The notes beneath the pieces are model-generated. The model was not told the DNA's origin and ran no database searches. It saw only the letters and a list, made by a program, of their open reading frames with translations. From positions 1 to 64,000 of the forward strand of contig NC_016521.1 of NCBI RefSeq assembly GCF_000236905.1: DNA of 64,000 bases, given 5' to 3'. Positions 1-64,000 of this stretch are shown one piece after another (the first letter of the stretch is position 1; each line of letters starts with the position of its first letter). The stretch comes from Tetrapisispora phaffii CBS 4417 (lineage: Eukaryota > Ascomycota > Saccharomycetes > Saccharomycetales > Saccharomycetaceae). The translations under genes and the position numbers were made by a program.

Positions 1-223
1 TACCCCACCTACTACTCCTAACACCCATACCCCACCTACTACTCCTAACACCCACTACCCCACCTACCTACTCCTACACCCACTACCCCACCTACTCCTA
101 ACACCCACTACCCCACCTACTCCTACACCCACTACCCCACCTACTCCTACACCACTACCCCACCACCCCACTACTCCTAACACCCATACCCCCACTATCC
201 TAACACCCATACCCCCCACTATC
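1..223. repeat. Telomeric repeat tract (C-rich strand), left chromosome end
   Basis: Heterogeneous tandem units of roughly 21-28 bp built from the blocks ACCCCACCTACTCCTA and ACACCCA(C)TA. Unit length varies by presence or absence of short ACT and AA insertions. The C-rich strand reads 5' to 3' from the first base into the chromosome, the orientation expected of a true left telomere. The junction ACACCCATACCCC matches the Rap1 consensus (ACACCCATACATT) over its first ten bases and recurs several times. Repeats stop at about 223, where ordinary AT-rich DNA begins. Long, irregular units of this kind are known in several Saccharomycetaceae. The exact species motif was not recognised. Confidence 0.9.
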
Positions 224-1051
224 ACATCGCTATTATGTCACTGAACTTCTGTGATACTACGTCATATTCTCACTCACTCACTCACATAATTATATATAAC
301 TATTTATTTTACGCTAGTCTTGTAAATTATATTCTTTAAACACATCTCTCTCATATCCTCTTTTATATTGGGGAACAATATTGCCACATTCATCACGGTC
401 GCAAAAAATACTTTATGATTGTTTATGTATGTGGCAAAAACTTATAATTGTTTTGAAGTTTGAATCAATTAACACTACTAGATCAGTAATTGGTTCTGAT
501 TTCAACATTAAGATCTAGCAGTATCTTGAAATCCCAACTCTCATAAATTGATGTAAAGATTCCATTCTGTCAATATATTATTACCCATAGATGCAGTGCA
601 AATATTAGTTCACGTATCCTTATTTTTTTACGAGGTTAGGGAACATAAAGTTAGTATGATTGTGGTATTTGATTTGCTCTTTCTAATATTAATTACAGAT
701 TTTGTTCTGTATCATTTCAAAGATATATTTTAAAGTCTTTTTAATTATAAATATCTGGTTCTAATCTGTTTCCATCTTCAAACTATAACCATCAGTATGA
801 ACTTACAGTTTTTATAGAAAGTTATATGTTGTTCTTTTCTAAATTTCTTGCAAGACGGTAGTAGTCGTAAGAATACAAAATAACTAAACCTTGTAAATTA
901 TTTGAATTTCGAAACAGACGTCTAGAATTTATTTTCAAGAAACAAATTGGATTAACTAAGTGAAATAACGTAATTGATGTTTTGGCATATAAATTTTTAC
1001 TACATATGTTTTACAAAAGAAAATGCAAGCAAGCAAGCTTACTTAAATAAA
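224..1051. other. Subtelomeric AT-rich DNA without a gene
   Basis: No convincing coding frame. Bases 541-625 hold a copy of the dispersed subtelomeric repeat whose core reads as CAGTGC followed closely by an ACTAGTTCA-like block. An inverted copy lies at about 3350-3425 and a direct copy at about 7000-7060. The rest is AT-rich sequence in which I see nothing. Confidence 0.5.
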
Positions 1052-1927
1052 CTATAAACCATTATCACATTTTGACCATTCATAGATGTTTGTATTATCG
1101 GCATACCACAATCTAAAAGATCCATACCAATCACAATTTTTGTTTGCTTCATCACATACATATGTTTTATAATAGTCGAATAAATAATCATCATAGCCCG
1201 AATCATTAACTCCATTTGGTGCTGCATGATTTGAAATTACTGTTGCAGCATCATAAACACCAGAAGAAGATGTACTCAAAAGATAGTTTTCATTTCTGCA
1301 ATAATCAACACTAACTTGTCCATAACATAGAGGGAATAAATTAGCCTCCCTTTTAGATAAAGTGCTGTTGGTTAAAGCAGCTTTAGCAGTGACCACACCG
1401 TTACCATAACTTTCTGATGATAAAGTAACGTTCATAATTGGTTCGCCTTTTTCTGTTCCTAAAATAACGTAACTGAGCTTTTCCATGCTATCAGTATAAT
1501 GACTATGGTAATCAAGACTTGGATAGAGACCACTTTTAACACCATTAACCATGCTATTAGTCCAATGAGCATGATGAGAACTAAGCTCTCTTTTGTTTCG
1601 GAAGACACCATTTGCTGAACCAGCGGCTAAAAGTCCACCAAGAACAACTGTTCTAATTGCTGATCTTGCAGCCTGGTCACATTCGGTGCTTTGTGCTACC
1701 TCGTTCCAGCTTTCGCAAGTTTTGCAACATCTAAATAAGTCCCAAGCTGTGGATGTACCTTCATGAAAAAAGGCTCCCCATAAACTTAATTTGAATAACT
1801 TAGGATTCGAAGTGACAGCAAATGAACCGTTTCCTAAAGCTTCCGTCATTACTTGATATTCTTCTAAGTCACTGGTTTGATCATCAGCAATAGTCGGTCC
1901 TAATAAAATAAAAAAAAGAAAATCCAT
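1052..1927 (-). CDS. Secreted, Kex2-type processed protein; killer-toxin-precursor-like
   Basis: Intact 291-aa frame starting at an ATG (1925-1927). Residues 1-14 form a hydrophobic signal peptide. A first module (about 40-112) carries a CC-x-x-C cluster (67, 68, 71) and Cys83, then a hydrophobic stretch at 93-104 and Lys-Arg at 112-113. A second module holds an ILGTEK motif (155-160), several N-glycosylation sequons and another Lys-Arg at 192-193. The last module has five cysteines (201, 210, 258, 265, 287) and an aromatic DWYGS segment. This layout (signal, two dibasic-delimited parts, Cys-rich end) is that of yeast killer preprotoxins such as K1- or K2-type proteins. The function is inferred from architecture, not from a recognised sequence. 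It is the only full-length copy of the four related loci between 1 and 10.5 kb. Confidence 0.6.
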   Translation of the reverse strand: MDFLFFILLGPTIADDQTSDLEEYQVMTEALGNGSFAVTSNPKLFKLSLWGAFFHEGTSTAWDLFRCCKTCESWNEVAQSTECDQAARSAIRTVVLGGLLAAGSANGVFRNKRELSSHHAHWTNSMVNGVKSGLYPSLDYHSHYTDSMEKLSYVILGTEKGEPIMNVTLSSESYGNGVVTAKAALTNSTLSKREANLFPLCYGQVSVDYCRNENYLLSTSSSGVYDAATVISNHAAPNGVNDSGYDDYLFDYYKTYVCDEANKNCDWYGSFRLWYADNTNIYEWSKCDNGL

Positions 1928-3780
1928 TTAATTATAAATAACATAGTTTATGAGGTTTTTTATATGATATGTTTTTGTTTAGTTCAGTTACCTTTGAGAA
2001 TCAACAACAACAATAATATTCTTTTAGTAAAAAATAATTAAACTAGGCTGTCATAAATACTTAATGGCTGAACAGGAAATGAAATTCAATATCAGTTGAG
2101 AAAATAAAAAAATAAAAAACATCCAGTTTTTATATTAACATGAACTGAAGAATCTATTTCTTTAAGGGACTTTATAACTGTAATTAACTGTCATTTACTA
2201 GCAAAATAATTTGTTCACTGATGGTTGCTTTTTTTTGAATTTAACTCTGTAAGCACATACTGTTTATCCGCTGGTCAATTCTCATAAATGGTTTTTTTTC
2301 ATTTTACGTTATAATCTCCAAAGTTTAAACTGTTTCAACTACAACTAAAACTTCTTACTGTAACAAATATAGTCAAGATAATTACTATATTTACTTTTTT
2401 CAATAAAGCATTTATTTCTTTCTTTTAAAAATTAGCACAAATACGTACGAACACAGTTGATGTCATTTCCAATTATGCAGTTGGCTGCTTCACCTGAATG
2501 AAAATTTATTGAAGGTAGATATGATTTCTAGCAACAACAAAGTGTGATAAGTGCTGCAAAAAGTGGCAAGAATTGACCTATACGAGATTAGAAAGTGAAA
2601 TCATCAGAACTCAGCAGTGGTCTAATAATCTGTTGCTAGTCTATAATGTCTTGAGTTACCAGGGCTTCACCTTGTTGCAGTAGCGAACATAAGTATTTTT
2701 GGACGCGCCTATTTCTAATGAATCGGTTGTTAAAACGTAACTGATATTGTTTCACGAATTCTTCTCACTAATTGACTTTTCGTTGCGGCGTAAGAGAATT
2801 TCGAAAACGTTTCAGATTCCGGAACGCTCATTAGGATGCTCTCAGAAATCACGTCACCATATTCATAATATATAGCACTGCGAAGATCTCATTGTTGAGG
2901 TTTCGCGGCTTCTGGTTACCATGAAACCAAACGCAGAACATTAAATTTGCTTTGTGCTAAGTTGGCCACAAATATCACGCGAGGTATTTTATTTCCAGTC
3001 TGGTTTGTTCTACAGAACGATATCTTAGAACACGACCTAGACGTTAAAAATTGCAGCTTACGATTGTTGTGTTTTAAATAAGCGTTGAGAAATCTTCGTA
3101 CAATTCGAGTTTTGAATATAAAAGAACAAACAATTCTGGTGATAGGCTAGAAATCGTGTTCGTAAAAATGGCGTATGGTATCCTATAGAACATTAGTAAG
3201 GCTAATGAACGCAATAGTAATGTTTAGGATGTAAAACTAGTAATAGCTCATGTCAATAATACTGAAATAGATGTATAAAATACTGGTACAAGTTCAATAG
3301 TACCATTAAGTAATCCATTAGCTAGTTATAGATAGAGGGAAATAGAGCAGACATGAACTAGTATTCGCACTGTATATATTGGTAATAATATATTGACAGA
3401 ATGCAATCTTTACGTCGACATGATTTTATGTTCAATAAAAAATATATAATTAGTGATATAGAAAGTACGGATAACAGTTCACCTTGATTCTACGTCATAT
3501 AGAACTTAACAAAATATATGTAATATTTTACTCGTTATAGACATTCTTCTATGTAAACTCCAATAATAGGTATATCTCTCTTGTGTTAATTTATATTTGG
3601 ATATACCTTATTATCAAAATATTTGGTTGAATTAAATCTTGAAATCAACAATTACAATATATATTATACTTCAAACACAACATACAAATGCTCCCTTGTA
3701 TAAAATATAACGGCTCTCTTGAATAAGAGTATTCTGTAAATTTTTATTAATATAACTTCTCTTAACTTATTTCTTATTTT
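1928..3780. other. Intergenic, largely diverged repeat relics
   Basis: No gene. Bases 1928-2600 show nothing recognisable. Bases 2640-3060 align loosely with 5820-6170, 6590-6910 and, more weakly, 15890-16100; shared landmarks are a CTTGAGTT block, a TTC-rich GAAAA-type block and a CTTCTGGTTACCAT-like block. Bases 3095-3425 contain an inverted copy of the element seen at 541-625 and 7000-7260. The pieces look like old solo LTRs or subtelomeric repeat units. No terminal boundaries could be fixed by eye. Confidence 0.4.
3095..3425 (-). repeat. Dispersed subtelomeric repeat, inverted copy
   Basis: Read on the minus strand, this segment follows the plus-strand order at 7000-7260. A CAGTGC/ACTAGTTCAT core comes first, then a block around TACTATTGAAC and TGTACCAGT, then a TTAGCCTTACTAAT block. 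Another inverted partial copy is at 5205-5370 and a partial direct copy at 541-625. Similarity is clear but imperfect, so the copies are old. It may be an LTR relic or a subtelomeric unit that travelled with the neighbouring secreted-protein genes. Confidence 0.5.
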
Positions 3781-4720
3781 TTAGAAGTAAGGACATACCA
3801 AAGTCCAAATATTGTATTTAAATCCAATTATTTTATCCCATCTGACAAACTTAATAACAGCATACCATGTCCCTTCGTGAGTTTCTCTACTACACCATGC
3901 ATCCATATCACTTCTTTGTGCCTCTTCTAAGCTTAATTCAAGTCCCCATGCTATGGTGTCACGAGATGCTGTGGTATCACAATTTTTACCTGTCGTCCAC
4001 GATGATACTGATATAAGGTATGTAACAGTTGTCCCATCATTCCGTTTTACGTCAACCCATTTAGTTATACTACCACATGAAGTATTCTGTGAAAATTGGA
4101 AGTTATTGTTACTTGGTAAGAAAGTGACTTGAGCTAATAATGATCCCCTTAGAACATTTAACAATACTAAATACCACGATGTTTTTTTAACTATTGAATA
4201 CAGCTTACCTTGAACATAATATCAGGTGGTCGATGATAAATTATACCAATAACCAGCTTCACAATCAGTTCTTTTTCTAATCATTGAATTGTCATTTGTA
4301 GCAATATTGTTTAGTATAATGGAGACAGAGCCATTATTAAAAATCAATTTTTCTGTACCTAGAATTAGAAGTAAATTTTCTACCTCGGTATCTATTTCAT
4401 CGTTCATCAAGTCTCGTTTTGAGAGCGTCAAGTTATTATTCTTTTTGTTCAAAAAATCCTTTAAATCAGATAATTTAGCAGTAACACCCATGCAATCACT
4501 GTCTGACATAAATGTTTCATTAACTCCTGGCATCATACCAAAACTGAATACGGTATTCCCTGTGTAAGATTACCCCATTTTTAATCTTGTTCAGGATTAC
4601 TATTGTTAGAAATTTTTGCATTCGGAACATAATTATCAAAACCAGTTGCACGACAGAGTGAATTAGAAACCAATAACAGGAAGAGATCAGTTTTGTTTGT
4701 AAAGATATATTGTAATTCAT
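3781..4720 (-). pseudogene. Broken killer-precursor-like secreted protein gene (copy 2)
   Basis: The 5' end (4720 downward) encodes a hydrophobic leader like a signal peptide, then the frame is lost before 4560. From 4536 the reading frame resumes and carries a Lys-Arg site, an ILGTEK motif identical to that of the intact copy at 1052-1927, and a further basic site. It is then cut by a single in-frame TGA at 4222-4224. The same frame continues past that stop down to 3781, through a Cys-containing part with a KNCDTT block and a TWYA segment near the end. The same KNCDTT and WYA landmarks occur in the copy at 9511-10440. The N-terminal Cys module of the intact copy is missing. Whether the one stop is real or a base-call error cannot be settled here. 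Confidence 0.6.
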
Positions 4721-7700
4721 TATTTATGAATTTTTATGCAGTTTTACTGAAAAATTATATAAAACATTAAAGAAACAATTTGATTAAAACCGATTTTTAT
4801 AAATTCAGGAGCTCTATTGTTATTATTCTTAAAATTTTCAAGCTTTTTATACTTTTCATTTTTAATATGTTGGATATATTCTTTCATTTCAAAAATTCAA
4901 ATATTTAAGAACATTATTTTACTTCAGATACTTTCATCTCTATTAAAATTTTTTGGTTAGGGCATTAATATTTCATTTTTAAATGGTGCTGTTACAAACA
5001 ACATTATAAATTCTGAACACATGTGCCAATTGGTAAACTTATGATACCTGAATTATTAAATGATACTCAAATAAAACTTCTTCCACATTCAAAGAAGAAT
5101 TCTCTTAAGTAATACTTCTGCTTGTTACTATCTGGGTCGTATTCTGAAATATCATTCTGTCAGACAAATACTAAAATGGACTCTTAAATTTGTACTATAT
5201 AAAACGACACCGAACATCCTAAAATATTAAAGTACAGAAGGTATTACGATGTATGTAAGCAATAGTATGAAAATTATATTTATAAAGTGTATAAGAAATC
5301 GAGCAGATGTGAACTAGTGTTCGCACTGTATATATCGGTAATATATTTGACTAAATGGAATATGTATGTTGGTTGCAGCAACAAGTTGAAAACCTAATGC
5401 CAGAAAAATATTATCCATTTATAGCATTACTAGTTCTGAGTTCTAATGGTTTTCAATATTTTAATATTACTATGGATCCTCGTATGAGGACAAATTTCAT
5501 CAGATTTTTACACTAAATACTTATTACTATCCATACAGTTGTCGGAAATTATATTTGATACCAACCAACCATATAATGACAAATATTAAAAAATGCATAA
5601 TTAGTAAAGTATCAGTATAATGCCTGTAAGGATTTGATACAGATCATAGAGCTGTTAGGTTTCGAAATATTTCAAGTATATACAGGCATGGACCGTTTAT
5701 ACATATCTCACAAGTTTCGATAGGTTAGATTGAATCAAAAAAGTTTCCTATAATTGATATTCGTTACTGCGGCAAAAATATACATAATATATTTATTAAT
5801 AGTTTGAGGTGATAACTATCCTCAACTTCTTAACAATAAGTTGCTCTGGTACTGTGAACGTATCGTTAATAATTACATATATCTGCTTCTCATAGGTAAT
5901 TTATCAAACGAATACACCATCGCAGCGGATAGAGAAGTTTGAAAAATTTTTCAAATTTTAAAGATCATGTGAGAAAATTTCAGAACACCAAACTTATTTT
6001 TGCTACAAGACTTTTTCGCTTCTGATTACCACATAAATAACTGCATAACATTATGTTCGCGTTACTCTTCATTACCGAATAATGCAGGAGCTTTGTTTAC
6101 AAATAAGTAAAGTTGCTCTGACATTTTCAGAGTAAAATGCGTGAGGTATTTTATTTTCAATTACAATTAACAATGCCCATTGGACAAAGTACTTCTTAAC
6201 TTTGGCATTACTAACTGGGAAGTCTAACAAAGGTATAATTAATTTTTTTGGTCAATTGATGCAACCAATTATGCAGTTACTCTTTTAGAAAGTAAGCTTA
6301 GCCGCAAGGTTGATGTGCATATATTCTAAGAGTTTTTTAGTTTCTTGCAACCACATTTTATTTTTATTAAGATATTATTTAAAACAAGCATTTCAGTACC
6401 GATATCACATAGTAAGTTCACATTCAATAAGACGATGTTTTAAATGTTAATGTTGTGTTCCTTTTTTGTTAGTAAACTGTACATAAGAATTCCATATACG
6501 TTCTGTACATATATATTTGAAACCCTAATAATCAGTGAAATGAATATTAACTTACAAGGTATAGGCTTTAAGAGAAGCTACAGAGATGATAATTTCTTGA
6601 GTTAGGGCTTCGAACTATTGTTGTATTAGATATTAGTACTTCACTAATGGCAATAAATTCCAACCGAAGTCACGTGTTGTAGAAGCTACATTTTTATCAC
6701 AGAAACGCCCGTTGCGAAACTTTTCGCGCAGTGCAGCCACAGCATAAAAAGTGTTCAGTTTTGAAGCGAGCGTCTGAGGTCTCAGATATCTGCGTACAAT
6801 GATCCTTCATGACCCAACAAGAATTGCTATTTCTTGAGGTTCTCTCAGCCATTTGTCACCATAGTAGGTTGGACAAAATTTTTATTCGTAAGTAAATATC
6901 ATACACAGCATAGGATGCAGACGCCCTTGTTACCTGGTCACTGAGTGAGTAACAACATACGCAGAAGGACAACGACCTGATAGAGATATTCAGCGGATTT
7001 CCGTTAATATAATATTATCAATGCATACAGTGCAAATACTACTTCATTTCTACTCGGTTCTGTTCTGTATATAAGTAAATAATGCATTACGCAATACTAC
7101 TATTGAACATGTACCAGTCTTTTACGTTTATGGCTCTGTGAGAACTACATAACATATTGCTATTCCAGCTAATAGCCTTACTAATATTATATAATATAGA
7201 CCACGCCGTATACCGCCCTGAAGGATATCTCAAAACACGATCTAATCGTTAACAGTGTTAGATATATATTGTAGAATTATAAATCAATTGGATTTTCCTG
7301 CACATACCTCTAAAATTGTTGAGTACCTCGTTTATGGTACATTTCTGTCTTTAACTGAGAACAAACCTTTATTAACTGTGCTCAGGGTATCTAAGGGTAT
7401 AACTCTCCTTATCCGAAACAATACTATGCATTAAGAGTCTGTTGTAAGTATAAAGTATCGTACAACCAAATATTTAATATCAATTTCAATGTCAGTCAAC
7501 GACAGAGGCATTGAAGCACTCAATTTCGTTAACGCTAAAAAGTAATAAATAGCCTTGCTCGAAGATTACTGACAATATTCGGACGCTCGCTTCGAAATTC
7601 GAAATTTTCTCGGGCTCTCTTCTTTGGTGCAGGAAATACGGTTTCTAAAAATGCTATTTCGCAGAGGGCAATAGATGAAAAACAGTTGCAACCAAAAATT

Positions 7701-8043
7701 GTCATGTTCCTTACAACCACAAATTGAAGCCTTATTAGTCTTTTTAGCAAGATAAATGTATCTGAGTCCACTGAGACATGTATGGAACCTCAGAAATTCT
7801 TTCCAGATTGTTTTGCAATTCGTTTGATCAAACGATTATATTATTCCAGAAGAACATCATGCAAGAACATCTCCCATGAATTTACTGAAGAAAGCAAATT
7901 AATGACTGAAAAGTTGGTATCAATTCTACAATATTTTACGATATAAGTTCTTGTATATTTACGGAAGTTCACATGTTACTTTTCGCTGGAGATAGCTGAT
8001 GGTTGATAAAAAAATAAGAAACAAGAAATCAAGATACCATAAA
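4721..8043. other. Intergenic, repeat relics
   Basis: No convincing gene. Bases 5205-5370 hold an inverted partial copy, and 7000-7260 a direct copy, of the dispersed repeat described at 3095-3425. Bases 5820-6170 and 6590-6910 are diverged copies of the second repeat type at 2640-3060. The short minus-strand frame at 7535-7771 lies in similar repeat-like sequence and has no features of a protein family. Confidence 0.4.
7000..7260 (+). repeat. Dispersed subtelomeric repeat, direct copy
   Basis: Contains in order TACAGTGCAAATACTACTTCA, a TTCTGTATATAAG block, TACTATTGAAC with TGTACCAGT, and AATAGCCTTACTAAT. The same blocks appear in the same order on the minus strand at 3095-3425. A trailing AACACGATCTA...CGTTAAC block recurs near 3028 and 9240. 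The mosaic suggests several rounds of rearrangement. Confidence 0.5.
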
Positions 8044-8484
8044 ATGAAGTTGAGTAATATTTTTGGAATTTTAGTCACGCTCCTAGTTTGTGTCTCAGGG
8101 TCATTTCCATACTATGATCAATTTGCTTTAACTACTACATCATGTTTATATCAATATTTTGATGTTGAGGACCCAGTTAAATATAAAATTGCATGGTGGG
8201 GTTCATTTCTAGCGTCCCCAGGAGGACCAATTAGATGGATTGAAAAGATGCAAGATACTTGTGACGCTTGTAAAGCTGACCATAAAGATCCTGAAAATAC
8301 TGATTGTGAAGATGGAATATTTGATTTAGTCACAGGTGCCATTCAAAATGTTGTTACTGGGACAATGGGTTGGAATAGTGGATTAAGACTTAATAATGCA
8401 TTGTTTGACGGTCACCTTAATAAAAGAAATTTTGTTTTACTTGCAGCAGTACTAATAGTCTGGGTAGCATATATATGGGATTAA
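8044..8484 (+). CDS. Secreted Cys-module protein, truncated killer-precursor-like (copy 3)
   Basis: Starting from the ATG at 8044 gives 146 aa with a clear signal peptide at residues 1-20. An upstream in-frame ATG at 7999 would put a basic 15-residue leader before it and is less likely. The body matches the first module of the intact copy at 1052-1927: a WWGSF block (compare LWGAF), C-x-x-C at 73-76, Cys88, a Gly-rich hydrophobic stretch, and Lys-Arg at 127-128 where the other copy has Lys-Arg at 112-113. After Lys-Arg only a hydrophobic tail of about 16 residues remains before the stop. Downstream DNA to about 8972 still holds decayed coding frames for the missing C-terminal part. The short product might be expressed, for example as an immunity-like fragment, but that is speculation. 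Confidence 0.5.
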   Translation: MKLSNIFGILVTLLVCVSGSFPYYDQFALTTTSCLYQYFDVEDPVKYKIAWWGSFLASPGGPIRWIEKMQDTCDACKADHKDPENTDCEDGIFDLVTGAIQNVVTGTMGWNSGLRLNNALFDGHLNKRNFVLLAAVLIVWVAYIWD

Positions 8485-8972
8485 CTTCTGTATACATTAA
8501 AAATGGTGCTGTGCTGGTTCACAGCAAAAATGCGCGATTGGAAACAAAATATAGTGAATGAAACAATAACTTTATTGTGCAAGTATACAATAAATTTTCT
8601 ACGTATACTTATGATAGTAGCAAAGATTAAAGAACAAACTACGTGGTACAGTTTTACTTGAATCTTTTACTGATCCTCTGAAAATTGATAAAAAGAACGG
8701 CGAAAAAGGTATATCTTCTAAGTGAGGGGTAGTTAAGTACTGGTTACTGTGCTAACCAATAGAAAAGGAAGGCGTTTGTAGAAGCAAAGAATTACAGGCT
8801 CAAATCTGAGAACTCATTCGAAATGATGAGACTGGAAGTTAACAAATAGATTTTTTAAAACGATATACGTTTCAAGAAGATGGTAAAGATCAAAGTTATG
8901 AACTATCGCTGCGTATGTTCTATGCAGAGAAAACTGTTATTGTAACTTGGTTATCCTATCGCACAACCCATT
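8485..8972 (+). pseudogene. Decayed C-terminal part of killer-precursor-like copy 3
   Basis: Directly after the stop at 8482-8484 the plus strand shows short coding-like frames interrupted by stops. Examples are a segment around 8590-8640 and a longer one at about 8850-8972 with a KRYTFQEDGKDQSYELSL run. Position, strand and a dibasic start suggest that they are the remains of the second half of the precursor. Similarity to the other copies in this part was not demonstrated, so this rests on location and codon-like texture. Confidence 0.35.
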
Positions 8973-9510
8973 AAAAGTATTACAGTCTAGTTTATCTTCT
9001 GTGGTATTGTTTTTGTAAGAAATGGCATGATTGTTAATATTTGCATCAATTCATATGATAACAACCATGACATGAGTGTATGGAAAGTTGTTTCTGTAGA
9101 CCTAAATATTTCATTTCATCAAAATAAATATTAGTCTCAACATTTACAGTAAAAATACTGGTTCGCTTTTTACTCCATTTCATATGTAGGCCTTTGGAAA
9201 ATATGATGTCTAAAATTTGTCTCACATAATAATATTACAGAACACAATCTGGACGTTAACAAACATTGGACCCACTAACCTTCTTAATATTACATAATAT
9301 AGGTTAATTAATTTCTCTCACAAAATGGTATATTAAAATACCACCTAAATGTTGACATAAAAATAATATGAAAATGCGTCAAAAATATAATAAACATGTT
9401 GAATAATTATCATTCACCAATTTAACAACACACATTTTGTACTAATATATCCTTATCTTATCTAGTCCGCTAAAAAATTACCGACTATCTATCGGTTGAT
9501 ATTTCTTCAT
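8973..9510. other. Intergenic
   Basis: No gene. Bases 9235-9310 share an AACACAATCTGGACGTTAAC block and a CTTAATATTACATAATATAG block with the dispersed repeat at 7185-7245. Otherwise AT-rich DNA in which I see nothing. Confidence 0.4.
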
Positions 9511-10440
9511 TCATATACTTGGAACTAAAACAAAATTTTGACACGGTATATCCCAGCTTGGTTTAATATAATAATTGTTTTCCTTCCATCTTTTAATTCT
9601 CACATCAGCATACCATTCATCCTTGTGTGTTGCCGAAAAACACATCGACGTCCCATGCCTGCGTAATTTCCTTAATGGCTATAGAACAAAAGCCATTTAT
9701 AACGTTCTTTTGTCATTGTAGTATCACAGTTTTTATCGGATGTCCATGGGGCCCGGCCAACCCATAATTTGTACTATTCACCATCACTAGCCTCACAATC
9801 AAACCATATATCTCCTCCTCTGCAGGTATGTTTGATCGAAAATGTATATAATACATCATCTTTATCTATGTCTAAAGCTATGTTTCTAAAAAAAATCATC
9901 AACCTAATGATCATGAAATTCCAGCTTTTAATAACGTTATTCAAATAATAGGTTGTATACTCTCTTAATTTAGCTAAAATATCGTTTTTCAGCAGATGCT
10001 TATCTCTTGATAGTATGGCTAATACTCCTTCGACGGTATAATTTGCATCATAATCACGTTTAACAGCACTTGGATCACGCTCATTAGAATGTGGGAAATT
10101 AAGAACATCTACAAATCGCTTTATACCGTCCAAATCATAAACTGTATCGGTGTAATTTAGCTCTCTGATAATGGTTTCATTATCACCATAGTATTGTTGT
10201 AAAATACTAGCAGGTACGCCCACAGCTAACGGACCACTACTTAATCTGGATTCATCAAACCAATTTTCAGATGGCTGTGCAAAAAGGGTGCCAAATCAGC
10301 GTGAGTATCGTTACTGACTATAGCAAGCACCTTTGCTAACAAAGACTTACAATATAAATGTACCATGAAACGTTCATTCTTATGTATTTGCCGTTGGAGT
10401 GTCTCAAGTTCTAGTTGAATTATAAAATACAAAATTTAGC
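9511..10440 (-). pseudogene. Broken killer-precursor-like secreted protein gene (copy 4)
   Basis: The longest surviving frame (10223 to 9774, no ATG) contains a Lys-Arg site and an aromatic Cys segment near its end, then stops at 9774. Translating on in the three minus frames recovers a KNCDTT block at about 9725-9745 and a DEWYAD segment at about 9595-9615, ending at a TGA at 9511-9513. Both blocks line up with the C-terminal part of copy 2 (3781-4164). At least three frame changes or stops lie between them. Upstream to about 10440 the frames are decayed but still Cys- and Leu-rich. The locus is plainly non-functional. Confidence 0.6.
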
Positions 10441-12298
10441 AATGAAGAACTGAATATATGCTGCATCATTTCCAAGCAAGACTCTACTTTATCAAATAAT
10501 GCAGAATTATATTCACATATTGATTTACGATCGCTATAATACTTAAATGGTAATTATATATCTTTTCAATAAACCCCTTTACTGAGGGATTGCTGCAATT
10601 AAAGTTAAGTGACTCGGGTAATAAATAATATAAGCTTCTTACGAGAACATTAATTAATTTCCATCATTGCCATTCCATTATGATGAAACACTTATTATAA
10701 AAAGAATTCTGATTTCAGTCTAATATACTATTACTTTTATATTTTTGTTAATGATTGACTTAAATCGACATATATCCATGATTATTAAATTAGTATCAAG
10801 AATTTTGTTTTTAACTCGTTAGAGTAATTTATTTTATAATTTGAGGAATTCTTTTCCAATTTAAACAAATCTTAGACGTGTTTGATTATTTACATCTTAA
10901 TATTATGTGTTTAAGAAGACATTATAGTATTATAAATAATGGTTGATATAACCTCAAACAGTAAGGAATACATTATGATGACCTGTTTTTTAGAGTTAGT
11001 TATAGAAAAAAAAGAAACATAACATGATTTGCAAATATGAGACATTGTCTAAATTATTATTATAATCTATACACAAAGTATTACATTTGCATTTGATTTA
11101 AAGAATTACTTTATGTATAAAAACATAGATTAGCAGATATGATTTTTCAAAAATTGACTTCTTGAGTAGTTTAATATCATATCAAAGGTTTAATTGTATC
11201 GATTGCAAAATGTAAATTGGATTTACTCCATTACAATTGTATTATCGGTTTGTATTGGTATTACTTTGAAAGTATCAATTATCTTTTATGTATGAATCCT
11301 TAATATATGGTGATTTTATTGCATACTATCTTGCCCATTCCTTATAGAATTTATATAGTATAATCCTCTGACTGCTGTTGTGTATATTAACATTTATACA
11401 TACATAGTATGATCAGATATTTTTAGTTTCCTATTGTAATTTTTTTATGTTGTTATACAAAGTTTATTACCTCCAGATATCTTAGGAAATTATGAAAAAG
11501 TAATATATAAAAATAAAAAGGAAAAATAAATATAAAGACAAAATCAGGTGAAATCAGGTGAACACGCATTTTCAAATTAGTACCAATTGTATAGTGGCAG
11601 TTAGTTATATTTACCTTCATAGTTTAAACTTAAAACATTTAAAATCGAGATAATAGAACCATAAATATGAGCTGTATATTTCAAAGTCAGAACAAAATTA
11701 TAACATTGTTGATATAGTTCAATATATTAAAGCATAATTGTATAATGTCTTTGTTCCCGTTATGTTGACAGCTAGCTTAAACATACCTACATTTTTGGCA
11801 ATGAAGCGTCTTAGCCATTGTCTTTATCTCGCGTCGGTATTCGTCGAATGCTGACGCGAGACTAAGTGAGAAAAGCATAGAAGAAAATTTATGAAGTTTT
11901 CCGCGACAAGGAAAAACAAACGGAGAGTATGGACAGACGCAGTTGTCGCTATTAGCAAAGACTCATACTATATTGCTGCATGTTAATGTAAAATAATGCA
12001 CATAGATATGATTAGTATTAGGATATAAAATATAATTAGCAAAGCTGGAAATTAATATTTTTGCTTAGGAAGTTATTGGTAGTAAATTTTTGATATGGCA
12101 ATTGCAGTTGATAATTGAAAAAATATAAAAAGTTGAACAAGTCTACAAAAACTAAATTATAAATAACTTTTTACTCCCTGGGTGATTAACTAAACTTTTA
12201 TATTAAACTAAAATTATAAAAGTAGGTCGCAGCATTTATGCTAGGATCATATAGTAACCTTTCAAATATATTTATTAACGAAATAATACTTTTGAAAA
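10441..12298. other. Intergenic upstream of gene A1
   Basis: No gene seen. There is a short direct repeat (AAATCAGGTG twice, about 11541-11560). A GC-richer island at 11820-11960 contains the inverted repeat listed separately and lies about 340-480 bases upstream of the A1 start codon. Remaining sequence is very AT-rich. Confidence 0.5.
11827..11861. promoter_or_regulatory. 35-bp imperfect inverted repeat upstream of gene A1
   Basis: Outer arms TCTCGCGTC (11827-11835) and GACGCGAGA (11853-11861) are perfect reverse complements. An inner palindrome ATTCG-T-CGAAT lies between them. It is strikingly GC/CpG-rich against an AT-rich background and about 440 bp upstream of the A1 ATG. It could be a dimeric transcription-factor site, a hairpin in an RNA, or a mobile-element end. 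Nothing in the sequence decides between these. Confidence 0.4.
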
Positions 12299-13213
12299 AT
12301 GTTTATTAGTATTATTTCATATGGACCATGGAGCATAAAAGGGTCCAGTACAAAATATTCTAAAGAGTTAGTGTATGGTGAAATTGATGACTCTCAACTC
12401 AGCACTATTTTTTATCAACTGGGAATTAATTATAATGAAAGGAGCTTTACCAAACGAATTCCTTCAGCCATAAATTTTATGCTTGAGCAATTCAGAGCAG
12501 AAACTAAAGTAATAATTGCAATTGGAAAACAAAATACAAGTACCCTCATAATACTGGCACCATGTTGGATAAATTCCAAAAAAAAAAACTCAGTCTTGAA
12601 CATTGATCTGGAGGAAGTGAATAGGGTGACAGTTTCTAAAATAAATGCCATGGAAACATACGCACCAACTATTTTTCCAGATTCAATGGAAATGGGCACA
12701 CTCACACAACAGAATAATTATGTAACAGAAATAAGAAATATAAACTTTGTTACAATTAGAAGTCTGAAAAAATACTACCCAATTATGTACATAAATTGTT
12801 CAAAAAAAGACATTACACTGTCAATGGAACATTCTAAATATTGTACACAATTCTTTGATGGATTAATGAAACACAGTCCTTTTAAATATGTGAGCCTTCT
12901 GCGATATCCAATCCAGTACGAAATGAAGATGGATGGTGTAGTAAGGAGGGAAAAGATAATTAAGTTTTCTAGCAATGAACATCGTCTTGGAAATATTGTC
13001 CTAATGTGTAGAAATCGCTCCCAGAACAGATATGAAATTATTTCCCAAAGTGAAAATGTTTATTTGAAAGAAGAATATATTAAACGAGTAGGTGATTATA
13101 GATACTATAGGACTATAGGAACTTTGACAGCAGCTTCTAGACCGGAAGATGATGATTGGAGATTTGAAAAATTCGCCCAATTACCCACGTATTATGAAGC
13201 GATGACAACATAA
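12299..13213 (+). CDS. Gene A1: unrecognised ~304-aa protein with C-terminal LPxY motif
   Basis: Intact frame with an ATG at 12299. No signal peptide and no convincing membrane helix; hydrophobic beta-strand-like segments alternate with charged ones. It is a clear paralogue of gene A2 (19807-20732) over nearly the full length. Shared blocks include VYGEI-x-DS, INY-x-ERSF, APCWI/TPCWI, SKIN-x-M, MGTLT/LGTLT, SPF-x-(Y/F)VSLL, YP-x-QYE, IKF and a Tyr-rich end. The C-terminus ends in LPTYYEAM, where A2 has PPTYSEIM; L/PPxY is the ligand motif for WW domains of Rsp5/Nedd4-type ubiquitin ligases. A small alpha-arrestin-like adaptor is one possibility, but I do not recognise the fold. It converges on gene B1 with 21 bp between stops, and A2 is arranged the same way with B2. 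A run of ten A near 12582 stays in frame. Confidence 0.75.
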   Translation: MFISIISYGPWSIKGSSTKYSKELVYGEIDDSQLSTIFYQLGINYNERSFTKRIPSAINFMLEQFRAETKVIIAIGKQNTSTLIILAPCWINSKKKNSVLNIDLEEVNRVTVSKINAMETYAPTIFPDSMEMGTLTQQNNYVTEIRNINFVTIRSLKKYYPIMYINCSKKDITLSMEHSKYCTQFFDGLMKHSPFKYVSLLRYPIQYEMKMDGVVRREKIIKFSSNEHRLGNIVLMCRNRSQNRYEIISQSENVYLKEEYIKRVGDYRYYRTIGTLTAASRPEDDDWRFEKFAQLPTYYEAMTT

Positions 13214-13234
13214 AGAGCAACATATTTTATTTTT

Positions 13235-14430
13235 TTATATAATATCTTCGTTACAAACTTTATGTTCTTCAACTCTAATATACCAATCATTTCTCTTCAT
13301 CCATCTACAGCTTAATATGTAGACAATATCATTTATATACCATATACTTAAGCTCAATATATAAGCAAAAATACCACTACTCAGTGAAATCCAGAACTTT
13401 ATGTCATACAGTATAGACTTATGGTCCTCATACTTATTATTAATAAAATCTATAATAACTATAATAGCAGATATTACCATACCTATAATAGATGGGTAGT
13501 GTATCATGAAAAATGATGCAAAATATTGTGGATTGACTCTAAGTTCCTTTCGTAAATAGTCAACATCCTCATTTAGTTGCCTAACAAGGTCTTCGTGTAT
13601 TTGTAACCGATCGTTAAGTGTTTCAAGCAATTCTGTTCCTATATCCTCACCTTGTACACTTTCAAATATTATTTTCTTCAATCTTATCCAAATAAATTTG
13701 TTTTTTTGTTCCGCTAAATTCAGATTACCTACATTGGTATCCAGGTTAACAAACATGTATGCTGCCCTTAAAAACAAAAGCCATCTTCCTGTATTTACAT
13801 TTTTTAGATTAGAAGAAATCTTCTTTATTATTTTTATATGTTCAGTTGTCTCATAGGTAAAAGTAAGTAGAATTATAATAAGTTTAGCAAATTTTTTAGT
13901 ACATTTTGCCCTCTCCAATTTCAAATAAAATGGATCGTTTGAATATTTGAGTTTATCGATTAGGTGCGTAAACAATAATTTGTTCATGTGAAATCCATAT
14001 CCTAAGTTTTGAAGTTTTCAGGGGCTCATTCACCCTTAACAATCCATTACTTCTATAAGTGTTTCGTTGGAAATAGTAAAAATATAAGGCTGATTTCTTT
14101 TTTATTCTCAATAATATTAGACTTGCTTTCAAACTTGCAATTATCTTTTTCACAATTTTCTTATCCTCTTCCTGATTATTTATCAGAATTGGAACTTCTA
14201 TTTTCTATAGCAAAGTAAAATTGTGTTTTAATAAAATCATTAAATGTTTTGGCAATATGAAAGTTCTGTTCATTTTTAAATTGCTTTTGTAAATTTCCTG
14301 CATTATCAATAGAAGTTTCTTTTTGTTTATTGTTTTCATCATCTATATTTATATCATGCTCACCAGTCTGGCCTTTATTTATATCTATATTTCCACCTCC
14401 AGTGATAAAAACGTCTTTCGGATAGCTCAT
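13235..14430 (-). pseudogene. Gene B1: coiled-coil, two-helix membrane protein, frame-broken
   Basis: Three overlapping frames together cover what B2 (18156-19805) encodes. They are 14430-14176 (ATG start, acidic N-terminus), about 14190-13953 (basic Lys/Tyr-rich part), and 13987-13235 (a 250-aa C-terminal part). The breaks are near 14180 and near 13970-13985. The last part holds an YETTEH block, a predicted coiled coil (LLETLNDRLQIHEDLV and onward), then two strong hydrophobic helices around 13440-13540 and 13315-13400, and a short charged tail. Blocks shared with B2 include NEPLK, YETT-x-H and NVG-x-LN. The breaks do not sit at the same places as in B2, so programmed frameshifting is unlikely. 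I do not recognise the family. Confidence 0.6.
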
Positions 14431-15070
14431 AGTAGAACACTCTATTCTTGGAAAAATAAATTATATCTCTTTTTGAATGACTTTGTCTTTAAAACTTTTT
14501 TAAATGGCATTATTCAAATATTTGATTCAATATTTTGCAATGAACAAATTTATGTGAATTTTATCAAGATGAGACATCGAATTAGAACCTGTTATATAAT
14601 TTACGTCCTTACATTTTGTGACGCAAATATTTTTTATACTTTTTCTCTCATTTATTGTCTTGTCGCGTTTCCGTAATTTGTTGTTGGAGATAATTTCTTC
14701 CAATTTTAGTTTTTTAACCTAGAAGGAACTGAATCATGCTCCAATTCCATAATTAAATAATTTTAAAAACTCTAACAAGGTTGAACTTCTTACATACCAA
14801 GTTATTAAACATACCTGACAATAAAATATTAGTATTGTGTTCCTTATACTCCTATTGTTTGTAGTAATGTTTCAGTTTTAGTGATATTGTTATGATAAAA
14901 AGCTAACAGAATAAAATAAAAAGAAAGCAATGGAATACCTTCTGATAACAAATGTATATTCAACTTCTTAGATAATTTTTATATAGATATTAGAGAGGAT
15001 ACAACATCTACCTTCTATAAGTTTGTTGATATAGTTCACCAATAAAAGCAGAAACTTCAGTATTAGTGTT
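14431..15070. other. Intergenic upstream of B1
   Basis: Sequence beyond the B1 start codon. The plus-strand frame at 14323-14676 lies largely opposite B1 and its leader and shows no protein features. No regulatory motif recognised. Confidence 0.4.
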
Positions 15071-15079
15071 CTACAAAGC

Positions 15080-15600
15080 TCCTGCTAAGTAGTATTTCAT
15101 TTTGTTACCATAGTGTTGAAAGCTTATGCATGGTTGTACTTGTAAACATCAATATCTGTTTCTCCGTGGACATTTCTATAAATATGTCTATAACCTGGAA
15201 AATTTTACCAATTGATTCCAGCAAAATTATTTTTACTAACATTAGTACTCCCTGAGTTATAAATCTAACCCTTTTGAGAACTTACGCTTATTAATAAGCT
15301 AGATAAAAAATCTGCAGCAGCAAGTAAACCAAAGCTTAAATCATAACTAGCAAGAGCAGGTGCTGGAGCCTTTAGTGCCTCTGCCCCTATTGCAGCCAGT
15401 GCTGTTGGCGAGCATCCTTGAATTCACAATACATTAACAATACAAAATTTAAGGTCGAAGGTGGTACCAACACCATCCACTGATACTGCCTGCCAGTCAA
15501 CTCTTTTCGTAAGAATATGACTTATATCATTAGATGACCTGGATATTAAGGTAAGATTGTTATTAGTTTTTATAATAACCTATTTATCAGAATTTTGTCT
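15080..15600 (-). pseudogene. Decayed gene fragment with Lys-Arg site, family unrecognised
   Basis: One minus-strand frame reads almost continuously from about 15600 to 15100, interrupted by a few isolated stops. It contains NLTLISRSS, a Lys-Arg followed by VDWQAVSVDG, an Ala/Leu-rich hydrophobic stretch with a Cys before it (about 15310-15420), then GYRHIYRNVHGETDIDVY. The consistent single frame broken only by point stops is strong evidence of a recently dead gene. The dibasic site followed by a hydrophobic domain resembles the secreted precursors nearer the telomere, but no direct similarity to them was seen. Confidence 0.5.
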
Positions 15601-18155
15601 CGATCTTTTGAAAGAATATCAGTCAGTAATGTATAGATGAGGTTAAAAAGGCACACTAAATTCAATAGTACAACAAAAAACCTCAAAATCTATGTGGAAT
15701 CAAATATTCCTCGTTTTATATCTTGGTAACCTCTTCTTTGTCGATAATTCTGAGTGCCATATTAAGTCAATGATCCGGTGACCAAAGAACTATTTCCTGT
15801 ATAGTATTTAGAATGAAGACAGTAATGAATATTATTCTTTAACAGTAGCAATTTACAATTTACAATCAGTCGCTAGTTGCAGCATAAGTGCACTTTTTGT
15901 TGATATATTCTCTTCCATTGTGGCATGAAGAGGACTTTGAAAAAAGTTTCAAATTTCAAAGTGTGAGCAGCTTAGAAGCTGTCAGAAATACATATTCATT
16001 AATATACTTCAATAAGTATATAATTAGATGTCTACTTCTTAAGACTTTCTCGGTCATTGGTGACCATATAACCAAGTCCATAAGTCCTTCTCGTCCTTCC
16101 TCCTGTATAGGTACTCGAATATCATGCATATGTTATTTACTATTTAGGAATATTGTCTGGAAGTAAGCAGTGCGAAGTAGTTTCTTCTTAGTCGTGAGTA
16201 GTTAAAACGCACACTTCACTACACAGTTTCATTAAGAAGTAATCTTCGTTATATTCGTAATTAGACTAGGAAGCTAAGTGTCGAGCAACTCGTCAGTGTA
16301 CTGAAGTAATCAAGTCTTGCAGTCTTTTAGTACATACTTGACTGGTATGGTCATTGAAAAAAGCCATTAATAGAAAAACTTACGTTCTATGGAAGCTAAG
16401 CACTCGTTATAAGCCACTTTGTTATTCACTAGTTAGTAAGTAATTTCTAGTGGTTATCGCATATTATCTTGTTTTGGCAACTACGTATAAAATATTTAAA
16501 TCAAAATTGCTATTTTGAGTGAAAAGAAAGCTAAACTTCAGGATAAAAGTGAGAAACGTACTACGCCTGCGAATCGTCACATTAGTAGATATCACATTTA
16601 ATTTAATACAATAAAGTATTTTCACAGTATGAGAGATAAAACCCAGACTAGATGGCTTTAAAGTATTGAAATAAAAATATAGTATTTGATTAATCTTTTT
16701 ATATCTTATGCTAAGTAGTGCAGCACAAGTTATTGCAATGCCGTTACATTTAGACTTGGAATTGCTATTTTAAGTGAGTTTCACGCCAAAAATCCAATTT
16801 ATATGGAAGTAGTTCGGTGAAGAGTACTTCAGCTTCAAATGGAGGACTAATTGAGCCGGTAAATCAGGTATTAAAACCGTGTAATATCTGTAAAACAATA
16901 ATCTGGCCCCAACTTTAACAAATTTTTAAGATCTGGTTATAGATCTAATAAAAAGTAATTCTTAATTTAGAAACAGGTCTAATTTGATGTGACTCAAACC
17001 GGAACTAATAAAGTATTCAATTACAACTTTATCTTCAAATTTGATATTAATGATGACTTTTCAATGAAGGAGGAAATTTCCAGAATAGTGTAGCAAATAC
17101 ATTTCTAAAAGATAGTACCGTTAGATGTAAAGGTGCATACTTTGGATAAAAAGTTTTGACAATCATAAATGACGTTCTTATTGTTTTGTAGTAACCTGTG
17201 ACAGACTCAATTTTCAGATGTATTGCTATTAGGAAAACTGAAAAAACAAGATTGTTGAATAAAGGCAATTTAATACATAAGCAGTCATATACTAAACGCC
17301 GTAAAGGTGATGTACTAATCAGTAATTTGTAACAATTATTATGCAGCGACAAAGAACCTCAATTGAGTTGGTAGCTAACAATTTTGGCACAAATAATAAT
17401 TAAAAAATTTATGTCCTAGCGATATTAATGTTAATTGCACTGAGTTTTTGGGATTTTAGTTCTAACATTTTTCAAATATTGTGTATATAAATATAACTTA
17501 AGCTCGTCACAGGTATCTCGAATGGAAAATACGATAACTATCTATCCTTACTAATGCAACAATAGCATCGGTGTATCGCAAACTTATTGATATTATGAAA
17601 TATTGGCTTGTTTACACATTAGGGAGCATACAATTTTATGATACTAGTGTTCAGTATAGTTACCAACAACATGTTTTGGTATAAGATATATAAACATATT
17701 AATTTGACGTAATAAAGTAAACAATAACTTTCTATTTGCATAGTATTTGATAATTTAATTCATAATCCTTTTTGAACCACAGTTGAGAGAAACCTCTTTG
17801 AAACTTTTTTTCTCCCTTCTAACATATTTTGGATTGTTCGATTACAACGTTTCCATTTTGTTACTTACAAAAACTTATGACATTACAATATGCTTTTGTG
17901 TGACCGTCAGTGACCTGTGTTAACATAAGTGTCTTAAATGTTAACACTAGTGATTTATCCGTTGTGCTTTATTAATTTACTTCACGCCCAGCTGGTCGCG
18001 CGACAGCGCCCTGGGTACCTTAGAAGCTTCCAAGTGTCACAAAAGAATATTCAAAACGACAAGGTTTCTAATCATTAAGTTAAGGATAAATATGTACTCT
18101 TTCATAATTACATTGATTTATTGGACAATTCTCAAAACTCAAATATATTGAGTAA
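15601..18155. other. Intergenic with repeat relic
   Basis: No supported gene. Bases 15890-16100 resemble the second dispersed repeat type (2640-3060, 5820-6170), sharing a GAAAAAAGTTTCAAATTTCAAA-like block and a TTGGTGACCATA block. A minus frame at 17047-17352 and a plus frame at 15888-16166 lack any family features. A CpG-rich patch near 17985-18020 is listed separately. Confidence 0.4.
17984..18018. promoter_or_regulatory. GC-rich patch with palindromic core upstream of B2
   Basis: CGCCCAGCTGGTCGCGCGAC followed by AGCGCCCTGGGTACC. The core GTCGCGCGAC is a perfect 10-bp palindrome and the flanks CCCAG/CTGGG are reverse complements. It lies about 150-200 bases before the first B2 codons in otherwise AT-rich DNA. 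It may be a regulatory site, and nothing ties it to a known factor. Confidence 0.3.
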
Positions 18156-19021
18156 CTTAAGAGTGATAGTGGATATATTAGTGATACTGTGAGGAGCTTT
18201 AACAGTGGAAGCGATGAGGCCAATGAAGACAGCAATATAGAATCACGAAATAAACAAAACGTCACTGCTTTTGAGATTGAAGATGCAGTAAGAAATAGTA
18301 ACGAGACTGAAAGAATGAATGACAATATTGGTACTGATACTATTAACAGGGAAATCAGCGGTATTGCTGATGCAAACAATTGTGATGATAGAAATGTCAA
18401 ATGTCAAATTGCAGAAACCTATGACGGTTTAATTGATTATCAAGTTCAAATTATTAACGAGATCAGAGGGAATAATCAAAACCTTATAATTAGTGACAAA
18501 GAAAAACAAATAACTAGAAAAAAATTAAAAAAGAGCAAAAATCTTCAATTGTAAAATATTATTATTTTGATAATAACACAATGTCGATTTCGGGATTGAC
18601 GAATTGGAATGAACCTTTAAAAATACTAGTACTTTATATATGGAATTCCGAACACAACATCGTTCTTTTCTCGCCAAATTTGAAACCTAACATAGATTGT
18701 GAAAACGATAGTTTATATCGAATGATAAAAGATGATTTGCTGGGCGAGTCATATGCAAAGCTATTCCCAACATTGTTAGGTTTCAATTATGAAACGACTA
18801 AGCATATTGCACTATTGGAGCAAAGCTCTCAACGATTGGTCAATATAGATAACAAAAGATTAACGTTGTTTAATAAGAGCCACTTATCATTTCATAAAAT
18901 TGCAAGACAATGTAGGAAGACTAAATGTTGTGAGTACTAAAAATTATGGGTTTGGAAAAAGTTCAAAGAACTGGCGGTTACTGGTAAAGAAAACGAACTT
19001 TTAAGTTCTGAGTGGTATATA

Positions 19022-19653
19022 GAAATTGAGAGCAGATTGGAAAAATATGAAAAGAGGGTTAGAGCGTTAGAAGTTGCTGTTATGGAGTTACATCAAAGAT
19101 TCAATTGTGCTTCATTAAACTTTATTTTTTCTCGTTAAATCATTTTCCTTCGGCAATAGCAACGCTGGCAGCCACCTTAGACTTCCTTATCAGTAACCTC
19201 TTGGAAGAAGGAAGCGATGGTAACAATAAATTAAGTTACAGCCAAATTCCTCAAATAGTTATTGTTTGGGTTGCTGTATTCGTACTGAATTTGGTGATTT
19301 GGTATTGGCCTAATCTTATACGCTGTANNNNNNNNNNNNNNNNNNNNGAAATTGAGAGCAGATTGGAAAATATGAAAAGAGGGTTAGAGCGTTAGAAGTT
19401 GCTGTTATGGAGTTACATCAAAGATTCAATTGTGCTTCATTAAACTTTATTTTTTTCTCGTTAAATCATTTTCCTTCGGCAATAGCAACGCTGGCAGCCA
19501 CCTTAGACTTCCTTATCAGTAACCTCTTGGAAGAAGGAAGCGATGGTAACAATAAATTAAGTTACAGCCAAATTCCTCAAATAGTTATTGTTTGGGTTGC
19601 TGTATTCGTACTGAATTTGGTGATTTGGTATTGGCCTAATCTTATACGCTGTA
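19022..19653. repeat. 306-bp direct duplication flanking a 20-N gap (probable unmerged contig overlap)
   Basis: Bases 19022-19327 and 19348-19653 are the same 306-bp sequence around N at 19328-19347. The only differences found are AAAAA versus AAAA near 19045/19371 and six versus seven T near 19128/19454. Two contig ends covering the same DNA and differing by homopolymer counts is the classic signature of pyrosequencing-type assembly. A real tandem duplication is the less likely alternative. Confidence 0.85.
19328..19347. other. Assembly gap (20 N)
   Basis: Run of 20 undetermined bases inside gene B2. Because the flanks are duplicates, the real gap length may be zero or negative. Confidence 0.95.
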
Positions 19654-19806
19654 TCAAAAGAAGATGGGGGAAAAAAAAGGATGGTTTATTAAAGTTATCG
19701 ATTATAAGAAAGATAACATATATGGTATATAATATTTTTATTGATATGATATATAATCACTTTTTATGCTATATAGAATTTAATATTAACATAATGGTTG
19801 GCTAAC

Positions 19807-20732
19807 TCACAATGTTGAAGTTCCGGGCATAATTTCGCTGTATGTTGGAGGGTTAGGATAGCGGCGTGGTTTCCAGTCGTTGTTAGTATTTGATTCAGCT
19901 ATAACAAATCCCATTTCTCTATAATGTCTACAATTAGTTCTCTTCCTTATGACACCCTCTTTGAGAAATAATTTTGCATTTTCCACACCACTGCCATATC
20001 TTCTCTCAGCTATATTTCTACAAACTTCTATCAGAGTTACAGGATTAGGTGAATTACCAGCAAACTTAATCAGGCGTTCCCAACGAGCTGTCCCAGACCT
20101 CTTTAATTCATATTGGACTGGATAATCAAGTAGACTAACAAAAATAAAAGGACTATATTTTAGCCCATCTTCGCAGCATTGAACGCAATATCTTATAAGT
20201 TTCATTGAACGGATTGCATCTTTCTGTGTACAGTTAATAAATATAACTGGAACATAAGTTTCCAGATTTCTGACAGTAAAGAAAGCCGTTTTTAGCAGAG
20301 GTGACACACACTGCTCCTGTTCAGTCAATGTCCCTAGCTCCATACGGTCTGGATATAAGGTTGGGGAAAAAGTATTCATTGTATTTATTTTGGATATTGT
20401 GGTGGCATTTATTTCTTGTAAATTGAGATTCAGGGTCGTTCTTTTCTTGGCACTGCTGATCCAGCAGGGTGTTGGAACTAGAAGTGTATTGCTTTTATCA
20501 TTTCCAACAGCAACAATTACCTTCTTACTTGTTCTAAACATGTCCAATGTAGCAGTAATTGCAAGAGGAGTCTTCTTTGAAAAACTTCTCTCTTGATAAT
20601 TTATGGCAACTTGGTATAAAACAGCACTAAGATGCGAATCGCTGATTTCTCCATAAACATATCTAATGGATAGTTGACACTCCAAGGCAAACTTTTGTAA
20701 GAACCAGTAGAACACTTTTTAAGAAATAACAT
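19807..20732 (-). pseudogene. Gene A2: paralogue of A1 with C-terminal PPxY, 5' end frame-shifted
   Basis: The long frame (20715 to 19807) has no ATG before its conserved VYGEI block. The nearest in-frame start would be a GTG at 20715 directly after a stop. A second frame opens with ATG at 20732 and encodes a leader with PWS, matching PWS in A1, then would need one base of frame change near 20655-20680 to enter the long frame. From there on A2 is intact and aligns with A1 to the end, finishing in NPPTYSEIM, a perfect PPxY motif. Its stop lies one base from the last B2 stop codon. With only one apparent lesion, in a locus with clear base-count problems, A2 may be functional in reality. The function is unknown; see A1 for possibilities. 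Confidence 0.6.
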
Positions 20733-23379
20733 TTAACACTTCAATGTTATATTGTTGGTATGATATATGTTTTGTTAATTGGGATACATGCATATACATG
20801 CAAGAATATGTTTTTGGCCGAACTTTAGTTTGCTTATATAGCACGCAAGGTGATGTTTCTTGAATAATATTTCCATAATAGTTGAGCGTATTTTAGAGCA
20901 ATTTCCTTAGGAAATAAATACCATATATTTGAGCAACAATATATCGGTACAATTGTTTCCCTGACTTGCTGATTAGTATGATATTCTTGCTTGTCTCTTG
21001 ATGTGACACTGCTACATCCATGGCCATCCGAAACTTTATTGCTTCTACTAAGTCGAACGCGTTGTCGCCGAGTACCTTACAGCGCAGCGCGCAAAGCGAA
21101 GAGCAAGCGAATGGAAGATGAAGAAGGTAGCTTGAAGCTAAAAAGCATTGCTATTATAGACAGACGTCAGGAATTAAGGATTGTGTGTGGAATATATTAT
21201 CAGTAGTCTAATGGAGAGGGCGAAAGGTCATATATCTTAGAATATCTTCTGGATGACGTCTTACGAAATAAAAATTGGCATTTAGATAAAAAATTATACT
21301 TACCATTGTAGTCACTGGCTGTTAGCTCAAGTTCGCATGTGATAATAACTTTTGACAAAACAATATATTCCAGATAAACAGGAGGTTACCTTTTTACAAT
21401 ACTGAAACCTTCATTTATATTTAGGTATTTCCATTCTCCAATTTTGAATTTGACTGTCTCAAATAGCAAACTCTATTATAGGAACAAAAATCTGCTAGAT
21501 ATACTGATATATTTCATTTTCGATGAATACATATTTTTAATACGCTCTTCATAAAGGTAATCTCTACGGATTTTTATTTTTTGCACCGTATCTGCTATTA
21601 GAACATTGTTTTCAACATTTTAAAAAAAAAGTCAAATGGAATAAGCACTTACAATACACTGATGATATTTCCAATTATCTACATCTTTAAAAAACTTTGA
21701 GTGTGGTATGATGATACATGGTCGATTTTTTCCTAAAAAATATCTATAGTGAAAAACATAGATGTAGTCAAATTTCTTTGGTAAAACTGTAGTGCTTATT
21801 ATTACCACATATAAGCTAATTAGTGGACCCTTAAGTAAAAATATATCATCTATTCTTTACAAACTTGTGCGGACATTGATACTTGGGTAAGAATACTAAT
21901 TGACTCAAGCATTCAAAAATTAACATTTTTATTTCTGTTAGTTGATATGTTAGTCTTTATAACTTGGGATAAAAAACATAAGACCTGATACGACGTTACC
22001 AGAGGATCAAAAGCATGTTTAATAAAAAACATTAGATCAAAAAGCACCGCATGTAAAGGAGGGGAGATATGTTGAAGCAATTTATCATCAATAAATATTA
22101 ATTGAATATTATTTGGCAGTATAGTTAAAATATCCTAAAGCTAATTCCACATAAGTATATGCATGTCGAGGAAAGTAATGCCCGTATGTCTGATAATCAT
22201 ATAAATATATTACATTAAGCACACTTTAAGTTAATTTTTCAATATTTATTGGTGTTGATTTGTGGTAGTATTGTCAGAAATAGAATGTGAGTTCCTTTTC
22301 ATTTGTTGTTTCGTTGTTAAGTCTTTTACTGAATGGAACGTGGCAGGTGCTCTTGATTCGGAAGTACTTATTAAGATTTCACAGATAAATGTTACAAATT
22401 TAATGGTAATAGAAGGAAACTTGTGGTAACACTTTATACTATGTCCGTACAGATATTTTCGCAGGCGTCCATATGGATCAATTGAACCAAGATGTTTGCA
22501 TATACGTTTCCTCATAAGATAATCACATCAAATATCATCTCAATATATACTTAGTCTGGTGCCGAACTATCACATACAGCAATTACAGCTGTGGCTATAC
22601 GATCAAATATCCTCTATAAATAAAGTTACCTACCACTTCTGTACAATTTGTTACATCTTAATGAATTGGTTCATTCATTCTCTGAAGCGAGCATTGCAGT
22701 TTCTTGTTAGGATGATGCACACCTCTTTTGTTCCATGCATAAACCATTCAAGTAAATGTTCTAATAAGCAATTATTGCATGTTGTGATAAATCTGATAGA
22801 ATCCTTGTAATTTTTGTCATTCATTATAGGACAAAATTGACATGCTGACAAACTTTATATTTTGTGAATTAAAAAATTTTCAAGATAATGTAGTTTTTTG
22901 ATAGACGTTTCTGAATCATCATTGTATTAGCATTGAGCGTTAGCATTGGTACATATACCTATTCGTAAATGCCCCGATTTACTCGACTTGACTATTATTA
23001 ACTTAAACTACGTCATAATAAATACCGTTTTTACCAATTTAGGTACTAGCCCAAATATAAATCAGATCCTAAATAATATTTTATACTTCTTACTTTTTAC
23101 GAAATGAATTTCAGTAATCGTCTTAATATTTATTCAGATGACAAGAATTGCCAGATTGGTTTCTGTTATCTATTAGCGATATACATTAAAAATATTACTT
23201 TGACAAAATATTTCCATTCCATAATATTCTAGTTTCTTGGAATTTCAAGCAGCAGATAACAGAATTATCATTGAGCAGCATCAACAGTTATTTATATAGG
23301 TGTAAATAAGATAAAGAACACTGCTTAATTATTATATTCAGGCATAAAATCTTATGCTTGCATCTACCTAGGAAGCTGA
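20733..23379. other. Intergenic, possible unrecognised coding relics
   Basis: Bases 21045-21105 are a CpG-rich patch (ACGCGTTGTCGCC, GCGCAGCGCGC) 310-370 bases upstream of A2, comparable in position to the island upstream of A1. A minus-strand frame at 22246-22515, with other minus-strand coding-like pieces up to about 22800, could be a relic, but no family is recognisable. The remainder is AT-rich sequence with nothing visible. Confidence 0.35.
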
Positions 23380-24477
23380 TTAAAAAATTAATCTCTCACG
23401 TCGTGGTTTGGAGCAGGTGTGACAAATATCAGTTTGAGAAGTGGAGGTGGTGTTGATATTCTTGTTCATTTTCATGTATTCTACTTGCTGCGGATGGATC
23501 GAAGATGGCTTCGATAGTATAATGGGGTGATTGTGAGAAGTGATCTCTAATGGAAGCATCATCACCGTTCAAGGAGCTTAGTATGTAATTGATAATAATT
23601 GGTTCTAAGTGAAAATATTCCTCAGGACGAATTGGATTGATCAATGCACGAATTATGGAAATGAAAATGAATGCAGATTCACCGCCATTATAATTTAGGT
23701 TTTTGAGTTTATTCATAATATTAGTGGAGCTGTGAGCAGTATTGGCTAGAGCCATAGCTTCTTGAAGTATATGATAAGAGTCTAAACCTTTATTATAATC
23801 ATCTTGTAGTTCCTGGGGATAGAACTGAACAAGAACAAAGTGTTGAAACAGTGAGTTGAGACCTGAAATGTCATGCTCGGAGGGAGGTGTTTAATTTGCC
23901 CGTGTGATGGTGGAATGAGGTGTTGATATCCGTATTGGGCTAAGTGGCCAAATAAAGCTGTAATCCACTTGTAAAACGCATTTGTATTGAATTATCAGGA
24001 ACCGAACGATAGAAATAAGTAGAATGGTGAGAAGGTGGTGTTAAATGTTCGTTCCTATGAGTGCCATTAGATGGCGTAGAATTTGTACCCAGATAAAAGG
24101 AAGTTGGTAAGCTTGATAATGTGCCTTTCTAGAAATTGCGTTGGAAAGGCATTTTGGTTTTTGTACGGTTTAACTGGGATGTACTCTCCCATATGATTTC
24201 TATGATACATTTGGGCACCGTTATCTTGTAATGGTTGAGGAGGTAAGGTGGAAGAATGTGGCACATAGCTATTAGCCGTTGGTGTTTCTCTTTTGTTTTC
24301 ATCAATTTTTGTTGACTCATCATTTTTCAATGAATATTCGGCAGTGGCAGTGGAAGCGCCCATCAATTGTTCATTAATATTGAACTTATTGAATCTGTTT
24401 GTTAAAGAATCGGTGGTGTCATTTTTATGATGCCTTGGATCTAAATCAACAACAACGTGCCTTTTGTCGTGTTCCAA
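23380..24477 (-). pseudogene. Decayed retrotransposon Gag-like gene
   Basis: A chain of minus-strand frames beginning at ATG 24477 reads like one protein of about 360 residues with at least four frame changes. It runs from a polar N-terminus with Pro-rich SSTLPPQPL and EYIPVKPY, through a PPSHHSTYFYRSVPD block, a WITALFGHLAQYGYQHLIP helix-rich block at about 23900-23970, and FVLVQFYPQELQDDY to a long alpha-helical part (23755-23429). It ends in a CHTC pair in another frame near 23400-23415. A polar Pro-rich head, then a helical domain opening with a W-I-x-x-L pattern, and a terminal Cys pair resembles Gag of Ty1/copia-type elements. No protease, integrase or reverse transcriptase follows and no LTR pair was found. 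Family assignment is tentative. Confidence 0.45.
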
Positions 24478-25504
24478 AAAAGGGCTACTATGTTAGTAGT
24501 AGAGATATGTAGAGAATAAACATCAGAATTAGTAAATACAGTATATAATACACTAGTATGCGCCGTTGTGCGTTGCCGTGTTCCTTTCCGTATCTGAGAA
24601 GGAGATTATTTAAATATGTATAAATATTGAGTAAAATATTTCTAACTACTGATATCAAAAATAATCGTTGTTTATATACAAAACATTTTTTCGACATGTC
24701 GCATTGTACGATGAGCATATAAATGTTTATATTAATAGGAATATACGTTCAAGACAACATAAATAAGAAATATGGATGGAGTCAATACAAATTATGAAAT
24801 AAGACAATGGTACTTAAGGTTAAATTCAGTTACGCATTCAGCATTCTATCCCAAATGTGTCGTTTGTCTTTATGTAATTGGCAATTCATTAGTTGTCAGT
24901 ATTTATTATGTTTTCCGTGGATATCTATATGAAATAAGTGATACATAAAAAATATAATTATACCAACAGACAAATGCCATTTAATATGCATCGCATTGGT
25001 AAAATACCTCGGTATCTGAAACGTTTATCAGATTAAGGAGATGGAATAAATAAATCACATAAATAGGATATCTTTTAATCTGCCTGATGTTCTCATTTGT
25101 AGTCTATGATAATACTCAAATAGATTAGATACGGAAAATACGATAAGCGATTATAACTCGACTAGTCGTACAAATAACTATTACAACTTAATGCTAATAG
25201 TATTAAGTGTTTCCAATAGTTCTGATTACTATCTTAGCAATATGAAAAATATTAACTTACTGTCTAATTGTACAGTGAAATGTCTCTGGTTGCATTTCGC
25301 TAGCGAGTATTGAAAGATAACAACCTATCTTGGATGGTAAGAATCATAAAATTTAATAGCGGTTGTCTAAACAGATCCATTCCTTGTTTTATAACATAGC
25401 CAGGTAAATAATTGCTAAAACGTTTCTTTATATCAGCATCTGACTCTTCGCTATTGTTACGATCAAATCATAAATTGCCATGTTTAGCTTTAGACGAAAA
25501 GTAT
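24478..25504. other. Intergenic
   Basis: No gene. Small frames such as 24488-24718 (minus) are AT-driven and lack family features. No regulatory element recognised. Confidence 0.4.
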
Positions 25505-25938
25505 AATACCAGTTCCTATAAAGGCTCTCGATAGCAAATCAGTCCCAATTGGCACTATAACATCCAACAAACTCATGGAAATACGATGCTATGACGCAGA
25601 ATATACACCTATAGCTCTCGTTTCCAGTAAACTAAGCATCGCCAAGCCCTCCATCAACGGAAGTTTCTGCCAAAGACCTTTTTTAAAAGTAAATGTAAAG
25701 TCAGTTGATTGCCTTACATACATAACAGAAGAACTACCGATAATTTCTGACAGATTTCTAACATGTTCAGGCTTTGCTATCGCAGTGGTATAAGTACTTT
25801 GGAACAAGTTCTAGAAAATATGAAATAACTGAATTATTATCAGAAGAAATTGTTGGGATGCAAAGAGAAGAGGATAGAGTCGCCACTAATCCTCTAGCAT
25901 TAGAGTGTGTGATGAACATCTTGAAATTTCAAATCATA
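25505..25938 (+). pseudogene. Coding relic, family unrecognised
   Basis: One plus frame is open from about 25510 through an ATG at 25575 to a stop at 25793. It contains PVPIKALDSKSVPIGTI and YDAEYTPIALVSSKL. A shifted frame continues from about 25765 to 25938 with KYFGTSSRKYEITELLSEEI and EEDRVATNPLALE. The amino-acid texture is protein-like rather than AT noise, and the two parts abut with one frame change. I do not recognise the protein. Confidence 0.35.
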
Positions 25939-27064
25939 TTATGAAGTAGTCTGAGAAGATATGGATGTTTATATTCGTTGCAGTACCTTATCCTGTTTCT
26001 ATATCCTGGACTCCTGCTCTTATAAATATTTGCGCTAACTTACGACCTCATTAAAATTATTAATCATCTTTACAAAAATTTCCTCAAATATATAAATATG
26101 TTGACCTGAAATAAAGTTTCATTCCCGAGGGCAATTTTATAGTCATCGTTGCAGCAATTGGAAAATTAAATTTTTGAGTTGAAATTGCCAAGATTGGAAG
26201 AGAAAGATAAACGTTTGGCTTATATTTATATGATAAACAGCAGTAAATAGCAACATCATGATAAGGTCTTTAATCAAGGACGTTTTTCTCTGGACAATGC
26301 AACCCAAGAAAATGTATTTTTCTCCATATAAATAGTGAGTTCCAATCATTGACAATACTGAAGTTACTACCGTTGTGAAAGGTTTGCTTACGAGAAGTTC
26401 TGGTATCTCATGGAACATTTAAGAAATTAATTTTTTAGTTTTCTTCAGAAAGGAAATATCTTGGGTTTCCACTTAGCAGCATCGTCAAAGGAACCATTTT
26501 TTGCAAAATCTTATATCATTTTTATCGTTAAGTTTTAGTTTAAAATAGTGTCAATATTAATACTATTTAGATATAACCTTTTACGATTGCATAATTCTAA
26601 AGATGAACACAGTTTAATCATTCGATGGATCTCTTTAGAATTTGAAATCAACTTCTTTAAATATTATATTAGAAGTGAATATTATTTTATATAACACATA
26701 TCGGTGTTCGGATTACAATATCGATTTAATATGGAATTTAATAATCTCAATGATTCTTCAGATGATATTTTACGATGAAATTCCAACTGATTAGATACCT
26801 GTGACAATATCGATTAACTTAAATGTTAATAAATTGGTCCAGATATTATTCAATTTGATAACCAATTATAACTATTCGAAAAACACATAATTTTGCTCTA
26901 TTCAAGTACTTGATCAAGGTTCATTCGAGAAGGCCATATTCAAGGAATATTATTTAACAGAAATTGTTTAAAATATTATTAATAGCAGTTATTATATTGT
27001 TAATTTAAATAGATATTATTTAACTTGTTGAAGAAATCGAATTACTTTAAGCAAAAATGGAAAC
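25939..27064. other. Intergenic
   Basis: No gene supported. A minus frame at 26143-26418 is hydrophobic and could be a membrane-protein fragment, but no family signature is visible. The stretch 26500-27050 is simple AT-rich DNA, probably including the 3' flank of the reductase gene. Confidence 0.4.
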
Positions 27065-28297
27065 TTATAATACAGCAACGTATTTTTCACCAGAATTCTT
27101 ACCTGCTTCGATATCGGCCAACATTCCTGGGACATCTTCTAGACCTTTTTGGAAGACCTTAATTGGGATATGGTGAATTTCACCGTTGTTAATCTTCTCA
27201 TTAATGAATTCAATAAATTCAATAGCATCCTTTCTGAAGTCTGGTAATGGTGGGATGACCATGTGTAGGAATGGAACTTCCTTACCAGTGGCACTGTATA
27301 ATAAGAAGCCAACAATTTTAACGTTGTCTCTTCTGTTAGCTTCCTCGATATCGTCAATGCTTAAAGTGACTAATTGTAATAAAGTAGATTCTTCGGTCTT
27401 GGAGGCACATTGGTATAATTGGTTGATGGTTTCTTTGTTGGAAACGGCATCGACTAATTTGGTAACATTTGGATATTTGGTAGTAATTTGAGAGATAACG
27501 TCTTCATCGTGGTAGTCAAAAACTTCAGTGGCACCATAAGCCTTTAATTGTTCTTCATGCTTCTTGGATGCAACGACAACGATGTTGTTGAAGGCGTTTA
27601 ATTTCTTAGCCAATTGGATCAATGGCTGACCTAAAGCAGTAGCACCACCCCAGATTAATAGGTCAGTTTTCAATTGAGCTTCAGCAGGTTCCCATTGCAA
27701 TTTAACTTTGAAAGTGTTAGTTAAAGCTAAACCGGCAGTGGTTAAAGAGACTGGGAAGGAGACAGCACCTTCCAAGGTGGTGACTGGGCCAGCTGGTAAG
27801 TCCTTCTTGGCCAAAGAAATGTCCTTGGCAGGTCTGTAACAGATCTTGGTATCAATAGCAGCGTATTCAGCGAAGGCACCGTTTTCTGGGTGTTTAACAG
27901 AAGCACCGTGAATGAAACCGTAAACCTTGTCACCAACTTTGAACTTTTCAGTATCGACACCGGCACCTAACTTGACAATTTCACCGGCAGCATCACAACC
28001 CAAAATAGCACCTTGTGGACCAATTTTGTAGGCAATATGTTTCCAGTCAGTTGGGTTACCAGCAACGGCAAGAACCTTGATTAAAGCGAAACCTTCTTCA
28101 AGTTCTGGAACTGGGATGTCAGACTTGACAACTGGTTTAGATTCTTCAATGACAACGGCTTTCATAGTAGATGGCATTTCTGGTTTAGTTTGCGTGGCTT
28201 TCTTGGCAGTTTTTTGAGTAGAAGCGTTTTGAGTAGCTTTCTTGGATTCCTCTTTTTTGGAAGACTTCCAGAACATAATTTTATTAACAATAGACAT
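27065..28297 (-). CDS. Medium-chain dehydrogenase/reductase, YNL134C / YCR102C / YLR460C type
   Basis: 410 aa from ATG 28297. The GroES-like catalytic domain starts at about residue 45 (MKAVVIEE) with GCDAAGEIVKLGAG and VGDKVYGF. The Rossmann segment LIWGGATALGQ marks the NADPH-binding domain. The catalytic- and structural-zinc cysteines of classical alcohol dehydrogenases are absent, as in quinone-oxidoreductase-like MDR proteins. Its yeast relatives act as NADPH-dependent aldehyde/quinone reductases in stress. An odd feature is a 40-residue Lys/Thr/Gln-rich leader before the usual start. The leader shares the strong codon bias of the body, so it may be translated, and an internal ATG at 28165 would give the normal family length. 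The strong bias toward a few codons suggests high expression. It is the first well-preserved gene of known family counting from the telomere. Confidence 0.85.
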   Translation of the reverse strand: MSIVNKIMFWKSSKKEESKKATQNASTQKTAKKATQTKPEMPSTMKAVVIEESKPVVKSDIPVPELEEGFALIKVLAVAGNPTDWKHIAYKIGPQGAILGCDAAGEIVKLGAGVDTEKFKVGDKVYGFIHGASVKHPENGAFAEYAAIDTKICYRPAKDISLAKKDLPAGPVTTLEGAVSFPVSLTTAGLALTNTFKVKLQWEPAEAQLKTDLLIWGGATALGQPLIQLAKKLNAFNNIVVVASKKHEEQLKAYGATEVFDYHDEDVISQITTKYPNVTKLVDAVSNKETINQLYQCASKTEESTLLQLVTLSIDDIEEANRRDNVKIVGFLLYSATGKEVPFLHMVIPPLPDFRKDAIEFIEFINEKINNGEIHHIPIKVFQKGLEDVPGMLADIEAGKNSGEKYVAVL

Positions 28298-28720
28298 GTT
28301 TGAAATTTAGATAAGGTTACAATGTAGAATATGGAATTCAATTGAAGTATTTATACCGACCTTTTATTTTTAGTTGTGAATATAATATTAGACAAATATT
28401 TCACTTTTCGCTCACCCTTAACGATTTTGCTTACTAATTGGAAAAAGGTATCAAAAAATTTGAATTAGAAATAAAAATTTCTAATAGAGGAAGTAGACGT
28501 TATCGCTAAGTACAATTAGTGATTAAACGAGTATAAAATACAGATGAGAGACGTTCAAGAACGATACTATCAACTAGGAATTCAATTGAAAGTGGAAAAA
28601 GAAAAAAGTTCTTAATAATCAGAAATACTCAATTGTTTATATATCTTGAATAAAACTTGTCGATTAGAAATTGTTTATAAGACCGTCTATTACTGAGTAT
28701 ATATATAGTTTTGTCAACAG
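28298..28720. promoter_or_regulatory. Promoter region of the MDR reductase gene
   Basis: AT-rich leader upstream of the minus-strand gene, with an AT-rich TATA-like stretch (about 28385-28400). No specific factor site could be identified with confidence. Confidence 0.35.
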
Positions 28721-29721
28721 CAAAACATGCAATGCTGCACAGCAATGGCTTATTTTTCATTGATAAGCAAGCTGTTGTAGGCGTAGCGGCTGGACACAAG
28801 ATCGGAATGCATAAAAGCTGAAGTTTCTTGCATCGTTCGCCATCTGCAGACAGGGCATTTCGACCTAGCATGCCCAGTTTGCTGTCAAATTTGTTTGCTA
28901 CTCTTGTTCGATGTTTTCATTGTTCTTGTGTGCGTTCTGGCAGTTTGGGGAGGGCTGCAGCCCTCCCCAAACTGCACACTACTGGAACAGGCATACATGT
29001 TCGCCGGAGTTTCGTGGAGCAGAAGCAAAGGTTTTGCTTGAGCTTGAGAGTTTCTTCTCGTGGCTGTTTGCTGTCTATCCATTGTCTCTTACGAAGCAAT
29101 AGCGCCCGTCTCGAGCAAAGAACAGCCTGCATATCACAGCAAAAAGTGCACAGCCAAACCGTCGCCCCACCATGAGATCCAGCACGTTCGTGCGGGCGTG
29201 GCGGGGCGTCGCCCAAATTGAAAGCGAAGAAGTTTCAGAATTTGCGGCGAATGTTGTTTTCACGCCACTGACTTCTTCATCGTTTGCTGCGCTTGGGAAG
29301 GTTTGTTGCTAAATTGGTCTTGCTGAAGGTTGTTTTTCTAGAAGCAATGGATGTTTCTTGAATTGATAAGGGCGACAACGACACACAGCTGTGTAGTTGG
29401 ATGGCGGAGACACAAATGCAGTGGTGCCAATGCGATTGGGTTTGCTAGTTGTTCAGGGCTGTCGACGGCACACGATGGTGGTTAGCGCAGGTGACGATGA
29501 CCAAAACGTTTTCGAAGTGTGCTGCTTTTCGGTGTTTTGTCGTGATATTTTTACGTATCCGCTTCCGGACGTGTTAAAAAGTGTTTCAAGTTTGCAGCGC
29601 TTGCGGCAAAGGGCAGGCCCGGGTAATGAATCGCATGTTGTAGAGACCTTTCCAGTCATCGCAATAACTTTAGACGTGCTGTACTTGTGGTATATGTGAT
29701 GTGTTGTTTATATTTATGTTT
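28720..29721. other. GC-rich non-coding island downstream of the siderophore transporter
   Basis: Base composition jumps from about one-third GC to about half; the line 29161-29220 counts 41 of 60 G+C. Several overlapping short frames occur on both strands but none has family features, and they look like by-products of low stop-codon density. The island contains the perfect 36-bp palindrome at 28940-28975. It extends without a visible boundary into the 3' end of the transporter gene (29761-29820 counts 32 of 60 G+C). Foreign or introgressed DNA, or a GC-biased recombination hotspot, are both possible. Confidence 0.6.
28940..28975. repeat. Perfect 36-bp GC-rich palindrome
   Basis: Left arm GCAGTTTGGGGAGGGCT (28940-28956), centre GC, right arm AGCCCTCCCCAAACTGC (28959-28975). 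Every base pairs, giving full twofold symmetry around CTGCAG. It would form a very stable hairpin in RNA or single-stranded DNA. Such long perfect palindromes are unstable and rarely kept by chance. Alternatives are a recombinase or transposon target, a hairpin terminator-like element, or a mobile GC cluster. Confidence 0.8.
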
Positions 29722-31623
29722 CTATTTAAAGATACGTTCACGCAGAACTCTGAATTTTGCATACCGATCGCCGATGTAACTTCTGCGATCTTGGCCGATG
29801 TTCTCTTCCTCGCAGTCCGTTGGGCTAAAATCTCTCTGATCGTACGCCACTGAGTTTGACAACTTCCTGTCTCTTAACAAAAATGAAGACACTAGCATTG
29901 GGATGACTAGCACGAGACACACAATGTTTAGGATCCGCCACACGCTGCCGTATGAGCTCACCAAATGCTGGCGAACCGCCGTATGCCATTTGTATTGTTT
30001 GATGAATTTGATAGGCGAGTCAAACGCCGAATCTGCCAGTGTGACATTCCCAATTGATTTTTCGAGACGGTGTGGTAAGAGATTAGACCAAATGGCACCG
30101 GCCACTGCAGCTCCAAAGGCCGTGCCAATGTTACCAATGGCTAAAAATAAGGCTGTGACAATGGCTAGGTTCTGGTGTGAATTCGAGGACGCTTGGAGTG
30201 AGGCCTTCAATGGTGATTTGATGAACCCGTAACCGAACCCGGAGAGACAAGAAGCTGTTATGATTCCACTTCGACTGCCCAATCCGCCATTGTAGTGGAC
30301 ATATAGTCCATAAACCACAAACCAAGATACACAGCCGATAACGATAAATATCTGAGTCCGCCTAATCTTGACAATAAACAACCCAAGACAACATGCCGTG
30401 ATAACATTAACAAACGACATCAAAGAGTTGATTCGGGTGCCTGATTTGGTAGTCTGATCGACGGCAACTAATAAAAATGTGTACAAATATGTGTCGTTTA
30501 CATACAAACAAAATTGAATGAAAAATGAAATGGAGAGGGCTGAGTAGATCCCTCGATCACTAATTAAGTCCAGCCTTAAAATTGGATATCTTGAGAATTT
30601 CCATTCCCACACGCTAAATATTGGCAGAGCCACAACCCAACCAACTACTTCTGGCACTATGAAATTTGCACTATTCCATTCCCTGTGCAGTCCTCCGGAG
30701 GTCGTAAATGGAACTAATATTAAAGCAAATACCGCGACTAGCAAAACCAATCCGATAAAATCCAATTTCCAAATAAATATATCAATTAAGTATTTTTTCC
30801 ATGCTATTTCACTGGGTTTCTCGAAGATCTTTCTGATTTTCTCGTTGTTCTTCTTTGCCATGTATCTCATATGGTAAATGCATACAAAAAGTGGAATACA
30901 AGACGCAGGAAATATGATAGCCCACATGCCTAGACCCCATTGCCATTTACTGCCAAGATCACTAGTAATATTACCACTAACCCAAGTATTTATTATTGCT
31001 GGTAACATCGGAGCATTTTCTGCGACTACTCTCCAATTCAGGTTCGAAAAATCTGCCATATAAATTTCACACAATAATACGATTCCGGCATGACCAATAC
31101 CATAAATACAAGCACCCACTGCATATTTTGCAACTGATGTTGCTTGTGATGAAATAATAGTACCTACGACATAAAAGAGTATTGAAATCACCATTGAAAA
31201 TTCACGGCTAAATATGTCAGAAGCTCTTGCAAACCAAATCTGACCAGCAGAAGAAGTGACACGGTTGATGCATGTCACAGTTGAATTTAACGAATGTCTA
31301 TTGAAAGATGAAGTTGCTAATGTTTGGTATGTGGGACGAACATTACCATCTAAACCATATGCATAATAGATAACAAACAATGAAAAGTAAATTAGAAATT
31401 TTTGGAAAGGGTTGGCATAGTACTTTGCATATATTTCCATATTGTAGACTCCAGTGGAACTTACTGCGGGCTTGAGTTTGTTTGTGGTGATCTCTTCAGA
31501 TGCATTACTCTCAGTTGCATCTTTATCACTCAAGATTTTATTTCTTATCTGATAGTCTTCTAATTTTATGTCGTCATTCACTATTTCATCGGAATTGATA
31601 TACATATCTTGTTTATGAGACAT
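29722..31623 (-). CDS. Siderophore-iron transporter, ARN/SIT family (MFS)
   Basis: 633 aa, ATG at 31621-31623, within the usual size of Arn1, Arn2, Sit1 and Enb1 (about 605-630). A polar N-terminal tail of about 70 residues precedes FQKFLIYFSLFVIYYAYGLD, then about 14 membrane helices. The motif set NVRPTYQTLA, GQIWFARASDIFSREFS and GIGHAGIVLLCEIYMADFSNLNWR is typical of yeast siderophore permeases. The C-terminal half holds KSPLKASLQASS and AIGNIGTAFGAAVAGAIWSNLLP. The protein takes up Fe(III)-siderophore chelates at endosomal and plasma membranes. Substrate (ferrichrome, triacetylfusarinine, enterobactin) cannot be told. The ferric reductase gene at 36820 is a functional partner. GC content rises toward the 3' end, unlike the 5' half (30781-30840 counts 18 of 60), suggesting gene conversion or a chimeric origin. 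Confidence 0.9.
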   Translation of the reverse strand: MSHKQDMYINSDEIVNDDIKLEDYQIRNKILSDKDATESNASEEITTNKLKPAVSSTGVYNMEIYAKYYANPFQKFLIYFSLFVIYYAYGLDGNVRPTYQTLATSSFNRHSLNSTVTCINRVTSSAGQIWFARASDIFSREFSMVISILFYVVGTIISSQATSVAKYAVGACIYGIGHAGIVLLCEIYMADFSNLNWRVVAENAPMLPAIINTWVSGNITSDLGSKWQWGLGMWAIIFPASCIPLFVCIYHMRYMAKKNNEKIRKIFEKPSEIAWKKYLIDIFIWKLDFIGLVLLVAVFALILVPFTTSGGLHREWNSANFIVPEVVGWVVALPIFSVWEWKFSRYPILRLDLISDRGIYSALSISFFIQFCLYVNDTYLYTFLLVAVDQTTKSGTRINSLMSFVNVITACCLGLFIVKIRRTQIFIVIGCVSWFVVYGLYVHYNGGLGSRSGIITASCLSGFGYGFIKSPLKASLQASSNSHQNLAIVTALFLAIGNIGTAFGAAVAGAIWSNLLPHRLEKSIGNVTLADSAFDSPIKFIKQYKWHTAVRQHLVSSYGSVWRILNIVCLVLVIPMLVSSFLLRDRKLSNSVAYDQRDFSPTDCEEENIGQDRRSYIGDRYAKFRVLRERIFK

Positions 31624-31987
31624 CTTTTCAAAAGTTACTCCAATCAGAAAAATGTTTAATCCTATAAACAGATAAAAGAACTATTTATATTGCTACTAAT
31701 GATTGAGATATCGAATTAAAACAATGATAATGGTTTTGTGGACTTGTATTTAAACCTATTCCTTCAATAACTTTTTAAAAATTTAGATGGTGCTAAGATT
31801 CATCAACTTGCTATCTAAGATATATTCATATATGATAAGCAACAGGAAATGTACTTAAATTTGGAACCGACTTAATAGGAACTTTCAAGGAAATTAAAGA
31901 ATCTGACTTCTTATATATATTAAATTGGGTTTACTTTTATATTTCATTTTTGAATAATGTTGGCAGTTGACATTATAAGAGGTTAAC
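31624..31987. promoter_or_regulatory. Promoter region of the siderophore transporter gene
   Basis: AT-rich, with TATA-like stretches. No CACCC-type Aft1 core was found between the ATG and 31987, unlike the ferric reductase promoter. The nearest perfect GGGTGCA on either strand is at 33325-33331, about 1.7 kb upstream. Confidence 0.35.
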
Positions 31988-32321
31988 TTATCGCTTTATT
32001 AATAACCTTCGAACAGTTTCCTCCAGGATAGCATTATCCAATTCACTGAAATTATCCGTAAGTTTGATGAATGGTTCCTTATCATATTTGGCAATGACGT
32101 TGAATAAAAATCTGTTTGATTAGATTCAAGTAAATCGACACCCTGACTATTTAACGAAGCAAAGAGTATTTGGTCAAAGTAGTCGCTAATGTCAATTAAC
32201 AAAACAGGCACGATTGTGGAGTGTACCAATGGCATCTCGTCCTCGAACCATAGTTATTAAAAAGATCTGAAGCCTGGACAATGTATACCCCGAAATTATG
32301 ACAAAAATATTTACAAAGCAT
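31988..32321 (-). pseudogene. Small decayed gene fragment, family unrecognised
   Basis: An ATG at 32319-32321 opens a frame reading CKYFCHNFGVYIVQASDLFNN. After one frame change it continues as EDEMPLVHSTIVPVLLIDIS and LFASLNSQGVDLLESNQTDF, then after a second change near 32100 as FNVIAKYDKEPFIKLTDNFS, ending in LLIKR at a TAA at 31988. The three pieces abut in order and look like about 110 codons of one acidic globular protein. I do not recognise it. It lies directly upstream of the siderophore transporter gene. Confidence 0.45.
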
Positions 32322-34396
32322 CCTTTTACGGTGGAAACTACAACCAGAATACTTTTTCGATATTATGGAGTTTTTCCATTAAAGAGTTATTATGCATCTT
32401 GAACTATATGTGTATGAAGTGAGAGTTTAAAAGTAATATTTCTATATTACATTCGAATTAATTACGGGCATAGAGAAGAGTATTCGAAATTTTCCAACAA
32501 GGTTAATACTAGAAAACTTCCCTTGAATTACTTGATAAAATATACCGTCTTTGTAAATTCCAAATATATGATTAAAAATCGTAAGGTAAACTATTCGTTT
32601 ATAATTAACAAACTTAATATTGCACCTAAGTATGACTTAAATAGGTTCAATCTTCGAAACAAAAAACATATTGATATTGACAGTATTGCACTAAAAAGAC
32701 GAACTTTTTTCAGTAGTAGTTGTAATGCCGAATTGTGATTCATTTATTTTCTACATTCTTGATTATTATATGATAAACACACACCTCAGGCTGTGATAAT
32801 GTCAACAATAGCATGCTACGCTTAGAACCAGTATTAATGAACTAAGATGTCAAACAATAGAAAATCAAGTCTGATTCGTTATAAATGTTTTATTGGCGTA
32901 CACCACCTGAAACCTAAATTTACAAAAGAGGTTGTTCTAAATAGAGCCGGGCATAGTCATTAAACGATGTGCAGTTGTTAATAGTGTATAGATCTAAATT
33001 TGTTAACTCAAAAAAGGACTAATCAAAGTAAATAGATATGATTTTTCTTATTTATCTGCGTAAGCTCAAGATGGTTCTGAAAACTTCTGCTGAATCAGTG
33101 CAGAACCTCTTGTTTCAATTGATTTAGATAAAGTAATAAGGCAACCATTAATTACCTCAGGGAATCAACAATTAAGCAGAATTGGTATTCAAGTTACTAG
33201 TTGTAATTTTAATGACTGGTAGAGTTGGATATTAGAAATGGTTTAGGTTCATTTAATGGGTAAGAAACCGTACCAACATGTATTAGTCTTGTAACATTTT
33301 ACTAATTATGCCTTAGACAAAACTGGGTGCAATTTAAAATTGATGAGACATAAGTTTCCTTCCAATAGGTGAGACTCAAGTGACCCTTTACCACTAGCTA
33401 CAGTGATATATTTTAAAATTTAACATAGACTATCTGAGATGTTCAACTTATTGTAGTGTCTAGACTGTCATCCCGTTTCTTTACAAGACAAGAAACTTTT
33501 TTAATTCATAGTCTGAGGCCTTTTCGAACCCGAATGTTCTTCGTGTTAGACATAAACTAACATAACTTTGTGAAGGGGCCATTGAAATGGTTAAGTGTCT
33601 CTTTGCTAGAACCTCTTGATTGTCTTCAAACTAAATCAAACCCTTCGTCATTAGGATAAAATATAGCTACATTCATACGCACAACTATCTTTAAAAGTTT
33701 TGAAGTGGAGAAGTAATATCCATTGGTTTTTACTCAGTAAATAAGTGACACATGTTTGATTAGTTATGATCCCTTGTTCAGATGATGAACTCTCGAGGTA
33801 ACCATCTTGGATTCCATATAAAATGTTATTGTTTATTTCCGTTAGTCCTGCTATGTGACGTTAAGGAAAACTAAAGTGGCAGAAGCCGCATTATCAAACA
33901 ATTGTGCTCTGAATATATATAATAACAGTTATGAATATTAAAGAAGAAATGTAGAGATTTCGAAACAATACTAAACTATACTCAAACAATGGAAGTTCAG
34001 TTAATTAATTTTTATTCTTAGCGCAATTGAGTAGTAATTGATAATTGAATAATAAATGATCATGATATTTAATATCAATATAGCTTTGAACCGGGCACTA
34101 TAATGATAAATAATCTTTGAAAGTGCAGTTAGAAACGTTATTAATTAAATTGCTTACAGCTCAAGTATCCTGGTTTATAAAAATTCTCAGGCATGAAAAC
34201 TACTACAATGAACTAAGTATTATTTTTCATTTTAATATATTTAATGACACTTCTGGTTATTTGTTACTCCTACATTGTTCTATTGTGCTATTAATAATAT
34301 CATTTATTAATCGGTATTCTATCTATATGTGAATCTATAAAAATGAATAAAAAAATCTATATTCGAATAAACATTGTGTTTAAAGTGTTAAAGAAT
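32322..34396. other. Intergenic between iron-related genes
   Basis: No gene supported. A plus frame at 32523-32738 is Asn/Lys/Ile-rich and probably AT noise. At 33319-33341 the sequence around GGGTGCAATTTAAAA is the same as upstream of the ferric reductase at 39306-39326, which suggests a duplicated promoter whose gene has been lost. Confidence 0.4.
33325..33331 (-). promoter_or_regulatory. Aft1/2-type iron-response core, orphan
   Basis: GGGTGCA here is TGCACCC on the minus strand, the core of the Aft1/2 site (YRCACCC). It is followed by AATTTAAAA exactly as in the ferric reductase promoter site at 39312. The next minus-strand gene is the siderophore transporter, 1.7 kb away, with a gene relic in between. 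It may be a leftover of a lost iron-regulated gene. Confidence 0.4.
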
Positions 34397-35341
34397 TTAA
34401 CATTGAGTGAAAACTGTAACAGTGTTTGTTTCAGTTACGCTCACAACAGCAGTCGTGGTGGTTTCGTCAACCATATAACTAGTAGTAGATATATCAATAT
34501 CACCATCAGCTTCAACAACAGCATCATAAGAGACAATCATTTTCATCATAACACCATGGTATTCTACGCTGGTAGTGTATGCAGCAGGGACAGAAACTGA
34601 TTGAGCAGTAGAACTTGTTTTCGATGACGATACTGATGAAGAAGTAGTAATAGATGAAGATGCTGAGGATGAGGCTGAACCTAATGAAGATGAGGATGGA
34701 CCTGATGAAGATGAGACTAGAACTGATGAAGAACCTGGGGTTCTCATGAAGTAAATGGTAGTGGTAGTGGTGAGGTCATCAGTACCGACAGCGGTGGTGA
34801 TTAAGGAAGAGTACAAATCATCGTAAGAACCGGTCCAGGCAGTAAGGGAAGTAGTACGGACAATGTGAGCTGGTGTCTTGACATAGTAGATAACATTTTG
34901 AGTTTCAATACCGTCAGCACCAGTGACAATGGCAACGGAAGTGTCATAAGTAGTGGTGTATGTGAAACCACCGTTTCTTAAATCAGTAGAGAAGCTGACT
35001 GGACCTGGGGTTCTCATGAAGTAAATGGTAGTGGTAGTGGTGAGGTCATCAGTACCGACAGCGGTGGTGATTAAGGAAGAGTACAAATCATCGTAAGAAC
35101 CGGTCCAGGCAGTAAGGGAAGTAGTACGGACAATGTGAGCTGGTGTCTTGACATAGTAGATAACATTTTGAGTTTCAATACCGTCAGCACCAGTGACATT
35201 GGCAATGGAAGTGTCATAAGTAGTGGTATAAGTGAAACCACCGTTTCCTAAAACGGTAGAAAATTCAGTTACTGTTTCTGTAGCGGCTTTAATTAAAGCT
35301 GGAAATATCACAGCTGATAATGCAAATAAATTCATTTGCAT
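34397..35341 (-). CDS. Small flocculin-repeat cell-wall protein
   Basis: 314 aa, starting MQMNLFALSAVIFPALIKAA, a signal peptide. Residues about 24-205 are two 90-residue repeats rich in Thr and Tyr (TYTTTYDTS, VTGADGIETQ, VKTPAHIVRTTSLTAWTGSY, TTTTTIYFMRTPG), which match the repeat style of FLO-type flocculins (WTG-x-Y/F, VTG-x-(N/D)G, RTP). A Ser-rich stretch of about 40 residues follows, and the protein ends in VSVTETNTVTVFTQC. No PA14 lectin domain is present and no hydrophobic GPI-attachment tail follows, so it is either a secreted or disulfide-linked wall protein or a 3'-truncated flocculin. The two repeat copies are nearly identical at DNA level, so repeat number is likely to vary between strains. 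It sits between the two iron-uptake genes. Confidence 0.75.
   Translation of the reverse strand: MQMNLFALSAVIFPALIKAATETVTEFSTVLGNGGFTYTTTYDTSIANVTGADGIETQNVIYYVKTPAHIVRTTSLTAWTGSYDDLYSSLITTAVGTDDLTTTTTIYFMRTPGPVSFSTDLRNGGFTYTTTYDTSVAIVTGADGIETQNVIYYVKTPAHIVRTTSLTAWTGSYDDLYSSLITTAVGTDDLTTTTTIYFMRTPGSSSVLVSSSSGPSSSSLGSASSSASSSITTSSSVSSSKTSSTAQSVSVPAAYTTSVEYHGVMMKMIVSYDAVVEADGDIDISTTSYMVDETTTTAVVSVTETNTVTVFTQC
34733..35272 (-). repeat. Two tandem 270-bp (90-codon) repeats inside the flocculin-like gene
   Basis: Bases 34733-35002 and 35003-35272 are near-identical, differing at scattered single bases outside a long identical core. The unit is in frame (90 codons), so recombination between copies changes protein length without breaking the frame. 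Confidence 0.85.
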
Positions 35342-36819
35342 TTTTGTTATCCTTTTGTTAATATTTAACTCTCTAATTATCGTCTTTAAGTAACAACAAA
35401 ATATCAGGAAAATATATATATTTTGATTTCAGTAATATAACAATGAGAAAGTAAAATTATGTCTTGTTTATATATAAATCGATGACATTTTGCGTAAAGG
35501 ATCTCAACAAATTTAAATACAGAGTAGCGCCAATTACTACACCAAAAAGTAGGTAAATTGAAAAACACATGTAGTGGTATCTTAGAAATAAACCTCCAAA
35601 CGACTGCAAAATGATCTGGTAAATAATTGTATTGATTTGAAAGGTAGTCTATAATCAAATTTACCGTAGAATTTGTGAAAATGCAATAATTGAGTTCTCA
35701 ATATATCACCCATTCGTCATCAAGCGAACAAAACTGTAAAATTCCATGTTTCTGTTTACAAATAATAATTGCTGATGTTGTCCTTATCTTCCTTCACATC
35801 TTCTCAGCTTTCGAAATGCAAACGATTCAAAATATAAAAACAATCGTGAATATGTACCATCCTTGAGTTTTAATTCTGCTTAAAATAATATCGATACCAA
35901 AAGTCATTTTAATCGTCGTTAAAAACTTCGTTTTTTGGTCCTCACTGACCTCTAAAATATTATAAATTTCAGAATGTGTTTAATGAATCCTGTAATCGTA
36001 TAGTATATAGATATGATTACAATCGTTCCTAGAGATGGAACTATCTTGATCTTAGTATCTTTCATTAATCGTTACAGGTGCCTTTCCTAAACGAACAAGT
36101 CGTACCTTGTCCTTTTCGATGCGATGAGATCGCGAAATCGGAAGAAGTGAAAAATTTTGAATGGAAAGAATTTAGTACCTAAACGAGATGACATTGAGAT
36201 CTGGAGATTGTGACTGTATTTTGTTATATTGTATCAAGTAAATGCTGTTTGACGCTAATTACATTTACTTGTTCTCGATAGAAAACCTTGGGGTGAATGT
36301 ACATTAGAGAACCTGAACGAGACTCCATTTAGACCACCCTCTGAGATACATAAGGAATATATAGGGCTGGTTAAGTTCTTTCATATGTTCGATACGAAAG
36401 AACTAGATTACATTTTGTGTACTGCTTCAGAATATGTTACCATATATACCATAATGATTAGTAGTACGTATGATTCAGTATTGAATATTTTTTTTTTGCC
36501 ATATTTTACTAAACTGTGTAAGATGTTTCTATACAGTTCATTATTGAGATCGTAAGAATAACTGACTTGGATCATTCCGTATAAATTCTATTTTATTGAC
36601 TAGAACAGATTATTATAGCTAGAGCAAGTTAATGTAGCGATATGACCTAGACGATTTTATTTCGATTTGGCGTTATTTACTCTCTTTATGCTTCAAATTA
36701 TATGAATTGATACAATTAAATTTTTTAAAAAATTAGAATTATCTTCTTGAACAGCACATTGAATGCACAATAAATAGTGCTGTTATACTTGTGGGACTAT
36801 GCTGGGTAAATATTGCTTT
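35342..36819. other. Intergenic
   Basis: Promoter of the flocculin-like gene, then AT-rich DNA. No gene supported; the minus frame at 35404-35658 has no family features. No tRNA or repeat recognised. Confidence 0.4.
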
Positions 36820-38970
36820 TCACCATACTTGGTATTCTTCAAAATAATGTACAACCTTCTCTGGATGATATATCATCAACTGAGCAGTACTATTACGAAT
36901 ACCATCGACAAAAGCTGGAGGAGTGCACGCTAGTATTGCTAAGGAGCCTTCCAAAGCAAACTCTTCTTTTAATATTTCAGTTGTATTAGGTCTACCATTA
37001 TGAAAAGTTGCAAAAGTTGACAGTTGTTGTTCAAATTCAGAAACTGAGTTGCTAAATATACTTACTGAATCTCGGCTCCCGTAATCATCTGAAACCAAAG
37101 ATAGATCATCTAATTCTATTGGTTCTGCTCTTGGCTTTGTGATGTATATTAACACTTCAATCGAAGTATTTTCTAACATAAATAACTGATTTTTGTAGGA
37201 AAGTAGAAATGAGAGTTCTCTGGCTGAGATTATTAATTTGATTCTTTTTTTCATTTCAGACGAAAACTTCTTTGATAATTCAATGGCATGCATTAAAGGA
37301 CCTGGTATACCACTACCTCCAGCATATATGAGTATGTTATCAAATCTATGAACATGTGCACTTGAACCATATGGTCCCTCTAATGATACTTTCATCATAT
37401 AATTTCCACCAGCGTCGTTAATCTTCTTATGTAGACGCCTTGTTAAACCTGTTTTGGCTTTTATAATAATTATAATTTCATTTCCAAGATCCATTACGGT
37501 AAAAGGATGAGATTGCCAAAATATTAAAGGATCCATAAAATATGCAAACACATATTGACCTGGTTCACAATGCCATTGCTTTCCATTCTTAGGGATATTT
37601 ATATGTATCATATCCTCCCCTCTTGTTTGAAGTTTTGCTATAGGAAAACCAAAAGTAATAATCCGTGCTATTCTAAATATTCTTTCGGTGATCCATATAA
37701 CCATAGCTGAAATAATCCAATCTTTCCAGCCAATGTGTTCTACATGTTTCCAACAACTGTAAAAGAATAAACTAGCCATCAATATATGGGTATATAAAAA
37801 TGTCTCATAATAGTGTTTCCTCAAAAAGCCAAAAGACATAATTATTATTATGCAACCAAAAAATATCGCCGCTACACCAAATCTCCAAAATGATAACTTA
37901 TTTGAGGAAATGAATGTTTGATTCAACATTGCATATACTGAGTACGAAATTCCATGAAGCATGGCATCGAGTATCATCATTCTACCAATCCATTTATGAA
38001 GTGTAACGAATGTTGAATAAGTAAATCCTGTTAAGTGCATAAATAAATTGTTCCTTACACTGAACAAAATGATTAATGGGAAATGTGCAAAAGCTAAAAT
38101 GCCAGTCCTGTCAGCGAAATAACGTGCTACTTGGATTCCTCTGCTTTTGAATATAATATTATATGGATCAAATTCATATGAAATAAACAACACTATTAAA
38201 TGCAAAATAAGATACCCACATAGCATCATAGCTTCGCATGATGTCGGTAACAGACCTGTTATGTATCTGTTAAAGGTAAAATAATCGGCATGCTTATGAA
38301 ATAAAGTTGGGATGATGAACCTTCCTCTAAATTTATTGATTAATTTATACTTATGAAATAGCAACTTGAATGCATTAAAGTTTAAGAAATTTATAATACT
38401 TATAAGTGTTATAACAAATGCAAAATAAAAGCAAATAGCTAAACCGAAGTCTTGGCTTGTGTCTAAATTTCTTGAGAACCCATGGTATGCATGACCAAGT
38501 CTCCGCAGCTTCTTCACAGAAACTTTTATAGGATGATAGAAGATCTCGTCAGTGTTATCTTCGATCGATGCAATGTCCGCTAGGAATTTTGTGCCATTTT
38601 CTATACCAAAGTAATATTGCTCTAAACTGATATTTGCAGATCTCTTATCGACATAGGAGCATAATACTTGGACGTACAGAAGACTCTTTTCAAATGTGGA
38701 TACCTGTTTCGTTTCCGTAGTTACTTCTAAATTAATCATATCCTGAATACACATAGCCCAAGAGTCAAATGCTGGAGGATATTGACAAATCAAAGCATAA
38801 TAAGCCGTATGTTCATGATCAAACCCCCAATTTAGTGTGTTCAGATGTGCTGCACAAGATGCAACAGCATTGTGTTCCCAAACATCTTTTCTGGCAGTTT
38901 TCAGAGGAATCTTCTCATCGCAAAAAGCAACTATACTGTTCACTATCAAAAGAAAAGCAATTAAAAGCAT
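36820..38970 (-). CDS. Ferric/cupric reductase, FRE family
   Basis: 716 aa, ATG at 38968-38970, with a signal peptide at residues 1-18. An extracellular N-terminal domain with several cysteines (to about 170) leads to the membrane ferric-reductase core. Four haem-ligand-type histidines are visible at H325, H339, H395 and H409. The FAD-binding motif HPFTVMD is at 488-494, and the NADPH-binding motifs GPYGS (532-536) and GGSGIPG (551-557) follow. The protein ends in an aromatic tail. It moves electrons from cytosolic NADPH across the membrane to reduce Fe(III), siderophore iron or Cu(II). Length and domain order match Fre2-Fre6. The perfect Aft1/2-type site 342 bp upstream suggests induction by iron starvation. 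The siderophore transporter at 29722 is a plausible partner, since many siderophores must be reduced for iron release. Confidence 0.92.
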   Translation of the reverse strand: MLLIAFLLIVNSIVAFCDEKIPLKTARKDVWEHNAVASCAAHLNTLNWGFDHEHTAYYALICQYPPAFDSWAMCIQDMINLEVTTETKQVSTFEKSLLYVQVLCSYVDKRSANISLEQYYFGIENGTKFLADIASIEDNTDEIFYHPIKVSVKKLRRLGHAYHGFSRNLDTSQDFGLAICFYFAFVITLISIINFLNFNAFKLLFHKYKLINKFRGRFIIPTLFHKHADYFTFNRYITGLLPTSCEAMMLCGYLILHLIVLFISYEFDPYNIIFKSRGIQVARYFADRTGILAFAHFPLIILFSVRNNLFMHLTGFTYSTFVTLHKWIGRMMILDAMLHGISYSVYAMLNQTFISSNKLSFWRFGVAAIFFGCIIIIMSFGFLRKHYYETFLYTHILMASLFFYSCWKHVEHIGWKDWIISAMVIWITERIFRIARIITFGFPIAKLQTRGEDMIHINIPKNGKQWHCEPGQYVFAYFMDPLIFWQSHPFTVMDLGNEIIIIIKAKTGLTRRLHKKINDAGGNYMMKVSLEGPYGSSAHVHRFDNILIYAGGSGIPGPLMHAIELSKKFSSEMKKRIKLIISARELSFLLSYKNQLFMLENTSIEVLIYITKPRAEPIELDDLSLVSDDYGSRDSVSIFSNSVSEFEQQLSTFATFHNGRPNTTEILKEEFALEGSLAILACTPPAFVDGIRNSTAQLMIYHPEKVVHYFEEYQVW

Positions 38971-39311
38971 AACAAAACCAATTCTATGGTATCCAAAATA
39001 ACCTCTAAATATATGATTGCTCTTAAATCTCTATAATTTTGTATTTTGCAAAACGGGTAAAGGTGTAGGGTATGATCTCTCAGTATAGTAGTTTCTCTAT
39101 CAACATCAAATGTTTCGATCACTAAATGCAAAACTAGTTACCGATATTTCATAACACACCAAGATGCATGTGAATATACTGTTACGGTAGCAAGCAGGCT
39201 CATTAGTAACCGTAAGACTGAGATTTATTTAAACATATCTAGTTAATCAAAGTATCTTATACTTTCAAATATTGAGATTTGTAACGAATGCTCATCGGAT
39301 TTTTCAAAATT

Positions 39312-39319
39312 GGGTGCAA
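39312..39319 (-). promoter_or_regulatory. Aft1/2-type iron-response element upstream of the FRE gene
   Basis: On the minus strand the sequence is TTGCACCCA, a perfect match to the Aft1/2 consensus YRCACCCR, about 342 bp upstream of the FRE start codon and on its coding strand. FRE genes are known Aft1 targets in S. cerevisiae. The same core plus AATTTAAAA flank occurs at 33325. Confidence 0.65.
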
Positions 39320-39617
39320 TTTAAAAAATCTTAACTGAGACTACAAAAGTATAAAAACAATCACTTTTAGATGTTAACTGGGCGCCCATTGGTTGTAAGT
39401 TTCTTGACCTCTAAAGTCACAAAGTGGTCTTCATCTTATGAGGCATAACAGTTCAGACTTTCCCCAACCTCAAGTAGGTATTTTTTAAAAGCAAAAGGTG
39501 CTAGGATGAATACATTGTTGAAAAATGCAGAACAAACGCAGAGAGACTCTTGAATAATAAAAATCTATATTTGTGGATATATAATATATGAAAGTTACAA
39601 GTTGCTGAGTAATGTTC

Positions 39618-40814
39618 TTAATTTAGGTCTGCAACTACCTGTGACCAATTGGAGTGCTTTGTTCTGCCGTATTGGATGTCGGCGATCCAGGAGGCTACTT
39701 GTTTAGTTAAAGCACCAGATTGCTCACCTGGTAACAATGGAACGTTAATCAAACTGTCTTTCCAACCGATCTCTTTAATTGGTGACACAACTGCAGCTGT
39801 TCCTGAACCAAAAGCTTCTATTAACTCACCTTTAGCAGCTCTTTCAGCTACTTCATGGATTGAGTAGTAACGTTCATTGATTTCCCATTCATTAGGGTTT
39901 AGATTTTCTCTAGCTAAGGTTAATACAGAATCTCTGGTAACACCTTCCAGAATGGTACCATCTAATGGAGCAGTAACCAATTCTTTCTTACCCGTTTTTG
40001 AATTCTTAAATGCAAAGAAAACGTTCATTGTGCCGACTTCAGTGATGTACTTTTCTGGACCGAACAACCATAGATTCTGTTGGAAACCTCTGGAAGCGGC
40101 TTGTAATTGTGGTAAAATACATGGAGCATAATTAGCACCTAGTTTTTTGTCACCGACACCACCTGGCCAAGCTCTAGTAGCATAGTCTGTGGCTTCCAGT
40201 CTGACGGCCTTGAAACCAGTTTTATAATATGGACCTACTGGGGAATTGATAACGAATAACATGGCCTTGTCAGGGACACCAACACCAAGAGTGTCGGTAG
40301 TACCAATCAACGTAGGTCTAATATATAGTGAATAACCTTGGCCTTGTGGTACCAAATGCTTGTCTTGCTCGATTAACTTACCGATCAACTTAACTAACTC
40401 ATCGCTGTTAAATGTTGGCAAACAGATTCTTGCTGCAGATTTGTTCATTCTCTTCATGTTCATATCAGGTCTGAATAAAGTGATTTTGTTATCTGGGGTT
40501 CTATAGGCCTTCATACCTTCGAATAATTCAAACCCATAGTGAAACACACAAGATGCTGGATCCAGAGATAAGTTGCCGTAAGGTTTAATAACTGGATTAG
40601 CCCAACCTTTCTTAGCATCCCACTCGATTGTCAACATATGATCAGTGAACGTGCTACCGAACACCAGTTGGTCATTTGGTTTTGGAGAGGATTTTTCACT
40701 GACCTGTTTCACAATCAATTTGGAAGCATCTAATTCAGCTAACTTTCTAACAGAATAAAATCTCTTCGAACCTGCAAAAACAGTCTGACTCCTAAAAAAT
40801 TGGTTTCTTAGCAT
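39618..40814 (-). CDS. BAT1: Branched-chain amino acid aminotransferase, mitochondrial type
   Basis: 398 aa from the ATG at 40812-40814; the frame is open a little further upstream but only through a TTG. It transfers the amino group between glutamate and the keto acids of Leu, Ile and Val, the last step of their synthesis. The PLP lysine lies in GVGDKKLGANYAP (second Lys, about residue 224). Other class-IV landmarks are FHYGFELFEGMKAYR, SLYIRPT, TEVGTMNVFF and the C-terminal EAFGSGTAAVVSPI. The first 20 residues (LRNQFFRSQTVFAGSKRFYS) form a basic, hydroxylated mitochondrial presequence, so it corresponds to the mitochondrial form. Neighbours match the YHR208W/YJR148W region, where BAT1 and BAT2 are ohnologues; only one is present here. 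A Leu3-like site lies about 310 bp upstream. Confidence 0.92.
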   Translation of the reverse strand: MLRNQFFRSQTVFAGSKRFYSVRKLAELDASKLIVKQVSEKSSPKPNDQLVFGSTFTDHMLTIEWDAKKGWANPVIKPYGNLSLDPASCVFHYGFELFEGMKAYRTPDNKITLFRPDMNMKRMNKSAARICLPTFNSDELVKLIGKLIEQDKHLVPQGQGYSLYIRPTLIGTTDTLGVGVPDKAMLFVINSPVGPYYKTGFKAVRLEATDYATRAWPGGVGDKKLGANYAPCILPQLQAASRGFQQNLWLFGPEKYITEVGTMNVFFAFKNSKTGKKELVTAPLDGTILEGVTRDSVLTLARENLNPNEWEINERYYSIHEVAERAAKGELIEAFGSGTAAVVSPIKEIGWKDSLINVPLLPGEQSGALTKQVASWIADIQYGRTKHSNWSQVVADLN

Positions 40815-41089
40815 CTTCAAAAACCGTAACTATTCGTGAATTGGGGAGTATATGAGAACGCAAAAGGAGCCTTTACTTAATGAGTACAATTCAATTACAC
40901 TCGATTTTAAACTGGTCGTTATAAAAACAAAAACAGTATGAACCCAATTGTCAAATTTGCACCATTGACAGATCTATCCGCCTTCCTGGCTCTTATATAT
41001 ATGTGTGTCTGGGTACAACAGATCAAAGGAACTGGTGAACGTTTCTCGATGACTAACTTCTTGAGATCGAATTTTCACCTTCTGAGCAG

Positions 41090-41240
41090 CTGAGCTTTAA
41101 GGCTGGAAAATTCCCTCAAGGCCGCTTCCGGGCCTGTAGTCGCCGGTCGCCGGTTTGCCAGGCACCTGGGACCTGGGACGCTGGGACGCTGGGACACTAG
41201 GACACTGTCATCTGGTATCTAGGAGCTGCTACGTCACAAT
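41090..41240. promoter_or_regulatory. GC-rich promoter island of the BAT gene with Leu3-like site and 8-bp tandem repeats
   Basis: A GC-rich patch in AT-rich DNA. CCGCTTCCGG at 41122-41131 fits the Leu3 pattern CCG-N4-CGG. GCCGGTCGCCGG follows at 41142-41153 with a one-base-longer spacer. Leu3 control of BAT1 is established in S. cerevisiae, so placement about 310 bp upstream of this BAT start is meaningful. Bases 41166-41210 are five tandem units of about 8 bp (TGGGACGC, with TGGGACAC and TAGGACAC variants), a minisatellite. Confidence 0.5.
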
Positions 41241-41392
41241 ATCCGGTGACAGTGTTATTGTTCGTGGCATTGCTGAGGTCGTGGTGCGTGCAGATATCTA
41301 TTTACATGGTTCTTATATCTACAAATATATATGATATGTCTTTGGGGTAAACTGTAAAAACTATCTAGCGAGATACAAGCTATGACGCTAAA

Positions 41393-42139
41393 TCAAGTCG
41401 AGAAGGTCCCGCGAGCTGACACGAGCTTTCTCTCTCCAGTCTGGTCAAGCATTTCAATGGATAATTTGATGTTGTTGCCGAACTCTTCGACTTTGGTGGT
41501 GCGAACTACAACGAATTGATTGGCTAAAGTTGGGAGCTTGTAAGACACCGTGATGTCCTTTATGCCCTTTGGTACCTTGTTCTTGATCAGTTTCACACTC
41601 TCTCTCATCTGGTCCTCGATAACAGTGGCAAGGATCCCACCGTGGATCAAGAACGGATACCCAGTCAATTTCATGCCCAGGTGGTATATTCCAATCGTCT
41701 CTTTAGTCTTTGGGTCGTAATAGAACTTAGGTGGAATAGCAATGGCACCAGGAACACTTAAAGTATCCGATATTAATTTTTTGCCCTCGGTTGTGTCCTT
41801 ATTCGAATTAGCTACAGAACTGCTGTTTTCTTTGTATTGCACTGGGAAAACTTCATGGTACCCCTTAGCCTCAAGTCCTTTGACAACGTCTAAGTTCATT
41901 AGTCTGTTGGTCAAATTTAATTTGTATTTATTAACTTCTTCGCTGTCCGAAGGTAGCTTATCGTATCTCCAATATGCTACCAGGTCGGTGTATGTCATAT
42001 GTTGGGTTAGTAACCATCCGCTAAAGAAACTGACCCCAAATACAGTATATGGAATCCATCTCCTTCTAGGAGCATTCGTCACAAACTTTGTCTGAGTATA
42101 CGTTCTCTTGAACAATTGTCCAACAGATCTTCTAAACAT
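41393..42139 (-). CDS. Mitochondrial hotdog-fold thioesterase-like protein (FMP10/MRX3-like)
   Basis: 248 aa from the ATG at 42137-42139; upstream codons are open but contain only a TTG. A basic N-terminus (FRRSVGQLFKRTYTQTKF) looks like a mitochondrial presequence. It is followed by one hydrophobic helix (WIPYTVFGVSFFSGWLLT) and a charged linker. The C-terminal half carries YHLGMKLTGYPFLIHGGILATVIEDQM, the HGG-x-L-x-x-x-x-(E/D)D signature of PaaI/THEM-type hotdog thioesterases, with a beta-rich end. Length and layout recall the uncharacterised yeast mitochondrial proteins Fmp10 and Mrx3, but I cannot tell which. The likely role is acyl-CoA hydrolysis or acyl binding at the inner membrane; this is inferred from the fold motif. 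Confidence 0.7.
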   Translation of the reverse strand: MFRRSVGQLFKRTYTQTKFVTNAPRRRWIPYTVFGVSFFSGWLLTQHMTYTDLVAYWRYDKLPSDSEEVNKYKLNLTNRLMNLDVVKGLEAKGYHEVFPVQYKENSSSVANSNKDTTEGKKLISDTLSVPGAIAIPPKFYYDPKTKETIGIYHLGMKLTGYPFLIHGGILATVIEDQMRESVKLIKNKVPKGIKDITVSYKLPTLANQFVVVRTTKVEEFGNNIKLSIEMLDQTGERKLVSARGTFST

Positions 42140-42646
42140 TTTCTTTCTTAGTTTCACTAAACGATGTAAGTTACGAAGCAATATCTAATCTCGCCACCTT
42201 CTTTTAGTAAATAGCACTTATGTATATCTAGTGGATGAGCACAATTGGAATATGAAACTATCAAAAACAATGTATTCTCCTTTCACTACTCTCTGAAATA
42301 CTTCCTTATATCCTTTGTGTTACCAGAATGCGTATTCTCAAATATTCGGTTTTACGATATTTCAGATTTTTCAGCTTAAAGCAATCAGATCAGTATCATC
42401 AATTTTATAAATTGCATTATTGATGATAGAAGTTGGTTATTCCAACCTCTTTACGTTTAACTATTCTGTGATAATACACATAGAAAGAAGTAGCAATTTA
42501 AATAGAAGCTCTCAGGTCAAGGTGGACTTGGTAAGGGCTAATCCGGAATAGAGGGCGTTTACCATACGATAAGGTACCCTTTTTATATTGGAAGTCTCGT
42601 TAGAGGTTACAGAGAAATATCTTTGATATAGTGCAATTTGTTGAAG

Positions 42647-44224
42647 ATGCCTATGACACTTAAATTTAAAACTCTTTCATTGAATGATTCAGATGTTTAT
42701 GTACCGAACACGTTCATAATTCCCAGTGAAACTGAAATGATCGATGAAATCAAACGAATCTGGGATGATGACAATAAGCTCAGTAAGGGGAATTCAACTC
42801 AAAATTTAATTATGAAAGAGTTAAATAGACGACAACCAGAATGGAAGATTGACATCTTTACATTTCATCATGTGATGGTGATTTTAAACATACGAGCTGA
42901 TAGCATTAAAAATAATAATGGAGATAACACAGATCCCATTGGTGAACAAGATCTATTACTTAAAAGTTATAATGATCTCATTGTCAAACCTGACAAGAAC
43001 ATGTACGATTCTTTGAACAGTAACGATGCCAAAGATAACTGCTTTGTAACAGATTGTAAAGATGTCTTATCAAAAGGAAGAGGATTATTTGCAAAGAAAA
43101 ACTTTAAGAAGGATGAATTGATCTTTAAAGAGGAACCAATTGTAATTGTCCCTCCTATAGAAAGATTGAACTTAATTGAAGCGGGGAAGGCATGTGCATT
43201 GTGTGGTAGGCTGATGAATGAAATTTCTGAGCAGTTTATAATTAAAAATGGTCTCGATTGTGAATCTTGCATTAATACTGTATGGTGTTCTAAACAGTGT
43301 TTAAAAAGAGACTTTACTCACAAATATTTAAAGCATCCCTTTAAAAGTTCTACAAAACTAAAAGTCAATTCAAAAAAATGGAAGAATTTCGAAAAATGTT
43401 GTAAAGAAAGCGTTTTTATTGAAGGTTACATAATTGGTCATATTTATGCAGCCTCTATGATAGATCATAAAAATGAATTCGATATCAAAAAGAAATTTGA
43501 TTATTTAGCATATATTTCGCAAAAGGATAGGTATCAAGGTAATAACTTAACAAACTTTGAAAAATCACTTGAGGACACTAATGATTCGATCTCAGATGAA
43601 CACCCTTCCGAAATTTGGGAAAAGTCTTTTAATTACTTCAAGGAAGCATTTCCAGAATCTGACATTGATTATGAAGAATATCTAAATTATATTGGAAGGT
43701 ATAACTTAAATCACAAAAGTGCACAACTTTATTCAATTTACTCTTTAGTCAATCATAATTGTGAGCCAAATGTTAGAGTAGAGGTCGATTACCATACAAA
43801 GGAATTAAAATTATATGCAAGGAAATCAATTTCAAAAAATTCTGAATTATTAACTACTTATATCAATCCTTTACATGATGTAGAACTGAGAAGAAAAATA
43901 TTGTTGATTAATTATGGTTTTGCTTGTAACTGTGAGAGATGTGAAAATGAAATTGATAGAATAAAGTCAGAAATTAAAGAAACTACAGACATTACCACGT
44001 CACCTCATGTAAGATTAACCGTATCGCACAGCGATAATATTTATGGAACCACCTCACAGAGGCGTAAATCATCTATGAGAGCTGCTAGACCTGATTTCAC
44101 AGAGCTCTTAAAGAATGGTAAAGAATTTGATCTAGAGATACCTGAAAACATATCTGGGAAAAAATCTAGAAGTGCCTCAGTGAGATTTGATAATCATGTT
44201 ACATTAGCTGTGGAGGAAGCATGA
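42647..44224 (+). CDS. SET5: Histone methyltransferase Set5
   Basis: 525 aa from the ATG at 42647; the frame extends three codons upstream to a TTG. S. cerevisiae Set5 has 526 residues. The split SET domain starts at SKGRGLFAKKNFKKDELIF (about 142) and is interrupted by a zinc module (CALCGRLMNE, CESCINTVWCSKQC at about 183-218). It resumes with YSLVNHNCEPNVRVE (NH-x-C-x-PN at 369-375), LLTTYINPL and the post-SET cysteines CNCERC (427-432). The end is basic and Ser-rich. Set5 methylates histone H4 Lys5, Lys8 and Lys12 and acts with Set1 in repressing telomere-proximal genes. Position between BAT and SCH9 matches YHR207C. It converges on SCH9 with 243 bp between stops, with no SKN7/HMS2 between. 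Confidence 0.93.
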   Translation: MPMTLKFKTLSLNDSDVYVPNTFIIPSETEMIDEIKRIWDDDNKLSKGNSTQNLIMKELNRRQPEWKIDIFTFHHVMVILNIRADSIKNNNGDNTDPIGEQDLLLKSYNDLIVKPDKNMYDSLNSNDAKDNCFVTDCKDVLSKGRGLFAKKNFKKDELIFKEEPIVIVPPIERLNLIEAGKACALCGRLMNEISEQFIIKNGLDCESCINTVWCSKQCLKRDFTHKYLKHPFKSSTKLKVNSKKWKNFEKCCKESVFIEGYIIGHIYAASMIDHKNEFDIKKKFDYLAYISQKDRYQGNNLTNFEKSLEDTNDSISDEHPSEIWEKSFNYFKEAFPESDIDYEEYLNYIGRYNLNHKSAQLYSIYSLVNHNCEPNVRVEVDYHTKELKLYARKSISKNSELLTTYINPLHDVELRRKILLINYGFACNCERCENEIDRIKSEIKETTDITTSPHVRLTVSHSDNIYGTTSQRRKSSMRAARPDFTELLKNGKEFDLEIPENISGKKSRSASVRFDNHVTLAVEEA

Positions 44225-44467
44225 AACTAAAAACAACTATTGTATATTATCATATATAAACGTATAAATATAGAAGATAAAGTCGCGATATGTATTGTTA
44301 TCAATTATTAATTATTAAATACTTATTATTTATTATTTATTAAGTCATTAGAGCTAGTGGCTTTTTTTAAGTTTAGGTCTTAAAAAAAGCTGCTCTTAAA
44401 AATATTATTTTGGAATTGGCGTCACAGTTTAAAAACGTTAATATTATTAGAATAAAGTTAATATTTG

Positions 44468-46525
44468 TTATTCTCGAGAATCGATTCCTTCGTATCTCAA
44501 TAAGGAAGGATTTAATGGGATATATTTATTATTGCCATTGTCATGCAAATCCAAAGGCTCGAATGTGGTATCTAAACGATTAGTTCTCCATTCTTGCGTA
44601 GCAGAGACTCTAGTTTCAATATTGACATCTTTCATCAATAAGTCTGAATCTTCAGGGAATGCAGCTGGAATCCATTGTTGTTTTTTGTTAGTAGATAATA
44701 TTGAATCTTCTTCGAAAGTGAATCCAGAAAAACAGTTCTGCATACTATTTGATAATTCGTTGTCGTAATAATTCGAATGCGAAGATAGTTTTTCTTTAGG
44801 TATTTTAGTAAATTCTTTATCAAAATAAGCAGTATCCTTGTCAGAATTTAGTATTGGTATAAAAGGTGGCTCAATTTCTTTTTTCAACATTGCTACCCAG
44901 TCTATATCTTTAAAAAATGGATGTTTCTTCAATTCTCTAGCTCCATCATTTGAACCGAGACGATGGTCTGGTTTTCTATTCAAAAGTTGTTTAATAAAGT
45001 TTCTGCCATCTTGACTAAGGTTACATTTTGGGAACTTAATCTTTGAAAAAACAATGTTGTTATACACCAACTGAATAGTTGGTGCTTTGAATGGGGACCA
45101 TCCACAACACATCTCAAACATTAATATCCCAAGACCCCAGAAATCAACCATGTGGGTGTATCCACTCTTCTCAGTTAATATTTCTGGAGCCAAGTACTCT
45201 GTAGTTCCACAAAACGTACGTGTTTTTCCCTTTATATCCAGTTTCGATAGGCCAAAATCACATAGTGAAATATTTCCGCTTGCATCTAATAAAACATTTT
45301 CTGGTTTCAAGTCTCTGTAAATTATATCATTGTCGTGCAAATATTCCAACGCTAAAACTAACTCTGCAGCATAGAATCTCGAACGAGACTCTTCAAAGGT
45401 TCCACAATATTGTAAATGCATAAATAATTCACCACCACTTTTAAAGTCAGTTACGAGATATAAGTTCTCATTAGTTTGAAATGAATATTTCAAATTTACG
45501 ATAAATGGACAACTATTTATTACATTTTTGACAAGTATATTTCTTTCGTTTAAGGTATGACCAATTTCATTCTTTTTAATTATATGCGATTTAGAAATTA
45601 CCTTCATTGCATAAAGTTTCCCTGTATCTTTCTTTTCAACTTGGTACACTCTACCAAATGTACCCTTTCCCAGTAGTTTTAAAAGTTCGAAATTTTCTGG
45701 AACAAACTTCTTGCCATGCTCAACCTGATAATCGTATTCAACATACAGTCTGTACTTTCCCTCTCCATTTTCATCACCTCTTTCAGATGATTCCCCACCA
45801 GTTAAGGTATACCACCCTCTGATTATATTAGTAGTCAAATATTTTGTTTCAGGAATGAATGAGGCATTGCCAATTAACCTGTCTTCCTGAAGGCCATTGT
45901 ATAAAGATATATGTACATTCGAATTATCATTAGTTACATCAAAGACTATAGTAGTCGACCATTCAATTGGAGAAAGATATTCGTTGGTATTAAAATTATT
46001 ATTTGATTCGTTTTCTCTCCAAGTTCCAAACCTATTTGATGTGGTATTCTCATTCGTGTCACTTGAACTAAAAGCTTGCTCAATGTTACTCGATTTCCTA
46101 CCATAGCTTGACATTGATACATCATCATAAGATATCAGCATTTTTAAAGAATTTGCATGACTGCTAACATTATAGTGACTAATCCCGGAAACGTTTACTT
46201 TTAGAATTCCTTTTGTAAAATTTTCATTTGAAGACAGTTGGTTTATATTCGACGTCGTCGAGGGATCGGTTTCCGAGTCAACAATACTCATCTCATATGA
46301 AGCCGAGTCATATCTTGGTAAGCCATCACGTTCTTCCTCAGAGTCGCATATTTCATTTGCTTGGTACCTAATGTTCAAAAGATTGGGTGAATTACCGTTA
46401 TTGAAAAGCCTACTTAAACCAGAACGAGTTACTAGTCTGTCTGTAGAGTCCGAACCAGAAGTTGGAGTCACGTTTCCAGTACTAGAACCAGACAACAATT
46501 CAGGAGCAATTTGAACTTCTGACAT
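44468..46525 (-). CDS. SCH9: AGC protein kinase Sch9 (S6K/Akt-like)
   Basis: 685 aa, ATG at 46523-46525, shorter than S. cerevisiae Sch9 (824) in the low-complexity N-terminus. A C2-like domain spans about 105-265. The kinase domain follows: Gly loop GKGTFGRV at 286-293, catalytic Lys308, YRDLKPEN with Asp405, DFG at 423-425, T-loop TFCGTTEYLAPEIL with Thr437, and the AGC tail. The hydrophobic-motif segment CFSGFTFEEDS (599-608, Thr603) corresponds to the TORC1-phosphorylated T737 region of the S. cerevisiae enzyme. The protein couples TORC1 and nutrient signals to ribosome biogenesis, entry into quiescence and lifespan. Flanked by SET5 and HTM1, the order of YHR207C-YHR205W-YHR204W. Confidence 0.95.
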   Translation of the reverse strand: MSEVQIAPELLSGSSTGNVTPTSGSDSTDRLVTRSGLSRLFNNGNSPNLLNIRYQANEICDSEEERDGLPRYDSASYEMSIVDSETDPSTTSNINQLSSNENFTKGILKVNVSGISHYNVSSHANSLKMLISYDDVSMSSYGRKSSNIEQAFSSSDTNENTTSNRFGTWRENESNNNFNTNEYLSPIEWSTTIVFDVTNDNSNVHISLYNGLQEDRLIGNASFIPETKYLTTNIIRGWYTLTGGESSERGDENGEGKYRLYVEYDYQVEHGKKFVPENFELLKLLGKGTFGRVYQVEKKDTGKLYAMKVISKSHIIKKNEIGHTLNERNILVKNVINSCPFIVNLKYSFQTNENLYLVTDFKSGGELFMHLQYCGTFEESRSRFYAAELVLALEYLHDNDIIYRDLKPENVLLDASGNISLCDFGLSKLDIKGKTRTFCGTTEYLAPEILTEKSGYTHMVDFWGLGILMFEMCCGWSPFKAPTIQLVYNNIVFSKIKFPKCNLSQDGRNFIKQLLNRKPDHRLGSNDGARELKKHPFFKDIDWVAMLKKEIEPPFIPILNSDKDTAYFDKEFTKIPKEKLSSHSNYYDNELSNSMQNCFSGFTFEEDSILSTNKKQQWIPAAFPEDSDLLMKDVNIETRVSATQEWRTNRLDTTFEPLDLHDNGNNKYIPLNPSLLRYEGIDSRE

Positions 46526-47319
46526 ACTACTATATTCAAAGCCTTCAATGCCCGTTAAGACACTTGCAATTCAGTGTTCAAAAGAAAGCACTGATCATTT
46601 CAAAAGAAAACGATTTTAAGAATAAGAAACTTCCTGCAGTTGATGAAGTACTTATATATTAACCAGTCATTATTTCCCCATATTTTGATACATATAGGTA
46701 TTAATATTGCTATAATCTCCTTAAACCAATCTATTGCACTATTTTAATATTGATTTATAACTAAAGTACTAGTGTCTCCATAACCGCATTACTGACATTT
46801 TAATTTTGCGGTTCAAGGGTCTTTATAGCGGAGCCGAGTACAAAGGTCGGAAGAGCAAGTGTCTCATAATATTAATCAATGGTTACTGAACAATATCAAA
46901 ACGGAACCAGCAAAAAGGTTGTTCAGAGGTCCAAGGGTTAATTGAGCTTATATATTAACATACAAGGAGTCAACATTATAAAATATACTTAATTACGTAA
47001 TTTAATCAATTGGTTAAATGCAGATTGAATTTTATTTAATGAAATAATATGTACTTAACGATGGAATAATTATAATATGTTCTTTGGACAAAATAGAAAG
47101 TTCCCTTACAAGTTTGAGAGAGAAAACGTATGTCCTTTGGATATAATAGTTGTATAATAGTTTTTAAAATTAATTATTTTCACTTTATGCCCTGTGATTA
47201 AGATATTATGCAACTTTAAATACAAATTAATGAAAATCGATGAATTGTTAATTAGAGTTGATAGTCGTGGTAATATTTGAGATGATTGTTGCTGATATAT
47301 TATGATGAGAGCTTACGTT
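46526..47319. other. Intergenic between SCH9 and HTM1
   Basis: Holds the SCH9 promoter (AT-rich, with a small GCGGAGCCGAG patch near 46829-46839) and the HTM1 3' flank. No gene, tRNA or repeat seen; a GGTTCAAGGG string at 46811 resembles a tRNA B-box only superficially, since no cloverleaf surrounds it. Confidence 0.45.
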
Positions 47320-49755
47320 TTATTCTAAAAAGATATTAACAATTGGAATACATTCTAGTAACAAATGGTGATCTTTGTTAAGACCAAAATTATCGAATAA
47401 ATTGAATTTTGCACCTCCTTCGTGGGCTTCATCTGAAATGAAAGCTTTTTTATTAATGTAGATATTATTGCTTTCCGATAAAAATATACCATTGATTCTT
47501 GTTGCTCTATATATATATGGTACACTAGTATTGTTGCCAACTTCAATACACCTTTCGCTCCTAATATCGTTCCTATCCAATCGACTAAATACAGTTTCTT
47601 CAGCATAATTTCCATAGGTATCCAAATCATTTGGATATATCTTTTCAAGCCTGATCTTTCTTCTACCGTACATTGTATCCAATTGAATATCACCGTTGCC
47701 TAACATATTCCAGCGCAACTTCCCGGGAAGATCTATTACGATATCCATAGAGAATGTACTTGAAGAAGGTGTCGAGATCGCTTTACCGGAGCTCCAAATT
47801 TTGTAAAATTGGTCATTGATTTCCATTTGGTCATAGTATTTCAAATAGTCTGGTTTGATTAAAGTTTCATTATAGATATTTTCAATTTCAAACAGTTTAG
47901 AAAAGTTATTTAATAGGTTTGAACTTAGCATTACCTTGTTTTGGTATCTGTCTTTATGTTGCGTGAAATTAGAAATCACGCACATTCCTGGTTTGTAATA
48001 TTCTGATATTTGATACTTAAAGCGATCATGTATTTGTTGCATTGCAGGGCTCATTGCTTCTTCGTTATAAATTCTCTTAATACCTTTAACCAAGTCAAAT
48101 TGTTTTGAATTTTTTGAATTTTTTAATTCTTTTTCCAGTTTCCTTTTATCTTCATCAACAACGTATCTAATATGATCAACATATATAGTTTCATTGAAAT
48201 ATCTATTCCTTGAATATCTGTGCTTCAGTTCAGTAGAGATCCACATAGGTTGGGCTTCGGTGCTGAATATTATATTATCTCTCGTTTTGTGTATTTCATT
48301 TTTATCGTCAAATAGTAAAAATAAGTATTTCAATGTCTCACTGAGAACAAAAGATTCCATTCTATCTTGAGGTTCTCCAGTTCTAATATCTTGAATTCCA
48401 GCCAAACCACATTTTTGTTTAAATCTTGTTTTTAAATCTTTTAAAATATGGGCACCAGTATTGAGGTAGAATGGATCGTTTGTTGCACGGAATAGGTAAT
48501 AAGTTGACTCTATAAATTCTGGTCTTAACGGATACCATTCCAATGGTAAAACTTTATCAACTAATTCTGAATTATTGAGACCTTGCAACGGACAGTCTGG
48601 TTGGAAATTCCAACGTTCAGGTATACCGCCATACGTATCCCACAATTTCAGAGACATCAAATTTTGGTATGTTGCAGCTTCGATATCACCATTTAGGACT
48701 TGCAAACCTGGAAAAAAGGCACTTAAAGAATCGATCCAAGGGGTAGCCAACATACTAGTATACTGATGTACGTTAGCATAGAGCCAATCTTGTTTCGAAT
48801 TAATGTTCAAAGCAGTATAAGAGTCATGCCATACTTCATACAAATCCTGGTCGTCAAATAGGATAGCACCTTTCAAAGCATACTCATATATAGAATCAAT
48901 CGATGCACCAATTCCCGATATTTGTGTATATACAGCCAAGGTCTGAGGGTTCAAAGACATTGGGAGAAGATCTAAGTCCGATCTTAGAGACCATACTTTA
49001 TCAAAAGCGTATCGTGTCATAATCTCATATTTTGCATCATTTGTAAGGACAGATAACATAGTAAATTCGAACATTGGACATCCTAGAGCTGCAACATTAT
49101 TTTCTTGAACCAAATCCATAGTCAATCCGTTAAGGCCTGTTAATAGATTTATTCTTGGAACTGGAAGACCTGTATTTGTTAAAAATGCAGGTAACAATCT
49201 ATCGCCTAGATCTATCGCCAGATCCAATAAACATCCATCGTAATCGTCCCCTAAAAATACTTTTTTGGACGGATCGGTCGCATACAAATGAGCTGATATT
49301 AAACTACCCAGAATTCTTATTGTTGTCTCAAAGACTTGAATCGTCGAATCAATGGCGAACCCATTGGGGAAAGTCTCTTTCACTAAGTTTACTAATTCTT
49401 TAAATTTATCCCTATCATTAAACACAGCAACTGTTGTCAAAGCGTCAATTAATGTTGTCGTGAAATTTCCTAATACATCATTGGTAATAATATCACCGGG
49501 ATCATCGAAATTCCTTTTCTTTGCCACGCATGATATAGGTAATAGTTCATCAAATGGATATGCAATTTCCAAATAATTGTCCAAACTTTCATAAAACAAG
49601 CTTTTCACCTCATTTCGATAATAGATCAATTCCTTATCGGTGAAATGATATGGAGCAAAATCTTGTCCCCTAGAATGATCAGATGCTGTGGCAATATCTA
49701 ATAAACTAATGAAATAGATCAGAACTAAATATAGTTCAGTATAGTACCAGACCAT
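47320..49755 (-). CDS. MNL1: ER alpha-mannosidase-like protein Htm1/Mnl1 (EDEM)
   Basis: 811 aa, ATG at 49753-49755 (S. cerevisiae Htm1/Mnl1: 796). The signal peptide covers residues 1-24. The glycosyl hydrolase 47 domain runs from about 35 to 520, beginning ELIYYRNEVKSLFYESLDNYLEIAYPFDELLPISC. It includes FNDRDKFKELVNLVKETFPNG, LDLAIDLGDRLLPAF, ISGIGASIDSIYEYALKG and, near the end, RPEFIESTYYLFRATNDPFY and DRMESFVLSETLKYLFLLF. The remaining 290 residues form the C-terminal region that in yeast binds protein disulfide isomerase. It trims Man8 glycans on misfolded glycoproteins, with Pdi1, to create the Man7 signal for ERAD. Synteny agrees with YHR204W. Confidence 0.93.
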   Translation of the reverse strand: MVWYYTELYLVLIYFISLLDIATASDHSRGQDFAPYHFTDKELIYYRNEVKSLFYESLDNYLEIAYPFDELLPISCVAKKRNFDDPGDIITNDVLGNFTTTLIDALTTVAVFNDRDKFKELVNLVKETFPNGFAIDSTIQVFETTIRILGSLISAHLYATDPSKKVFLGDDYDGCLLDLAIDLGDRLLPAFLTNTGLPVPRINLLTGLNGLTMDLVQENNVAALGCPMFEFTMLSVLTNDAKYEIMTRYAFDKVWSLRSDLDLLPMSLNPQTLAVYTQISGIGASIDSIYEYALKGAILFDDQDLYEVWHDSYTALNINSKQDWLYANVHQYTSMLATPWIDSLSAFFPGLQVLNGDIEAATYQNLMSLKLWDTYGGIPERWNFQPDCPLQGLNNSELVDKVLPLEWYPLRPEFIESTYYLFRATNDPFYLNTGAHILKDLKTRFKQKCGLAGIQDIRTGEPQDRMESFVLSETLKYLFLLFDDKNEIHKTRDNIIFSTEAQPMWISTELKHRYSRNRYFNETIYVDHIRYVVDEDKRKLEKELKNSKNSKQFDLVKGIKRIYNEEAMSPAMQQIHDRFKYQISEYYKPGMCVISNFTQHKDRYQNKVMLSSNLLNNFSKLFEIENIYNETLIKPDYLKYYDQMEINDQFYKIWSSGKAISTPSSSTFSMDIVIDLPGKLRWNMLGNGDIQLDTMYGRRKIRLEKIYPNDLDTYGNYAEETVFSRLDRNDIRSERCIEVGNNTSVPYIYRATRINGIFLSESNNIYINKKAFISDEAHEGGAKFNLFDNFGLNKDHHLLLECIPIVNIFLE

Positions 49756-51027
49756 CTCTCAATTTCAGTTACTGTGCAGTCAATAATTTCACCGAGTCAA
49801 TCGATAATGAGCCCAAAAAGAAAACACACTGAACTCTCACAAAATCAATTTAAAAACAGAACCTCATCACATTTTCTGTAGATCTTAACCTAACAATTAA
49901 ACAATTGATAACTATTAAACCATCCCACTAGCGATGCACAATGGTAAGAGTTATCGTGCTCACTTTAAAAGTTCATAGATTTTTAATGTAGTTGGAAACA
50001 TTCAAGTGACTGTTTTGTAAAACAAACCCAGACACCATCACAAAATCGCATAATTAGGAAACCCGTGCACCGATCACTTAAACGTCAAGCTGAACATTAT
50101 TTACTTTCTTTTTTGGTGAAGAAACGGAAGGGTTCATTGTGCGGCGGTCTTGCGCCCCAGCCTGCTTTAGGCAGACCTCGCGTCTCTAGTAAGACCAGCA
50201 GACTGAGCTCTCCAGCCGGTAGTCCAGGCGGCGCTGTTTCACAGGCTACTCGGAGCAGGCGCGCGCGTTCCTGTGATGTTCTGCCTGCCCGGTGTCGGAC
50301 CACACTGAGGCCCGTCTAATAGGACTGATGTAATGCAGTGGAAGGACGTATCTTCTGCCTGGGATGGACGCACACGAAAATTTTCCACCTCATCAACTTC
50401 TGCAGTAAAATGCGATGAGGTGAAATTGTTCACAAGACAATAGTTAAGAGAAGGCATAATGCTGCAATCGAAGGTGGCACATAGATTGCCAATATCAATG
50501 AGCATAGACGGTAGAGTATGGACTTGAATCCTAATTAGAATGCACAGTGGGCTCTTGAACTGGATGGTTTCTTGCACCTTTCGATCCTATACTCATGAAG
50601 TTAGAGGTAATAGTAGCAATGTGATAGTAGCAGTAGTTAGTCTTAACTCTAATTGTTGTTTTGATATTATATCGTCTATGACATTTGCTAAAGTGATTGT
50701 GATAATTCTTTCGAAATTGTAGGAATTCTAAAAATTAATTCAAAATTTGTCAAAAATTGGTGAATTGTAATGATGTCCATTCGGTTTACTAGGAAACTTG
50801 CCAAAATATATCCATCTAATTACTCTGCTAAGTTCGTGAAACTAAACAACAACGATACGGTAATCGAGTATTGTTGTTATTCTTGTATTATAGTAAAAGC
50901 ACTGTGTTAGTATGTTAAAACATAGGCATTATATATAGATGTATTGGTTATTTAATTATTAGTTCTATTCGTATATTTAAGAATACCGAATAATCAACCC
51001 AATAACGAAGACAGTAACAAAGAAAAA
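49756..51027. other. Intergenic, divergent promoters of HTM1 and RPS4, with a GC-rich island
   Basis: 1.27 kb between divergent genes. Bases 50130-50330 are a GC-rich island (38 of 60 G+C at 50221-50280) with a GCGCGCGCG-like run. The remaining sequence is AT-rich with T-tracts before RPS4. No perfect Rap1 site was found near RPS4 by eye. Short frames on both strands in the island are by-products of high GC. An unannotated RNA gene in the island cannot be excluded. Confidence 0.5.
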
Positions 51028-51813
51028 ATGGCTAGAGGTCCGAAGAAGCATTTGAAGAGATTAGCAGCTCCACACCATTGGTTACTAGACAAACTATCTG
51101 GTTGTTACGCCCCAAGACCATCTGCTGGTCCACATAAATTAAGAGAATCCTTACCATTGATTGTTTTCTTGAGAAACAGATTAAAGTATGCCTTAAACGG
51201 TCGTGAAGTTAAAGCTATCATGATGCAAAGACATGTTAAAGTCGACGGTAAAGTCAGAACCGATGCTACCTACCCAGCTGGTTTCATGGATGTTATTACT
51301 TTAGAAGCTACCAACGAAAACTTCAGATTAGTTTACGACGTTAAAGGTAGATTCGCTGTCCACAGAATCACCGATGAAGAAGCTTCCTACAAATTAGGTA
51401 AGGTCAAGAAGGTTCAATTAGGTAAGAAAGGTGTTCCATACGTTGTTACACACGATGGTAGAACTATCAGATACCCAGATCCAAACATCAAAATCAATGA
51501 CACTGTCAAGATTGACCTAGCTTCTGGTAAGATTACTGACTTCATCAAGTTTGATGCTGGTAAATTAGTTTACGTTACTGGTGGTCGTAACTTGGGTAGA
51601 ATTGGTACTATCGTTCACAAGGAAAGACATGATGGTGGTTTCGATTTAGTTCACATCAAGGATTCCTTAGACAACACCTTCGTCACCAGATTAAACAATG
51701 TTTTCGTAATCGGTGAACCAGGTAAGCCGTTCATCTCTTTACCAAAGGGTAAGGGTATTAAGTTATCTATTTCTGAAGAACGTGACAGAAGAAGGGCTCA
51801 ATCTGGTTTATAA
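51028..51813 (+). CDS. RPS4: 40S ribosomal protein eS4 (Rps4)
   Basis: 261 aa, the same length as S. cerevisiae Rps4A/B and near-identical in sequence by recognition: [20 protein letters not shown], then the S4-type RNA-binding segment, the central KOW-like domain, and the ending [20 protein letters not shown]. The frame is continuous from the ATG, so the intron present near the 5' end of both S. cerevisiae RPS4 genes is absent here. Codon choice is strongly biased (GGT, AGA, TTA/TTG, GCT), as expected for a ribosomal protein gene. It is a small-subunit component near the mRNA entry side. It corresponds to YJR145C/YHR203C and lies divergent from HTM1. Confidence 0.98.
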
Positions 51814-52058
51814 ATAGATCAAACAAAAATTAACATATAACATAAAAAATAAAATATTTAATTTAATGCAAAATAATTTAATATAGCACAATGTTATTAT
51901 ATTTTACACATTGGCAAGTTTATAAGTGAACTCAATTCATCTTGATATAATTAGCTTAATACTATTTAGCAATATAGTAATTATAAAAAACTGCTGTTTA
52001 ACATTTAGCAAGCTATGAACGCTACATATAATAGAAAACAAAACGATGATTAAGAATC

Positions 52059-53870
52059 TTACATACTAATTTCTTGAATGTATTCTCGTAGTAGAAGTTT
52101 TACAGATGAACCCCCATATTTTTTGACGTTGTCACTACTGATTATTTTATCTTTATACTTATTAATTTGTATTATCCAATTAACTGCGTCAATGATATTC
52201 CTTTGCATAAAATTGTAAAATACGAAATGCACTATATCATCATCTTGAGCGAACTGTAAATTTTCAGTACTTTGAACTACATTAGGAATTTTATATTCTC
52301 GTTGACTATTGTGAAGTCTATCATCACCATCACACCCAAAGTCATCTGACGTTGTGTATCCTTCCGTTAAAAATGGCAAAGCAATAGAAGGGCAATTACC
52401 TTTATCATTAACTGAATCAGTTTTGACGAACGACTTAGAGATCATATGCGGTTGACCCAAAGTTATAATATAGTTATCTCCATTAAGATATGCTGCAATC
52501 TTTGATGCTATTTTATTTGGAATTTTTATATACTCCCAATTATTATCAAAAGGAGATACGATATATTCAGTATTTTTAGTGAAATCCCCTTTAAACATAT
52601 CATATCTAACTGATCCACTATTAATCATAATATATCTTCCAACTCTAGCATCACTCAAAGTCGTGTTCAATCTTGGGAGAATAGTCGATGTCAGAAGATG
52701 ATAAATACTGTCATTTGCATTAACAGGTCTTGTTGAAAAGTAATAATTTTGTGGCACATGCCCATATACTTCTGTCAATTCCAGTTCATCAGCAATATCT
52801 TGTATCATAGCCGATATCTGTTTACCTTTTTTGGTATAGAACAATTCTGCATCATCGAGATGCAGATGATGACAAAAAGAGGCTTTGCTAAAATCTATGT
52901 ACCTTCTGAAGAACTTTGGTTTCTCAGTTTTGAGATCATTTATTGAAAGAAAGCCAACCGTTTCTGCAAATCTTCCACTTTGCAAACCTGTGGCTTTAGT
53001 ATCTAGTTGAACAAAATCACGAATATGCGAGTGGCCTCCAAAATATTGAATGACTATGTTTGGATATTTCGACCTTAAAAATTCATGTAACTTATTGATT
53101 TCCTTATTCTGATGATCAGTCATTGGAATATGCCCAAAAACTAGTAACATATCTATAGAATCCTCACTATATTGTTCGGTCATTTTTTTAAACCATTCAC
53201 TCTCCTTAACTTCTTCAAGGGCAGGTGTCACTTTAACTCTCTCATTTGAGACATTAAAGTCAAACAAAAATGATAAAGACAAAATACGTGTCTTTGAATT
53301 TTGGGTTTCGAAATAGACAAACTTTTTCCCAAAAGGTACTGCTTCACCTGAATCATTGATATATTCAACATTACTAGAAACATATTTATCTTTGAATTTA
53401 TTTGACATCGCTGTATATTTATACTCTTGTGTTGTAATAGCTCCATTATATAGCTCATGGTTTCCTAATGTCAGCAGATCATAATCTAATTCATTAAATA
53501 TCCTACTGCTGTTAATTGCTCTGGGAAAAGAGGCATCACTCAAGCCATTGCCATCCTCTTTGTCCCCGGTATCTATTACAATCAGATCTTGATCTTCCAA
53601 TAACCTCTTTGACTTGAATAGATCAATAAATGTTATAAAATCCCCCCAATCAGCATCATAATTTTTTTGTGTTAAATGGGACCCTAACCAACCATGAGTA
53701 TCAGTTGTATGTATAAAATTAACAGACCCTAAATTCAAATTTCGAAATGTATCACCACCACCATCATTAAAACCTGCATGCTTTGTTATAGAATCAAATA
53801 CACCTTGTATTGGCCAGCAATAAACTTCATTTAAGAGTGTAAATAAAACAACACTATTTTTAAGCAACAT
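52059..53870 (-). CDS. Secreted/vacuolar metallophosphoesterase, 5'-nucleotidase-like (YHR202W orthologue)
   Basis: 603 aa (S. cerevisiae YHR202W: 602), ATG at 53868-53870, with a signal peptide at residues 1-18. The calcineurin-like metallophosphoesterase motifs are complete: TTDTHGW (55-61), DTGDKEDGNG (100-109), GNHE (136-139), GHIPMTDH (246-253) and GGHSH (278-282), which together bind two metal ions. The C-terminal half (about 380-560) resembles a 5'-nucleotidase C-terminal substrate domain with NSGSVRYDMFKGDFT. Substrate is probably extracytoplasmic nucleotides or phosphate esters; this is inferred from the family. Convergent with RPS4 (245 bp between stops). In order with YHR202W next to YHR203C. 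Confidence 0.9.
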   Translation of the reverse strand: MLLKNSVVLFTLLNEVYCWPIQGVFDSITKHAGFNDGGGDTFRNLNLGSVNFIHTTDTHGWLGSHLTQKNYDADWGDFITFIDLFKSKRLLEDQDLIVIDTGDKEDGNGLSDASFPRAINSSRIFNELDYDLLTLGNHELYNGAITTQEYKYTAMSNKFKDKYVSSNVEYINDSGEAVPFGKKFVYFETQNSKTRILSLSFLFDFNVSNERVKVTPALEEVKESEWFKKMTEQYSEDSIDMLLVFGHIPMTDHQNKEINKLHEFLRSKYPNIVIQYFGGHSHIRDFVQLDTKATGLQSGRFAETVGFLSINDLKTEKPKFFRRYIDFSKASFCHHLHLDDAELFYTKKGKQISAMIQDIADELELTEVYGHVPQNYYFSTRPVNANDSIYHLLTSTILPRLNTTLSDARVGRYIMINSGSVRYDMFKGDFTKNTEYIVSPFDNNWEYIKIPNKIASKIAAYLNGDNYIITLGQPHMISKSFVKTDSVNDKGNCPSIALPFLTEGYTTSDDFGCDGDDRLHNSQREYKIPNVVQSTENLQFAQDDDIVHFVFYNFMQRNIIDAVNWIIQINKYKDKIISSDNVKKYGGSSVKLLLREYIQEISM

Positions 53871-54317
53871 CGATCATACAGAAAGCAATCGAATTACTTT
53901 TAGTACCAATATAACCAATTCCACAATATCCCAGCAATCCTTTAAACTAAATTGCTATTTGAATTAACCTTTCTGTGTTCTTATTCTCATCAAATATAAA
54001 ACTCTTTCTCGTCTTCCTTTAACATATCTTCTTTATATTATAAATTATATTGCAATTCTTCTTAAATCTTTATCCCGGAAGCCCTTGAAATGTGTTAAAA
54101 TGATGTTAATGATAAAGGATTAGAGGGTTCTGATGAATAAAACGATTATGAATAGATTATAAATGTAGATATAGAATATATTTAGTCAGATGTTACTTCT
54201 AAATATAAGTTGCAGGGACTATATGTGTTTCTGTATAGGGTATACACTCTCTAGGAAAGAGTGAAAGGTTAGTTATTGTGTGCGACATTGTTTTCAGCAA
54301 CAATGAGAACTTAATGC
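53871..54317. other. Intergenic between YHR202W-like and MGM101
   Basis: Promoter of the metallophosphoesterase gene and the 3' flank of MGM101. No further feature recognised. Confidence 0.45.
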
Positions 54318-55223
54318 TTATTTATATGGATATTCGACTGGTCTTCCTTTTCTCAGCCATATCTTTTTCTTCTTTTGGGTAGTTACGTGTTCGACAAACT
54401 TTTCAACACAATGCTCCTTTTTATACTTCTTAATGAATACTGGATCCCATAGTTCGGACCCAATGCCTAAATCTTTACAACATCTCATCAAGGCATTACT
54501 TTTGCAACCTTCCGTAGCTGTTGGAATACCTGACTCACTGAAGTAGTCTTGTTCACCTCTTGCAACACCGACCAATTGGCCTAAGCAGATAAGAGCATAC
54601 TCTCTTGTGACCAATTTTTGAGTGACGATGGTGTCGCTTCTTGGGGCAAGACCCCATCCACCTGCACCAAATGCTCTATTAAGTATTCTACGGTATTTGA
54701 TTTCAGGTAAGTAGATCAGTCCATCTGGTTTGATTTCGATGTCCTCAAGGTCCAAAGGTTTTTCCAATTCGGTTTGGACTTTCTGTGGAAATGGGCTGGA
54801 ACCAATTTTATGCCACGATTTGTACCAATCAATATCGCCTGGTACATTTTCTACTGCATTACCAGAACTAGCCTCGATATTCCCTAGAACGCCACCATTC
54901 AGCTTCTTCTCCAGTGTGGTAGTATAACCTGGGACTCGTTTAACTGCAATGGAAGTCGTAGCGGGAGCAGCAGTCGATGCAAGGGATGCACCAGTCGGGA
55001 AGTTAGTAGCAGACTTAGTGGCTCCAGAAGATCCATAATTAGACGACTTGGAGGCAGAAGAGCCGTAACTAGAAGACTTGGCAGCTGAGGAACCATAACC
55101 AGATGGCTTAGCAGCAGAAGTATCATTGGAGTAATCTTTAACTACTCTAGAGACATGAATGTTACGAACAACATTTCCAAGTCCATCCAAACTGCGTGCA
55201 GAGACACGGCTTCTTAAAAACAT
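54318..55223 (-). CDS. MGM101: Mitochondrial nucleoid recombination protein Mgm101
   Basis: 301 aa (S. cerevisiae: 269), ATG at 55221-55223. The N-terminal mitochondrial presequence [20 protein letters not shown] is followed by a Ser/Ala-rich linker with three decapeptide repeats of SYGSSA-K type (about 41-71), which accounts for the extra length. The conserved core begins about residue 125 ([22 protein letters not shown]). It includes [28 protein letters not shown] and [24 protein letters not shown], the Rad52-type single-strand-annealing fold. A basic tail ([18 protein letters not shown]) ends the protein. It is needed for mtDNA repair and maintenance. Head-to-head with PMT4 (462 bp), as YJR144W and YJR143C are in S. 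cerevisiae. Confidence 0.96.
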
Positions 55224-55685
55224 ATTTCGATAATAGCTGTCAGACGTAAACCAAAAAGTAGCACAGAATCCTGATATGGAAGTCCAAAGTTAAAACAAAC
55301 AGAAAGCGTTGATATCAGAATCAAACCAAGTTCAGAGCCTTAAATATATCAGGAGTACTCCAGTTTTCAATAAGCTGACCTCCATTTTGAACCATTTTTT
55401 ATAAACTTTATGTTCCTTATATCCTATCTCATTGTATCTCTCTTTTCATTTTTCATTTTGGTTATTTTAACTTAGAAAATGAAAAATGACACCTATTGAT
55501 TAAGAGTTGTTTAAAAGTAAAGTTGATCAATGGTGTAATATAATGTTGAAAGATTTAATCAATTACTCCCAGACACAGTGCTCGTGAAGGTAAATTATTT
55601 GTTGCGAAAATAGTGTCTTTTAAATCAAAGTAGAGGGCAGAATACAGCTATTGATATTACTTAAACATAAGTCGACATAACGAAT

Positions 55686-57956
55686 ATGGCGGTTGTCAAG
55701 AGAAATAAAAGCAAGTCGGTTGATGTTGATGAATCGGAGAACAAGTATTCTAAAGGGGTTGAGAAGGTAGAATTCATTGGCCAACGTTGGTTAAGCCAAC
55801 CTCTTCCGGACGCAGAACCAACTTACAATACATGGATGTATATTGTTACTACCATTGCTTTCATTACTAGATTTTATAAGATTTGGAATCCTAAGGAAGT
55901 GGTTTTCGATGAAGTCCATTTTGGTAAGTTTGCTTCCTATTATCTGGAAAGAACCTATTTCTTCGATGTCCATCCACCTTTTGCTAAGATGATGATTGCT
56001 TTCATTGGGTTTTTAGTTGGTTATGACGGTTCATTTAAGTTCGAAGAAATTGGAATGCCTTATGACAAAAACCCAGCACCATACATTGCCTACCGTTCTT
56101 TTAACGCTTTATTAGGTACATTAACTGTTCCTATTATGTTCCTAACACTAAAGGAATTAAATTTCAAAGCTATTACTTGTGCTTTTGCTGCTCTTTTAGT
56201 TGCTGTTGACAACGCTCACGTTACGGAAACAAGATTGATTTTATTAGATGCAATTTTGATTATTTCAATCGCAGCATCATTATGCTGTTATGTTCGTTTC
56301 TACAAAGAACAACTAAAGGCTCCTTTCTCTACCTCGTGGTACATTTGGTTGTATGCTACTGGTTTATCTTTATCATTTGTCATCTCTACCAAATATGTTG
56401 GTGTTATGACATATGTCGCTATAGGTATCCCAGTCATTGTCAATCTATGGCAATTGTTAGATATCAGAACTGGATTGACTTTGCACACTTTTGCTAGACA
56501 TTTCTTGAGGAGATTAAATGGGTTGGTATTTGCCCCATTCATCGTATACTTATTCTGGTTCTGGTGTCACTTCTCTATTCTGATCAATTCTGGTCCAGGT
56601 GATGCTTTTATGTCACAAGATTTCCAAGAAACTTTGAACGAATCTGCATTAGCCAAAGAAGCAAAGCAAATTAATTATTTTGACATTGTCACTTTCAAGC
56701 ACAAGGACACCGAGGCTTACCTACATTCTCATTTATTAAATTATCCATTACGTTACGAAGATGGTCGTGTTTCTTCAAATGGCCAACAAGTTACAGGATA
56801 TGTCCATGAAGATAAGAACAATGAATGGGAAATTCTTCCAGTCAAAGAATTAAAATCAAAAATAGGTCAACCTGTTTTACAAGGGGAGCAAATTAGATTG
56901 AGACATGTTTCTACTGATACATACCTATTAACACACGACGTGGCCTCTCCATTATACCCAACTAATGAAGAAGTTACAACTGTTTCAGAAGAAGATGCCA
57001 ATGGTGAACGCTACCAACAGACGTTGTTCACTCTGCAACCAGTAAACAAAAAAGATAATGGTCGTAAGATAAAATCCAAAATGACATCTTTCCGTATCTT
57101 CCATGTTGATACTGCTGTTGCTCTATGGACACACAATGACGAATTGCTTCCAGACTGGGGTAAATCTCAACAAGAAGTTAATGGTAACAAAAAAGTTACT
57201 TCTTCAGAAAATACTTGGTTAGTTGAAACTATTGTTAATTTAGATGAAGCCAGGAAGATATATTATCCAAAAGTTATTAAAACGTTACCATTCATCTCCA
57301 AGTGGTTAGAAGCCCAAAGATTAATGTTTGAACACAATAACAAATTATCCTCTGAGCACCCATTTGCTTCTGAACCATACACATGGCCAGGTAGTTTGAA
57401 TGGTGTATCCTTCTGGACTGATGACGAGAAAAAACTACAAATTTTCTTTATTGGTAACATTATTGGATGGTGGTTTCAAGTCATTTCTTTGGCTGTGTTT
57501 GTTGGCTTAGTTTGTGCTGATTTAATTACCAGACAACGTGGATACTATGCATTAAATGAAATTACAAGAGAAAAAATATATGGTCCATTATTATTCTTCT
57601 TCATCGGATGGTGTTGTCATTACTTTCCATTCTTCTTAATGGGTCGTCAAAAGTTTTTACATCACTACTTACCAGCTCATTTAATTGCTGCCCTATTCTC
57701 TGCTGCTCTGTGGGAAGTTATTTTTAGTAATACCAAAACTGAAGACCCAAGTAAGGATGATAAAGATGCTGCTTATAATACTACTGCGGTAGTCATTCAT
57801 GATAAGCAACTTTCTCTATTCTTCCTCATCGTTTCAGTTGCTGTTGTGGGATTTTTTATATATTTTGCACCATTAGTTTATGGTGATATTTCATTAACAC
57901 CAGAGCAAGTTCAAAGTAGAAAGTGGTTTAACTTAAAATTACATTTCGCTAAATAA
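55686..57956 (+). CDS. PMT4: Protein O-mannosyltransferase Pmt4
   Basis: 756 aa (S. cerevisiae: 762). The catalytic Asp-Glu pair is in VVFDEVHFGKFASYYLERTYFFDVHPP (Asp75-Glu76). N-terminal membrane helices span about 50-310. The ER-lumenal loop with MIR repeats (about 335-525) contains YLHSHLLNYPLRYEDGRVSS, IRLRHVSTDTYLLTHDVASP and FRIFHVDTAVALWTH. C-terminal helices lie from about 575 to 740, with GWWFQVISLAVFVGLV and HHYLPAHLIAALFSAALWE. The enzyme transfers mannose from dolichyl-phosphate mannose to Ser/Thr of membrane and GPI-anchored proteins. Pmt4 forms homodimers. The sequence is typical and complete. Confidence 0.97.
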   Translation: MAVVKRNKSKSVDVDESENKYSKGVEKVEFIGQRWLSQPLPDAEPTYNTWMYIVTTIAFITRFYKIWNPKEVVFDEVHFGKFASYYLERTYFFDVHPPFAKMMIAFIGFLVGYDGSFKFEEIGMPYDKNPAPYIAYRSFNALLGTLTVPIMFLTLKELNFKAITCAFAALLVAVDNAHVTETRLILLDAILIISIAASLCCYVRFYKEQLKAPFSTSWYIWLYATGLSLSFVISTKYVGVMTYVAIGIPVIVNLWQLLDIRTGLTLHTFARHFLRRLNGLVFAPFIVYLFWFWCHFSILINSGPGDAFMSQDFQETLNESALAKEAKQINYFDIVTFKHKDTEAYLHSHLLNYPLRYEDGRVSSNGQQVTGYVHEDKNNEWEILPVKELKSKIGQPVLQGEQIRLRHVSTDTYLLTHDVASPLYPTNEEVTTVSEEDANGERYQQTLFTLQPVNKKDNGRKIKSKMTSFRIFHVDTAVALWTHNDELLPDWGKSQQEVNGNKKVTSSENTWLVETIVNLDEARKIYYPKVIKTLPFISKWLEAQRLMFEHNNKLSSEHPFASEPYTWPGSLNGVSFWTDDEKKLQIFFIGNIIGWWFQVISLAVFVGLVCADLITRQRGYYALNEITREKIYGPLLFFFIGWCCHYFPFFLMGRQKFLHHYLPAHLIAALFSAALWEVIFSNTKTEDPSKDDKDAAYNTTAVVIHDKQLSLFFLIVSVAVVGFFIYFAPLVYGDISLTPEQVQSRKWFNLKLHFAK

Positions 57957-58245
57957 TAATTCTGCAATGATAAATAGGAAACAGCCATAATACTGTGCTT
58001 TATATAGATCTTTAAATCTATAATTATAGATTCTGCAATGTATATAAGGAATTAAGAAATCACAGTCGATCATAATGCATAACAATATGTAATTAACATC
58101 TTAAGTAAAATGGTATAAGTTCGTCTCAATTGTTAAACAATTATAAGAACAAGGATTAGTTAACTAAGTATGTCAATGTATTTACAACTTAAATGTCTTA
58201 TTACCAACAGGGCAAATATTAGAGTATGGTGGAGTTTCGAATTTA

Positions 58246-59292
58246 TTATTCTGATTCGTATATTAATTTACGATGCATCTTTCTTATAATCTTTTCGTAA
58301 TTTACTTCATTTTCAGTGTTAAGATATCCATGACGTATCAAAAAATCTACCATAACAAGTCCACAGTTAGGTTTAAATTGGTTATTGTATAAGGCATCTA
58401 ATATTTCTTGCAAAGTGAGAAGATTAAAGCTATCGACCTCACCGTCATTGGGAGTAGGAATCACATCTTCTGGGAGTTCCAAATCGTATATATATTCATG
58501 TTCTCCAACGATAAAACTCTTCTCACTCTGGAAACTATCACTAAAGAAATCACCCTGATAGTGCATGTACGATAGATATCCAGTTGGTATTAAATATCTC
58601 TCAATGATTTTTCCATCCAAATTTGCTTCCTCTACAGCCTCCTTATGCACTGTTTCATGGACTGAATATGGATAAGAAATCCCTCCAGCAATAATGTTAT
58701 CTAACATATAAGGCCAAGTTGGTTTTGTTTTCGATCTTCTTGGAATCCAAAATTTGATCTGTCTGGTAAGTTTGTCATACGTGTAACCGTTGACATGGAT
58801 ACCACTAGTCAGAATACCCAGCAGTCCTGCCATAGATCTCTCAATCAATATATATGGTTTCGAATTTTGATACACAGTATATTTTTCATTACGCCAACCC
58901 TTTATTTCTTCTAGATCTGATTTTCTGTACAGAATCTGTGCCAATTGATCTGATTTTGCATTTCGTTCATGAAATTGTTCATCTTTGAACCTCAGTCCCA
59001 TTAATTTTACTCTTTCATCACCTTCATGATATTGCATCTCTTCGAATATTCCATTAAATAAACCTAAATCAACCCTTTTCATTTCCTCGACAACAAATCT
59101 CAAAACAAATCCTAATTTACTTCTCTTATCATGACTTAACAAAAAGTACACATTTTCTCTAAAATTGGTGTGAAGTTGATAATCAACAGGAAACGAATCA
59201 ACACGATCGATAACATGTATCAAACTATCTGTGTCAGTCCTATCACCAACAAGAATTTCTTTACCATCGTCATTCACCTCAACTTTCAACAT
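58246..59292 (-). CDS. Nudix hydrolase, TPK-like (YJR142W orthologue)
   Basis: 348 aa (S. cerevisiae YJR142W: 342), ATG at 59290-59292. An N-terminal DUF4743-type part (about 20-140, SFPVDYQLHTNFRENVYFLL) precedes the Nudix domain. The domain begins with GIHVNGYTYDKLTRQIKFWIPRRS. The Nudix box lies in GGISYPYSVHETVHKEAVEEAN (about 203-224), with Glu213, Lys217-Glu218 and Glu221-Glu222 following GX5EX7(R/K)EUXEE. Family members hydrolyse damaged thiamin diphosphates such as oxy- and oxothiamine diphosphate, a metabolite-repair role; substrate here is inferred from family. Tail-to-tail with PMT4 and head-to-head with PPX1. Confidence 0.88.
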   Translation of the reverse strand: MLKVEVNDDGKEILVGDRTDTDSLIHVIDRVDSFPVDYQLHTNFRENVYFLLSHDKRSKLGFVLRFVVEEMKRVDLGLFNGIFEEMQYHEGDERVKLMGLRFKDEQFHERNAKSDQLAQILYRKSDLEEIKGWRNEKYTVYQNSKPYILIERSMAGLLGILTSGIHVNGYTYDKLTRQIKFWIPRRSKTKPTWPYMLDNIIAGGISYPYSVHETVHKEAVEEANLDGKIIERYLIPTGYLSYMHYQGDFFSDSFQSEKSFIVGEHEYIYDLELPEDVIPTPNDGEVDSFNLLTLQEILDALYNNQFKPNCGLVMVDFLIRHGYLNTENEVNYEKIIRKMHRKLIYESE

Positions 59293-59681
59293 CCTGAATT
59301 ATAATTATATTCCTGACTAGGATACTCGATAATTATAAAATCTCCAACAAAACTATCTCTTATTCATTTATCTAGTTATTCTTGTACCCAAGATCATAAA
59401 CTAACTGAACTTCAAGATTAGCTCTAATCTTTCTGCAATTGTTAAATAATCTTTTCAATGAATCTCATATTCAGTTTTTTCCTTTGCACCTTAAATCGAT
59501 GATATAAGTTCGTTGTAACACAACATGTAGTCTGAAGGTATTGAAGCAGATCTTTACAAGTATACTAGTAAGATAAATCGAAGCTATACGATCTCTGGTA
59601 TAGTGAGTATATATTGTTTTCAGTTCAAGGGTATCAAAAAACCCTTGTGTATTGTGTCCAGAGTCCCAAGTGAAGGCCAAA

Positions 59682-60854
59682 ATGTCAATTAATCTATACA
59701 TCGAAGGAGAAGGTATTCTATTTAAGAGTATAAGCCTATATCTATCTCATGTGAAAAATGCTTATTTCAATGGCATCAAGAATGATAAGAGGGTTGTAAA
59801 CATTGTTTGTGGTAATGAAGCTGCTGACTTTGATTCCATTGCCTGTGCGATAAGTTATTCTTATTACAGTTTTATTTCAAATCAAAATGATATAGTCATT
59901 CCTATAATTGATATTCCAATAGTAGATTTTAATTTGAGGAGAGATGTCGTTTATGCATTAGATCAAATGAATATAAAAAGAGAAGATCTCTTTTTCAGGA
60001 ACCACTTGATTCAATTGAGAGAGAACTTTGAGCAGATTAACGTTATCTTATCAGATCATAACAAACCTTCAGCAGGCTTAACGAAACTTACGGATAAAGT
60101 TGTAGGAATACTTGATCACCATCAGGACAGTGGGTTATATCTAGATGTGGTGCCAAGGTTTATCGAACTATCAGGAAGTTGTTCTTCTTTAGTATTCAAG
60201 TATTGGTACGAAAGAATCGCAAACTTAGAGAAAATGAAGAGTGCTATCCCTCTATGTTTAGGAGCAGGGGTTATAGATACAACTAACTTCACAAATAGAT
60301 GTATAGATATTGATTTAGAGGCATTGAAGTTATACAAGGAAGCTCTGCCAAATTTAAATATTGAGGAATATTTTAAGAATCTAAAAATAGCTAAGGATAA
60401 CATAAAAGGTTTGACAATCAAACAAATCTTAAAAAAAGATTATAAACATTTCACATATGCAAATAAAAGTGGAAAGTCTATCAGTATTGGCATTTCCTCA
60501 ATAGTAAAGTCTATGGATTGGTTATATAATGAGCATGGTGGAAAATCGAACTTCTTAAAAGAATCAGAAGTATTCCTTCAAGAAATGCATGTCGACATTT
60601 TTGTTATTATGACCTCATTTGTGGACATTAACAATAAATTTAACAGAGAACTTGTAATCATACCATCACACGAATACAAGAACATTTCTGTAGAAATTAT
60701 AAAGGATATTCAAGGTAAATTGGGTCTTCAACCTGTTTTAAACTCAAATGAATCCGATGCTATTACCCACTATTCATACTCACAGTTAAATTTAAAGGCT
60801 AGTAGAAAGCAGGTTGCACCATTTTTAGAGGAAGCTTTTAACTCCTTGCAATAG
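59682..60854 (+). CDS. PPX1: Exopolyphosphatase Ppx1
   Basis: 390 aa from the ATG at 59682 (AAAATGTC, good context); the frame is open upstream only through a TTG. S. cerevisiae Ppx1 has 397. DHH-family motifs are complete: GNEAADFDSIA (Asp49, Asp51), SDHNKPSAGL (125 onward), GILDHHQDSG (DHH at 145-147), and AGVIDTTNFTNR. The C-terminal DHHA2 domain covers about 215-385. The enzyme removes terminal phosphate from linear inorganic polyphosphate, mostly in cytosol and mitochondria. Convergent with IPA1, with only 15 bp between stop codons, so transcripts probably overlap. Corresponds to YHR201C. Confidence 0.95.
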   Translation: MSINLYIEGEGILFKSISLYLSHVKNAYFNGIKNDKRVVNIVCGNEAADFDSIACAISYSYYSFISNQNDIVIPIIDIPIVDFNLRRDVVYALDQMNIKREDLFFRNHLIQLRENFEQINVILSDHNKPSAGLTKLTDKVVGILDHHQDSGLYLDVVPRFIELSGSCSSLVFKYWYERIANLEKMKSAIPLCLGAGVIDTTNFTNRCIDIDLEALKLYKEALPNLNIEEYFKNLKIAKDNIKGLTIKQILKKDYKHFTYANKSGKSISIGISSIVKSMDWLYNEHGGKSNFLKESEVFLQEMHVDIFVIMTSFVDINNKFNRELVIIPSHEYKNISVEIIKDIQGKLGLQPVLNSNESDAITHYSYSQLNLKASRKQVAPFLEEAFNSLQ

Positions 60855-60869
60855 ACAATTATTCTTATT

Positions 60870-61955
60870 TTATATTGGTAAATATGATACTTTCCACTTG
60901 CCCCAAGTCTTCACAGTGGATGGAAGGTTAGAGTTTGATTCACTAAGATATTCAACAAATGCTTTAAATGCATCCAATTTTGTTATTATTTTTTCTACAT
61001 TTGTGTTCTTTATTTGGAAGTTAAGATCGGCGTCATCTTCAAAGTCCTTATATAATATCTTAATAGAATTATTACACTCCACATAATTTGTAGCGGCTAC
61101 CATTGTATTTATAGAAAAAGCCCAAATATATATTTGCTCTGTAGAGTCTTCTATTTGTAGTAAAATGTGTCGACTTGACGTACTGTCAACTATGTTTAAA
61201 ATTTGAGATATAACATGCTTATATATGGGATATTTATCTTCCCCATTTAACAGCAGTTTCCATTTGAATATTTGGCATAATTTATCTTGATTAATTTCTC
61301 CAATTATGGAGTTACAATTCTTGCAACCCACAATATTTAATTTTGAATCGATTATTACTTTTGAGTTCAAAGTAGCAGAGTTACAAATGAAAAATGAGTT
61401 TCCGATTAGAATCTCGAAGTTATTCGGTTTCAATTGACTATATTTGAGGAAGGAAGCATTTAAATTGTTCCCTTCTGAATCATTATTCTCACTAGGTTTA
61501 TGACAATGCCAATTATCCATCAGTTCAGCCCAAAATTCGGATGGCATGATATTTAGTTTACGGCAGTTATCATCACTTTCAAATATGACGTTGCCACAAT
61601 CAATACACCCAAATGAAAAGTTTTTCATAGCAAGTAATTCCTTTTTAGACCATTTCCAATTCAGATCATCATTCATTAAAGAGATGCTGTTTTTATTAGT
61701 ACTCAAGTCAGAATATTGTAATTTAAAATGTGCAACTTCATTAAATTCTTGGGAACATAACGTTTCTTCCTCCTCTTTATTATATATCAAAGTAACTTTA
61801 GCAGCAAAAGGAATTCTGATAGGTTCGCCACCTACCTTAGCATGTATCCCATCTAAATCAATGGCATCAATATGGATCTTCTTTCCCTGGGAACTTTCTA
61901 TTATTATCGATATATTTCCAATTCTTGGCAAATACTCTATCAGCCATTTAGTCAT
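60870..61955 (-). CDS. IPA1: Ipa1, UBE3D-type protein for mRNA 3'-end processing
   Basis: 361 aa (S. cerevisiae YJR141W: 347), ATG at 61953-61955. The layout is that of the UBE3D/HECT-like E2-binding family: N-terminal beta-rich domain, Cys pairs in FGCIDCGNVIF (117, 120) and VGCKNCNSIIGE (211, 214), and the MPSEFWAELMDNWHCHKP block (His150-Cys151-His152) that contributes zinc or E2-contact residues. Ipa1 binds Mpe1 and Ysh1 and is essential for cleavage and polyadenylation and for Ysh1 stability. Neighbours PPX1 and HIR3 support the call. Confidence 0.9.
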   Translation of the reverse strand: MTKWLIEYLPRIGNISIIIESSQGKKIHIDAIDLDGIHAKVGGEPIRIPFAAKVTLIYNKEEEETLCSQEFNEVAHFKLQYSDLSTNKNSISLMNDDLNWKWSKKELLAMKNFSFGCIDCGNVIFESDDNCRKLNIMPSEFWAELMDNWHCHKPSENNDSEGNNLNASFLKYSQLKPNNFEILIGNSFFICNSATLNSKVIIDSKLNIVGCKNCNSIIGEINQDKLCQIFKWKLLLNGEDKYPIYKHVISQILNIVDSTSSRHILLQIEDSTEQIYIWAFSINTMVAATNYVECNNSIKILYKDFEDDADLNFQIKNTNVEKIITKLDAFKAFVEYLSESNSNLPSTVKTWGKWKVSYLPI

Positions 61956-62342
61956 TGTTTTCTTGAATTACCACTTCTTTTATTGACCCACCAAACACGA
62001 CAACCATTACTCAGATATCAACATTTAATTAGAGAATAGTGTATTCTATTAAAAAAATACCAGAAAGAAACCGTTACTCTTTATCTTTTAATCGAATTAT
62101 CAAGTGACCTTTTGAAGCCTAAAGTTTGCTTCACAGCTTTTGGCGCTTTGACAACAATAAGATTTCGATATTTATGTAACTATAAATGTTAAAGTAAATA
62201 TTAAAGGAAATGTAATTAAAACATTTAGATGACTATGTAATGTGCATCGTAAGTATAATAATCTTTAGCTTAATGCCTTATTAAGTTGTTAAGAAAGTAC
62301 AGTGGATTTTACTTAACTGTGTCAAATAAAAAGGTTAGACCG
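61956..62342. promoter_or_regulatory. Divergent promoter region of IPA1 and HIR3
   Basis: 387 bp of AT-rich DNA between head-to-head start codons. No specific site recognised. Confidence 0.4.
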
Positions 62343-64000
62343 ATGTCTAAATTTAATGCTTTGAATCAGGACCTTCACGATGAAGAATTTGAAGTTGATG
62401 GTCATTCACGAGAACTACAAGTGGAAGAAGGGTTTAAGACGTTTCAGACTGCTCTGCAGTTTTTAAGAAATAAAAAATATGATGATGCTTCCGATAAATT
62501 TGATGAACTATTTCAAATGGCAATTTTAAAGGCTGATAAATGGGGCTTGTATCAGTTCTCATCACCAACTTTAGATAGTCTCCGTTATCTGGCGTTTAGG
62601 AACCGTGGAATGTTTTATTATTCATATTTAATCGATGAATATGCATCAATGGAAACTGATGAAATTGTTAATTACATACTGAAAGTGGTAGAAGATTTAT
62701 TGGAGTCAATGCAACATAGTTATGCTGATAGTTCAGTCACTGAGTTATTATTAATGATATTTAGAAGTTTTAGAAGCCGTAAATTAGAGCGATTAATTAT
62801 TGAATATGAACTGAAGAAACCAGATAATCAATTCCTAACATTGGAGCGTTTAAATAAAAATAAAATCCTTCCAAAATTGAAGAATGTACTGGATAGATAT
62901 ACAATACTACTAAATAATTTGCATGATACGAAAACAATTGAAACCTCAACGATAATAAAGGACAATAACATAAATCTAAGCAGCACATCTGAATTCAATA
63001 TAGTTTTGAACAAGATTAATCAGATGAAAACCCAAGATGATAAAGAAATGAAGAAATTGGATAGATTTGAAGTTAATATTAAAAATATGAGTTGGGACGA
63101 TATTTTAGGATCATTCAAAAGTCTAGTAGTGCATATGAAGTCAACTAATATGTTGCTAAGAGATTATGATACCTATGCAGAAACAGAATACCCAATTGAA
63201 GCAATTAAATTTAATTTATCTGACAAGGCGCTAATAAACTCTGATACTTCTCTAACAATGCAAAAGAATGATGTTTCTGATGAAAAGGAAGAAATTGCTT
63301 CCATAAACGCTACAAATAAAAGTGAACCGGATTCCTCTCTTATACCAGAGACAAAGGATAATGATAATATCGATTTTGAAATCGAGGGAACCAATAAAAA
63401 TAATGACAGTGTTAAGAATGATAAAAATGATAAAAATGATGATATTGACTCAGATTCTAATATTTCAACAGATGCAGATAGGCATAAGAAAAAAAGACAA
63501 TCAACTTCTGTAGAAGATTTATCAAGGCCAGCACAGAGAGTTAGTAAAAGAGTTAAAAATGAACATGTGGTTGATGAGAAAAAAGTATTCGAGTTACATC
63601 AAATCTTTATAAATGACTTTTTTTCTTCATGTTCTATGATAAATATGGAGTCATGCTTTAATAAAGAAGGATTAGAATCCATAATTCAAGATGGTATTTT
63701 GCAATCAAATAAAACTTATTACGTCGATTTTTTTAATTGTTTAAAAAATTGGAATTCAAAGCATGCTGATATTTTTATTCAAAATGCACAAGTCCCATCA
63801 AAAAGTAAGATAGGTGAATCTAATACAACGTCACAATCGCCTGAATTAACTTCCTTATTAAAATACAATGGAAGTAATGAATATGGAGAAAAGCAAAATT
63901 ATCCTGAAAGATTAGAAGATGCTGACCCTTCAATTCTCGAGAACTTTATTGGGAATATAAATAGAGGGAAAATGCACTTCCAAGAAGTTCGTTTTAAAAT
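62343..64000 (+). CDS. HIR3: HIR histone chaperone complex subunit Hir3, N-terminal part
   Basis: Open from ATG 62343 to the window edge (552 codons; S. cerevisiae Hir3 is about 1650 aa). The start SKFNALNQDLHDEEFEVDGH followed by LQVEEGFKTFQTALQFLRNK and KKYDDASDKFDELFQ is the TPR-like N-terminus of Hir3/CABIN1. Further helical repeats run to about residue 290. An acidic, Asn/Asp/Lys-rich disordered stretch with a short NDK repeat lies at about 320-385, then RPAQRVSKRVK, after which structure resumes. Hir3 scaffolds the Hir1/Hir2/Hpc2 complex, which deposits H3-H4 independently of replication and represses histone genes outside S phase. The gene is divergent from IPA1, as with YJR140C/YJR141W. 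Confidence 0.9.
   Translation, partial: MSKFNALNQDLHDEEFEVDGHSRELQVEEGFKTFQTALQFLRNKKYDDASDKFDELFQMAILKADKWGLYQFSSPTLDSLRYLAFRNRGMFYYSYLIDEYASMETDEIVNYILKVVEDLLESMQHSYADSSVTELLLMIFRSFRSRKLERLIIEYELKKPDNQFLTLERLNKNKILPKLKNVLDRYTILLNNLHDTKTIETSTIIKDNNINLSSTSEFNIVLNKINQMKTQDDKEMKKLDRFEVNIKNMSWDDILGSFKSLVVHMKSTNMLLRDYDTYAETEYPIEAIKFNLSDKALINSDTSLTMQKNDVSDEKEEIASINATNKSEPDSSLIPETKDNDNIDFEIEGTNKNNDSVKNDKNDKNDDIDSDSNISTDADRHKKKRQSTSVEDLSRPAQRVSKRVKNEHVVDEKKVFELHQIFINDFFSSCSMINMESCFNKEGLESIIQDGILQSNKTYYVDFFNCLKNWNSKHADIFIQNAQVPSKSKIGESNTTSQSPELTSLLKYNGSNEYGEKQNYPERLEDADPSILENFIGNINRGKMHFQEVRFK

What the first reader, a model, noticed from the sequence alone, without database searches (positions are those of the whole stretch)
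12299..20732. A duplicated, mirror-image two-gene module (A and B) of unknown function
Gene A (12299-13213 plus; 19807-20732 minus) and gene B (13235-14430 minus; 18156-19805 plus) occur as two tail-to-tail pairs in inverted order. The stops are 21 bp and 1 bp apart. A1 and A2 align nearly end to end, as do the recoverable parts of B1 and B2. Keeping two unrelated genes together through duplication suggests a linked function. One is a soluble protein with a WW-ligand motif and the other a coiled-coil membrane protein. A selfish or toxin/antidote-like pair, or a membrane receptor with a ubiquitin adaptor, are both conceivable. I recognise neither protein.
Basis: partly seen in the sequence, partly recalled or inferred. 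Interest (0 to 1): 0.75.

Follow-up and report, generated by a model that had tools for sequence, protein, structure and literature searches.

The report
Subtelomeric paired genes, PY-motif and membrane
Near the chromosome ends of the yeast Tetrapisispora phaffii, two unrelated genes of unknown function sit tail to tail and have been copied together many times; one carries a likely ubiquitin-ligase docking motif and the other is a membrane protein, so they may work as a pair.

Summary
The window is the left end of a Tetrapisispora phaffii CBS 4417 chromosome. A1/A2 and B1/B2 are real paralogues in two tail-to-tail pairs (stops 21 and 1 bp apart). The arrangement recurs at two more A/B loci (one degenerate) and seven loci of a diverged A'/B' subfamily: 11 loci, all near contig ends. 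A and A' are homologous (20-28% identity). B and B' are not detectably homologous, though both carry C-terminal transmembrane segments. A proteins have none; 8 of 9 carry a C-terminal Leu/Pro-Pro-x-Tyr motif. A, B and, weakly, A' show coding constraint. B2's breaks and the 20-N gap are probably in part assembly error, so that B2 is dead is unproven; four B' frames are open. Best reading: A is a Rsp5-type adaptor acting on membrane partner B (inferred). A passenger explanation (block duplication of chromosome ends) is nearly as likely. Most novel reading: a two-gene poison/antidote pair restrained by RNAi, since the genome has Argonaute and Dicer genes and palindromic B' hairpin loci.

The parts
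12299..13213 (+). A1: soluble 304-aa protein, C-terminal LPTY motif
   Evidence: ORF; 43.9% identical to A2 and 37% to C11 A3; no TM segment, LPTY 6 residues from the C-end
13235..14430 (-). B1: membrane protein gene in three successive frames; the last 250 codons hold both TM segments (residues 164-182 and 200-218 of P0003)
   Evidence: genome search with it finds B3 at C11 (E 4e-27) and the C4 copy of B2 (E 1e-17)
18156..19805 (+). B2: membrane protein gene in pieces, interrupted by a 20-N assembly gap
   Evidence: the stretch before the gap is 97.3% identical to the left end of contig C4 over 1.87 kb (window about 17.2-19.04 kb)
19328..19347 (.). run of 20 N; the ~305 bp on its two sides are the same sequence, a probable unmerged contig overlap
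   Evidence: (304/306 identical)
19807..20718 (-). A2: 303-codon open frame, C-terminal PPTY; no in-frame ATG before codon 60

Best explanation
A and B form a lineage-restricted, subtelomeric, convergently transcribed gene pair. A is a soluble protein of about 300 aa whose C-terminal [L/P]PxY motif recruits the Rsp5 ubiquitin ligase. B is a protein of about 390 aa (B' copies) with a large soluble N-terminal part and two C-terminal transmembrane helices. The proposed mechanism is that A binds B, or B's compartment, and brings Rsp5 to it, so that B is ubiquitinated and sorted or degraded; A thereby sets where and how much B acts. The close tail-to-tail layout should make the two transcripts overlap and adds a second, RNA-level antagonism in a yeast that has RNAi genes. 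Shown: gene pairing, homology, coding constraint on A and B, PY motif, TM segments, presence of a three-WW-domain ORF, Argonaute and Dicer genes. Inferred: Rsp5 binding, A-B contact, the direction of the effect, and transcript overlap.
For: Pairing: A/B tail to tail at C2 left (two), C11 right and, degenerate, C2 right; A'/B' tail to tail at C1, C2, C3, C4, C6, C7 and C14 ends. A-A' homology: genome search with the C6 A' finds A2 at E 3e-12, A3 at 1e-7 and A1 at 2e-4. The motif is present in 8 of 9 A-family frames, each with a shuffle probability of 0.7-4.6%; its tyrosine is the last invariant column of the nine-row A/A' alignment. TM segments: two in B1 and in the four open B' frames, none in the nine A frames. 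Constraint: three B pairs have pN<pS with z -6.4 to -7.0; A2/A3 dN/dS 0.31, with dS saturated for the other two A pairs. Rsp5 candidate: 825-codon frame with three WW domains. Precedent for PY/Rsp5 control of a membrane protein: PMC10721834 (passages).
Against: No binding, expression or phenotype data. One A' (C3 right) has lost the motif while keeping its frame. A' and B' histories are partly decoupled: the 5' part of A' is 100% identical between C4 and C6 over ~297 nt, while the middle of B' is only 66-73% identical between them. A' is telomere-side in all seven A'/B' modules, so linkage may be passive. B' constraint was not tested for significance (dN/dS 0.58-0.77 over 6 pairs). AlphaFold models were too poor to use (mean pLDDT 34.7 and 35.4).
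Confidence: 0.35

Rival explanations
1. Passenger linkage: A and B have separate or no important functions and stay together only because chromosome ends are copied as blocks by ectopic recombination.
For: The nearest edge of each of the 11 loci is within about 18 kb of a contig end, and in 10 of 11 A is on the telomere side. Pieces of A', A and B' also occur alone. The C2-left and C4-left ends share a 97.3% identical 1.87-kb block. dN/dS is high among A' copies, 0.44-0.92 over 15 pairs, and B' copies, 0.58-0.77 over 6 pairs.
Against: The two window modules are in opposite orientation. A/B modules are old (A 37-49% identical, synonymous sites near saturation) yet B or a B remnant is beside A in 4 of the 5 A-subfamily places found; the fourth remnant is weak. 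A' pairs show pN<pS with z below -1.96 in 6 of 10 pairs tested.
Confidence: 0.3
2. Two-gene poison/antidote element: B is the membrane poison, and A neutralises it by bringing Rsp5. In the wtf drivers of fission yeast the same trick is built into one gene by alternative starts.
For: B' halves form palindromes able to make long hairpin RNA in a genome with Argonaute and Dicer genes, as hairpin RNAs silence drivers in Drosophila simulans (PMC10292708 and PMC10317233, title and abstract start in listing only).
Against: No evidence of toxicity or segregation distortion. A and B share no sequence, unlike wtf poison and antidote. Subtelomeric families without drive are common (recalled).
Confidence: 0.12
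3. Killer-toxin immunity or tolerance module: A/B alters membrane-protein sorting so that the cell resists the killer toxins encoded in the same subtelomeres.
For: DUF5341 (K2/KHS1-type) killer-like ORFs lie on the same fetched stretches as two A'/B' modules (L039, E 6e-64, about 1.2 kb from A'; L019, E 1e-53). A second killer-like fragment family occurs near A/B at C2 left (window 7996-8481), C11 right and C2 right. T. phaffii is a killer yeast with subtelomeric killer genes (PMC7888664 passages).
Against: A killer-like gene also lies on a stretch without an A/B or A'/B' module (L042, weak match), and the distances from the modules vary (about 1-5 kb); no sequence feature links A or B to toxins.
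Confidence: 0.08

Closest known systems
wtf killer meiotic drivers (Schizosaccharomyces)
   Same: [L/P]PxY motif, membrane protein, multicopy family with many broken copies
   Different: Two separate convergent genes instead of one gene with two starts; A and B unrelated; no drive shown
Rsp5 adaptor proteins of budding yeast (arrestin-related and others; recalled)
   Same: Soluble protein with a PY motif expected to dock on Rsp5 WW domains
   Different: No arrestin or other adaptor domain found by Pfam; found only in one species here, and subtelomeric
Subtelomeric membrane-protein families of Saccharomyces (DUP240/DUP380-COS; recalled)
   Same: TM proteins, multicopy, species-restricted, subtelomeric
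   Different: No DUP family listed in Pfam scans at E up to 10 for B1, B3, the C4 copy of B2 and two B'; those genes are not kept in tail-to-tail pairs with a PY-motif gene (recalled)

Membership tests
wtf-type PY-motif killer drivers | PY motif ([L/P]PxY) on the neutralising partner | tested here: met
   8 of 9 A-family frames; motif definition from PMC10721834
wtf-type PY-motif killer drivers | poison and antidote share their membrane sequence (same gene) | tested here: not met
   A-B comparisons within a 17-protein set give only E>0.1 matches; A has no TM segment
wtf-type PY-motif killer drivers | kills spores that lack it | not testable with these tools
   needs crosses
Rsp5 adaptors | PY motif and a Rsp5 homologue in the same genome | tested here: met
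   (825-codon frame with three WW domains; its HECT domain was not tested and the name Rsp5 is recalled)
Rsp5 adaptors | arrestin or other known adaptor fold | tested here: inconclusive
   no Pfam match above cut-off; the structure model is unusable
Rsp5 adaptors | physical binding and cargo ubiquitination | not testable with these tools
   needs a pulldown
DUF5341 / K2-KHS1 killer proteins | DUF5341 domain | tested here: not met
   absent from the A and B proteins scanned; present in neighbouring ORFs

The most novel reading that the evidence does not exclude
A two-gene selfish system of chromosome ends in a budding yeast: B/B' is a membrane poison and A/A' a trans-acting PY-motif antidote that hands it to Rsp5. 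The A gene family is paired either with one membrane family that has diverged beyond recognition or with two different ones. The host keeps B' in check with palindromic hairpin-RNA loci through its Argonaute-Dicer pathway.
Probability: 0.07. Interest if true: 0.9.

Novelty: new variant of a known kind. Interest (0 to 1): 0.55.

Why it matters
If A controls B through Rsp5, this is a two-gene counterpart of the PY-motif switch known from single-gene drivers. It would be testable in a laboratory yeast that, unlike S. cerevisiae, has RNAi genes. Even on the passenger reading it is a paired-gene family of the chromosome ends of T. phaffii that I found described nowhere: the locus tags searched for are in no paper of the held open-access library.

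Tried and rejected
Known-family searches. Pfam gave nothing above cut-off for the A, A', B or B' proteins scanned. PDB sequence searches gave only weak matches (best E 0.5 for A1, 0.49 for the A/A' profile, 0.25 for B', 0.056 for B). A CorA-like stalk plus two TM reading of B was considered by eye; the Pfam scan listed no CorA match for the B pieces, and two B' gave only sub-threshold MgtE matches at E about 0.04. Dropped.

B versus B' as one family: hhalign probability 0.1, E 0.62; best blastp 0.02-0.05 in a 17-protein set. Not supported, not excluded.

Structure: AlphaFold of A1 (8-row alignment) and of a B' (4 rows) gave mean pLDDT 34.7 and 35.4. No fold search was made on them, because matches would be meaningless.

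"All B are dead, A survive" as a poison-decays-first signature: rejected as evidence. B2 lies at an assembly gap and differs from its C4 copy by 28 mismatches and 22 gapped positions, many of them single-base lengths. The C4 copy is open for 274 codons up to the contig end, though its N-terminal stretch is in another frame. Four B' frames are open, and A2 itself lacks a proper start. Against this: B1 and B3 do each have at least one frame change outside long homopolymers (seen by eye), and B' is broken at C3, C6 and C14 (and, for C6 and C14).

Programmed frameshifting: in B1, B2 and B3 the breaks lie at different places, so I rejected it for B. For B' it was not tested; the C6 and C14 copies break at the same site, which common descent explains as well.

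Linked evolution of A and B: in the A/B group the order of similarity agrees (A2-A3 closest, B2-B3 closest), but with three lineages this is weak. In the A'/B' group it is disturbed by mosaicism.

Literature: searches listed no description of the pair by title, abstract start or locus tag. Searches searched tags; one search used tag stems, some of them guessed. The library is open-access only. Of the papers cited or consulted, passages were read of PMC7888664, PMC10721834, PMC5499181, PMC13404059 and PMC12930445; PMC10292708 and PMC10317233 were seen in a listing only.
Full report
WHAT THE WINDOW IS. The window is G000:C2:1-64000 of a 12,115,070-bp, 17-contig genome. Database names of relatives read "TPHA_..., Tetrapisispora phaffii CBS 4417". 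A review gives this strain 12.1 Mb and 16 chromosomes (PMC5499181, passages). The finding lies 12-21 kb from the left end of the contig.

THE OBSERVATION. Gene A1 (12299-13213+, 304 aa) and an open frame A2 (19807-20718-, 303 codons) align over 278 residues at 43.9%. A2 has no in-frame ATG before codon 60, so it is truncated, starts unusually, or carries a sequence error. B1 and B2 are broken into successive frames but are homologous to each other and to copies elsewhere. The stops of the two pairs are 21 and 1 bp apart.

QUALITY OF B2. The 20-N gap at 19328-19347 is flanked by the same ~305 bp on both sides, 304 of 306 columns identical, differing only in the length of two homopolymers. The stretch before it (about 17.2-19.04 kb) is 97.3% identical to the left end of contig C4 (28 mismatches, 22 gapped positions over 1869 columns). 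In the C4 copy the B frame is open for 274 codons to the contig end, although its N-terminal stretch lies in another frame. So B2 cannot be called a pseudogene from this assembly alone. B1 and B3 have breaks that are harder to blame on homopolymers (seen by eye).

THE FAMILY. A third A/B pair is at C11 right (L017: B3 3085-4325+, one frame change; A3 4355-5263-, 302 aa; stops 29 bp apart). A fourth, degenerate, is at C2 right (L018: A remnant 4375-5090-, and a weak B remnant 3870-4139+, 28% over 96 residues, E 7e-5 in a search of 16 fetched stretches; the whole-genome search with B1 did not list it). An isolated A remnant is at C8 left (L020:3795-4652-; no B found beside it). Searching with A' and B' proteins found seven further tail-to-tail pairs, at C1 left and C14 left and at the right ends of C2, C3, C4, C6 and C7. 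C4 and C7 have both genes open (B' 387 and 386 aa, A' 292 aa each). At C2 right both are open but B' ends in an alternative frame, shared with C1. At C3 and C6 A' is open and B' broken; at C14 A' is open except that its first ~17 residues lie in another frame, and B' is broken; at C1 B' is open and A' broken. Spacing of stops at the nine loci measured is 1, 21, 29, 90, 97, 120, 121, 121 and 136 bp. The 120 at C2 right is to the readable tail frame of B'; to the stop of its open frame it is 197 (coordinates). Unpaired pieces: A' at C12 left, C12 right, C4 left and a second, shortened one at C2 right (B' was not listed there, whose counts are lower bounds, and I did not fetch the C12 or that C4-left site); a B-like gene without A at C11 right (L017:6950-7582-; no A found near it); the C4-left B2 copy, whose partner would lie beyond the contig end; and three B' palindromes (below).

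HOMOLOGY. A and A' are homologous: genome search with the C6 A' finds A2 at E 3e-12, A3 at 1e-7, A1 at 2e-4; identities are 20-28%. B and B' are not detectably so (hhalign probability 0.1). They resemble each other only in build: a long soluble N-terminal part, and two C-terminal hydrophobic segments in B1 and in the four open B' frames; the broken pieces of B2 and B3 show one or none above the threshold. Either the partner diverged faster than A, or A is paired with two different membrane families. The second would be remarkable, but it is not shown.

RESTRICTION TO ONE SPECIES. Searches of 5.77 billion proteins with A1, with the B' profile and with the A/A' profile returned only T. phaffii proteins (1, 4 and 7 hits, the window's own A1 among them). 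The search needs shared 5-residue words, and A2, A3 and the C6 A' were not returned, so relatives that are unannotated or distant could be missed.

SELECTION. A1-A3 are near synonymous saturation (pS 0.66-0.76) with pN 0.36-0.41; dN/dS for A2/A3 is 0.31. B pairs: pS 0.70-0.79 against pN 0.43-0.44, z -6.4 to -7.0 over 128-262 codons, three pairs. A' pairs: dN/dS 0.44-0.92 over 15 pairs; z below -1.96 in 6 of 10 pairs among five of the six copies. B' pairs: 0.58-0.77 over 6 pairs, not tested for significance. So A and B have been coding genes under constraint; among the recent A' copies it is weak. A neutral 292-codon A' frame would stay open with probability 0.18 at 0.05 and 0.034 at 0.1 substitutions per site (substitutions only).

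THE PY MOTIF. [L/P]PxY lies 4-15 residues from the C-end in 8 of 9 A-family frames (LPTY in A1 and A3, PPTY in A2, PPSY in five A'). The C3 copy has lost it, and the broken C1 copy still encodes PPSY. Shuffling gives it a 0.7-4.6% chance per protein. The A' copies are close paralogues, so the weight rests on four lineages (A1, A2, A3, A'). The definition Leu/Pro-Pro-X-Tyr as binding site for Rsp5/NEDD4 WW domains is in PMC10721834 (passages). The genome has an 825-codon frame with three WW domains, which I take to be Rsp5 (recalled; HECT domain not tested). An internal LPLY is also present in the six A' scanned.

HOW IT MOST LIKELY WORKS. A, soluble, docks Rsp5 and brings it to the membrane partner B, so that B is ubiquitinated and sorted. 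[quoted passage not shown] cerevisiae (PMC10721834, passages). Whether B is harmful is unknown. The rival that A and B are passengers of duplicated chromosome ends is nearly as likely: the nearest edge of all 11 loci is within about 18 kb of a contig end and 10 of 11 have A on the telomere side, module 2 of this window being the exception.

RNA-LEVEL SIDE. The genome has an Argonaute gene (Piwi domain, 1177-codon frame). Of three RNase III hits, two were fetched: one carries the Dicers_N domain (L045), the other the RNase_3_N domain (L046, taken as Rnt1, recalled). Convergent genes this close should make overlapping transcripts (inference). In addition, N-terminal halves of B' form near-zero-loop palindromes at C6 left (L043:4455-5874, 80.5% arm identity) and C8 left (L020:5169-6578, 77.9%), related to each other (96.5% in one arm), and a more broken one at C6 right (L042, about 3.4-4.75 kb). 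In the 14 stretches scanned for inverted repeats of 100 bp or more, only these three had centred palindromes; four stretches (L019, L020, L039, the first 27 kb of the window) had inverted repeats kilobases apart. The rest of the genome was not scanned. The C6-left one folds as RNA into one long hairpin, -780 kcal/mol over 1420 nt (no shuffle control at that length). No expression data exist here. Hairpin RNAs that silence meiotic drivers are known in Drosophila simulans (PMC10292708 and PMC10317233, abstract starts in the listing).

COMPARISON AND NOVELTY. It would work like a PY-motif adaptor with a membrane client; it is not a member of the wtf family (poison and antidote there share sequence; here they do not). 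I rate it a new variant of a known kind: an expanded subtelomeric family, unusual in being a recurrent convergent pair. Function remains inferred.

Noticed in passing
L043:4455-5874, L020:5169-6578, L042 about 3389-4752: Palindromes built from N-terminal halves of B' (arms 78-80% identical in the two large ones, centred, near-zero loop); candidate hairpin-RNA sources in a genome with Argonaute and Dicer genes.
   Followed up: partly
window about 17193-19042 and contig C4:1-1866: 97.3% identical block shared by the left ends of C2 and C4, with many single-base length differences, suggesting uneven sequence quality at this end; its full extent was not followed.
   Followed up: partly
window 7996-8481: Killer-protoxin-like fragment (label by eye) homologous to L018:7493-8131 and L017 about 1118-1438, so it recurs near three A/B loci; its exact killer family was not tested.
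   Followed up: no
L039:6446-7615, L019:6705-7775, L042:5242-6603: Subtelomeric ORFs with the DUF5341 domain of K2/KHS1-type yeast killer proteins (the L042 one weak, below cut-off).
   Followed up: no
L036 and L044 against L037 and L039: B' at C1 and C2 shares an alternative C-terminal frame; a C4/C7-type tail is still readable in another frame downstream.
   Followed up: no
A'/B' modules at C4 and C6 (L039, L021): Mosaic history: about 297 nt in the 5' part of A' are 100% identical between the two loci and the TM end of B' about 96%, while the middle of B' is only 66-73% identical, suggesting gene conversion.
   Followed up: partly
window 23432-23890: Weak match to Ty capsid protein (PF01021, E 8e-4, below cut-off), perhaps a retrotransposon remnant.
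   Followed up: no
window 34397-35341: ORF with flocculin repeats (PF00624, four stretches).
   Followed up: no
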